A stretch of DNA of 29,871 bases from a virus. Numbering within the stretch: the first letter of the stretch is position 1; every line of letters begins with the position of its first letter. The translations under genes and the position numbers were made by a program. Where the stretch lies: IMG/VR virus record IMGVR_UViG_3300027985_000271, positions 1 to 29,871 of that record; one strand, written 5' to 3'. The notes under the pieces are model-generated. The model searched no databases and had not been told where the DNA came from. It saw nothing but the letters and a program-made list of their open reading frames with translations. This document shows, one piece after another, positions 1-29,871 of the stretch.

Positions 1-774
1 AGCATCGAGGAGATCGAACCAAATGACCTTAAAGAATTCACCCAGTGCCATTTCTTCGCCGGTATTGGAGTCTGGAGCCACGCCCTGCGCCTTGCCAGGT
101 GGCCTGACGAGCGCCCAGTCTGGACGGGATCCTGCCCTTGCCAACCTTTCTCCAGCGCTGGCAAAGCTACTGGGTTTGCTGACGAGCGGCACCTGTGGCC
201 CTCTTTCTTCCACCTCATCGAGGAGTGTCGCCCTGCAGTCGTCTTTGGCGAACAGGTTGCAAGCAAAGACGGCCTTGCTTGGCTCGACCTTGTATACGCT
301 GACCTGGAAGGAGCGCGCTACGCCGTCGGGGCTGCCGATCTGTGCGCTGCGGGCGTCGGCGCGCCGCATATCCGGCAACGACTTTACTGGGTGGCCGACT
401 CCGACGACACGGGATTACAAGGGGGAGAGCGGATCAGGACGGCAGGAGAGGAAAGGCCATCCGGCGGACACTCTGCCGAACGCGGCCGCCTTGGCGGGGT
501 GGCCGACGCCGACCACTCAAGACAACAACCAGGTCTATTCGCCGGAGCACCCGAATCGAGGAACGACGCTGGGCGGAGCGGCCCGACTAACGGCTTCTGG
601 CGAGATGCTGACTGGCTCAGCTGCCGGGATGGAAAGTGGAGGCCGGTTGAACCCGGCACACGCCCGCTGGCTAATGGGGCTCCCGCCAGAGTGGGCCGCC
701 TGCGCGCCTACGGCAACGCCATCAACGCCTACCAAGCCGAAACGTTCATAACTGCTTATTTGGAGACACTGTGA
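1..774 (+). CDS. C5-cytosine DNA methyltransferase, 5' partial
   Basis: Frame +1 is open from the first base to the TGA at 772-774, so the gene begins left of the window. The translation shows the ordered motifs of a bacterial or phage C5-cytosine methyltransferase: FAGIG (motif I, AdoMet binding) near codon 20, PCQPFS (motif IV) with the catalytic Cys codon at 139-141, FGEQVAS replacing the usual ENV (motif VI), [11 protein letters not shown] (motif VIII), and [12 protein letters not shown] (motif X) near the C-terminus. The target-recognition stretch between VIII and X is short (about 80 residues), typical of small phage enzymes. Expected role: methylation of phage DNA against host restriction. 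The GEQV variant is, to my knowledge, common in phage members. The stop overlaps the next start (TGATG). Family certain, specificity unknown. Confidence 0.93.
23..751 (+). CDS. Long +2-frame ORF inside the methyltransferase gene, possible dual-coding gene
   Basis: A 242-codon ATG-to-stop ORF lies almost entirely inside the methyltransferase gene in the +2 frame. It is rich in Ser, Thr, Pro and Ala and contains a doubled GWPTPTT motif, then [11 protein letters not shown] and [16 protein letters not shown] near its C-terminus. I recall proteins with this wording (WPTPTxRD repeats, a LNPxxxxWLMGxPPEW end) as standalone database entries from phages, sometimes labelled methyltransferase-associated. 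That is memory, not a search. No strong ribosome-binding site is visible before ATG 23 and no function is known. The other frame has the complete methyltransferase motif order, so this is an additional frame, not a frameshifted enzyme. It could still be a passive shadow of a conserved high-GC gene. Confidence 0.4.
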
Positions 775-1310
775 TGCAAACGGAAATCAAAATGCCGCTT
801 AGTAAGGTGGTCAAGGCGCTGCTGGTGTTTGCCGCGCGCGGTGACGTTCGTTATTACCTAAACGGGGTGCATGTGCGCCGCGAAGGGGACGGGGTGTTGC
901 TGGAAGCCACAGACGGGCACCGACTCCTGCGGGTGTGGCTTCACGATACCCTCGGGTTTGACGATGCGGGCACCGATTTAATCTTGTGCCGTGAGCAGCT
1001 AGATATGGCGGTCAAGGCGTATAAAGACTTGCGCTTTTCCGGGCTACAACTGCACGACATAACGCTGAAAACCATAGACGGGCGCTTCCCAGATGTGCCC
1101 CGCGTCTTGGGCCGTGAGCCCCGGGAGAAAGCCACGGGGGTAGAATTGGGGCTACTTAGCACTAGCGCGAAGGCCCTTAGCCTACTTTCCCCCTTCGGGG
1201 TGCACGAGGTAAAGCAGGGGTCGAAAACATCTCTGCTAGGCCAGATTGAACTAACGGGCGACTTCTTTGGCGGCCGCTTTCACGCGGTCATTATGGGCGC
1301 GCGGGTTTAA
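774..1310 (+). CDS. Beta sliding-clamp-like protein (mainly DnaN middle domain)
   Basis: A 178-residue protein. DVRYYLNG (from residue 24), ATDGHRL (45-51) and DGRFPD (102-107) line up in order and spacing with domain 2 of the E. coli DNA polymerase III beta clamp, which carries near-identical wording. The last 50 residues (LGLLSTSAKALSLL) may be a short piece of domain 3. A complete clamp subunit has three such domains and about 366 residues, so this is a one-domain derivative. I infer either a multimeric mini-clamp for phage replication or a protein that engages host clamp partners. The ATG at 774 overlaps the methyltransferase stop; a GTG at 771 is an alternative start. It stands with a HAD phosphatase and a PrimPol-helicase in the DNA-metabolism block. 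Confidence 0.8.
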   Translation: MQTEIKMPLSKVVKALLVFAARGDVRYYLNGVHVRREGDGVLLEATDGHRLLRVWLHDTLGFDDAGTDLILCREQLDMAVKAYKDLRFSGLQLHDITLKTIDGRFPDVPRVLGREPREKATGVELGLLSTSAKALSLLSPFGVHEVKQGSKTSLLGQIELTGDFFGGRFHAVIMGARV

Positions 1311-1324
1311 CCGGAGACAACGCA

Positions 1325-1807
1325 ATGCTTATTTTCACTGATATAGACGGCACGTTGTTTAACAACGAGCACCGCGTGGACGGTATCCCGCAGGACAAGA
1401 GCACGACACAATGCTGGCATGAGTTCAACGCTCGGCACATCTACGACACGCCCATCGCGTATCGCATTGACCTGCTCAAGCTGCTGGCGCTGACGAATAC
1501 AGTGGTGTACGTCACCAGCCGCACGTCAACGTTCTTTGACAGTACCCTGGCGCAGCTGAACATGGCCGGCTGCCCTACCGGGCGGTTGCTGATGCGCGGA
1601 TCTGGTGATAACCGGCACGCTGCAGATTTCAAGATAAGCCAGATCAAAACGCTTATTTGGAATTCCGATGAGTTCGGTTTCATTGACGACGACAAAGTGG
1701 TGTGCGCCAGGGTCGCGCATGAGTTTAGCAATGCGCGGATTATCAAGGTTCCGAGCCAGTGCTGCGCTTATCTGGCGTCCAGCAGGGGGTTGCACGATGA
1801 ACGGTAA
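1325..1807 (+). CDS. HAD-superfamily phosphatase
   Basis: A 160-residue protein with the HAD signature: DIDGT at residues 6-10 (motif I, nucleophile Asp6 and acid/base Asp8), a YVTSRTS strand end near residue 62 (motif II), a lysine in the middle region (motif III) and IDDDK at 120-124 (motif IV). The small, capless shape and the phage context resemble 3'-phosphatase domains of the polynucleotide kinase-phosphatase type or phage nucleotidases, but the substrate cannot be read from the sequence. GGAG at about 1312 serves the ATG at 1325. The 3' end overlaps the next small gene by 11 bp, suggesting coupled translation. Confidence 0.75.
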   Translation: MLIFTDIDGTLFNNEHRVDGIPQDKSTTQCWHEFNARHIYDTPIAYRIDLLKLLALTNTVVYVTSRTSTFFDSTLAQLNMAGCPTGRLLMRGSGDNRHAADFKISQIKTLIWNSDEFGFIDDDKVVCARVAHEFSNARIIKVPSQCCAYLASSRGLHDER

Positions 1808-1889
1808 TTTTAATATCGAAGCCGCGGCGCTGGCGTTGGTTGCCATCGTGGCCTTCTGCTTCTTGTTTGTTGTTTTTATTTCAATGTGA
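1797..1889 (+). CDS. 30-aa single-pass membrane peptide
   Basis: A 30-codon ORF starting inside the end of the HAD gene. After a polar MNGNFN start, nearly all residues are hydrophobic (Ala, Leu, Val, Ile, Phe), enough for one membrane helix. Overlapping start and location in a run of coupled small genes favour translation. No family recognised. It could be a phage inner-membrane micropeptide, for example an exclusion or inhibitor peptide, but nothing shows this directly. Confidence 0.5.
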   Translation: MNGNFNIEAAALALVAIVAFCFLFVVFISM

Positions 1890-1899
1890 GGACTGAAAA

Positions 1900-2172
1900 A
1901 TGAGCAAAGCAACAGAACGCGCGGTGGAACTCCACCGCACCATGACTCCACACCAGATGGCGCTTCAGATTGTTGAACTGCAAGACGCGCTAGAGCTGGC
2001 GGAAGAGGCGGTGCGGGCGAAGCAGCAGGCCGTACCTGAAGGCTGGCAGTTGGTGCCGGTTGAGCCGACAGTTGATATGCTGGAGGCGACATGCGAGCGC
2101 GGGAACTACGCCAGAAACGTATGGGAAGCCATGCTCGCCGCCGCGCCGAAGCTGGAAGGCGGTGCGGCATGA
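1900..2172 (+). CDS. Small phage protein with GWQLVPVEPT motif
   Basis: A 90-residue protein: an N-terminal helical segment, a Glu/Ala-rich helix (residues 25-42), then GWQLVPVEPT and a C-terminal WEAMLAAAP segment. The GWxLVPxEPTxxM...MLAAAP pattern recurs in small early proteins of many phages of Gram-negative hosts, with no assigned function that I know. The start is ATG 1900 behind TGAGGACTGAAAA. The stop overlaps the next start (ATGA at 2169-2172). The first and last bases of this gene are echoed in the 12-codon relic at 2675-2713. Confidence 0.7.
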   Translation: MSKATERAVELHRTMTPHQMALQIVELQDALELAEEAVRAKQQAVPEGWQLVPVEPTVDMLEATCERGNYARNVWEAMLAAAPKLEGGAA

Positions 2173-2450
2173 GCCGCTGCGCTAAGGGCTACGGATGCTT
2201 GGCGGAATACTTCGCCAAGTGGCGGCAGAAGTACAAGGGCGCGCGTACGTTAGACGAAATTATCGCTATAGACTACCGCCTAAAGAAGATGAATTGCGCT
2301 GTGCGCAAGCAGGCGACGCGCACTGTGGTTGACGCCGCCGCCTTTCACGAAGCGGTCGACAGGATAAAGGAGGAAACGGTTAATGCCAGACGGGCTAAAC
2401 GAGTTGCGGAGCGTATGGACCGAACTGCGCTACGGTCAGCGTGGATGTAG
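2169..2450 (+). CDS. Small basic hypothetical protein
   Basis: A 93-residue Lys/Arg-rich protein starting at ATG 2169, which overlaps the previous stop as ATGA. It has CAKGYGC near the N-terminus, a WRQKYKG segment and a long basic helix at the end (RRAKRVAERMDR). I do not recognise a family. The basic character and early position would suit a nucleic-acid-binding or host-takeover protein, but that is only inference. The reading frame also extends upstream inside the previous gene; the ATGA overlap favours the 2169 start. Confidence 0.6.
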   Translation: MSRCAKGYGCLAEYFAKWRQKYKGARTLDEIIAIDYRLKKMNCAVRKQATRTVVDAAAFHEAVDRIKEETVNARRAKRVAERMDRTALRSAWM

Positions 2451-2517
2451 CTTTGAAGACGATTACCGTCTGCTGCGGTGCCTAGTCACAACGACGGTTA
2501 TCAAAGCGCAGGGGTAA
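2383..2517 (+). CDS. 44-aa hypothetical protein overlapping the 3' end of the previous gene
   Basis: An ATG at 2383 sits 9 nt behind a perfect Shine-Dalgarno AAGGAGG (2367-2373), the best in this part of the window. It opens a 44-codon frame (start MPDGLNELRSVW, end VTTTVIKAQG). It overlaps the previous gene by 68 bp in another frame and ends four bases before the promoter-like element at 2521. No homology recognised. The strong ribosome-binding site is the main argument for it being real. Confidence 0.5.
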   Translation: MPDGLNELRSVWTELRYGQRGCSFEDDYRLLRCLVTTTVIKAQG

Positions 2518-2520
2518 ACG

Positions 2521-2549
2521 TTGGTTTTGCGATGGCGATGCGCTATGCT
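2521..2549 (+). promoter_or_regulatory. Sigma70-like promoter for the RNA element
   Basis: TTGGTT (2521-2526) and TATGCT (2544-2549) are separated by exactly 17 bp. Matches to TTGACA and TATAAT are 3/6 and 4/6, so the score alone is weak. The predicted start, about 7 nt downstream, coincides with the first bases of the structured RNA at 2554. That coincidence is the main support. Confidence 0.45.
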
Positions 2550-2553
2550 GTAA

Positions 2554-2660
2554 TCGCCAAACCTTAAATTTATGAGTGAGCCCCGAGCTGCATACGCGCT
2601 CCCCGACTCATAGGGGAGAAGGTTTGGCGACCTGCGTGTGCAGCTCGGGGCTTTTGTTTT
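2554..2660 (+). ncRNA. Structured RNA with interleaved helices (pseudoknot or terminator/antiterminator switch)
   Basis: Four helices can be read by eye. A: TCGCCAAACCTT (2554-2565) with its exact complement at 2619-2630, 12 bp. B: AGCCCCGAGCTGCA (2579-2592), exactly complementary to 2639-2652, extended through 2598/2633 to 20 pairs including two G-U. C: CTCCCC (2599-2604) with GGGGAG (2613-2618). D: TATGAGT (2571-2577) with ACTCATA (2606-2612), which lies in the loop of C. A encloses D and B encloses C, but A/D and B/C cross. They therefore form either a double pseudoknot or two mutually exclusive folds. B is followed by CTTTTGTTTT. Fewer than ten bases are in no helix. It lies between a promoter-like site and the leader of the primase-helicase gene. 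Confidence 0.6.
2579..2660 (+). terminator. Rho-independent terminator formed by helix B
   Basis: The 20-bp helix B (2579-2598 with 2633-2652) encloses the small hairpin C and is followed by CTTTTGTTTT to 2660, a U-rich tract. The loop (34 nt) is longer than in simple terminators. It ends immediately before AGGAG (2661-2665), the ribosome-binding site of the short ORF coupled to the primase gene, so termination here would shut off replication-gene expression. Confidence 0.55.
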
Positions 2661-2674
2661 AGGAGCCTTGAAAA

Positions 2675-2713
2675 ATGGAAAGCAACAAGAGCACCCTAGG
2701 CGGTGCGGCATGA
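2675..2713 (+). pseudogene. 12-codon leader ORF, probable deletion relic of the gene at 1900-2172
   Basis: AGGAG (2661-2665) precedes ATG 2675, which opens a 12-codon frame (MESNKSTLGGAA) ending in ATGA overlap with the primase start. Its beginning (TGAAAAATG, then AAAGCAACA) matches the start of the gene at 1900. Its end lies in an 18-bp block (2698-2715) identical to 2157-2174, the end of that same gene. It therefore looks like a copy with about 80 codons deleted. It probably still works as a translated leader that brings ribosomes to the primase-helicase start. Confidence 0.55.
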
Positions 2714-2715
2714 GC
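2698..2715 (+). repeat. 18-bp direct repeat with 2157-2174
   Basis: AGGCGGTGCGGCATGAGC occurs here and at 2157-2174. In both places it ends a frame in GGAA-stop and starts the next gene through ATGA. It marks the duplication described for the relic ORF and could support recombination that would delete or duplicate the intervening 541 bp, including the RNA element. Confidence 0.8.
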
Positions 2716-5331
2716 TACTTTCAGAAACAGGGCCGCGCCCTGCTGGCCAACGGTTATCTGATCGTTCCTATCAAGCCGGGGCACAAGCGCCCTGCGCTGT
2801 CTAACTGGCAAACCTCACGCCTTGGCGCGTCCGACCTGTCAGCCTACCCCCATCACGGTGTCGGCATCCTCTGCGGCCAAGGGGCCCACCCCGTCGCCGC
2901 TATCGATATCGACACCACCGACGAAGCCTTGGCGCTGCAGTTCTCCGCGTGGTGTCACGACAACCTGGGCGTGACTGTCGAGCGGGTAGGCAATGCGCCT
3001 AAGGTGCTGCTCGTCTACCGCGCGGCCGAGGCGGGCTGGGGCAAGTGCACCGGCGCATGGTTCGAGGACGAGCTGGGCTTGCCGCATCGCCTGGAGGTGC
3101 TGGGCAAGGGGCAGCAATTCGTCGCCTACCACACGCACCCGGATACCGGAAAGCCTTACGAGTGGACGGACTTCTTCGGCGGGTTGGAGGCGATGCGCGC
3201 GGACGAGTTACCTGTCGTAACGGCGGAGCAGATTACTCTGGCGTTGCGCGTGTTCGAGGAAATGGCCGAGGCGTCGGGCCTGGTGCGCCGCAGTGCGGCG
3301 GAGGCGACCGTGCCGGCGGAGCCGGTAGAGCGTACCCCGCGCGAAGAAGATGACTTCTTTGGCCGGGTCAATGAGTCGGCGCTGCAAGGCCTTGGGTTGT
3401 GGGTGCCGCGGCTCATCCCTTCGGCACGGGAGTATAACGAAGGGTATCGCGTCTCGTCGGTGGACTTGGGGCGCGATCTCGAGGAAGACCTTTCTATTGT
3501 TCCTGACGGCATCGTCGATTTCGGCGTGGCCGACATGGGCGACGAGCGCAAGGGCAAGCGCACTCCGATCGACCTGGTGCTGGAATGGGCGCCGCAGCTG
3601 TTCGACGATCCGCTCGACGCGCCGGTGACGCCTTACGATGCCGCGCTGTGGTTATGCGAGTGCATGGGCACGCCAAAGGAAGATCTGGGCTTCGGCTTGC
3701 GCCGGCAGAAAGAGAAGGCCGCCGAGCGTAGCGCCAAGCGCATCGCGCTCGAGGCGCTGGCCGCCAAGGTGCAAGAGTGCGATGACTCCATCCAGCTGCT
3801 GGACGATGTGGCCAAGGACGCGCGCGAACTGCTGAGGGAAACCCCAGCGCTGCAGGTGGAAGTCGCTGCGCTGCTCAAGCGCCGTTTCCATGAGCTGACC
3901 GGCGTCACCATGCCGCAGGGCGATCTGAATAAGGCCCTGCGTGAGCCGTCGGCCCCCACTGTTAAATCCCGCAGGCCGTTGACCGAGTTCGGCAACGCCG
4001 AGCGCATGCTGGACAAGTACGGCCAAGGGCTGATGTACGTCCCCGAGTTTCAATCGTGGTTTTGCTGGAATGGGATTTATTGGCGCAAGGCGTCTGACGT
4101 GGAAATCGCGCATCTGGCGAAGGAAACCGTCAAAGGCCTGGTGTCCGAGCTGGAGGACCACGAAGCCGCCGAGTTCTTCAAGTTCTGCGCCATTAGCCAG
4201 CGGGCGCAGATGGTGGGCAATATGGTCACACTGGCGCGTTCAGACCCGCGCGTCATGGTGCCGGCAGCCGAGCTCGACAAGCACCAGCACCTGGTCGGGG
4301 CGCTCAATGGCGTGATCGACCTGCATACAGGCGAATTGCTACCCCCCGATCCTGAGTTGCGCATCACCAAAGTAGTGGGCTGCGACTACGACCCTGACGC
4401 GCAGGCGCCTTTGTTCGAGCAGACTGTGCTCGATGTGTTCAACGACGACGCGGAAACCGCCGCCTTTTTCCAGCGGCTGGTGGGCTACACGATGACCGGC
4501 GACCCCAAGGAGGACATCCTGGTCATCCCCCACGGCAATGGCTCTAATGGCAAGTCCACCGTGCTCGGCGCTGTCCGCCGCGCATTTGGTGACTACGCCC
4601 GGGCGGCAGACGCCTCGACATTCGTAAGCGACGGCCGAGGCGGCAATGCCGGAGGCCCACGGGAGGATGTACTGCGGCTGAAGGGGGCGCGCTTCGTCTA
4701 CGTCAACGAACCGGACGAAAACAGCGAGCTACGCGAGGGCTCCGTAAAGGCCATGTCAGGGGGCGATGCGCTGTCGGCGCGGGGGGTGCACGGCAAAGAG
4801 ACGGTGGAGTTTCTGCCGTCGTTTGTGGTGTTCATGCCGACCAACCACAAGCCCATCGTCAAGGGCTCGGACAACGGGATTTGGCGCCGCCTTATGCTGC
4901 TGCCCTTTACACGCAATTTCGAGGCCGATCCGACTATCGTCAAGGACCCCCAGCGTGAGGAAAAGTTGGGGGATGAGCTGCCAGGGATCTTGGCCTGGAT
5001 AGTGCGTGGCGCACTCGCTTATTCGCGCCAGGGTTTGCGCGCGGTAGGCTCGGTTAAGGCGGCACGCGATGCCTACCGGGAGCAGATGGACTTGCTTTCT
5101 GAGTGGCTGGAAGAGTGCTGCGAGGTGGGCGACGGGCTAGCGTCGTCGTCGACGGAGCTGTGGGCGTCGTGGTTTGAGTTCGCAAAAAATCGCGGGTTAC
5201 TGTCGTATGTAAAAAATAGCGTGTCGCTCGGTAGGCGACTCGAATCGCGGTTCCCGATGTTCAAAGGGTCGCGCGGGGTGCGAATGCGCAAAGGATTGCG
5301 GATTCGTGACGATTTCGACGCGTTGGTGTGA
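2710..5331 (+). CDS. PrimPol / D5-type primase-helicase (P4 alpha-like replication protein)
   Basis: An 873-residue replication protein. The N-terminal part has the archaeo-eukaryotic primase (PrimPol) layout: a KPGHKRPAL start region, DID at residues 66-68 as metal-binding pair, and a downstream EVLGKGQQFVAYHTHPD strand with the basic/His catalytic motif. The C-terminal half is a superfamily 3 helicase of the pox D5/P4 type: Walker A GNGSNGKST (609-617), a hydrophobic strand ending in NEPDE as Walker B (about 662-670), FMPTNHKP, and the IWRR arginine-finger region (724-727). Such proteins prime and unwind from their own origin, often beside the gene. ATG 2710 is chosen because it overlaps the leader ORF (ATGA) and precedes the conserved N-terminus; an upstream in-frame extension would run through the terminator. 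Confidence 0.9.
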   Translation: MSYFQKQGRALLANGYLIVPIKPGHKRPALSNWQTSRLGASDLSAYPHHGVGILCGQGAHPVAAIDIDTTDEALALQFSAWCHDNLGVTVERVGNAPKVLLVYRAAEAGWGKCTGAWFEDELGLPHRLEVLGKGQQFVAYHTHPDTGKPYEWTDFFGGLEAMRADELPVVTAEQITLALRVFEEMAEASGLVRRSAAEATVPAEPVERTPREEDDFFGRVNESALQGLGLWVPRLIPSAREYNEGYRVSSVDLGRDLEEDLSIVPDGIVDFGVADMGDERKGKRTPIDLVLEWAPQLFDDPLDAPVTPYDAALWLCECMGTPKEDLGFGLRRQKEKAAERSAKRIALEALAAKVQECDDSIQLLDDVAKDARELLRETPALQVEVAALLKRRFHELTGVTMPQGDLNKALREPSAPTVKSRRPLTEFGNAERMLDKYGQGLMYVPEFQSWFCWNGIYWRKASDVEIAHLAKETVKGLVSELEDHEAAEFFKFCAISQRAQMVGNMVTLARSDPRVMVPAAELDKHQHLVGALNGVIDLHTGELLPPDPELRITKVVGCDYDPDAQAPLFEQTVLDVFNDDAETAAFFQRLVGYTMTGDPKEDILVIPHGNGSNGKSTVLGAVRRAFGDYARAADASTFVSDGRGGNAGGPREDVLRLKGARFVYVNEPDENSELREGSVKAMSGGDALSARGVHGKETVEFLPSFVVFMPTNHKPIVKGSDNGIWRRLMLLPFTRNFEADPTIVKDPQREEKLGDELPGILAWIVRGALAYSRQGLRAVGSVKAARDAYREQMDLLSEWLEECCEVGDGLASSSTELWASWFEFAKNRGLLSYVKNSVSLGRRLESRFPMFKGSRGVRMRKGLRIRDDFDALV

Positions 5332-5352
5332 CGTTTCGACGCTGATGTGAGG
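5313..5352 (+). repeat. Imperfect tandem repeat across the primase stop codon
   Basis: TTTCGACGCGTTGGTGTGA (5313-5331) is followed by TTTCGACGCTGATGTGAGG (5334-5352). The first copy ends in the stop codon of the primase-helicase gene. With the GTGTGGCGG iterons directly downstream, the repeats form a cluster at the end of the initiator gene. Confidence 0.6.
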
Positions 5353-5357
5353 CAAAA

Positions 5358-5458
5358 GTGTGGCGGGTGTGGCGGGTTAGGGCCTTTTTTCCATTATTTC
5401 TCTATACGTGTCAGGAAAAAATATGTAAAAAGGCCTCAACCCGCCACACCCGCCACAC
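5358..5458. repeat. Inverted repeat of doubled GTGTGGCGG iterons, candidate replication origin
   Basis: The left arm 5358-5378 is GTGTGGCGG twice in tandem plus GTT. The right arm 5438-5458 is its perfect 21-bp reverse complement. After one mismatch the pairing continues inwards through GGCCTTTTT (5381-5389) and AAAAAGGCC (5427-5435), giving about 32 bp per arm around an AT-rich centre of 37 bp. The T tracts lie on the loop side of the stem, not after it, so this is not an ordinary terminator. Tandem iterons, an AT-rich core and the position beside a P4 alpha-type initiator fit an origin. A strong hairpin ending transcription of the early block is the alternative. Confidence 0.55.
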
Positions 5459-5468
5459 CTAGTTAATT

Positions 5469-5482
5469 TGCAAAATTTTGCA
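5469..5482. promoter_or_regulatory. 14-bp perfect palindrome, operator-like
   Basis: TGCAAAATTTTGCA is a perfect palindrome 18 bp before the start of the HTH gene at 5501. A dimeric regulator, possibly that HTH protein itself, could bind here. No convincing -35/-10 pair is visible around it. Confidence 0.45.
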
Positions 5483-5500
5483 CATTTAGGAGGGCTAGCG

Positions 5501-5734
5501 ATGAAGAGGCAAATTGCGGTCGGGACGAGCGGCAAACGACTGGGCGAGGACAGTGGCCGCGCAAAGCTGACCAATTCGGAAGTGGACTTGATCAGAGCGC
5601 TGCACGCCGACCACGGCCTGACCTATCCGTCGCTGGCTGACAAGTTCGAAGTGAGCGTTTCGCTCATCGGTAAAATCTGCAGGTACCAGCGCCGTGCCGA
5701 AGTGGCCACCGAATGGCGTACACTCAACGACTAA
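5501..5734 (+). CDS. Small helix-turn-helix DNA-binding protein
   Basis: A 77-residue protein with AGGAGG (5489-5494) correctly spaced before ATG 5501. Residues about 20-67 (from GRAKLTNSEVDLIRALHADHG) show the layout AKLT-x-EV-x-IR-AL followed by a helix-turn-helix around YPSLADKFEVSVSLIGKICR, as in small phage proteins related to resolvase or HNH-associated HTH domains. Likely function is DNA binding, either transcription control or packaging assistance. It lies between the origin-like repeat and the terminase genes, and a palindrome precedes it. A frame extension upstream of 5501 lacks a ribosome-binding site. Confidence 0.7.
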   Translation: MKRQIAVGTSGKRLGEDSGRAKLTNSEVDLIRALHADHGLTYPSLADKFEVSVSLIGKICRYQRRAEVATEWRTLND

Positions 5735-5771
5735 GCGCTGGGTTTTACTAGGAGACAGGAGGCAGAGAGCT

Positions 5772-6299
5772 ATGGCTGCAAAATACTCAGAAGAAATTTG
5801 CGAAGAAATTTGCGAGCGCTTGTCGCAGGGCGAACCGCTTCGTCAAATTTGCCGCGATGAGCACATGCCAACGTGGCGCACGGTGTACCGATGGATGAGT
5901 GAGCATCCGGACTTCCAGACATCCATCGCACACGCGAGAGAGCTAGGCTACGACGCGATAGCCGAAGAGTGCTTTGACATCGCCGACGACGCCACCAACG
6001 ACTGGATGGAACGCAAGGACAAGCAGGGCAACGACATCATCGAATTCAACAAGGAGCACGTACAGCGCTCCAAGCTGCGCATCTGGACTCGCACCCAACT
6101 ATTGGCCAAATGGAACCCGAAGAAGTACGGTGACCGCCAGCAAATCGACCTTAAGGCCCAGGTCAACGTTGCTGAGATGAGCGAGGCCGATATGGTGGCT
6201 GAGTTGGCCTCTTTGGGTGTAGCCTTTCCTGAGGCCCCAGAATCGCGGGCCAGCGCAGCGCAGAGCGAATCCGAGGACGACGCCTATGGGTTGGTGTAG
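5772..6299 (+). CDS. Terminase small subunit
   Basis: A 175-residue protein starting at ATG 5772, 9 nt behind AGGAGG (5757-5762). The N-terminal 60 residues form a DNA-binding HTH (ICERLSQGEPLRQIC ... WRTVYRWMSEHPDF), the middle is a helical assembly region (ARELGYDAIAEECFDIADD), and WNPKKYGDR marks the end of the core. This is the common phage small-terminase layout (terminase small subunit-like family). The acidic tail may contact the large subunit, whose gene follows directly. It recognises the phage packaging site and loads the large subunit. The gene start itself contains a tandem 12-bp repeat that could belong to that site. Confidence 0.85.
   Translation: MAAKYSEEICEEICERLSQGEPLRQICRDEHMPTWRTVYRWMSEHPDFQTSIAHARELGYDAIAEECFDIADDATNDWMERKDKQGNDIIEFNKEHVQRSKLRIWTRTQLLAKWNPKKYGDRQQIDLKAQVNVAEMSEADMVAELASLGVAFPEAPESRASAAQSESEDDAYGLV
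5790..5813 (+). repeat. Perfect tandem 12-bp repeat in the small-terminase gene, possible pac element
   Basis: GAAGAAATTTGC occurs twice in a row (5790-5801, 5802-5813), coding for a doubled Glu-Glu-Ile-Cys. The core AAATTTGC returns at 5845-5852. Together with the upstream palindrome TGCAAAATTTTGCA these form a cluster of AT-rich boxes at the terminase gene. In P22 and SPP1 the packaging start site lies within or near the small-terminase gene, so a pac role is plausible but unproven. Confidence 0.5.
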
Positions 6300-6355
6300 G
6301 TTTACTGCTGCAATTCAAACACGCGCGTTCTGCGCGGTTTGGTGAGGTGTCGCAA

Positions 6356-7921
6356 ATGGCACTTACAAAAGCGCAACTAGCCCGCGCCCTGGAGCTTACC
6401 AGGGAACTGAAACGCCGCCGGCTGTGGTCCCCGCTCGAAGGGCCGCAGACCGATGCGCTGCAATCCGAGGCGGACATCACCGGATTTGGCGGCGCGGCTG
6501 GGGGTGGCAAAACGGATCTAGCCTGCGGCCTTGCGCTGACCAAGCACGAAAAGACCATGATCCTGCGGGAGAACGGCACCGAATTAACCGGTGTCATCGA
6601 CCGTTTGACTGAGCTGCTGGGCGGCCGCGACGGATTTAACGGCCAGGAGAAGATTTGGCGTACGGTTACGCCAGACGGCAAAGCCCGGCAGATTGAGTTC
6701 GGCTCGTACCCGAACCCCGGCGACGAGACGAAGTACCAAGGCCGGCCCCACGACCTGCTGGTCTACGACGAAGCAGCCAACCACCGCGAATCCGCAGTGC
6801 GCTTCCTGATGGGCTGGCTGCGCACAACGACTCCCGGCCAGCGCTGTCGGGCGTTGCTCACCTTCAACCCACCGACCACAGCAGAGGGGCGCTGGATTAT
6901 CGACTTCTTCGGCCCCTGGCTGAACAAGAAACACCCCAATCCCGCCAAGCCTGGCGAGCTGCGCTGGTTCGCAACGATTGCCGGCAAGGATATCGAGGTG
7001 CCAGACAACCGGCCCTTCGTCCTCGTCGGCGAAAAGCGCGTTTACGACTTCGACAAGGCGCAGCACAGACCCGAAGAAATCGTGAAGCCACTGTCGCGCA
7101 CGTTCATCCCGTCGCGCGTTTCGAACAACCCGTACTTGATGGGGACCGGTTACGTGACCACACTGCAAGCTCTGCCGGAGCCGCTGCGCTCCCAAATGCT
7201 CAACGGCGATTTCAACGCAGGCATCCAGGATGACCCTTGGCAGGTTATCCCGACCGCATGGGTCGAGGCCGCTATGGCCCGCTGGCAACCGAAGTTGCCC
7301 AAGCCGCCGATGGACTCAATGGGCGTGGACGTTGCGCGAGGGGGTAAGGACAACACGGTACTGAGCGCACGACACGGCAACTGGTACGATGAACTCATCA
7401 CATACCCAGGCAGCGCAACGCCCAACGGGCCGCAGACTGCGGGCCTTGTCATTGCGGCGACCCGCGATAAGGCGCCCATCCACATCGACGTGATCGGCGT
7501 AGGCTCAAGCCCTTATGACTTCTTGCGTGAAGCCAATCAGCAGGTGATCGGGGTCAACGTTGCGGAAGGCGCAACAGGCACGGACAAGTCAGGCCGGCTA
7601 CGGTTCTTCAACTTGCGCTCCCAGCTGTGGTGGCAGATGCGCGAAGCGCTCGACCCGTCGAGCAATACGGGTATCGCACTGCCTAACGACCCGCGCTTGC
7701 TGGCCGACCTGACAGCGCCCAAGTGGTGTCTGCGGGGGTCTATCGTGCAGGTGGAGAGCCGCGACGAGATTGTGAAGCGCATCGGCCGCTCGCCGGATTA
7801 CGCGTCGGCCGTTATCCTGGCGCAGATGGACACACCGAAGATGGCCGAGATCAAGCGCGCCATGGATATCATCCGCAAGGAAGTGCGCGGAGAATACGAC
7901 CCTTACGACACACTACGCTAA
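6356..7921 (+). CDS. Terminase large subunit
   Basis: A 521-residue packaging motor. ATPase domain: Walker A GAAGGGKT at residues 46-53, Walker B with DLLVYDE at 133-139 (catalytic Glu139), and a coupling-motif region at LLTFNPPTT. Nuclease domain: GVDVARGGKDNT with Asp325 as a metal ligand, further acidic residues downstream (HIDVIGVG) and an SPDYASAVILA end. Length and order match phage large terminases. ATG 6356 is preferred over GTG 6347 because GGTGAGG lies 8 nt before it. It works with the small subunit upstream and the portal downstream, separated by two probable accessory genes. Confidence 0.95.
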   Translation: MALTKAQLARALELTRELKRRRLWSPLEGPQTDALQSEADITGFGGAAGGGKTDLACGLALTKHEKTMILRENGTELTGVIDRLTELLGGRDGFNGQEKIWRTVTPDGKARQIEFGSYPNPGDETKYQGRPHDLLVYDEAANHRESAVRFLMGWLRTTTPGQRCRALLTFNPPTTAEGRWIIDFFGPWLNKKHPNPAKPGELRWFATIAGKDIEVPDNRPFVLVGEKRVYDFDKAQHRPEEIVKPLSRTFIPSRVSNNPYLMGTGYVTTLQALPEPLRSQMLNGDFNAGIQDDPWQVIPTAWVEAAMARWQPKLPKPPMDSMGVDVARGGKDNTVLSARHGNWYDELITYPGSATPNGPQTAGLVIAATRDKAPIHIDVIGVGSSPYDFLREANQQVIGVNVAEGATGTDKSGRLRFFNLRSQLWWQMREALDPSSNTGIALPNDPRLLADLTAPKWCLRGSIVQVESRDEIVKRIGRSPDYASAVILAQMDTPKMAEIKRAMDIIRKEVRGEYDPYDTLR

Positions 7922-7935
7922 CCAAGGAGCAACAC

Positions 7936-8226
7936 ATGGAAAATCAACATCGCAAAATCAAGGGCTATCGCGAATTGAGTCAGGCAGAAATCGACCTGAT
8001 GAACCGCATCAAAGCCAAGGGGGTGGAGTTGTTAGAACTGCAAGCCGAGCTGGTCGCGTCTCTTAACGATTACCAGACGTATCTCACAGTATCCGTAGGA
8101 GATGACGGGGAGGTGCAGAGATTCGAAGCTGCCGAGCCTTTCCGGTGGGCGGCCATCGGCAAAACCGACATCCAGACGGGGATCATGGCCCTGGTTCGTG
8201 CCGTCGCCCAACCCGCGGGCGTCTAG
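7936..8226 (+). CDS. acb2: Acb2-like anti-CBASS cyclic-oligonucleotide sponge
   Basis: A 96-residue protein starting at ATG 7936 behind AAGGAG. The start RKIKGYRELSQAEIDLMNRIK and the end FRWAAIGKTDIQTGIMALVRAVAQP match my recollection of the Acb2 family (DUF7681, related to T4 Vs.4), which binds cyclic di- and trinucleotides and blocks CBASS signalling. Published ligand contacts in the PaMx33 protein, as I remember them, are Tyr11, Lys26 and Arg67. Here Tyr11 and Lys26 fall at exactly these positions, and Arg70 of FRW corresponds to Arg67 after a three-residue insertion. The fold is two helices forming a hairpin, assembling as a hexamer. It lies 14 bp behind the large terminase, so late-operon expression is expected. 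Confidence 0.82.
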   Translation: MENQHRKIKGYRELSQAEIDLMNRIKAKGVELLELQAELVASLNDYQTYLTVSVGDDGEVQRFEAAEPFRWAAIGKTDIQTGIMALVRAVAQPAGV

Positions 8227-8236
8227 TGCACACAAC
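8225..8236 (+). repeat. Boundary box AGTGCACACAAC, copy 1
   Basis: A 12-bp sequence overlapping the acb2 stop, repeated exactly at 13130-13141 and with one change in the last base at 19615-19626. All three copies lie in intergenic gaps directly before a gene start. An extended hairpin follows this copy. Confidence 0.7.
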
Positions 8237-8237
8237 G

Positions 8238-8287
8238 GGGCGCCTTGCGGCTAGGGTGTGTGATATGCCCCAAACCGTGAGGCGCCC
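8238..8287 (+). promoter_or_regulatory. Hairpin enclosing the ribosome-binding site of the GNAT gene
   Basis: GGGCGCCT (8238-8245) pairs with AGGCGCCC (8280-8287). After a TG/TG internal loop, CGG (8248-8250) pairs with CCG (8275-8277). GTGAGG, the only ribosome-binding-site-like sequence before ATG 8290, lies in the 3' arm and would be masked. There is no T tract, so translational control is more likely than termination. Confidence 0.5.
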
Positions 8288-8289
8288 TG

Positions 8290-8739
8290 ATGCAAATCAC
8301 AATTCAACCTTGCGATCACGGCCAGCTACTCGAGCAAATCGGGGAGTTGGCTGTTTGCCATTGGCAAGAGATCGAGACGGAATTCAGCAACCGCGTGCCC
8401 GCGCCACACCGTGAAGTCTACGACGCGATGGCCGCTGCGGGGGCTCTGATTGCCTTCTCGGCTACGGTAGACGGTGCGGTTGTGGGGTATGCATCCGCAT
8501 TTTTGTGCCGGCATCCTCACTACGACATGCTGCTTGGGCAGCACGATACTCTGTACCTGATGCCTGAATTCCGTAACGGGTCCACAGGGTTGCGGCTGAT
8601 GAAGTCCATCGAGCAAGAAGCCTTTGCCCGAGGCGCGGAGCGCATGATGTGGACTGCCAAGCCCGGCAGCGCGTTTGAACGCATTCTGCAAAGCAAGGGC
8701 TACCGTACCGAAGAAACCATTTACTGCAAGGAGTTATAG
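8290..8739 (+). CDS. GNAT-family N-acetyltransferase
   Basis: A 149-residue protein with the GNAT fold order: an N-terminal helix pair, beta strands around GALIAFSATVDGAVVGYASAF, then DTLYLMPEFRNGSTGLRLMK, which is motif A with RNGSTG as the acetyl-CoA pyrophosphate-binding loop (Q/R-x-x-G-x-G/A variant), and a C-terminal AFERILQSKGYRTEETIY (motif B with GY). The closest type I recall is the acetyltransferase found in BPP-1-like and other podoviruses near the portal gene. Substrate unknown; modification of a host protein or toxin is possible. It sits as an insert between terminase/acb2 and portal, with its own boundary box and hairpin. Confidence 0.85.
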   Translation: MQITIQPCDHGQLLEQIGELAVCHWQEIETEFSNRVPAPHREVYDAMAAAGALIAFSATVDGAVVGYASAFLCRHPHYDMLLGQHDTLYLMPEFRNGSTGLRLMKSIEQEAFARGAERMMWTAKPGSAFERILQSKGYRTEETIYCKEL

Positions 8740-8741
8740 CC

Positions 8742-9053
8742 ATGCCAGCAGCAGCAGTTATCGGCGCCGTTGCCGCCGCAGCGGGTACCGCGTACAGTAT
8801 CTACAGCGGTGAGAAGCAGCAAAGCGCGCAGAAGAAAGCCAACCAGCAAGCCCAAGCCAATGCGGCTAAGCAGGCGCAGCAGGCCGAGCAGGAGATCAAC
8901 CGCGCCAATCAGAAATCCCCAGACGTTGGGGCTTTGCTGTCCGCAAACCAGCAACAGTCGCTGTCAGGGCAGTCAGGCACCATGCTCACCGGTTCCCAGG
9001 GTATTGACCCGAACAGCCTGACATTAGGCAAGTCCACACTGCTGGGGGGTTAA
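8742..9053 (+). CDS. Small virion-associated protein with C-terminal TLLGG motif
   Basis: A 103-residue protein: a hydrophobic Ala/Gly-rich N-terminus (residues 4-22), a Gln/Ala/Lys-rich helix, and a C-terminal GTMLTGSQGIDPNSLTLGKS-TLLGG region. This composition, and an N-DPxxLxLGKxTLLG end, recurs in small proteins next to the portal gene in many podoviruses. The role is not established; a minor virion or connector component is likely. AAGGAG (8728-8733) precedes it, and the portal start follows after 4 bp. Confidence 0.65.
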   Translation: MPAAAVIGAVAAAAGTAYSIYSGEKQQSAQKKANQQAQANAAKQAQQAEQEINRANQKSPDVGALLSANQQQSLSGQSGTMLTGSQGIDPNSLTLGKSTLLGG

Positions 9054-9057
9054 GGGC

Positions 9058-10767
9058 ATGGCGATTAAACCGTTAGAAGCGCCGGCCCCGACGAATAGCA
9101 TCCCAACGCGCGACGCCAAAGCCCGCTGGGCGGCATTGCAGGATGAGCGGTCGAGCTGGATTAGCCATTGGCAGGAGATAAGCGATTATCTGCTGCCGCG
9201 CTCCGGCCGGTTCATTTCGTCTGACCGCAACAACGGCGAACGCAAGCACAACAACATTCTGGACTCTACGGGCACACGTTCGCTGCGCATTTTGGCTGCT
9301 GGTCTCATGGCCGGCATGACCAGCCCAGCGCGCCCATGGTTCAGACTGACGACCAACGACCCCGAGCTTGACGAGTCTTCCGGGGTCAAGCTGTGGCTGT
9401 CCGACGTGCAGCGCATGATGCTGATGGTGTTCAGCCGGTCCAACACATACCGCGCCCTGCATTCCGTTTATGAGGAACTGGGCGCTTTCGGCACCGCAGC
9501 GAATATCATCCTCCCCGACTTCGGGCGCGTAATACACAACCAGTCGCTGACGATCGGCGAATACGCCATCGCCACGGACTACCGTGGGCAGGTGAATACG
9601 CTCTATCGGGAATTCGAAATGCGCGTCGGGTCCATGGTGCAGGAATTCGGGATCGACGCTGTATCGTCCACCGTGCGCAACATGTGGAATAGCCGCAAGG
9701 TTGATGCCTGGGTGAAGGTGCTGCACGTCATCGAGCCACGCGCCGAGCGCGATCTATCCAAGCGCGACGCGAAGAACATGCCGTTCCGCTCGGTCTACAT
9801 GGAGATAGGCGCAACTGACGGCAAGTTCCTACGCGAATCGGGGTTCATGCGCTTCCCCGCCGTATGTCCGCGCTGGAACGCCGTTGGCGGCGACATCTAC
9901 GGGAACAGCCCCGCGATGGAAGCCCTGGGCGATATCAAACAGCTGCAGCATGAGCAACTGCGCAAGGCGCAGGGGATTGACTACAAGACCAAACCACCGT
10001 TGCAATTGCCCACCGGCGCCAAGGCCAACATGCTGGACACGCTGCCTGGCGGCCTGTCCTTCGTAGATATGGCGGGGCCATCCCAAGGTATCCGCACGGC
10101 GTTCGAGGTCAATCTTGACCTGTCCCATTTGCTCAACGATATCCAGGACGTGCGCGAGCGCATTAGTTCATGCTTCTACGCCGACCTGTTCCTGATGATG
10201 AGCAACGACACGCGCAGCGGCATTACCGCAACGGAAGTCGCGGAGCGGCATGAGGAAAAGCTGCTGATGCTCGGCCCTGTGCTCGAGCGCCTGCACAACG
10301 AGCTGCTGGACCCGCTGATCGAAATGACCTTCGACCGGATGATTACGGCCGGCGTCGTGCCCCCTGCCCCTGAGGAGCTGAAGGGACGCGAGCTCAACGT
10401 CGAATTCGTGTCCATGCTGGCGCAGGCGCAACGCGCGGTGGCTACCAACAGCGTTGACCGTTATGTGGCCAATCTCGGCACCGTTGCGCAGTTCAAGCCG
10501 GACGTGCTGGACAAGTTCAACGCAGACGAGTGGGCCGACCAATACGCGGATATGTTGGGCGTCGACCCGAAGCTCATTGTCCCGGGCGAGCAGGTTGCCA
10601 TCATTCGCCAGCAGCGCGCGGAGCAGCAGGCCGCAGCGCAACAGGCCGCTGCTATGCAGCAGGGCGCGGACACAGCCAAGGCCTTGAGCCAAGCCAACAC
10701 CGATGGGGCCAACGCCCTGACCGATATCACCCAAATGTTCAGCGGCTACACAACGCCAGGAGCCTGA
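9058..10767 (+). CDS. Portal (head-tail connector) protein
   Basis: A 569-residue portal of the T7/BPP-1 connector type (bacteriophage head-to-tail connecting protein family). Recognisable stretches are DYLLPRSGRF near residue 45, the ILDSTGTRSLRILAAGLMAGMTSP segment, PWFRL, a GAFGTAAN region, and FRSVYMEIG. After these comes the long helical stem and crown, ending in a Gln/Ala-rich coil (about residues 515-545). It forms the dodecameric vertex through which the terminase packages DNA and to which the adaptor and nozzle attach. The length is normal for the family. Confidence 0.92.
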   Translation: MAIKPLEAPAPTNSIPTRDAKARWAALQDERSSWISHWQEISDYLLPRSGRFISSDRNNGERKHNNILDSTGTRSLRILAAGLMAGMTSPARPWFRLTTNDPELDESSGVKLWLSDVQRMMLMVFSRSNTYRALHSVYEELGAFGTAANIILPDFGRVIHNQSLTIGEYAIATDYRGQVNTLYREFEMRVGSMVQEFGIDAVSSTVRNMWNSRKVDAWVKVLHVIEPRAERDLSKRDAKNMPFRSVYMEIGATDGKFLRESGFMRFPAVCPRWNAVGGDIYGNSPAMEALGDIKQLQHEQLRKAQGIDYKTKPPLQLPTGAKANMLDTLPGGLSFVDMAGPSQGIRTAFEVNLDLSHLLNDIQDVRERISSCFYADLFLMMSNDTRSGITATEVAERHEEKLLMLGPVLERLHNELLDPLIEMTFDRMITAGVVPPAPEELKGRELNVEFVSMLAQAQRAVATNSVDRYVANLGTVAQFKPDVLDKFNADEWADQYADMLGVDPKLIVPGEQVAIIRQQRAEQQAAAQQAAAMQQGADTAKALSQANTDGANALTDITQMFSGYTTPGA

Positions 10768-10768
10768 C

Positions 10769-11101
10769 ATGATTGACATGCAACGCAAGCCAGAACCGAA
10801 GCCGCAGGCAGGCACTATGTTGTGCGGCTGCGGGCCTGAGGAAAAACCGCTGTATCCAGAAGACTTGTGCATCGAACTTGAGAACGAAGAACTTGAGAAA
10901 CTCGGGATTAGTCCTACGAGCCTCCCCGCCGTGGGTACCGTGATGCAGCTCGTCTCTATGGTGCGTGTCAAGGAAGTGTGTAGCGAACCCATGCAAGACG
11001 GTAGTGTGTCGTCATGCGTTGAATTGCAAATTGAGCAGATGGAGCTGAACATGGGTCCGGCGCCGTCTATCGCCGAACGGATGTACGGACACAACAGATA
11101 G
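10769..11101 (+). CDS. Small structural protein, capsid-staple-like
   Basis: A 110-residue protein beginning with Pro/Lys-rich MQRKPEPKPQ, a CGCG motif, then ELENEELEKLGI and a beta-rich part (VGTVMQLVSMVRVKEVCS ... SCVELQIEQMEL). The pattern L-x-L-x-x-E-x-LEKLG followed by VGxxM and a C-terminal VELQI strand resembles a small phage protein family near capsid genes that recent annotations call capsid staple. I am moderately sure of the resemblance, less of the function. The Cys-x-Cys is unusual. Spaced one base behind the portal stop. Confidence 0.5.
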   Translation: MIDMQRKPEPKPQAGTMLCGCGPEEKPLYPEDLCIELENEELEKLGISPTSLPAVGTVMQLVSMVRVKEVCSEPMQDGSVSSCVELQIEQMELNMGPAPSIAERMYGHNR

Positions 11102-11112
11102 GAGATCCCGCA

Positions 11113-12516
11113 ATGCCTTTTATGAAGCCCAACCAGCCATGGCTGTACGACGATATCACCGGCGACATGATCGGGGTTAAAGACCCTGACGGCGGTGAGC
11201 GGTTTTTCGATGCACAAAGATATTCTATAGGCGCCATAGGCGCTTTGCCCCCCGCGGGCACCAGCATAGTCGCGGGGGGACGTTTGTGCATGTCTTCAGG
11301 GAACAGGCTAGGTATGGTGGAACTCCAGCCTCGACGGGGAACGACGCCACTTCGATTAATGGCATCCCTTGGAGCGGCAGGGACGGGGACACTTACCGCA
11401 GCTTTGGGCGGCTATCGCACGTGCGACCAACAGATCCCCGCCCCTGGTGCTTTCAAGGGCGTTAGACTTGTGTACGCGAATTACGATACGGCAGCAACTA
11501 TGCCTATAGCGAAAGCGAAAGTCGCATCCGCCGCAAAGCACCTGACGGCAACGGGGTCCCAGATGACGTGGCAAGACATAACGTTCAACGGTGCGCTATC
11601 GGCGAGCGTTCCAGCCGCGACACCCGGTGCGGCGCAACAGGCTCCGGGCCTTTTGGTTTCCGACATGATCCCCCTGCAGGCTATCCCCAGAACGGATGGA
11701 GGGTCCCGGGGGTTAATTCGCGTGCGAACACTTATCGATGGGGTCTCTGTAGCAAAAACGGTAACGGTACTCACTGTGAGCGGAACGCAATCCGCTGCGT
11801 TTAACGCCGCGTCCTGGAATAACGGGTATCAATTCGGGTCGTATTCTCCGGCGGTAGATGCGGTTACCAACCCCGCAGATTCTAATAGTCTTACCGAAAC
11901 AGGGGGCCCAATAATGTGCATAGGGGCCGTTTTCGTTACGGACGACCAGATAGACACCATTGCGTGCTTCGGGGATTCTCTTGTAGCGGGGGCCACCACG
12001 ACTAACAATACCGCAGGATGGCCCACCAGATTGACGATGCTTGACGCGGGGTTAAGCGGAATAAATTTTGGGTCATCTGGCCAAAAAACCAAAGACACGC
12101 TAGGCACGTTCAGGAGTTATTTGGCCGGAATGCCAAAGCCCATGTACGCGGCGTTTCGCATGTGGTCCCCCAATGACGGGTACACCAGCCAGCAAGCGTT
12201 CGATGACGCATGGGCCTACGGCATGGAAATGTTAGAGCTGTGCCGTAACAACGATATAATCCCTGTTGTTTTAACATCGGGTCCGGTAAACGGTTATAAC
12301 GCGTCGCAAAACACCTTTAGGTTAAACCAGAACGCAAAGACATTGGAGCTTAGGAAATATGGCGTTATCGTAGTCGATGCGGCGAGCGTTGTAACACAAC
12401 CCGGAACTGATAACACGATAAACCCCCTGTTTGATGGTGGGGATAACCTCCACTACAACGATTTAGGGCATGAGGCTATTGCGCGCAAAGTGCTGCAGGA
12501 AATAGCGATAGGATAG
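11113..12516 (+). CDS. SGNH/GDSL hydrolase with virion-type N-terminal tag
   Basis: A 467-residue protein. Residues 1-32 (NQPWLYD ... GVKDPDG ... ERFF) are a tag shared with the next gene. Residues about 35-270 are beta-rich. The C-terminal 190 residues are an SGNH hydrolase with all blocks intact: FGDSL with Ser289, GINFGSSG (block II Gly), WSPNDG with Asn354, and DNLHYND with Asp444 and His447. Such enzymes are esterases, often deacetylating polysaccharides. The position among head genes and the shared tag suggest a virion-displayed enzyme acting on the cell envelope or capsule. Codon use differs from the capsid genes: ATA is common for Ile and AGG occurs for Arg, pointing to recent acquisition of the enzyme part. 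Confidence 0.85.
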   Translation: MPFMKPNQPWLYDDITGDMIGVKDPDGGERFFDAQRYSIGAIGALPPAGTSIVAGGRLCMSSGNRLGMVELQPRRGTTPLRLMASLGAAGTGTLTAALGGYRTCDQQIPAPGAFKGVRLVYANYDTAATMPIAKAKVASAAKHLTATGSQMTWQDITFNGALSASVPAATPGAAQQAPGLLVSDMIPLQAIPRTDGGSRGLIRVRTLIDGVSVAKTVTVLTVSGTQSAAFNAASWNNGYQFGSYSPAVDAVTNPADSNSLTETGGPIMCIGAVFVTDDQIDTIACFGDSLVAGATTTNNTAGWPTRLTMLDAGLSGINFGSSGQKTKDTLGTFRSYLAGMPKPMYAAFRMWSPNDGYTSQQAFDDAWAYGMEMLELCRNNDIIPVVLTSGPVNGYNASQNTFRLNQNAKTLELRKYGVIVVDAASVVTQPGTDNTINPLFDGGDNLHYNDLGHEAIARKVLQEIAIG

Positions 12517-12547
12517 TGAAGTCGTTTTCAGGAAAGAGGAACGCCTA

Positions 12548-13120
12548 ATGCCCAGCATGAAGCCAAACCAGCCTTGGCTGTACGATGAATCGAGCGGGGA
12601 TATCGTCGGGGTCAAAGACCCCGACGGCAGCGAGCGATTTTTCCTGTCTCGGCGCAAAACCGAAGTGGCGTGGGTTAATTTGTCCACGCCTATCGTGCTC
12701 GCTGCGGATACGGACTACAACATGGTAACGCTGTTTAAGGCGATCACCGACGCCCCACAGCGTGGTACCTTGGCCCCCTTCTTTAACACAACTACCAACA
12801 AGATGAACGTTTATAACGAAGGCGCGACATTAACGTTCAAGCTGAATCTGGAAGGCACATGGGTTGGCGGGGGTGCCAACAGTTCTATGGAAATCCGTTT
12901 CCTCGGCACGATTGGGAATGATATCTTCGCGGTGCGGGTAGCCGGGCAAACGACGGATACCGTATCGTTGCCCACGTTCTTCTCCATCGATACAGATGAT
13001 TACATCGCGCTCAACGGCACCACGCCTATCCTTCGTGCCAACAGCCGGGGCTTCACCATCAACTCCATACTGCTCATCGCAGAACAAAACACACACCTCA
13101 GCGCTATCTCTGCGAAGTAA
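12548..13120 (+). CDS. Beta-rich protein with the same N-terminal tag, probable decoration or fibre protein
   Basis: A 190-residue protein. Residues 1-32 match the tag of the SGNH protein at 25 of 32 positions (PNQPWLYD, GVKDPDG, ERFF). The rest is strand-rich with alternating hydrophobics (TLTFKLNLEGTWVGG, MEIRFLGTIGNDIFAVRV, INSILLIAE), like a jelly-roll or C1q-like trimeric head domain; I cannot name the family. The tag's DNA differs at many third codon positions from the first copy, so the duplication is old and its protein sequence is under selection. Likely function: attachment to the capsid or a vertex through the tag, with the globular domain exposed. Confidence 0.6.
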   Translation: MPSMKPNQPWLYDESSGDIVGVKDPDGSERFFLSRRKTEVAWVNLSTPIVLAADTDYNMVTLFKAITDAPQRGTLAPFFNTTTNKMNVYNEGATLTFKLNLEGTWVGGGANSSMEIRFLGTIGNDIFAVRVAGQTTDTVSLPTFFSIDTDDYIALNGTTPILRANSRGFTINSILLIAEQNTHLSAISAK

Positions 13121-13129
13121 ACACCCCGA

Positions 13130-13141
13130 AGTGCACACAAC
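13130..13141 (+). repeat. Boundary box AGTGCACACAAC, copy 2
   Basis: Exact copy of 8225-8236, lying 9 bp behind the stop of the tagged beta-rich protein and 28 bp before the Bbp19-like start. It overlaps the hairpin at 13136-13163. Confidence 0.7.
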
Positions 13142-13163
13142 AGGGCCGCCGTGCCCTATTGTG
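13136..13163 (+). promoter_or_regulatory. Intergenic hairpin before the Bbp19-like gene
   Basis: CACAA (13136-13140) pairs with TTGTG (13159-13163). After a C/A mismatch, AGGGC (13142-13146) pairs with GCCCT (13153-13157), closing a 6-nt loop. Only CTTTC follows, so it is at most a weak terminator. It may separate head-decoration from capsid-assembly expression or protect mRNA. Confidence 0.45.
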
Positions 13164-13168
13164 CTTTC

Positions 13169-13516
13169 ATGAACGCATACGATCCGACCGATACCCGCAA
13201 CCTAGATCGCGCCCACGCCGAGCGGCAGGCGCGTGAAAGACTGCAAGCAGATACCGAGGTCTCCGACATTAAGTGGTTGATGAAGGGGCCGAGGGGGCGC
13301 CGCCACATCTGGCGCCAGCTTGAGCTAGCGGGGGTATTCCGCTCGTCATTCAACACCAACGCGATGACGATGGCATTTTCGGAAGGGCAAAGAAACATAG
13401 GGCTTCGGCTGCTCGGCATGGTGCATGAGCACTGCCCGGAGCTCTACAACATCATGGTTGAGGAAAACACCCATGGAAAACACGCTGATGACGGAACAGG
13501 CCGCAACACCAACTGA
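13169..13516 (+). CDS. Bbp19-like phage protein
   Basis: A 115-residue protein with DIKWLMKGPRGRRHIWRQLE at residues about 31-50, then AGVFRSSF, FSEGQRNIGLRLL and HEHCPELYNIM. This order is characteristic of the Bbp19 family, named after BPP-1, encoded just before the scaffold and major capsid genes. Function unknown; probably capsid assembly. ATG 13169 is taken as start; an upstream GTG at 13151 would lie inside the hairpin. The last 44 bp overlap the scaffold gene. Confidence 0.8.
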   Translation: MNAYDPTDTRNLDRAHAERQARERLQADTEVSDIKWLMKGPRGRRHIWRQLELAGVFRSSFNTNAMTMAFSEGQRNIGLRLLGMVHEHCPELYNIMVEENTHGKHADDGTGRNTN

Positions 13517-14150
13517 AGGCCAGCCCGCAACGCAGAGCACTGGTCCGCAGACTGCCCCCGTGCAGACTCCTGCAGAACAGGGCCAACAGCAACCCGCAGC
13601 AGATCAGGCACCTGCCGCCCAGCCGGATACCCAAGCCGCACCGGCCGAAGGGGAACAGGGCGAAGCCAAGCAGGCGGAAGGCAAACCGCAAGGCGCGCCG
13701 GAGAAGTACGAATTCGCAACTCCTGACGGAATGCAGTTTGACGACGCGGTCGTCGGCGCGTTCAGCGAAGTGGCCAAGGATTTGAACCTGAGCCAAGAGG
13801 CCGCGCAAAAGATCCTCGATAAAGTGGGGCCGGTAATGGCCGCCCAACAAAACGAGGCCTTACAAGCCGCCAGTGCCGAATGGGCCGAAGCGTCGAAGAC
13901 CGATAAAGAATTCGGCGGCGACAAGCTCAACGAGAATTTGGCGGTAGCCAAAAAGGCTATGGATCAGTTTGCGTCGCCCGAATTGCGCGCGCTGCTCAAT
14001 GAGTCTGCCCTTGGGAACAATCCGGAGGTTATCCGCATGTTCTACAGGGTGGGCAAGGCAATCAGTGAAGATGGCTTTGTCGTCGGCGGAAATGCGAAGA
14101 ATGCTGAGCTCTCCGCTGCGCAACGCATGTACCCAGGTATGAACCCGTAA
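13473..14150 (+). CDS. Capsid scaffold protein
   Basis: A 225-residue protein: the first about 75 residues are low-complexity Gln/Pro/Ala/Glu-rich. Then comes a YEFATPDGMQFDDAVVGAFSEVAKDLNLSQ segment typical of phage scaffolds, helices with Gln/Ala (KVGPVMAAQQNEALQ), a WAEASKTDKEFGGDKL region and a C-terminal capsid-binding helix. The position directly before the major capsid gene and the helical acidic composition support the call. GAGGAAA lies before ATG 13473; ATG 13488 is an alternative start. Confidence 0.85.
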   Translation: MENTLMTEQAATPTEGQPATQSTGPQTAPVQTPAEQGQQQPAADQAPAAQPDTQAAPAEGEQGEAKQAEGKPQGAPEKYEFATPDGMQFDDAVVGAFSEVAKDLNLSQEAAQKILDKVGPVMAAQQNEALQAASAEWAEASKTDKEFGGDKLNENLAVAKKAMDQFASPELRALLNESALGNNPEVIRMFYRVGKAISEDGFVVGGNAKNAELSAAQRMYPGMNP

Positions 14151-14162
14151 GGAGTGTAAAAC

Positions 14163-15182
14163 ATGGCAACTTTGTCCACCGGTCAATTGACCCTTGCGGA
14201 CTGGTCCAAGCGCATCGGCCCAGACGGCAAGATCGACCCCATCGCGGAGCTGCTGTCGCAGACCAACGAGATCCTTGAGGACGTTGTTTTCAAGGAAGCG
14301 AACCAGCCCACCAGCCACGTCGTCGCCGTGCGCACCGGTTTGCCCGCCGTCTACTGGCGCGCGTACAACCAGGGCGTGCCGTCCAGCAAGTCCACCACGG
14401 CCCAAGTCACCGAGCCTTGCGCGATGCTGGAAGCCCGCTCCCATATCGACGCCAAGCTGCTGGAACTCAACGGTAACTCGGCCCAGTTCCGTCTGTCCGA
14501 AGAATCCGCCTTTATCGAAGCGATGAACCAGGAAATGACCGGCAAGCTGTTTAACGGCAACGTCGGCGCAGACCTGAAAACTTTCTCCGGCCTGGCTACC
14601 CGTTACAGCTCCACCACGGCGGGCAACGGCAGCAACGTGATCCTGGCGGGCGGCACCGGCTCCGATAACGCGTCCATCTATTTGGTCGTGTGGGGTGAGC
14701 AAACCGTGTTCTGCCCATTCCCGAAAGGCTCCCGCGCCGGTCTGCGCTCCCGCGACTTGGGCGAAGAATCCGTACAGGATGCCAGCGGCAACTGGTACCA
14801 GGCTGCGCGCTCCCTGTTCCAGTGGGATACGGGCCTCGTAGTCAAAGACTGGCGCTACGTCGTGCGCATCGCGAATATCGACGTGTCTGACTGGGTTGGC
14901 GTAACCGGCACGCAGGCTACCACCGCCGCCACCAACGTCATCAAGTTGATGATGCGCGCCATCGCTCGCATCCCGAACTTCTCCATGGGTCGCGCTGCGT
15001 TCTACTGCAACCGCTCCATTCAGGAAGGCCTGATGATCCAGGCGCTGGAAAAGAGCCAGAACGCGCTGTCAGTGCAAGAAGCGCTGTCGCAATTCGGTCA
15101 GAAGATGAACCAACTGACCTTCATGGGCATCCCTGTGCGTGGCGTTGACCAGCTCGGTATTGCCGAAACCCTGGTATCCTAA
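14163..15182 (+). CDS. Major capsid protein, Bbp17 type (HK97 fold)
   Basis: A 339-residue protein with a start typical of BPP-1-like major capsid proteins (LTLADWSKRIGPDGKIDPIAE), then PTSHVVAVRTGLPAVYWRAYNQG, the FNGNVG region, GEQTVFCPFPKGS, WDTGLVVKDWRYVVRIANID and a C-terminal FMGIPVRGVDQL. The length is close to Bbp17. The family adopts an HK97-type fold and builds a T=7 shell stabilised by the cement protein encoded next. AAGGAG precedes the start. Codon use is GC-biased and Ile is mostly ATC, as expected for a highly expressed gene. Confidence 0.93.
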   Translation: MATLSTGQLTLADWSKRIGPDGKIDPIAELLSQTNEILEDVVFKEANQPTSHVVAVRTGLPAVYWRAYNQGVPSSKSTTAQVTEPCAMLEARSHIDAKLLELNGNSAQFRLSEESAFIEAMNQEMTGKLFNGNVGADLKTFSGLATRYSSTTAGNGSNVILAGGTGSDNASIYLVVWGEQTVFCPFPKGSRAGLRSRDLGEESVQDASGNWYQAARSLFQWDTGLVVKDWRYVVRIANIDVSDWVGVTGTQATTAATNVIKLMMRAIARIPNFSMGRAAFYCNRSIQEGLMIQALEKSQNALSVQEALSQFGQKMNQLTFMGIPVRGVDQLGIAETLVS

Positions 15183-15194
15183 GGAGGATTAGCC

Positions 15195-15647
15195 ATGTTG
15201 CTTGACGCTTTGCTGCAACTGTCGAATGCTCAGGCGGTGACTACCACCGCCGTTTCGACCAACACCATTGATCTGTCGCAGAATCGCGACCTGGGTCCGG
15301 GCGAAAACCTGCACGCGGTCATTGACGTGGACACCACGGCAACCGCTGCCGGCGCTGCCACTGTGACGTTCCAGATCATCAGCTCCGCTTCGGCTGCGCT
15401 GACGAGTCCGACCGTGCTGTCGCAGACCGATGCGATCCCGATTGCGAACCTGACCGCGGGGCGCAAACCGATTGTTATCGACCTGAGCCCCGCGGTACTG
15501 AATGCGCAGCCTATCGGCCAGCGTTATCTGGGCCTGCAATACACCATCGGCACCGGGCCATTAACCGCCGGCGCGTTTACCGCGTACCTCAGCAACTCCG
15601 AGGCCACGGTTAACGCGAACTACCCATCAGGGTTCACCGTCTACTAA
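15195..15647 (+). CDS. Capsid cement protein, Bbp16 type
   Basis: A 150-residue beta-rich protein starting MLLDALLQLSNAQAVTTTAVSTNTIDL, with repeated Thr/Ala/Val strands (AATVTFQIISSA), ANLTAGRKPIVIDL and YLGLQYTIGTGPLTAGAFTAYL. This matches the Bbp16 family, which clamps capsid two-fold contacts in BPP-1. It is encoded directly after the major capsid gene with a perfect AAGGAGG (15181-15187) overlapping that gene's stop. Confidence 0.88.
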   Translation: MLLDALLQLSNAQAVTTTAVSTNTIDLSQNRDLGPGENLHAVIDVDTTATAAGAATVTFQIISSASAALTSPTVLSQTDAIPIANLTAGRKPIVIDLSPAVLNAQPIGQRYLGLQYTIGTGPLTAGAFTAYLSNSEATVNANYPSGFTVY

Positions 15648-15657
15648 GGAGCGATAG

Positions 15658-15843
15658 ATGCCACGTTATATTGCGCTGCGTGACACCTGGCTGTCCCACG
15701 AGTGCCGGCTGGTCAAGGAAGGCCACGAGTTTACCACCGAGTTCCCTGAGGGGATGAAACTCAGCGGCAATCTGCAGCTGGTGGAAGACGAAAAGCCGGC
15801 GGCCAAGGGTAAGAAGGGCCCAGCGCCCGACGACTTGGTGTAA
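15658..15843 (+). CDS. Small structural protein, 61 aa
   Basis: A 61-residue protein: ALRDTWLSHECRLVKEGHEFTT forms a short beta pair, followed by a Lys/Ala-rich tail (KPAAKGKKGPAPDDL). Small proteins of this type follow the cement gene in BPP-1-like genomes; the function is not established. Its stop lies 31 bp before the terminator, so it closes the capsid transcription unit. Start ATG 15658 behind AAGGAG. Confidence 0.65.
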   Translation: MPRYIALRDTWLSHECRLVKEGHEFTTEFPEGMKLSGNLQLVEDEKPAAKGKKGPAPDDLV

Positions 15844-15873
15844 AGGGTCCGCCCTGCACCGCGAGAGAATCAC

Positions 15874-15899
15874 AGGGGGCCTTGCGCCCCCTTTGTTTT
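15874..15899 (+). terminator. Rho-independent terminator after the capsid genes
   Basis: AGGGGGC (15874-15880) pairs with GCCCCCT (15886-15892) around a 5-nt loop, followed by TTTGTTTT. A strong intrinsic terminator separating capsid and tail genes. Confidence 0.85.
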
Positions 15900-15906
15900 A
15901 AAGGGG
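15888..15906 (+). promoter_or_regulatory. Alternative hairpin competing with the terminator
   Basis: CCCCTTT (15888-15894) pairs with AAAGGGG (15900-15906) around GTTTT. It uses the 3' arm of the terminator, so both cannot form. AAAGGGG is also the ribosome-binding-site region of the adaptor gene at 15914. Confidence 0.5.
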
Positions 15907-15913
15907 ATCTGCA

Positions 15914-16585
15914 ATGGCTTCTGATATTGATTTGTGCAACATCGCGCTGTCGCATCTGGGCGACGTCGCTACCGTGGCTAGTATTGACCCGCCCGAAGGC
16001 TCCGCGCAGGCCGAGCACTGCGCCCGCTTCTATCCGCTAGCCCGCGATACGCTACTCGAGGCGCACCCTTGGTCCTTCGCCACCCGGCGCATATTATTGG
16101 CCGAGCTGTCCAACCCTTGGCCGCAATGGGCGCACGCCTACGCACGGCCGGCGGATTGCCTGAAGGTATTGGCGGTGATGCCAAAGGACTCCATGGACGA
16201 CTACCAGACCGCAGCGCGTTATCCGTACCCGGCGGAGCAGTTGTCCCCCGGCGCGTTGTATTCGGCAGATGTGCCGCAGCCATATACGTGTGAAGTAAAC
16301 GGTGATGGCGCTGCGGTGATCTACAGCAATCAAGAGGATGCCATGCTGCGCTATATCGCCCTGGTAACCGACACTACCCGGTATTCATACGCGTTCAACA
16401 TGGCGCTTACGTGGTCGCTAGCCAGCATGCTGGCGGGGCCTATCATCAAGGGCGACGTCGGGCGCGCGGAAGCGCAGCGCTGTGCGCAGTTCGCCCAGCA
16501 GTGGTTGCTCAAGGCGATGGCGCTGGATGCGCAGCAACAACAGATTGATTTGACGCATAGCGTCGGCTGGATTGCGGGGCGTTAA
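15914..16585 (+). CDS. Tail tubular protein A-like adaptor (head-tail connector)
   Basis: A 223-residue helical protein. It starts with DIDLCNIALSHLG, then AEHCARFYPLARDTLLEAHPWSFATRR, a signature of the T7 gp11-type adaptor in podoviruses. PRPADCLKVL-like wording follows (YARPADCLKVLAV), and EDAMLRYIALVTD near the C-terminal helices. Twelve copies would form the ring between portal and nozzle. The nozzle gene starts 2 bp behind it. Confidence 0.88.
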   Translation: MASDIDLCNIALSHLGDVATVASIDPPEGSAQAEHCARFYPLARDTLLEAHPWSFATRRILLAELSNPWPQWAHAYARPADCLKVLAVMPKDSMDDYQTAARYPYPAEQLSPGALYSADVPQPYTCEVNGDGAAVIYSNQEDAMLRYIALVTDTTRYSYAFNMALTWSLASMLAGPIIKGDVGRAEAQRCAQFAQQWLLKAMALDAQQQQIDLTHSVGWIAGR

Positions 16586-16587
16586 CC

Positions 16588-18642
16588 ATGGCTAATACCA
16601 GAATTTTAAACAGGTCATTCGCCGGGGGCGAGATATCGCCAGAAATGTTTGGCCGCATCGATGATGTGAAATTCGCCACTGGCGTCGCGCTGATGCGCAA
16701 TTTCATCGCGCTACCCCATGGCCCTGCTGCCAACCGCCCCGGATTCCAGTTTGTGCGCGAGGTTAAGGACTCCACCAAGAAGGTGCGCTTGATTCCTTTC
16801 ACGTTTAGCGCGTCGCAAACCTTCATCATCGAAATGGGCCCCGGTTATTTCCGGTTTCACACCCAGGGCGGAACTGTGATGAATGGGGCTGTGCCTTATG
16901 AAGTGGCGACGCCATACTTTGAAGCAGATCTTTTCGATATCCATTATGTGCAATCGGCGGATGTTGTCACGTTGGTACATCCCAACTATCCGCCAAAAGA
17001 ACTGCGGCGATTGGGGGCTACCAATTGGACCTTGGTAGATATCAGCTTTGCCGCGACCATATCCCCGCCTGATAGCGTCGGCGTGGCGGCGGCCAACGTC
17101 CCTAGCGGCAGTCTCTACGATTATTCGTACGTAGTCACCACGGTAGTGGATAACCCGCCGCAGGAATCGGTTAAGTCCACCACGGTAAGTATCCAGAACA
17201 ATCTGTTTACCACAGGAGCCATTAACCGAGTTACATGGGACGCCGTAGCTGGCGCTTCGCGGTATAACGTTTATAAGTATAGCGGGGGGTTATTTGGGTA
17301 TATCGGGCAGACAGATACCCTGCAGTTTGTCGACGATAATATCGCGGCGGACGTAAGCAAAACTCCGCCGATTTACGACACGACGCTCGGGTCTGCGTCC
17401 AACTATCCGGCGGCGGTGAGCTATTTCGAGCAGCGCCGTTGTTTTGGGGGCACGATAAATCGGCCGCAAAATCTGTGGATGACGAAATCAGGCACCGAAA
17501 GCGATCTGTCATATTCTCTGCCGACGCAGGCCGACGACCGCATATCCGTGCGCGTTGCCTCTCGCGAAGTCAACACCATCCGGCACTTGGTACCGCTTGG
17601 CAGCTTGATCGCGCTCACCGAGTCCGCAGAATGGCGGGTTACGTCCGGCAATGCGGATGCCATTACCCCGACCAGCATCAGCGTGCGGCCTCAGTCATAC
17701 ATCGGGGCAAACAATGCGCAACCGCTGCTGGTGAATAACAATATTCTGTATGCCGCAGCGCGCGGGGGCCACGTCCGAGAAATGGCATATAACGACAGCG
17801 CTGGCGGGTACATAACCGGGGATTTGTCGCTGCGGTCACCACATCTGTTTGACAACCTCAACATCACCGATATGGCCTACGCCAAGGCGCCGCAACCGGT
17901 GTGCTGGTTCACGTCCACCAGCGGCAAGTTACTTGGGTTTACCTACGTGCCAGAGCAGCAGGTCGGAGCGTGGCACCAGCACGACACGTTTAGCGGCGTG
18001 TTTGAATCATGCGCCGTGGTTGCGGAGGGCAACGAGGATGTGCTTTATGTTTTAGTGCGGCGCAACCTAGGGGGCCAAACAAAGCGCTACGTAGAGCGCA
18101 TGGCTTCCCGCCAATTCCTGAACCAGAGCAACGCATTTTTTGTAGATAGCGGCTTGACGTATTCCGGCGCTCCTGTTTCCACCATATCGGGGCTGGGGCA
18201 CTTGGAAGGGCAGATCCTGAATATCCTTGCTGACGGCGCAGTGCACCCGCCGCGTCAGGTTGTAGGCGGTAGTATCACGCTAGACGAGCCCGCCGGTATC
18301 GTCCATGCGGGACTACCCATTGTGGCGGATATTGAAACGCTGCCGGTAGCCGCAGGCGTCGATAGCGGGTACGCGCAGGGCCGCGCGAAGAATGTCAACA
18401 AGGTGTGGCTGCGCGTATATCGCAGTTCAGGGATTTTTGTCGGGCCTTCAGTAGACCACTTGACCGAGGCCAAGCAGCGCACGATAGAGGACTATGGCCG
18501 GCCGCCGGCGCTCAAGAGCGATGAGCTCGAGATAATGCTAACTCCGACATGGGGCCAGAGCGGACAGGTATTCGTGCGACAGGCGGATCCATTACCCCTC
18601 ACGCTGGTATCGATGACCATGGAAGTCGCGCTAGGCGCATAA
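16588..18642 (+). CDS. Tail nozzle protein (tail tubular protein B-like)
   Basis: A 684-residue protein starting with TRILNRSFAGGEISPEMFGR, GVALMRNFIALPHGPAANRPG and RLIPFTFS, the typical start of BPP-1-like nozzle or stabiliser proteins that replace T7 gp12 functionally. It is beta-rich throughout, with FEQRRCFGGT, a WRVTSG segment, a central WHQHDT and a TPTWGQSGQVFVRQADPLPLTL end. Six copies would form the tail tip below the adaptor. Its stop codon overlaps the T tract of a minus-strand terminator. Confidence 0.87.
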   Translation: MANTRILNRSFAGGEISPEMFGRIDDVKFATGVALMRNFIALPHGPAANRPGFQFVREVKDSTKKVRLIPFTFSASQTFIIEMGPGYFRFHTQGGTVMNGAVPYEVATPYFEADLFDIHYVQSADVVTLVHPNYPPKELRRLGATNWTLVDISFAATISPPDSVGVAAANVPSGSLYDYSYVVTTVVDNPPQESVKSTTVSIQNNLFTTGAINRVTWDAVAGASRYNVYKYSGGLFGYIGQTDTLQFVDDNIAADVSKTPPIYDTTLGSASNYPAAVSYFEQRRCFGGTINRPQNLWMTKSGTESDLSYSLPTQADDRISVRVASREVNTIRHLVPLGSLIALTESAEWRVTSGNADAITPTSISVRPQSYIGANNAQPLLVNNNILYAAARGGHVREMAYNDSAGGYITGDLSLRSPHLFDNLNITDMAYAKAPQPVCWFTSTSGKLLGFTYVPEQQVGAWHQHDTFSGVFESCAVVAEGNEDVLYVLVRRNLGGQTKRYVERMASRQFLNQSNAFFVDSGLTYSGAPVSTISGLGHLEGQILNILADGAVHPPRQVVGGSITLDEPAGIVHAGLPIVADIETLPVAAGVDSGYAQGRAKNVNKVWLRVYRSSGIFVGPSVDHLTEAKQRTIEDYGRPPALKSDELEIMLTPTWGQSGQVFVRQADPLPLTLVSMTMEVALGA

Positions 18643-18666
18643 AAAGAAGGCCCCGAGTAGGGGCCT
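18641..18666 (-). terminator. Minus-strand intrinsic terminator
   Basis: Read on the minus strand, AGGCCCC (18666-18660) pairs with GGGGCCT (18654-18648) around TACTC and is followed by TCTTTTT (18647-18641). On the plus strand no T tract follows, so the element is oriented to end minus-strand transcription. Confidence 0.75.
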
Positions 18667-18798
18667 AAACGTTGGGGCAACACTGAGCAAAGTAACGCGG
18701 GAATAAGTCGTGGCGAAGCTGAATCTATTCGGAATAGGCCCACTCAGCTAGGCCCTTGCAGCACCACCGCTCAAAAGCGGCTATGATTCCTTATTAAC

Positions 18799-18969
18799 CA
18801 CAACTGCGGATTGCTTTCGGCGGGGGTACTACGCGCCAAACGATTGCATCTCTCCGGCTAGGTTCGCGACCCTACACCGTACCCCTGCTCTCGCTTCTTA
18901 CTGACCGTTTGCCCGTTGCGCTACGGCGAATCAGTGGCTGTACGCCCCCCGAAAGCAATCCCAGTTGTG
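18799..18969 (-). repeat. Large stem-loop domain 1 with conserved closing stem
   Basis: CACAACTG (18799-18806) pairs with CAGTTGTG (18962-18969). A bulged C18807 follows. GGATTGCTTTCGG pairs with 18949-18961, then GGGG and GTAC pair with 18945-18948 and 18940-18943 after single bulges. The stem totals about 29 bp. The outer 15 pairs and the bulge position are the same as in domain 2. Confidence 0.8.
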
Positions 18970-19044
18970 TGCTCCTTGTTTCGCTAGGAGCAACAGCGCC
19001 ACATCTATCTTTTTTGAGTTGTGTTGAAGTGCGGGCCGAACTTT

Positions 19045-19164
19045 CACAACTGTGGATTGCACTGCCTCTTTGCGCTATTGCGTAGCCTCTAGCGATTATA
19101 GCCGGCCGCAACATATGCGACAGCCATATCCATTCGAAGTTGTACCAATGCAATCCCAGTTGTG
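19045..19164 (-). repeat. Large stem-loop domain 2 with the same closing stem
   Basis: CACAACTG (19045-19052) pairs with CAGTTGTG (19157-19164). T19053 is bulged. GGATTGC (19054-19060) pairs with GCAATCC (19150-19156), followed by A-T, one mismatch and two pairs. The loop sequences of domains 1 and 2 are unrelated by eye, so only the closing stem is shared. Confidence 0.8.
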
Positions 19165-19220
19165 CTATCAGCCACGCTTCCCAGCGTTGCCAATAACTGG
19201 CCGTCTGTTCCGGCTGCCAA
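19089..19220 (-). CDS. Possible 43-aa ORF behind an extended Shine-Dalgarno, low confidence
   Basis: On the minus strand a TTG at 19220 opens 43 codons ending in TAG. The product is mildly hydrophobic (GQLLATLGSV, MDMAVAYVAAGY). Ten bases upstream of it lies AGGAGG inside AGGAGGTGATC (19236-19226), an 11-base perfect complement to the 3' end of 16S rRNA. The frame overlaps the 3' arm of domain 2, so either the peptide or the RNA structure, not both at once, would be used. No homology recognised. Confidence 0.25.
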   Translation of the reverse strand: MAAGTDGQLLATLGSVADSTTGIALVQLRMDMAVAYVAAGYNR

Positions 19221-19391
19221 GATAAGATCACCTCCTATCTGCCCTTGTCGGGGGAATTTGTTGTGGCGGCCGGAGCTGATCCCGGTATACGTGTTTCACT
19301 CTTCTTCCGGCGATTCGCCGTGTAGACCAGAAGTGTGCGACGATGGACTGGTCGCCATTGCGCATCAGCCTGCGCGTTCACCACAAGGCAA

Positions 19392-19420
19392 ACTGTAGCG
19401 GAGTCATTTCGCGATTGCAA
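19392..19420 (-). promoter_or_regulatory. Minus-strand sigma70-like promoter
   Basis: On the minus strand TTGCAA (19420-19415) and TACAGT (19397-19392) are 17 bp apart, each matching the consensus at 4 of 6 positions. The predicted start is near 19385, just upstream of the first stem-loops and just past the end of the 45-aa gene. Confidence 0.45.
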
Positions 19421-19422
19421 TA

Positions 19423-19560
19423 TTATTTTTTATCTTTTCGCTTTTTCTCTCGGCGCGCCACGTCGAGCGCGATGGCGATGGCCTGCTTGCTGGGGTAGCC
19501 TTCCTTTTCGAGTTTGGCGATATTATGGCCGACGTTTTTCTTTCCTTTGGCTAATGGCAT
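19423..19560 (-). CDS. 45-aa basic phage protein on the minus strand
   Basis: A 45-codon ORF, the only convincing minus-strand gene in the window. The product starts MPLAKGKKNVGHNIAKLEKEG and continues YPSKQAIAIALDVARREK, ending in a Lys-rich tail. The wording K-G-K ... NIxKLxKEGYPxKQAxAIAL is familiar from small DUF6496-like phage proteins. AGAGGA lies about 8 nt before its ATG. The function is unknown; the basic helix could bind nucleic acid, for instance the structured RNA encoded directly downstream on the same strand. Confidence 0.75.
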   Translation of the reverse strand: MPLAKGKKNVGHNIAKLEKEGYPSKQAIAIALDVARREKKRKDKK

Positions 19561-19614
19561 GGTGTGGTCCTCTGTTGATGCACACCACAGCCTATACACA
19601 CTTTATCCTGTTTG

Positions 19615-19626
19615 AGTGCACACAAG
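19615..19626 (+). repeat. Boundary box AGTGCACACAAG, copy 3
   Basis: Differs from the other two copies only in its last base. It lies 12 bp before the start of the ejection-protein gene at 19638 and about 55 bp upstream of the divergent minus-strand gene, so it could serve either direction. A related AGTACACTCAA occurs at 28419-28429 before the tailspike gene. Confidence 0.65.
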
Positions 19627-19637
19627 AGGATCAACCC

Positions 19638-20207
19638 ATGGCCGCCTATCTCCCTATGGCGTCGCTGGGTATGCAAGCCACAGGCGCCGCCATGGGCACT
19701 GTCGGCAGCTACTACAGCGCAAAAACACAGCAACAGAATCTCAAAACACAAGCCGCTATCGCCGACACCAACGCGCAGATCGCCGAGCTTGGCGCCCAGT
19801 CTGCCCTGGCGCAAGGCGCCAAGGAAGAACAGCGTAGCCGGCTACAGACCACAGCGCTTAAGAAATCGCAGCGGGTCGCCCTGGCCGCCAACGGCGTCGA
19901 CCTCGGCGTCGGCAGCGCAGCCGAGCTCCTGACGTCGACGGACTTGATGGGTGATATCGACGCCAATACCATCAGGGCCAACGCCATGCGCAGCGCATGG
20001 GGATACCGCACTCAGGCCACTAACTACCAGAACCAAGCCGCGATGAACCGCGCCACAGCCGGCGCGATCAGTCCGGTGGGTGGTGCCGTGGGCACCTTGT
20101 TGGGCAGCGCCGGGTCTGTGGCCCAAAACTGGTACCAGTTCAATCAGGCGGGCGCCCAAGGCTTTGGCCAGAAGGCAACGCAGGCACCAACAGGATCATG
20201 GTGGTGA
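19638..20207 (+). CDS. Small internal virion (ejection) protein, T7 gp14-like
   Basis: A 189-residue helical protein. It has an Ala/Gly-rich hydrophobic N-terminus (MASLGMQATGAAMGTVGSYY), a Gln/Ala coiled middle, then KKSQRVALAANGVDLGVGSA, DLMGDIDANTIRANAMRSAWG and YQNQAAMNRATAGA. This is the pattern of podovirus virion core proteins related in role to T7 gp14, which forms the outer-membrane pore during ejection. ATG 19638 follows AGAGGA; the upstream frame extension runs through the minus-strand gene and is not used. It heads a three-gene ejection set. Confidence 0.8.
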   Translation: MAAYLPMASLGMQATGAAMGTVGSYYSAKTQQQNLKTQAAIADTNAQIAELGAQSALAQGAKEEQRSRLQTTALKKSQRVALAANGVDLGVGSAAELLTSTDLMGDIDANTIRANAMRSAWGYRTQATNYQNQAAMNRATAGAISPVGGAVGTLLGSAGSVAQNWYQFNQAGAQGFGQKATQAPTGSWW

Positions 20208-20210
20208 TTT

Positions 20211-22337
20211 ATGCCTAGAGTTCCAACCTATGACAATTTCCAAGCCACGCCGTCAACACTGCCGCAGGTGCAGGTTAGTGCGCCCTCCGCGCCTGACGTA
20301 GCGGGGCAACAGCTGCAGCAACTGGGCCAGGGACTGCAGCAAGCCGGCGGCTCGATGGGCCGCATCGCGCTGGACATGCAGCAACAGGCCAATCAGCTGC
20401 GGGTGGACGACGCGATCAACCAAGCCAAAGAGGCCTCGATGCGCCTTGCCTACGACAAGGACGCCGGTTTCTCTAATGTCAGGGGTTTCAATGCGCTGCA
20501 GCGCGAAAGCGGCAAGCCCCTGGCGGAGGAATACACGGATAACCTGCGAGAGCAGATGCGCAACATCGCCGGCACGTTGGGCAATGATGCGCAGCGCGAA
20601 GCCTTCCGGGCACGGACACAGGACCTGGTGGGGAACTTCTGGGCGCAGGCCACCAAGCATGAAGCCGACCAGTTTCAGGAATATGCCCTCAGCGTGCGTG
20701 AAGGGACGATCGCCAATCAGGTGCGGGAGATTGGGCTCCGGTACAACGACCCGAACGCGGTGGACGCTTCGATCCAGTCCATCCAGGCGGCGGCATACGA
20801 CCAGGCGCGGCTGCTAGGCAAGTCCGCCGAATGGGCTGAGGCCCAAGCGATGAAGGCCACCAGCGGCGCCCACACCACAGCCATTATGGCGGCGTTACAA
20901 GACGGCAACCCAATGTATGCGCAGGCCTACCTAAACAAGTATGCCAGCCAGATGGATGCCAACGATATCCTGCGCGTGCGCGGTGTGGTTACCGAGCAGA
21001 CCGACGCCAAGGCCGCAAACCTCGTGGCCACCGGCGTGATCAATCAGGCCGCGCCGCGCTACGTGACGAGCGATGCGGACCGGGCCTTTAACATCGCGCT
21101 TGGCACCGAATCCGGGTACCGACACTTCGATAGCAGCGGGCAACCACTTACCAGTGCCAAGGGTGCCGTAGGCATCGCGCAGGTTATGCCTGCAACGGCA
21201 CCTGAAGCCGCCGGCATGGCGGGTTTGCCTTGGGACGAGGAACGGTACAAAACAGATCCGGCGTACAACGAAGCGTTGGGGCGTGCCTACTTCCAGAAGC
21301 AGTTGCAGTCATTTGGCGGCAATCTGCCCCAAGCCTATGCGGCCTATAACGCCGGCCCGAAGGCGACGCAGGATGCCATTACCAAAGCCGAAAAAGAGGG
21401 GGGCGTGTGGCTGGCCTATCTGCCGAAGGAGACGCAGGACTATGTAGCCAAGAACATGGCGGCGTATAACGCTGGGGGAGGCCAATATGAAAAGCCGTCA
21501 CTCAGCCAGATCCTGAAGCAAGTTGAAACGGTAGTGGGCACCGACAATCCGCAGCGCCTCAAATTGGCGAAAGAGGAAGCGACCCGGCAATTCGAAGTCC
21601 TGACCAAGGAAGTAAAACAGCGCGACGATGAAGCCGTGGCGGAAGCCATGCGGGTATTGACCACCAACGGCGGGCGCTTTAGCGAGTTGCCGCCGGCTAT
21701 CCGCGCAGCGTTGCCCCCTGACAAGGTAAGCGCAGTAATGTCCTTCGGCCAGCGCATCGCAAAGGGCGATGACCTGACCAGCCCAGCGCTGTATCAGAAG
21801 CTGGCCAGCGAGCAGAACTATCTCAAGGGACTGAGCGACGCCGAGTTCTACCAGCTGCGGAGCCAGCTGAGCGAGGCCGATTTCAAGAAATTTGCGGACG
21901 AGCGGGCCAGTTTGCTGAGCGGCAAAGTCACTTCCACTGCGGAGGACGTTAACGGCACGGCGATCAATACTGTGCTCAATGATCGGCTACGCACGATGGA
22001 CATGGACCCAACACCGAAGGACGGCAGTGCGGACGCGGCGCGCATCGGGGTAATGCGCAAATTTGTGCGGGAATCTGTGCTCAACGCCCAACAGGCCCTG
22101 GGTCGTAAGATGAACGACGCAGAGGTCGAAAAGCACATTGACGGCTTGTTTGCCAAGTCCGTGAACCTGCAGGGCTGGTTTAGCTCCAGCAACGTCCGTA
22201 TGCTGGGTATGAGCGCGGGGGATATCCCCGGTGATATCAAGGACAAACTGCGCGCGGACTTCAAAGCCCTGGGGATTGACTCCCCGACCGATGCCGATTT
22301 GCTCGGCGCATACTGGCAAGTGAGTGCACTTAAATGA
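20211..22337 (+). CDS. Internal virion protein with lytic transglycosylase domain
   Basis: A 708-residue ejection protein. Residues 1-280 are helical and Gln-rich. Residues about 285-410 form an SLT-type transglycosylase: catalytic Glu300 in TESGYRHF, then KGAVGIAQVMPATA and a QAYAAYNAGP motif. The rest is a long helical region with conserved wording of podovirus ejection proteins (VLNDRLRTMDMDP, WFSSSNVRMLGMS). It would cut peptidoglycan locally and form part of the ejection tunnel. The stop overlaps the next start as ATGA. Confidence 0.87.
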   Translation: MPRVPTYDNFQATPSTLPQVQVSAPSAPDVAGQQLQQLGQGLQQAGGSMGRIALDMQQQANQLRVDDAINQAKEASMRLAYDKDAGFSNVRGFNALQRESGKPLAEEYTDNLREQMRNIAGTLGNDAQREAFRARTQDLVGNFWAQATKHEADQFQEYALSVREGTIANQVREIGLRYNDPNAVDASIQSIQAAAYDQARLLGKSAEWAEAQAMKATSGAHTTAIMAALQDGNPMYAQAYLNKYASQMDANDILRVRGVVTEQTDAKAANLVATGVINQAAPRYVTSDADRAFNIALGTESGYRHFDSSGQPLTSAKGAVGIAQVMPATAPEAAGMAGLPWDEERYKTDPAYNEALGRAYFQKQLQSFGGNLPQAYAAYNAGPKATQDAITKAEKEGGVWLAYLPKETQDYVAKNMAAYNAGGGQYEKPSLSQILKQVETVVGTDNPQRLKLAKEEATRQFEVLTKEVKQRDDEAVAEAMRVLTTNGGRFSELPPAIRAALPPDKVSAVMSFGQRIAKGDDLTSPALYQKLASEQNYLKGLSDAEFYQLRSQLSEADFKKFADERASLLSGKVTSTAEDVNGTAINTVLNDRLRTMDMDPTPKDGSADAARIGVMRKFVRESVLNAQQALGRKMNDAEVEKHIDGLFAKSVNLQGWFSSSNVRMLGMSAGDIPGDIKDKLRADFKALGIDSPTDADLLGAYWQVSALK

Positions 22338-25300
22338 AAGTAGAAAATACCGACGACACCCAGAACATCGACACCCGTTCCGCTGTGCAAGCGTACCTTG
22401 GGCAACAGGCAGATCCGGCGCAGACTGCGCAGCAGACGTATGCTATGAGCCTGGGCGCAAACCCAGATTATGAAGCGGAGCTGCGCCGCGTTGCGGCTAA
22501 AACCGGGGTGCCGGTTGATTCCGCGCGAGCGTACCCCGAAGAGGTGAAACGCAACGCGGAGCTGCAGTCGGTAGATTTTAAAGCAATGCAGACCAAGTTC
22601 CCAACCACGGTCAATTTCATCGCGGATAAGCAAAACGCGCAGGTGGCCCACGACGACTTGGACGGACTGCAGCGCGTCGAGGACACGCTAAAACCCGCCG
22701 ATCGGACTTTCTTCGAGGGTATTTGGCAGCCTATCGCCAGCGGCTGGAATAACACTGTGGCGGGGTTCGGTATGGTGATGGGCGACGCCCTGATGCCGTC
22801 CGGGTTGGAAGCTAAACGCAAATTAGCCGCCGAGCAGGGCGGCGTCGATTACACCCCGAGCGTTGAGCGCGCAGTCAAACAGGCGCAGCTTGAACGCACA
22901 GCGCAGAAGTATAGCGCTCCGGCAGACATCCAGAACGCGATGCAGGAGATCGGGGGCGCGCAGACAATGGGCTACGCCCTTGAGGCTGCGTTATCTAATC
23001 CTCGCGCCACGCTTGAGATCGCGCTGCAGTCCCTTGGTGCCAGTGCGCCAGCGCTATTGGCAGCGGCTGGCGGCTCAACGCTGGGGCCTCTGGGCACCGC
23101 GGCCGGTGCCGGCGTGGGTAGTTTCTCTGTGGAATACGCGAGCACCGTGCGTGACGTTATGCAGGGCGCTGGGCTAAACATGACGGACCCGGTCGAACTG
23201 GCGTCAGGAATGAACGACGCCGAGCTGATGGGCAAAGCGCGGGAGAAAGCCGTCAAGCGCGGTGTTCAGGTGGCTATCTTCGATGCCATTACCGCAGGCC
23301 TTGCCGGCCGGTTGTTAGCCGGGGCCGCTCCCACTGCCCTAAGTCGCATCGGCCGTGGTGCGGGGGAATTGGCGATCCAGGCGGGGGGCGGCGCAGCGGG
23401 CGAAGCCACCGCGCAAGCCGTTACCGGCGAATACAAGCCGGGTGATATCCTGATGGAAGCCCTGGCCGAATTACCCAGCGCGCTGGTGGAAGCGCCCAGC
23501 AACTATCGCCACATGGCGGCCAAGGCCCGCGCGGCCGAAGTGCAATCCGCGCAGCTTGAGCAGATCACCAAGACTGCCCAAGCCAGCAAGCTGGCCCAGC
23601 GTGACGCCGATACCTTCGAGAAATTTGTGGCGGCTGCCAAGGAAGATGGCCCGGTGCAGGACGTTTATATTGATGCCCAGGCGCTGATGCAATCTGGCGT
23701 AGCCGAGCAAGTAGCCGCCGCATCGCCGGCAGTCGCGGACCAGTTGCCCGCAGCGGCAGCGACCGGCGGCGCTATCCGCATTCCCGTTGAGGAATACGCC
23801 GCGCGCATCGCCCCGACTGAGCTTAGCCAATCGCTGATTGACCATCTGCGCACTGAGCCTGAGGGCTTTAGCCGGGCCGAAGCGCAGCAATTCATGCAGA
23901 CGCAGCAGGAGCAGCTGCAGGCGGAGATCGAGAAGGCCGCCGCCGTGCAGGAAAGCGATGCGACATTTAAGGCCGAACGCGATGCCATCGCGGCCCAGGT
24001 GCGCGATCAGCTCAACGCCGTGGGCCGCTTTTCCCCCGAGGTCCACGACGCATACGCCACGCTGATCGGCAACTTCTTCGCGGTGCAAGGCGCCAAGCTG
24101 GGAGTTTCCCCGCAGGAGCTTTTTAACCGCACCGGCTTTAGTGTGGCCGGGTCAATGGCCGAGGGGCCACAGCTTGAAGCGACACAAGGCCAACCGTTGC
24201 AACAGGCAGAGACCCTGCGCGCGGTCACCAAGGGGCTGAAAGATTCGGGAGTAAGTGTCGCCGCTACTGAGCGCAACGGGGCAATCAACCTTGCCAAGAT
24301 CGTGGTGCCGGAAGCGGAGCGGGGCGCAGGTAGGGGCACAGCGGCGATGCAAGCCCTGCTTGATTACGCAGACCGCACAGGCCAGCGCATTGAGCTGACA
24401 CCGTCCGCTGACTTCGGTGGCAACAAGAAACGGCTGGTTGATTTCTACAAACGTTTCGGCTTCGTCGAGAACAAAGGCGCCGCGAAGGATTTCACAATTT
24501 CCGAGGCGATGTATCGCCCCGCGCAACAGGCGAAAGCTCTTGAGCAAAAAGCGCGGGGCACGTTCAGTCCAGAGACCAACACCATCACGCTGTTGAAAAG
24601 TGCGGACCTGTCGACCTTCCTGCATGAGTCTGGCCACTTTTTCCTTGAGCAGCAATTCGCGCTTAGCAATCAACTAACGGGGGAATTGACCCCCACGCAG
24701 CAAGAGCTGGCGAAGGATACGCAGGCGCTGCTGGATTGGTTCGGGGTAAAAGACTTAGATTCCTGGTACGCGATGGACTTCGAAGAACAGCGCGGATACC
24801 ACGAGAAATTCGCGCAGGGCTTTGAAAAATATATCTTCGAGGGTAAGGCGCCGAGCATTGAATTGCAGCCGTTATTCCAGCGTTTTGCGGCTTGGCTGAA
24901 ATCCATCTACCGTGATCTGATGCGCCTGAAGGTGGAATTGACGCCCGAAGTGCGCGGCGTGTTTGATCGCATGCTGGCGACCAACGAGCAAATCGCCCTG
25001 GCCGAGCAAGCGCGTAGCATGATGCCGCTATTCGAGACCCCCGAAAAGGCGGGCATGACTCCGGAGGAATTCGCGGCTTACCAAGCGCAGGACGTTGAGG
25101 CCAGCGCCGACGCCATCCAGGATATGCAGGCCAGAGGCTTGCGGGATATGCAGTACATCCATAATGCGCGGGGCCGGGAGATCAAGCGCCTGCAGAAAGA
25201 AGCCCAGGCCGCGCGCACCGAGGTCCGCATGGAAGTCGCCAAGCAGGTGATGGTCGAGCCTGTTTACCAGGCGTGGCAATTCCTGACGGGCAAGCCTGCG

Positions 25301-28300
25301 CAAGACGATGCCGAGTCGATCATGAACTACGGCAAACTGGATCTTGAAACACTGCGCGATGGCGCACAACCCGATGTTTTCGAGAAGCTGAAAGCCCGCC
25401 GCATGACCCGCAAAGAAGGCTTGCACCCGGACGTGGTAGCCGAGAAATTCGGCTTTGCTTCGGGGGATGAGCTCACGCGAGCGCTGGCGGAAACGTCAAG
25501 CCCGAGTGAAGAGATCGAGGGGATTACCGACCGCGTAATGCTGGAGCGCTACGGCGAACTGGCTACGCCGGAGGCTATCGAGAAGGCGGCCGACAAGGCG
25601 ATCCACAATACCGTGCGCGGGCGCATGCTAGCCACTGAGGCCAACGCCCTGGCCCGTATGACGGGGCAGCGCAAAGTGCTGCGGAGCGCGGCCAAGGAGC
25701 TGGCAGGGAAACTCGTTGGCCGATTGAAGATCGCAGACCTGCGCCCCCAGCTCTACGTCACTGCCGAGGGTAAAGCCGGACGGGCAGCCGATGCGGCATT
25801 CCGCAAGGGCGATACCCAGCAGGCCGCCGCTGAGAAGCGCAACCAGTTGGTGAATCACGAGCTGGCGCGCACCGCCTACGACGCGCAGGACGAGGTAGTC
25901 AAGATCGACCGCTTCTTTAAGCGCATCGTGACGACGCCGGACGACAAGCTGAAAAGCCGCGATATGGATGTGGTCAACGCGGCACGCGCAGTGCTGGCAT
26001 CCTTCGGCTACGGCGCCAAGGCGAAGAACGCCGCCGAGTATCTGAGCAAGGTTCAAGAGTACGATCCAGCGATGTACGAAGTGCTAGCGGCTAGCGTAGT
26101 TGCCGCGCAGGAAATTGCGCAGGGCGACGTCAAGCAGTTGACTGTCGATCAGCTCCGCGCGCTAAACGATGAAGTTTCCAGCCTGTGGTATCTGTCCAAG
26201 CGCGTGCGCCAAATGGAAATCGACGGCGACCTGATGGATCGGGAAGATGTGGCCGAACAGCTGCAAAATCGCCTTGCGGAAATCGGGCTGCCGTCGTCCA
26301 TGCCGGGAGATGTGAGCGCCGTAACCCCCGACGAAGAGCGCTCCATGCGTATCGCTTCGGTAAAGGCGGTAATGCGCCGGGTCGAGTCGTGGGTCGATAT
26401 GCTGGACGGCAGCAACAAGCTGGGCGTGTTCCGTCGGTATCTGTGGACGCCGATCAAGGAAGCCGCCGACCGGTACCGCGCCGACCGGGTTACCTATCTG
26501 CGCCAATTCCGCGATACCTTTAGCGATATTGCGCCGACCATGAAGCGCGGGCAGATTGTAGCGCCGGAGCTCAATTACACCTTCGGTAAGGACTCCGGCG
26601 GGGTCGCCATGAGTGAAATTCTGCATGCCATCCTGCATACGGGTAACGCCTCTAATAAGCGTAAGCTGTTGCTCGGCAGAGAACACCCCTGGGGGGATGA
26701 ACGCCCCGACGGCACCCTAGACACGTCGCGCTGGGACGCCTTTATCAATCGGATGGTAGCCGAGGGCAAGCTGACCAAGGAACATTTCGACTTCGCGCAG
26801 CGCGTGTGGGACTTGCTCGAAAAGACCAAGCCCCTTGCGCAGAAGGCCCACCGCGACGCCTACGGCAAATATTTTGACGAGGTTACTGCCGAGTCGTTTA
26901 CCGATCCGTTCGGTATCGTGCGCCGTGGCGGGTACGTCCCCGCCCAAGTGGACAGCCGTATCGTAAAAGACAACGAGCTTAAAAAGCTGATCGAAGAGGG
27001 TAAGGAGGGCATGGCCTACGCGTTCCCGGGCACGGCCAAGGGGTTCACCAAATCGCGTACCGAATACAACCGGCCGTTGCTGCTGGATCTGCGTACCTTG
27101 CCCCAGCATATCGACAAGGTGCTGTTGTTCAGCCACATGGAGTTGCCGAGCCGAGACGCGGCGAAACTGCTCTACACCAAGGGGCTGAGCTCGTCGCTCA
27201 ACAAATTTGACTCGGCGGCGATCACCGGCATGCTGATGCCGTGGCTTAACCGATCAGCGCGCCAGCAAGTGACAACCCCCGTCGCCGGGGCCGGTTGGAT
27301 GATGCGCATGCTCAACACCCTGCGCAATCGCACCAGCATGGCCACCATGTTTGCCAATATCAGCAACACCGCGCAGCAGATCACCGGCTTCTCCCTGGCT
27401 GCGCTGAAGGTACGCCCATCTAGCCTTGCGGCGGCCACGGCAGACTATTTGCGCGCGCCGAAGCGCACAGCCGAGGAAGTGGCCGAGCTATCGGTGTTCA
27501 TGCGCAACCGCATGAGCAACGAAGTGGACGCGATGATGGGCGAGATCCAGGGCATTTTGCTCGATCCCAACGCCTTTGAGAAAGCGCAGGAGTGGGCCAA
27601 ACGTCACACGTATTTCATGCAATCGGCTTTCGATAATGTGATGGGCCCGATTATCTGGCGTGCCGCGTATAGTGAAGCCCTCGAGCAGAACTTTGATACT
27701 AAAGATGCAGTGCGCATCGCAGACGCCGCAATCCGGCAGACCCAGGGCAGTACCATGCCGGAAGACGTGAGCCGTATCGAAACCGGCCCGGCCTACGCCC
27801 GCCTATTCACACAGTTTGTGGGATACTTCAACATGCAGGCCAATCTTCTGGGCACCGAGTTCGCGAAGATGGCGCAGGAAATGGGCGTGCGCAAGGGCAT
27901 GGGGCGCGGCCTCTACATCACGCTGCTTGGGTTCTATACTCCCGCCCTGGTGGCGGAGCTGGTAGCGCAAGCCTTCCGAGGGGGCCCCGGCGATGATGAC
28001 AAGGACGGCGACTATCTGGATGACTGGCTGATGGCAACGCTGGTTTATGGCCCGATGCGCAACGCCACCGCGTTTGTCCCCTTCGCCGGGCAGGTAATCA
28101 ACAGCGCAGTGGCCCGGTTCAATGGCAACCCGAACGACGACAAGATGAGCATGTCACCCGCCGTGTCGGCCATCGAGGCGGCTGCTGGGGTGTTCTACGA
28201 TGCTTACAAGGTAGCTATCGGGGAAGGCAACGCGCAGCGGACAGTGAAGGATGTGGCCACGCTGATCTCCCTGACCACTGGGCTGCCGGCAAGTGTAGCC

Positions 28301-28420
28301 GCGCGCCCTATCAGCTATCTGGCCGGCGTAGAGCAGCGCACTATCCAGCCAACCAGCGCGCCGGACCTGGTTCGAGGTTTGGCTACCGGTGCCGCAAGTC
28401 CGGAGAGCAAAAACCGCTAG
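22334..28420 (+). CDS. Giant internal virion protein (2028 aa) with GNAT-like domain and zincin motif
   Basis: The largest gene here. Recognisable parts: a helical N-terminus; a Gly/Ala-rich hydrophobic stretch at about residues 235-275 (LGASAPALLAAAGGSTLGPLG) that could insert into membrane; a GNAT-like segment around 640-735 with RGAGRGT (663-669) and FYKRFGFVEN; and FLHESGHFFLE with HESGH at 764-768, the HExxH zincin signature. Long charged helices follow (900-1500). The C-terminal region (IWRAAYSEALEQNF, LFTQFVGYFNMQANLLG) is of the kind called large polyvalent protein-associated domain 38. T7 gp16 fills the same position and role, but the enzymatic content differs: here no transglycosylase but acetyltransferase- and peptidase-like modules. 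Probably ejected into the host with the DNA. Confidence 0.85.
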   Translation: MKVENTDDTQNIDTRSAVQAYLGQQADPAQTAQQTYAMSLGANPDYEAELRRVAAKTGVPVDSARAYPEEVKRNAELQSVDFKAMQTKFPTTVNFIADKQNAQVAHDDLDGLQRVEDTLKPADRTFFEGIWQPIASGWNNTVAGFGMVMGDALMPSGLEAKRKLAAEQGGVDYTPSVERAVKQAQLERTAQKYSAPADIQNAMQEIGGAQTMGYALEAALSNPRATLEIALQSLGASAPALLAAAGGSTLGPLGTAAGAGVGSFSVEYASTVRDVMQGAGLNMTDPVELASGMNDAELMGKAREKAVKRGVQVAIFDAITAGLAGRLLAGAAPTALSRIGRGAGELAIQAGGGAAGEATAQAVTGEYKPGDILMEALAELPSALVEAPSNYRHMAAKARAAEVQSAQLEQITKTAQASKLAQRDADTFEKFVAAAKEDGPVQDVYIDAQALMQSGVAEQVAAASPAVADQLPAAAATGGAIRIPVEEYAARIAPTELSQSLIDHLRTEPEGFSRAEAQQFMQTQQEQLQAEIEKAAAVQESDATFKAERDAIAAQVRDQLNAVGRFSPEVHDAYATLIGNFFAVQGAKLGVSPQELFNRTGFSVAGSMAEGPQLEATQGQPLQQAETLRAVTKGLKDSGVSVAATERNGAINLAKIVVPEAERGAGRGTAAMQALLDYADRTGQRIELTPSADFGGNKKRLVDFYKRFGFVENKGAAKDFTISEAMYRPAQQAKALEQKARGTFSPETNTITLLKSADLSTFLHESGHFFLEQQFALSNQLTGELTPTQQELAKDTQALLDWFGVKDLDSWYAMDFEEQRGYHEKFAQGFEKYIFEGKAPSIELQPLFQRFAAWLKSIYRDLMRLKVELTPEVRGVFDRMLATNEQIALAEQARSMMPLFETPEKAGMTPEEFAAYQAQDVEASADAIQDMQARGLRDMQYIHNARGREIKRLQKEAQAARTEVRMEVAKQVMVEPVYQAWQFLTGKPAQDDAESIMNYGKLDLETLRDGAQPDVFEKLKARRMTRKEGLHPDVVAEKFGFASGDELTRALAETSSPSEEIEGITDRVMLERYGELATPEAIEKAADKAIHNTVRGRMLATEANALARMTGQRKVLRSAAKELAGKLVGRLKIADLRPQLYVTAEGKAGRAADAAFRKGDTQQAAAEKRNQLVNHELARTAYDAQDEVVKIDRFFKRIVTTPDDKLKSRDMDVVNAARAVLASFGYGAKAKNAAEYLSKVQEYDPAMYEVLAASVVAAQEIAQGDVKQLTVDQLRALNDEVSSLWYLSKRVRQMEIDGDLMDREDVAEQLQNRLAEIGLPSSMPGDVSAVTPDEERSMRIASVKAVMRRVESWVDMLDGSNKLGVFRRYLWTPIKEAADRYRADRVTYLRQFRDTFSDIAPTMKRGQIVAPELNYTFGKDSGGVAMSEILHAILHTGNASNKRKLLLGREHPWGDERPDGTLDTSRWDAFINRMVAEGKLTKEHFDFAQRVWDLLEKTKPLAQKAHRDAYGKYFDEVTAESFTDPFGIVRRGGYVPAQVDSRIVKDNELKKLIEEGKEGMAYAFPGTAKGFTKSRTEYNRPLLLDLRTLPQHIDKVLLFSHMELPSRDAAKLLYTKGLSSSLNKFDSAAITGMLMPWLNRSARQQVTTPVAGAGWMMRMLNTLRNRTSMATMFANISNTAQQITGFSLAALKVRPSSLAAATADYLRAPKRTAEEVAELSVFMRNRMSNEVDAMMGEIQGILLDPNAFEKAQEWAKRHTYFMQSAFDNVMGPIIWRAAYSEALEQNFDTKDAVRIADAAIRQTQGSTMPEDVSRIETGPAYARLFTQFVGYFNMQANLLGTEFAKMAQEMGVRKGMGRGLYITLLGFYTPALVAELVAQAFRGGPGDDDKDGDYLDDWLMATLVYGPMRNATAFVPFAGQVINSAVARFNGNPNDDKMSMSPAVSAIEAAAGVFYDAYKVAIGEGNAQRTVKDVATLISLTTGLPASVAARPISYLAGVEQRTIQPTSAPDLVRGLATGAASPESKNR

Positions 28421-28433
28421 TACACTCAAACAT

Positions 28434-28463
28434 GGGCTTTCGCGCTAGGCTGGCCGAAAGCCC
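28434..28463 (+). promoter_or_regulatory. Hairpin between ejection genes and tailspike
   Basis: GGGCTTTCG (28434-28442) pairs perfectly with CGAAAGCCC (28455-28463), loop 12 nt. There is no T tract; AAGGAG follows immediately as ribosome-binding site of the tailspike gene. It is preceded by AGTACACTCAA, a relative of the boundary box, repeating the box-plus-hairpin arrangement of 8225 and 13130. Confidence 0.6.
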
Positions 28464-28478
28464 CAAGGAGCCGATGAC

Positions 28479-29871
28479 ATGACCATATCCACAGAAGTAC
28501 GAAAGGCGGGGCCGTTCATCGGGAACGGCTCCGCCTCCTCTTTTCCTTTCGCCTTTAAAGTGTTCAAGGCCGCTGACTTAATCGTGGTGCGTCGCCAGGA
28601 CAACATCGGCGTCGAAACCACGTTGGTGTTGGACTCCGATTACCACGTCACGCTCAACGTGAATCAGGACACCACTCCGGGCGGTGTTGTCGCCCTGACC
28701 GGCGGGGCGCTGGCGGACGGGTTTACCTTAATCGTGTCGAGCGAATTACCCTATCTGCAAACCACCGACCTGACCAACCAGGGTGGGTTTTACCCCAAAG
28801 TAATCACCAACGCGCTCGACCGGCTGACTATATTTTGTCAGCAGCTGGCGGAAAATTTGGGGCGCACCCTCAAACTGCCGATCACGGCGCCGACCAATAT
28901 CAGCACGGAAATACCGCTGCCCAATCCGTCGGAGCTGCTGGCGTGGAACGAAACAGGCACCGGGCTTACTACTGTCAGCCCCCAGTCGTTGGTGACCAGC
29001 ATCGCCTACGGCACCGCGACCGCAGATCTGTTTGCGGGGGACGGCGTTACCACGACCTTCCCGCTGACCACTAACCCCGCCAGTGTGAATAACCTGGACG
29101 TAAGCATCGGGGGGTATAGCCAGCGCCCGGTGCAAGACGGCGTGGGGGATTACTCTTGGAACGGCGGCGCGTCGATCACTTTCGTAACGCCGCCCCCAGC
29201 CCCGTCTTCGCCGGGGGACAAGAATGTGCTCGTCCGCTACATGCAGGCCATTCCGGTATCGGATTCCGAAGCCCTGCACGCGCAGACCCGTGAGGCGTTG
29301 CGCAGAAGCTATGCGGAAGCGGGTTTTAATCTGGTTGATGGTAGTTTTGAAACGGGAGGAACGTTGGGGGCCGCAGCAGACGTGTTGCTGCAAGAGTCCA
29401 CAGGCGTCGCCTACGGCTGGACTGGAGCGCTGCCCAAGGTAGTGGCGCCGGGTTTTGACCCCGTGGGCGTCGTGGGTTTCGAACTGCGCGCTGATGTTGT
29501 GTTACGTGAGGAGTTGGCTAGTGATAGCGGAGCTGCTCTTATTGGAGAGGCCGCTGGTGGCACTATGCAGGATACTATTAACGCCATTACTGGACGATAT
29601 GCCTACTCCGGAAAATCAATTGTGGATTTGCTGTCAGAGTCTGAGCTGGTTAGGTTGTTATCTAACGACAACACATTAGATCTGACAGATAAAATCCAGT
29701 CAGTGATTGATGAGAAAAAGCCGTTTTATCTATTACCAAACGTGCGCCATTATTGTAACGGTTCCTTGCAGATGGAGTCAGGCGCAAAAATTATGGCGGC
29801 TGGTGCCGGGGTGAATCAACAGCCTGGTAATGCGTGGACTGTAGAGACTGCGATTGTTTTTAATCAGGCAA
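28479..29871 (+). CDS. Tail fibre or tailspike protein, 3' partial
   Basis: ATG 28479, 8 nt behind AAGGAG, opens a frame that stays open to the window end (464 codons). The N-terminal 150 residues (VRKAGPFIGNGSASSFPFAF, ALDRLTIFCQQLAENLGRTL) are the T7 gp17-type virion-binding domain of podovirus fibres. Then come a beta insert with DGVTTTFPLTTNPAS, EALRRSYAEAGFNLVDGSFE (the connector segment seen in K1F-like and other tailspikes), and VAYGWTGALPKVV. From about 29480 the DNA becomes more AT-rich, and a SGKSIVDLL region leads towards an unseen, probably beta-helical, receptor-binding part. Whether it is an enzyme cannot be told. Confidence 0.85.
   Translation, partial: MTISTEVRKAGPFIGNGSASSFPFAFKVFKAADLIVVRRQDNIGVETTLVLDSDYHVTLNVNQDTTPGGVVALTGGALADGFTLIVSSELPYLQTTDLTNQGGFYPKVITNALDRLTIFCQQLAENLGRTLKLPITAPTNISTEIPLPNPSELLAWNETGTGLTTVSPQSLVTSIAYGTATADLFAGDGVTTTFPLTTNPASVNNLDVSIGGYSQRPVQDGVGDYSWNGGASITFVTPPPAPSSPGDKNVLVRYMQAIPVSDSEALHAQTREALRRSYAEAGFNLVDGSFETGGTLGAAADVLLQESTGVAYGWTGALPKVVAPGFDPVGVVGFELRADVVLREELASDSGAALIGEAAGGTMQDTINAITGRYAYSGKSIVDLLSESELVRLLSNDNTLDLTDKIQSVIDEKKPFYLLPNVRHYCNGSLQMESGAKIMAAGAGVNQQPGNAWTVETAIVFNQA

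Follow-up and report, generated by a model that had tools for sequence, protein, structure and literature searches.

A predicted self-terminating antisense RNA of C4-like plan ahead of a phage primase gene

The window analyzed here, a 29,871-nt stretch of viral DNA (IMG/VR record IMGVR_UViG_3300027985_000271), carries at 2554-2660, ahead of a primase gene, a plus-strand element that probably encodes a C4-like antisense immunity or copy-control RNA serving as its own terminator. With its promoter-like sequence the element occupies 2521-2660, between the stop codon of a small ORF (2517) and the leader ORF of the primase.

Four helices had been drawn in this region by a sequence-only reading, and all of them, including the crossing of A and D with B and C, were found as described. 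Helix A (2554-2565/2619-2630, plus strand) is a perfect 12-bp helix; helix B (2579-2597/2634-2652) has 19 bp including one G-U pair, or 20 bp when the G-U pair 2578-2653 is counted; helix C (2599-2604/2613-2618) has 6 bp, and helix D (2571-2577/2606-2612) has 7 bp. No base is common to any two of them. In the minimum-energy fold, two hairpins branch from a three-way junction closed by stem B: hairpin 1 (2599-2618), formed by helix C, and hairpin 2 (AAGGUUUGGCGACCU, 2619-2633), formed by an extra fifth helix, E (2620-2624/2629-2633), which is made from the 3' arm of helix A. The loop segments of the two hairpins correspond to the 3' arms of helices D and A, which makes B+C a compact RNA with two antisense segments, b' in the loop of hairpin 1 (GACUCAUA, 2605-2612) and a' in hairpin 2 (2619-2630). 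The complements of both lie directly upstream as a1, the 5' arm of helix A (TCGCCAAACCTT, 2554-2565) at the predicted RNA start, and b1, the 5' arm of helix D (TATGAGT, 2571-2577). Downstream, the U tract TTTTGTTTT (2652-2660), whose first T is also the last base of B, is the predicted end of an intrinsic terminator. Both loops have a YUNR-type U-turn motif, and UUGGCG, the loop of hairpin 2 (2620-2633), resembles the target loop of the IncI/IncB plasmid antisense RNAs (RNAI).

The plus strand of 2521-2715 folds at -92.2 kcal/mol, compared to -63.7 ± 4.4 kcal/mol for shuffled sequences (z = -6.4, 0 of 200), and the core 2575-2660 gave a z of -9.1 (0 of 200 shuffles). When minimum-energy folds were computed for a growing transcript of the window, A+D was present up to approximately position 2642 and B+C+E from approximately 2646. 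This switch is predicted for each of the 26 aligned members of the family described below, with 6 to 9 of 9 A pairs in a transcript ending past hairpin 2, and B with no A pair in the full-length one; these are equilibrium, pseudoknot-free folds, with kinetics outside their scope. In the window b1 ends 1 nt short of stem B while its partner loop lies beyond approximately 20 bp of B, and b1 abuts the stem base across the family; D and B are therefore mutually exclusive in one molecule. After the switch, at least b' has no nearby partner in cis, which would leave the loops free for other molecules. The two-state idea of the sequence-only reading is supported. In a classical attenuator the antiterminator uses bases of the terminator stem, whereas here the A/D arms and the B arms have none in common; terminator and antiterminator therefore do not compete for the same nucleotides, and B could in principle form around A, which counts against the C4-like reading.

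The promoter-like pair TTGGTT (2521-2526) and TATGCT (2544-2549), separated by 17 nt, is weak by itself, with 7 of 12 consensus matches and a score under the threshold of the promoter scanner. It sits, however, where the other members have a -10-like box: the -10-like hexamer picked as best within 3 to 9 nt lies 5 to 7 nt ahead of the a1 field in the 26 aligned members, often with TG just upstream. The start near helix A given by the earlier reading is supported. The first reading also holds for the ribosome-binding site AGGAG (2661-2665), 9 nt ahead of the ATG at 2675, and for the 12-codon leader ORF MESNKSTLGGAA (2675-2713), which overlaps the primase start (2710) in the sequence ATGA. The gene that follows (2710-5331), presumably the regulated one, encodes a primase-polymerase/D5-type helicase of 873 aa (Pfam D5_N, 2.4e-31, and Prim-Pol, 1e-8; PHROG DNA primase, 3e-150), closest to its counterparts in Bordetella phage BPP-1, Burkholderia phage BcepC6B and Acinetobacter phage 4316. 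An exact 18-bp direct repeat, AGGCGGTGCGGCATGAGC, is found at 2157-2174 and 2698-2715, at the ends of two ORFs, and brackets the segment with the RNA element, and this segment looks like an insertion separating an older ORF from the start of the primase. Just past the primase gene, at approximately 5359-5460, lies a long inverted repeat (GTGTGGCGGGTGTGGCGGGTTAGGGCCTTTTTT ... AAAAAGGCCTCAACCCGCCACACCCGCCACAC), probably a two-way terminator, and a stretch approximately 70% identical to it also follows the primase homolog in locus L012.

About 50 loci in phage contigs, many of them near-identical, share the plan of the window element: a -10-like box, then a1 (GCCAAACC) where the RNA is predicted to start, followed by b1, a stem of approximately 20 bp, two hairpins and often a U tract. 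The stem changes freely in sequence and encloses one hairpin whose loop pairs with b1 and another that pairs with a1. U tracts like that of the window are present in Burkholderia phage JC1 and in loci L109, L120, L171, L174 and L175. A first search of viral contigs with the helix-A core as the pattern returned loci with the same layout and unrelated stems. A second pattern, in which a1 was not asked for, gave 39 loci, about 32 of them real, with a1 at the expected place in every full-length one; each of the 26 members in the alignment has a1 as well. L168, L171, L173, L174 and L175 were added by a third pattern and the covariance model R1. The member count leans on these patterns, which also imposed part of the sequence conservation of the family (GGTTTGGCG, within a'). 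Matches discarded as due to chance were L110, L112, L114-L117, L119, L121-L123, L133, L135, L145, L151, L154-L156, L169, L170, L172, L178-L182, L184, L187, L189, L192 and L193. The window scores 69.6 bits against R1 (E = 2.8e-18), by construction since it belongs to the seed; JC1, to which BLAST with the L142 element led, lies outside the seed and is confirmed by R1 at 62.9 bits.

The element stands directly ahead of a primase-like ORF in L109 and 0.4 kb ahead of a close homolog of the window primase in L118. Other close relatives of this primase have other sequences at its place: BLAST of the window upstream region against approximately 100 primase-relative loci revealed no homologous element, R1 later found one in a single locus of these (L029, on the same contig as L118) and class 2 elements, defined below, in several more, and most nearby relatives lack it. 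BLAST of the element against phages and plasmids matched only its primase end, with nothing in plasmids, the upstream protein used as bait yielded no further loci, and Rfam gave nothing relevant for the window and eleven other element loci. Two small genome surveys were also made: no copy was detected in 399 genomes of the order Burkholderiales, where the model search under strict filters shows little and the pattern gave one chance match, and 61 genomes belonging to the same genus as a Burkholderia sp. isolate gave one real copy, L176, identical to that of L142 over the matched stretch. In loci L013, L015, L016 and L014, from three MAGs labelled Clostridia, Aeriscardovia and Eggerthellaceae and a Vreelandella genome, R1 matches one and the same element, equal in score and position, which suggests contamination of the MAGs by one prophage. 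The RNA family is widespread and apparently undescribed.

A match of R1 at E = 3e-4 in other primase relatives revealed a second class. Its a1 is CGCCAGCC and its hairpin 2 has the conserved sequence GGCUGGCG, while class 1 has GGUUUGGCG, each with a matching a1; its loop 1 is UUUUGCG(G) against b1 (C)CGCA, and CGCCAGCC recurs as a2, a second complement of hairpin 2, adjoining the start codon. The pair b1/b' has about 10 variants, which change as matched sets between relatives.

Covariation was determined from 26 structure-anchored rows in place of a MAFFT alignment, in which the stems were misaligned. In these rows, which include many close relatives, 99.6% of 512 cells of stem B are paired and 20 positions have changed on both sides, compared to 59% paired after whole 3' arms were swapped between rows. 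Helix D, which has changes on both strands at 6 of its 7 positions, is paired in 99.3% of cells, compared to 73% with swapped arms, figures slightly favored by right-justifying b1 to the stem and choosing a loop offset of 1 or 2 nt. Ten diverse representatives still gave 20 such positions for B and 6 for D, and the 5' arm of B in the window is just 20 to 44% identical to theirs. In the tool controls, A, D and hairpin 1 together were 97.5% paired versus 87.7% in shuffles (0 of 500), and D alone was likewise matched by 0 of 500 shuffles. Helix A is nearly invariant within class 1, partly because GGTTTGGCG was fixed by the search, and changes on both strands between the two classes. Compensatory changes, the check proposed along with the helices, are thus strong in B and D and are found in A between classes.

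We also looked for the complements of the two loops downstream of the stem. An a2 of at least 6 nt is present in 21 of 26 members, in all 21 at or adjoining the first ATG after the stem, and 15 of 26 have at least 9 nt, up to 13 nt; shuffled tails reached these lengths in 11% and 0.2% of cases, respectively. L146 uses another part of hairpin 2 for the pairing with a2, and L137 departs from the consensus in hairpin 2 and a2 together. There is no a2 in the window (longest match, 4 nt), L109, L120, L142 and L157, nor is one seen by eye in JC1, and the 26 members have no complement of loop 1 (b2) of 6 nt or more. The primase start ATGAG (2710-2714) is complementary to five bases of loop 1 (CTCAT), a match too short to weigh, although it lies where a b2-like contact would be expected. 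The 29.9 kb of the window, a contig that is itself a fragment, contain no second copy of a1/b1. With neither a2 nor a second a1/b1, the only trans target seen here is the element itself, and for the window copy the case for action in trans draws on the family and on analogy.

Most elements precede phage primase genes, of the PriCT_2/AAA_25, AEP-TOTE, VapE-like, D5_N and Prim-Pol types, and other members precede DNA methyltransferases or a helicase-methyltransferase. Two are followed by antirepressor genes with a KilAC (ANT) domain, L142 (AntA+ANT) and L173 (Rha+ANT). In JC1 the element lies ahead of an operon of a helicase, a replication initiator and a DnaC-like protein; the JC1 paper describes a conserved ORF heading that cluster and, in the passages searched, does not mention this RNA. 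Lysogens of JC1 exist (PMC9144972).

The sequence-only reading knew of no described RNA family with this plan. This holds for Rfam, as above, but not for the plan itself, since the C4 RNAs of phages P1 and P7 (Rfam RF01695, RF03163) have the same nested order a1-b1-[b'-a']. In P1 C4, a1 and b1 lie upstream of a long stem, a hairpin bearing b' and a segment a', and the next ribosome-binding site carries a2/b2. The window element likewise has a long stem closing two hairpins and a'/b' loops complementary to upstream a1/b1; its downstream gene is a primase, not an antirepressor operon, and the C4-like target in the start region, a2, is a feature of many relatives and not of the window, as is the antirepressor gene of L142 and L173. 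Variation of the loops fits as well, as specificity in P1/P7 is set by the C4 loops (PMC5320573, PMC12197685). Unlike C4, the new family has a' within the second hairpin, b1 abutting the stem, a predicted RNA start at a1, often a U tract after the stem, no b2, and mostly replication genes following it in place of icd/ant; the stem base of the window reads GAGCCCC, with no evident GGW site for RNase P of the kind described for C4. The RF01695 covariance model matched neither the window (E ≤ 10) nor 2400-2800 (E ≤ 5) nor the other members; R1 gave only noise on P1 c4 and no match in the P4 cI region (7400-9200, filters off). Because no Rfam model matches the element, and R1 matches neither P1 C4 nor P4 cI, we consider the RNA C4-like in its working and not a member of C4. 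The string GGUUUGGC is common to the c4-a1b1 consensus and the new family, on opposite partners, and the two may be distant homologs or convergent.

Few phage immunity systems are known to consist of RNA, C4 of P1/P7 and CI of P4 among them. In satellite phage P4, CI RNA confers immunity by premature termination upstream of the alpha primase-helicase, so that the new family resembles it in RNA immunity logic and in having a primase-helicase as the controlled gene; CI, however, is processed from a longer leader and is not known to be a terminator hairpin itself. The plasmid initiator genes repC of pT181 and repR of pIP501 offer a third parallel, in which an antisense RNA turns the leader of the gene into a terminator and so controls copy number. 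Those systems use a counter-transcribed antisense RNA and a base-sharing antiterminator, whereas the new family needs no opposite-strand gene and its two folds share no bases.

Could the switch work in cis only, sensing a phage or host protein, transcription speed or ribosome position, with the released RNA as a by-product? Two-state folding is intrinsic to one molecule, and termination alone may matter in the window, which has no a2. We nonetheless consider this unlikely, given that the short loop and single-strand complements change as matched sets, as expected for pairing specificity and not for ligand binding, that no conserved sequence resembles a ligand pocket, and that a2 in 21 of 26 members and antirepressor genes downstream of two, as in P1, point beyond a switch. 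A plain intrinsic terminator between two phage operons, with the upstream complements as a side effect, would account for a stable hairpin and U tract right behind a gene cluster; it is made very improbable by the 74-nt stem structure, in which two enclosed hairpins have loops that pair, in every member, with sites upstream, by the covariation of D, and by several members that have poor U tracts and keep all else.

The DNA cruciform or origin beside the replication initiator that had been offered as an alternative is scarcely credible: it has in its favor the position beside PrimPol genes, but the stem sequences are unrelated between members, the helices of the 26 members are kept with G-U pairs in 44 cells versus A-C in 3, the -10-like box, U tract and start-codon target are all on one strand, and the element also occurs ahead of antirepressor genes. 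The G-U excess instead indicates an RNA of the plus strand, and the initial view of an RNA with a 3' U tract is supported. A stable double pseudoknot containing all four helices at once, the other alternative raised, is barely credible, for although no base is needed by two helices, steric constraints keep D and B from forming in the same molecule and b1 abuts the stem family-wide.

For the C4-like RNA that terminates itself, we propose the following mechanism. Transcription would start beside a1, and as a1, b1, the 5' arm of B and hairpins 1 and 2 emerge, A+D would fold with the 5' arm of B held in a loop, favoring read-through into the leader ORF and primase. Once the 3' arm of B is made, B+C+E would win and RNA polymerase would stop at the U tract, releasing an RNA of approximately 100 nt with both loops, b' and a', exposed. 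The loops suggest a trans-acting possibility that the earlier reading did not contain: they may bind a1 and b1 of other nascent transcripts, from the prophage or a superinfecting phage, and thereby block A+D and cause termination there, so that the primase would stay off once the RNA had accumulated. In many relatives, hairpin 2 could also cover the start codon through a2 and block translation.

Our judgment is evenly balanced on a wider proposal, that these widespread elements are phage immunity RNAs that terminate themselves and whose terminator hairpin is the trans repressor, that the two loops define heteroimmunity groups, and that the released RNA terminates transcripts carrying the same a1/b1, giving RNA-only autoregulation of replication genes and, in relatives, of antirepressors. 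The new family shows the logic of C4 and CI with unrelated sequence, mostly ahead of phage primase genes of several types. The element offers a compact natural two-state terminator with swappable specificity, and with about ten matched sets of loops and targets, RNA-coded immunity groups could be predicted from sequence.

What the first reader, a model, noticed from the sequence alone, without database searches (positions are those of the whole stretch)
7936..8226. Acb2-like CBASS inhibitor directly behind the large terminase
Tyr11 and Lys26 fall at the exact positions I remember as ligand contacts in PaMx33 Acb2, and the FRWAAIG segment supplies the arginine, shifted by a three-residue insertion in an otherwise short family. 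This implies the phage meets hosts using cyclic-oligonucleotide defence (CBASS, perhaps type III CRISPR or Thoeris-like signals). The insertion before the arginine may alter ligand choice.
Basis: partly seen in the sequence, partly recalled or inferred. Interest (0 to 1): 0.72.

Follow-up and report, generated by a model that had tools for sequence, protein, structure and literature searches.

The report
Acb2 immune-signal sponge in a podophage
This small phage gene encodes a genuine but ordinary member of the known Acb2 family, proteins that mop up the cyclic-nucleotide alarm signals bacteria use against phages; here it has been slotted as a single gene behind the DNA-packaging gene of a relative of Bordetella phage BPP-1.

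Summary
Window 7936-8226 (+) encodes a 96-residue Acb2: Pfam Acb2_Tad1_hairpin E 2.5e-17, above its cut-off; solved PaP2/PaMx33 Acb2 E 6.6e-25; AlphaFold model pLDDT 89, whose best PDB matches are Acb2 8h2j/8h2x and T4 Vs.4 7uq2. Tyr11, Lys26 and Arg70 (= PaMx33 Arg67) align. Among 83 distinct relatives Lys26 and the arginine are invariant and Tyr11 is kept in 81.

The "three-residue insertion before the arginine" is wrong. The E59-to-R70 segment keeps its pattern in 83 of 85 relatives. The length difference lies at the hypervariable hairpin tip, where this protein is among the shortest (Lys-Arg spacing 44, range 41-66), so it is no argument for altered ligand choice. The Thoeris suggestion has no support here.

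New here: in a near-identical phage (L101, TerL 97%) the gene is absent and TerL abuts the GNAT region; Bordetella phage BPP-1 has the same empty order. acb2 is therefore a clean ~305-bp single-gene gain in a BPP-1-like late operon. CBASS inhibition by sequestering cyclic nucleotides is highly likely, but inferred. Host and ligand are unknown.

The parts
7936..8226 (+). acb2: 96-aa Acb2-family cyclic-oligonucleotide sponge
   Evidence: PF24729 E 2.5e-17; PDB 8h2j/8ixz E 6.6e-25 and 2.7e-24; model matches 8h2j Z 10.9 and T4 Vs.4 7uq2 Z 9.6; phrog_717 E 6.5e-28
7924..7929 (+). ribosome-binding site AAGGAG, 6 nt before the ATG of acb2
   Evidence: read directly from the sequence
7966..7968 (+). 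codon for Tyr11 (CDN-pocket residue; equivalent to T4 Vs.4 Tyr8, whose Y8A mutant is binding-deficient per PMC12657230)
   Evidence: alignment; conserved in 81 of 83; literature
8011..8013 (+). codon for Lys26 (CDN-pocket residue by family knowledge)
   Evidence: alignment; 83 of 83
8143..8145 (+). codon for Arg70 = PaMx33 Arg67 (trinucleotide-pocket arginine by family knowledge)
   Evidence: alignment; 83 of 83
7918..8222 (+). 305-bp segment (RBS plus acb2) absent from the near-identical phage L101; ends ambiguous by a few shared bases
   Evidence: junction alignment
6347..7921 (+). large terminase, BPP-1 (Bbp25) type
   Evidence: phrog_2; 61% to BPP-1 terminase, 69% to Limnohabitans phage DC33
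5694..6299 (+). small terminase (Sf6-like)
   Evidence: PF20901 E 7.8e-43
8290..8739 (+). GNAT acetyltransferase, gene next to TerL in BPP-1 (bbp24) and L101
   Evidence: PF00583 E 2e-8; L101 94%; BPP-1 order
9058..10767 (+). portal / head-tail connector
   Evidence: PF12236 E 4e-189

Best explanation
The gene encodes an Acb2 sponge. By analogy with the solved PaP2/PaMx33 and T4 proteins, the helical hairpins assemble into a hexamer that binds cyclic dinucleotides in pockets between head-to-head protomers (Tyr11, Lys26) and cyclic trinucleotides at the ends of a central channel (Arg70 with the following conserved IGKTD segment). Sequestering these signals keeps CBASS effectors, and possibly cA3-driven type III CRISPR effectors, from firing, so the infected cell survives long enough to release phage. 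The gene was gained as a single ~305-bp cassette with its own ribosome-binding site at the 3' edge of the terminase gene in a BPP-1-like podophage, so it is probably co-transcribed with the packaging genes. Shown here: homology, fold, conserved residues, purifying selection and the natural empty site. Inferred: hexamer, ligands, anti-CBASS effect and timing of expression.
For: PF24729 above its cut-off, E 2.5e-17. phmmer to solved Acb2 E 6.6e-25 and 2.7e-24. Model pLDDT 89.2; best PDB hits are Acb2 8h2j/8h2x (Foldseek E 1.5e-6 and 4.2e-6; Z 10.9 and 10.7) and T4 Vs.4 7uq2 (Z 9.6), with unrelated helical proteins below. 53% identity over the aligned part with Tyr11, Lys26 and Arg70 in place. 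83/83 Lys26, Arg70 and Thr77 and 81/83 Tyr11 across distinct relatives. Purifying selection. Empty site in L101 and BPP-1.
Against: No binding or plaque assay. The hexamer was not modelled. The model's Z of 8-11 is near the background for helical hairpins, so the fold match alone would be weak without the sequence match. The host is unknown, so no CBASS operon can be tied to it. The late-operon position could mean expression too late for some CBASS systems.
Confidence: 0.94

Rival explanations
1. A Tad1-type sponge that shares the hairpin domain and sequesters gcADPR from Thoeris.
For: The Pfam model PF24729 covers the hairpin of both Acb2 and Tad1.
Against: The protein ends where Acb2 ends (96 aa, all helix) and lacks the N-terminal antiparallel beta-sheet described for Tad1. 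All named best matches are Acb2.
Confidence: 0.02
2. An Acb2 that has lost or narrowed one pocket, so that it acts on only one class of signal.
For: Its hairpin tip is shorter than in nearly all relatives, and the review reports that different Acb2 homologs have limited binding spectra.
Against: Residues of both pockets are intact. The tip lies about 14 residues along the helix from Arg70, with a rigidly spaced conserved segment between. PaMx33, whose family member binds both classes, has an even shorter spacing (41).
Confidence: 0.08
3. A small structural or packaging accessory protein of the late operon; the Acb2 resemblance is only a helical hairpin.
For: It sits between terminase and portal.
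Against: 49-53% identity to solved Acb2 with ligand residues fixed. Absent from the same spot in L101, BPP-1 and all other TerL relatives sampled. Relatives elsewhere lie beside unrelated genes such as NinB, Q-like antiterminator, HNH or tail genes.
Confidence: 0.02

Closest known systems
Acb2 of Pseudomonas phages PaP2/PaMx33 (PDB 8h2j, 8h2x, 8ixz; experimentally shown cyclic-oligonucleotide sponge)
   Same: 53% identity over the aligned part, same ligand residues, same fold, same E-x-x-R-x-x-x-A-E-P-x-R-W spacing before the arginine
   Different: hairpin three residues longer; C-terminus AGV; gene lies between terminase and GNAT rather than next to a structural gene at a transcript end
Acb2 homolog of phage Rollin (OR577172, annotated 'NAD/FAD-utilizing enzyme')
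   Same: 83% identity over all 96 residues, no indel; the nearest relative in the tree
   Different: different phage and neighbours; synonymous sites near saturation, so not a recent exchange with this window
T4 Vs.4 (Acb2 of T4, PDB 7uq2)
   Same: same hairpin fold, Z 9.6, 26% identity; Tyr8 corresponds to Tyr11
   Different: distant in sequence
Tad1 (Thoeris anti-defence 1)
   Same: shares the Pfam hairpin domain with Acb2
   Different: Tad1 has an N-terminal beta-sheet domain, absent here
Bordetella phage BPP-1 (Rauchvirus) late operon
   Same: TerS-TerL-GNAT-...-portal order, TerL 61%
   Different: BPP-1 has no acb2 between bbp25 (TerL) and bbp24 (GNAT)

Membership tests
Acb2 | Significant match to the Acb2 hairpin profile over its whole length | tested here: met
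   PF24729 E 2.5e-17, 63.3 bits against a cut-off of 27, profile 1-58 of 58
Acb2 | Sequence homology to experimentally characterised Acb2 | tested here: met
   phmmer E 6.6e-25 (8h2j) and 2.7e-24 (8ixz)
Acb2 | Short N-terminal helix plus two long antiparallel helices with a kink | tested here: met
   H4-7, H16-54, H57-66, H68-90, pLDDT 89; best PDB matches are Acb2
Acb2 | CDN-pocket residues Tyr11 and Lys26 | tested here: met
   alignment; conservation. That these are contacts rests on general knowledge and on T4 Y8A
Acb2 | Trinucleotide-pocket arginine (PaMx33 Arg67) | tested here: met
   Arg70 aligned, 83 of 83. Its role as a ligand contact rests on general knowledge, not a held paper
Acb2 | Homo-hexamer | not testable with these tools
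   only single chains can be predicted
Acb2 | Binds cyclic oligonucleotides without degrading them; blocks CBASS | not testable with these tools
   needs calorimetry and plaque assays
Tad1 | N-terminal antiparallel beta-sheet domain before the helical hairpin | tested here: not met
   all-helical 96-aa model, no N-terminal sheet; definition from PMC12043709

The most novel reading that the evidence does not exclude
The hypervariable hairpin tip (residues 44-58, 2.7 bits mean entropy against 0.5-0.7 elsewhere, up to 22 extra columns) is a second functional surface, for instance one under selection to avoid host sensors or to set ligand range, and the short tip of this protein gives it a distinct specificity.
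Probability: 0.06. Interest if true: 0.45.

Novelty: new member of a known kind. Interest (0 to 1): 0.2.

Why it matters
It extends a characterised counter-defence family to a BPP-1-like podophage and gives a clean natural pair, with and without the gene at the same site, that shows Acb2 moves as a single-gene cassette and can be tested for what it buys the phage. It does not change what is known of how Acb2 works.

Tried and rejected
Insertion before the arginine as a specificity switch: rejected. Tad1/Thoeris reading: rejected. NCBIfam has no model that names the protein. No Rfam family and no consensus sigma-70 promoter near the gene. Host assignment: not possible; the record is a 29.9-kb virus fragment and DNA-level matches to isolated phages are short. 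The original Acb2 papers (Cell 2023, Mol Cell 2024, Nature 2024) are not in the held library, so Lys26 and Arg67 as contacts rest on general knowledge; Tyr is backed by T4 Y8A. Neighbourhoods of relatives showed no fixed partner gene, so a conserved acb2 operon was rejected. The acb2 tree has few columns and weak deep support; it is used only for the nearest relative.

Full report
What is there. Window 7936-8226 (+) is an intact ORF of 96 residues, ATG to TAG, 14 nt after the stop of the large terminase, with AAGGAG six bases before its ATG. The window is a 29,871-base virus record with no other contig. Its gene order is methyltransferase, replication genes including a primase/polymerase, Sf6-like TerS, TerL, acb2, GNAT, portal, tail needle, protease, major capsid protein, tail proteins, endolysin, a 2028-residue protein and a tail fibre. 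Together with the TerL comparison this makes it a podophage of the Bordetella phage BPP-1 kind (TerL 61% to BPP-1, 69% to Limnohabitans phage DC33).

Identity. The protein matches Pfam PF24729 Acb2_Tad1_hairpin at E 2.5e-17, well above the curated cut-off and over the whole profile. It matches the solved Acb2 of PaP2/PaMx33 at E 6.6e-25 (8h2j) and 2.7e-24 (8ixz); PMC11722364 names 8H2J as the PaP2 Acb2 hexamer. An AlphaFold model from 40 aligned sequences has pLDDT 89.2 and the expected short N-terminal helix and long kinked hairpin. Its best PDB matches are Acb2 (Foldseek E 1.5e-6; Z 10.9) and T4 Vs.4 (Z 9.6), ahead of unrelated helical proteins at Z 8.8 and below. Helical hairpins score middling Z by default, so the sequence match carries the weight.

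Ligand residues. In the alignment to PaMx33 Acb2, Tyr11 and Lys26 fall at positions 11 and 26, and Arg70 is Arg67. Over 83 distinct relatives fetched here, Lys26, Arg70 and Thr77 are invariant and Tyr11 is kept in 81, the two exceptions being cysteine. In T4 the equivalent tyrosine mutant Y8A is described as binding-deficient (PMC12657230). That Lys26 and Arg67 are contacts is general knowledge of the Acb2 structures; the original papers were not held.

The insertion. Across relatives the spacing from Lys26 to the arginine runs from 41 (PaMx33) to 66, and 44 here is among the shortest; lengths run from 93 to 119 aa. A 74-aa miniature exists in L102. All extra columns in the alignment fall at one place, after residue 52, within a hypervariable stretch 44-58 (mean entropy 2.71 bits against 0.73 before and 0.52 after), while E59-x-x-R62-x-x-x-A66-x-P68-x-R70-W71 keeps its pattern in 83 of 85. 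In the model this stretch is the end of the first long helix and the turn, well along the hairpin from the arginine. There is no reason to expect changed ligand choice from it.

Selection and spread. Against its nearest relative, phage Rollin (83% identity), dN is 0.12 with synonymous sites near saturation. Homologs occur in 224 phage records, mostly of Vibrio and Pseudomonas, in 241 IMG/VR stretches and in loci of several bacterial genomes, mostly Proteobacteria. Their neighbours vary: NinB, Q-like antiterminator, tail and head genes, HNH endonucleases. Acb2 thus travels as a single gene.

Empty site. In L101, a fragment of a near-identical phage (TerL 97%, GNAT 94%, portal 96%), the TerL stop is joined directly to the sequence that follows the acb2 stop in the window. 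The window carries an extra 305 bp, 7918-8222, comprising the ribosome-binding site and acb2. BPP-1 has the same order without acb2 (bbp25 TerL, bbp24 GNAT), and none of the other TerL relatives in which TerL and portal could both be placed has acb2 between them. The parsimonious reading is a gain in the window's lineage. In other phages with related TerL or capsid genes acb2 lies elsewhere, for instance before the tail gene in L027 and L064 and between portal and capsid genes in L080, which points to repeated acquisition.

Mechanism. By membership, the protein should form a hexamer that sequesters cyclic dinucleotides and trinucleotides and so disarms CBASS effectors, and possibly cA3-driven type III CRISPR effectors; the review PMC12043709 describes both for Acb2 and gives gcADPR binding to Tad1 and Tad2 only. 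Binding, oligomer and benefit to the phage are inferred. Two 2025 studies describe a host system, Panoptes, that detects phage through such counter-defence proteins (PMC12657218, abstract; PMC12657230), so carrying the gene can also be a cost; that fits a gene that is present in one and absent from another of two near-identical phages, but this is inference.

Verdict. Observation confirmed, interpretation right on identity and wrong on the insertion and on Thoeris. A new member of a known family, with low surprise.

Noticed in passing
window 8233-8292: Strong RNA hairpin (-41.1 kcal/mol for 8215-8300, z -3.1) between acb2 and GNAT that covers the GNAT start codon; the element also follows TerL in L101 (weaker, z -1.3), and an exact 22-base stretch of it occurs in IMG/VR only in L101's contig apart from this record. 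No Rfam match.
   Followed up: partly
L044 5001-5321; L061 5001-5321: Two otherwise intact Acb2 homologs carry Cys instead of the ligand-contact Tyr11; they may have lost or changed dinucleotide binding.
   Followed up: no
L102 from 8416: A 74-residue miniature Acb2 with a much shorter hairpin, in a phage whose TerL is 75% identical to the window's, at another site.
   Followed up: partly
OR577172.1 1455-1745 and several Pseudomonas phage records: Acb2 homologs annotated as 'NAD/FAD-utilizing enzyme' (ACLAME 1462), a misleading label.
   Followed up: no
L161 (PQ492659.1): Limnohabitans phage DC33 is filed under Inoviridae although it carries a BPP-1-like large terminase in a tailed-phage gene order.
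   Followed up: no
window 5358-5458: Inverted repeat with 32-nt arms, 94% complementary, just after the primase gene; window 5361-5747 is 98% identical to L101 1-387, higher than the flanking genes.
   Followed up: no
TerL-portal interval of L108, L113, L114, L137, L140, L158: The interval between TerL and portal varies from about 50 to 1,700 bases among relatives and holds differing small ORFs, so it may be a site of accessory gene turnover.
   Followed up: partly

Follow-up and report, generated by a model that had tools for sequence, protein, structure and literature searches.

A phage-encoded modular RNA class with a kissing-loop core and exchangeable arms, some of them tRNA-like

The window analysed here, the whole 29,871-nucleotide stretch of the viral record IMGVR_UViG_3300027985_000271, comes from a BPP-1-like podovirus whose nozzle-type tail protein shares 67% identity with its BPP-1 counterpart. 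On its minus strand, positions 18641-19397 specify a structured RNA of about 740 nt, served by a promoter-like pair of its own and closed by a clear terminator. The original prediction had placed a large structured minus-strand RNA here, in about 745 nt without a convincing gene, and its coordinates and strand are right. Within 18641-19420 there is no credible gene, and a protein-coding reading was rejected, as the open reading frames on either strand have neither a Pfam match nor a significant PHROG match. The minus strand is otherwise not empty: just upstream of the RNA lies a gene for a 45-aa basic protein (19423-19560, minus strand; PHROG 2423, E 2e-15), whose 5' flank is identical in the closely related locus L130.

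The promoter-like pair TTGCAATCGCGAAATGACTCCGCTACAGT (TTGCAA-17-TACAGT; 19420-19392, minus strand) shows the predicted 17-bp spacing and would start the RNA at about 19386. It is too weak to be detected in a sigma-70 scan, and its assignment draws on its sequence and its recurrence upstream of the RNA elsewhere. Specifically, the motif TTGCAANCGCGAAAT followed by N8 and TACANT, with 17-base spacing from TTGCAA, precedes the RNA in L130, L023, L047, L227 and L244, giving six loci in all, at 15 to ~600 nt from the core domain (domain A), of which four also have a longer stretch of conserved promoter sequence in common and do not count as independent. At the other end, an intrinsic terminator (AGGCCCCTACTCGGGGCCT-TCTTTTT; 18666-18641, minus strand) runs with its T tract into the nozzle stop codon (TAA, 18640-18642), as had been noticed. 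Across the family, terminators lie within 200 nt 3' of domain A in 69 of 184 copies, compared with 28 on the opposite strand; an upstream control gave 8 of 165. Folding of the RNA region on the minus strand gives -303.7 kcal/mol (z = -6.4 relative to dinucleotide-shuffled sequences); the plus strand scores well too (z = -5.4), which is to be expected of inverted repeats, and covariation across homologues is the stronger proof of structure. A GNRA-type loop (GC-GAGA-GC, ~18886-18893) is indeed present on the minus strand only.

The core of the RNA is domain A (19260-19387, minus strand), in which a closing helix P1 encloses a P2 hairpin, GCGCA[GGCUGA]UGCGC, a variable insert and a P3 hairpin, with GCUGA of loop 2 complementary to UCAGC of loop 3 so that the two loops can kiss. 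The model R1 matches it at 19391-19259 on the minus strand (59.5 bits, E 3.8e-13). In A1, an alignment of 60 domain A sequences, P1 is variable in sequence and its outer positions covary among G-C, U-A and A-U; P2 reads GCGCA/UGCGC; and P3, typically GCCGG/CCGGC, has the compensated variants GCUGG/CCAGC, GUAGG/CCUAC and GCCUG/CAGGC. Pairing is retained in 94.3% of cells, compared with 26-51% when the partners are slid, and there are 68 double changes against 22 in shuffles. Copies in P1 phage add further double changes, with P2 reading GCACA/UGUGC and the P1 helix reading GUUGUGAUG/CAUCACAAC in different copies. The structural invariance of A1 columns 9-27 is given no weight as evidence, since the search pattern itself partly imposes it. 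Because that pattern had a fixed loop 2, variants of the kissing loop were sought separately: compensatory changes appear as GCCGA/UCGGC in L299 and L300 and as GUUGA/UCAAC in L296, and an uncompensated change in L293, L294 and L295 indicates that the kissing interaction is not universal. Domain A also exists alone, in versions of ~110-150 nt.

In most phages, a second module, B, lies immediately 5' of domain A as a long helix closing an arm of ~20 to 190 nt. The window has two, reading CACAACUGGGAUUGC.../...GCAAUCC(A/G)CAGUUGUG: B1 (19045-19164, minus strand), in which CACAACUGGGAUUGCAUUG pairs with CAGUGCAAUCCACAGUUGUG, and B2 (18799-18969, minus strand), closed by the long helix CACAACUGGGAUUGCUUUCGG/CCGAAAGCAAUCCGCAGUUGUG and identified from the fold and an inverted-repeat match. 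B1 is likewise seen in the fold, and its helix type covaries across the family. When the 5' strand was chosen by its outer motif, blind to pairing, the inner ten pairs of the B helix showed 90.1% pairing and 59 double changes against 15 in shuffles, with both sides changed in eight of the ten. The GUUGUG strand between B and A may find its partner either upstream or downstream, and the same closing helix is common to several modules. Two further domains are of the Aeromonas type. Domain C (18707-18804, minus strand; its first 6 nt overlap the B2 helix) consists of a GUUGUGG...CCACGAC helix with an internal pseudoknot in which GGAAU/AUUCC crosses AGCUGA/UCAGCU; the closing helix and both crossing helices covary among six sequences, and blastn places its homologues in ST4 and 62AhydR11PP. 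Domain E (19165-19257, minus strand), conserved in L130, L003, L001 and other loci with this domain, is a hairpin displaying AGGAGGUGAUC, complementary to the 3' end of 16S rRNA, in its loop, followed by further hairpins.

Homologues of the RNA are widespread. A blastn search recovered unannotated intergenic homologues in three unrelated Aeromonas phages, from which a 22-nt core (TGGTGAAYGCGCAGGCTGATGC on the RNA strand) could be read; an exact scan with this core found at least 120 IMG/VR stretches, and in GTDB species genomes the pattern turns up in 58 stretches, chiefly of gamma- and betaproteobacteria, with single matches in metagenome-assembled genomes elsewhere. As both collections were scanned by exact motif, this breadth is a lower bound and the core may look too invariant. 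One version of domain A is present in 162 phage records from Klebsiella, Escherichia, Salmonella, Cronobacter and Erwinia, and these include a P1 isolate, mEp460, BASEL Bas77-80 and Taipeivirus. One arm type occurs in 840 of 5,426 complete E. coli genomes. With a 600-base piece of prophage locus L119 that includes the RNA as the query, 2,016 complete E. coli genomes match, with no annotated feature among the matches listed. The R1 model finds a copy in 6 of 398 genomes spread across the phylum, as expected for a prophage element; the window's own RNA region has no match in the plasmid collection. The homologue search and covariation test that the original prediction had proposed yielded intergenic homologues in which A, B and C covary, and on the question it posed of broken stems or replacement by coding sequence the outcome favours the RNA. 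We are nearly certain that this covariation defines a real class of RNA, widespread in phages, in which the scaffold is conserved while the arms, a part of them tRNA-like, can be exchanged.

The class is apparently undescribed, its novelty being judged at the level of the RNA class against Rfam 15 and open-access papers. The window RNA has no match in Rfam 15 at the gathering level and only chance-level matches at E values up to 10, in keeping with the earlier suggestion of a possible new class. The proposed covariance searches were equally negative: OLE and HEARO do not match the window RNA in the Rfam 15 scans, nor do the GOLLD and ROOL models match the window or more than 40 homologous loci at the gathering threshold (for the window region, also at E up to 10). 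Around the RNA, in the window and in homologues, the scans return only tRNAs and unrelated neighbouring families. Sub-threshold matches to anti-hemB and 'Betaproteobacteria toxic sRNA' are merely the terminators at the RNA 3' end, and the Pas sRNAs, a published E. coli prophage RNA (PMC13192938), show nothing matching in the passages compared, the comparison being one by description. Among open-access papers, the core motif sequences are absent and keywords found no description; the element is apparently also missing from RefSeq annotation.

Relatives of the window phage indicate how the RNA arrived. In BPP-1, ~12 bp separate the nozzle/tail gene from a gp14-like gene, without an RNA, and Limnohabitans phage DC33 and Caulobacter phage SR18 likewise leave no room for it. 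Its lack in these three podoviruses identifies the RNA, with the preceding PHROG 2423 gene, as an inserted cassette and not a late-operon leader; the 45-aa gene is probably part of the same cassette, its membership being uncertain. Locus L130 carries the same cassette at the same site and is identical to the window over the ~53 nt that run from the promoter to within P1 of domain A, and near-identical in domain E and at the 3' end. The two nonetheless have unrelated inserts in A and C and unrelated B modules, with one B module in place of two. The A core of L130 is divergent, keeping P1 and lacking the GCGCAGGCUGAUGC motif; this, like the broken kissing loop of L293-L295, runs counter to the best explanation of the family. 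Promoter, RNA and terminator together form an insertion facing opposite-strand genes, which is counted in favour of autonomy and action in trans. With hardly any doubt, the locus is an autonomous phage gene whose product is a modular, structured RNA belonging to an undescribed class, with the domain A junction, locked by the kissing loop, as its core.

What the arms might do is suggested by their link with tRNA. A tRNA gene lies within 300 nt of domain A in 23 of 295 copies, on the same strand in 22, compared with a mean of 3.9 and a maximum of 10 for random positions. The B module of a Massilia locus (L145) reaches 65.7 bits against the Rfam tRNA model and runs directly into domain A; at the same position, fused to A, lie tRNA matches of 51.2 bits in L299, 48.4 in L095 and 41.7 in L109, and in L060 a tRNA piece (34.2 bits) sits within the A insert. 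Of 169 B inserts, 18 contain a T-arm motif, defined as a 5-bp stem with a TTCRANN loop, and in most it sits just ahead of the helix's 3' strand, the place it has in tRNA; shuffles predict 0.02, random positions within these loci give 0.35, and the antisense strand has none. In P1, an array of B and A modules directly follows tRNA-Asn and tRNA-Thr, with tciA on its other side, and its first B arm contains a T-arm. An enriched initiator-tRNA anticodon-arm motif (15 sense, 1 antisense) was set aside as main evidence, as it includes real tRNA-Met genes and few independent occurrences. Most B arms have no recognisable tRNA feature; this holds for both arms of the window, where B1 and B2 do not match the Rfam tRNA model.

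The reading we prefer is that of a trans-acting scaffold RNA with swappable tRNA-like decoy arms, to which, class and mechanism taken jointly, we assign a probability of about 40%. The RNA would act in trans as a stable molecule, expressed like a phage tRNA, and its rigid scaffold would present several tRNA-like or other bait arms. Most likely, these arms would serve as decoys for, or tie up, host factors whose substrates are tRNA or structured RNA, for example defence nucleases that target tRNA or enzymes that process it, and swapping an arm would change the factor engaged. We infer trans action, stability and the decoy function, with moderate to low confidence in the mechanism. A tentative extension, on which we would not bet, is an anti-defence RNA class, with a kissing-loop scaffold whose interchangeable bait arms are swapped in an arms race against host tRNA-acting nucleases. 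Observations that run counter to a decoy are the majority of B arms without a tRNA feature and the chance that loops tolerant of inserts have simply taken up pieces of tRNA genes lying nearby.

A different role is suggested by the gene contexts, which were derived from naive ORF calling. Domain A, with or without B, may be a cis-acting leader that works on its own transcript or polymerase and thereby allows expression of tRNA, lysis or early genes downstream, for instance through put-like antitermination, processing by RNase III or stabilisation of the leader. A bare A domain stands in the leader of a small basic protein gene in the L016, L098, L175, L164 and L166 prophages, and two of these proteins, when tested, match N-type antiterminators (Pfam N_peptide, PHROG 271), whereas a third, from L058, did not. 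In L016, domain A occupies the place of lambda's N-leader hairpin GGCTTTGGGGTGTG/CACACCACCAAAGC, within that stem; such N-like leaders of some lambdoid phages suggest a cis role there and count against a decoy. In mEp460-type prophages the RNA takes up the space ahead of the leftward early genes, as an early leftward leader; phiEt88 and ES2 have it flanked by an annotated antitermination gene on one side and by lysis genes or a tRNA on the other; and the nearest large downstream ORF is on the RNA's strand in 54 of 76 loci. By contrast, the structural genes that the unit faces in the window, L130, IME207 and swi2 are on the opposite strand, and its own strand has little downstream or only tRNA-Met; a terminator often follows the RNA directly, and a fixed polymerase-binding element would not be expected to swap arms. 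Lambdoid phages keep tRNAs and other stable RNAs at such leader and lysis-gene places, so these contexts fit a cis element and a trans RNA gene alike, and we rate a cis-acting leader as unlikely overall.

The remaining alternatives are less probable. A self-assembling ornate RNA like GOLLD or ROOL, which would build homo-oligomers or a cage, use the arms as linkers, whether internal or displayed, and enclose or organise tRNAs or ribosomal particles, is unlikely: the phage setting near tRNA genes and the variable regions that may hold tRNA are shared (PMC12286853), and the GUUGUG strand that pairs either way, with the shared closing helix, would permit intermolecular domain swapping, but the covariance models of both families are unmatched and A-only versions exist. 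The likeness that had been suggested stands for the setting and not for the models. A base-pairing regulator or ribosome-binding RNA, with exposed loops acting on host RNAs, for instance the AGGAGGUGAUC loop on the 16S rRNA 3' end to hold 30S subunits, is improbable. The match to the 16S tail is 11 nt in the window, 14 nt in phiWae15 (L003) and 12 nt in L133 and L137, yet the loop is restricted to Aeromonas-type RNAs and interrupted in L001, L134 and L136; family-wide matches are barely above the antisense control, for which reason anti-Shine-Dalgarno targeting was rejected as a general function. Regulation of the plus-strand late genes by antisense, which had also been proposed, has the strand in its favour and is very improbable indeed: the terminator merely touches the nozzle stop codon, so that without read-through the RNA is not antisense to its neighbours, and homologues lie beside unrelated genes.

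The scaffold with swappable arms raises a question that is open to experiment. The element is carried by widely different phages (a P1 isolate, lambdoid prophages, Ackermannviridae and podoviruses) and by a large share of complete E. coli genomes, and its presence in P1 and BASEL Bas77-80 makes its function testable in laboratory E. coli. Specifically, the tRNA-A fusions and wholesale arm swaps make it possible to ask what phages display to their host on these arms.

Among known systems, the HK022 put RNA is a cis-acting element of ~70 nt with two stem-loops that acts on RNA polymerase (PMC9378689). It resembles the class as a structured untranslated RNA in early leaders of lambdoid phages, where some A copies have an equivalent position; the class, compared by description, is however modular, larger and usually outside such leaders, and the window RNA, which spans ~740 nt, has at least four domains and lies in a gap among late genes, differs from ~70 nt directly after an early promoter. 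Likeness to tRNA and tRNA-like structures (RF00005; tmRNA) is seen in places, as the B modules of L145, L095, L109 and L299 score as tRNA and T-arms recur beside the closing helix, but the acceptor stem in B is extended and continues into domain A without a terminal CCA, anticodon arms are often degenerate, and the majority of B arms are not tRNA-like. GOLLD, found in phages and prophages and frequently close to tRNA genes, is a large structured RNA that combines a conserved region with a variable one that may contain a tRNA (PMC12286853). The class has the same setting, with more tRNA neighbours than at random positions, and variable regions that can hold tRNA; it differs in its repeated, permutable modules with a kissing-loop domain, its much smaller versions and its lack of an Rfam match. 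ROOL, too, is phage-borne, lies near tRNA islands and has multiple domains with pseudoknots (PMC12286853); the class shares a phage-borne, multi-domain, pseudoknotted build near tRNA genes, but is different in sequence and structure, without an Rfam match, and its arms are swapped between near-identical phages.

Throughout the family of this RNA, the GUUGUG strand that lies between the long arm helix closing the variable insert (B) and the kissing-loop domain (A) has two complements, an upstream CACAAC, which closes B, and a downstream CCACAAC, which closes A. This dual complementarity may reflect alternative pairing, coaxial sharing of the strand or intermolecular pairing. An arm sequence, ATGGGGCTTGGCTTAAATGCA or a near variant of it, is furthermore common to the B inserts of loci L079, L094, L014 and L107 and of P1. 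In the P1 isolate L140 (OP279344.1), a minus-strand array of ~930 nt (2285-3218) lies between tRNA-Thr and tciA and combines four B modules with several A-type domains. An annotated 'hypothetical protein' (2802-2975) overlaps this array and is probably spurious. Small annotated ORFs of this kind also cover the RNA in mEp460, Bas77-80 and Klebsiella phage 6991.

On the minus strand of the window, the hairpin loop AGGAGGUGAUC (19227-19237) is a perfect 11-nt complement of the 16S rRNA 3' end. The loop is also present in L133, in L137 and in phiWae15 (L003), the complementarity reaching 14 nt in phiWae15, but it is interrupted in other members. Directly upstream of the RNA, the same strand carries a gene for a 45-aa basic protein (PHROG 2423; 19423-19560), the 3' end of which is conserved together with the RNA in the close relative L130.

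The comparison phage L329 (Limnohabitans phage DC33, PQ492659.1) is classified in its record as Inoviridae, which looks wrong given its 39-kb genome and a tail gene 65% identical to that of the window podovirus.

Finally, hairpins of the form GGG-loop with CAT-CCC occur on the RNA strand in the P1 array, L024, L066, L116, L122 and the L008 group (15 sense versus 1 antisense, some being real tRNA-Met genes), and they resemble the anticodon arm of initiator tRNA.
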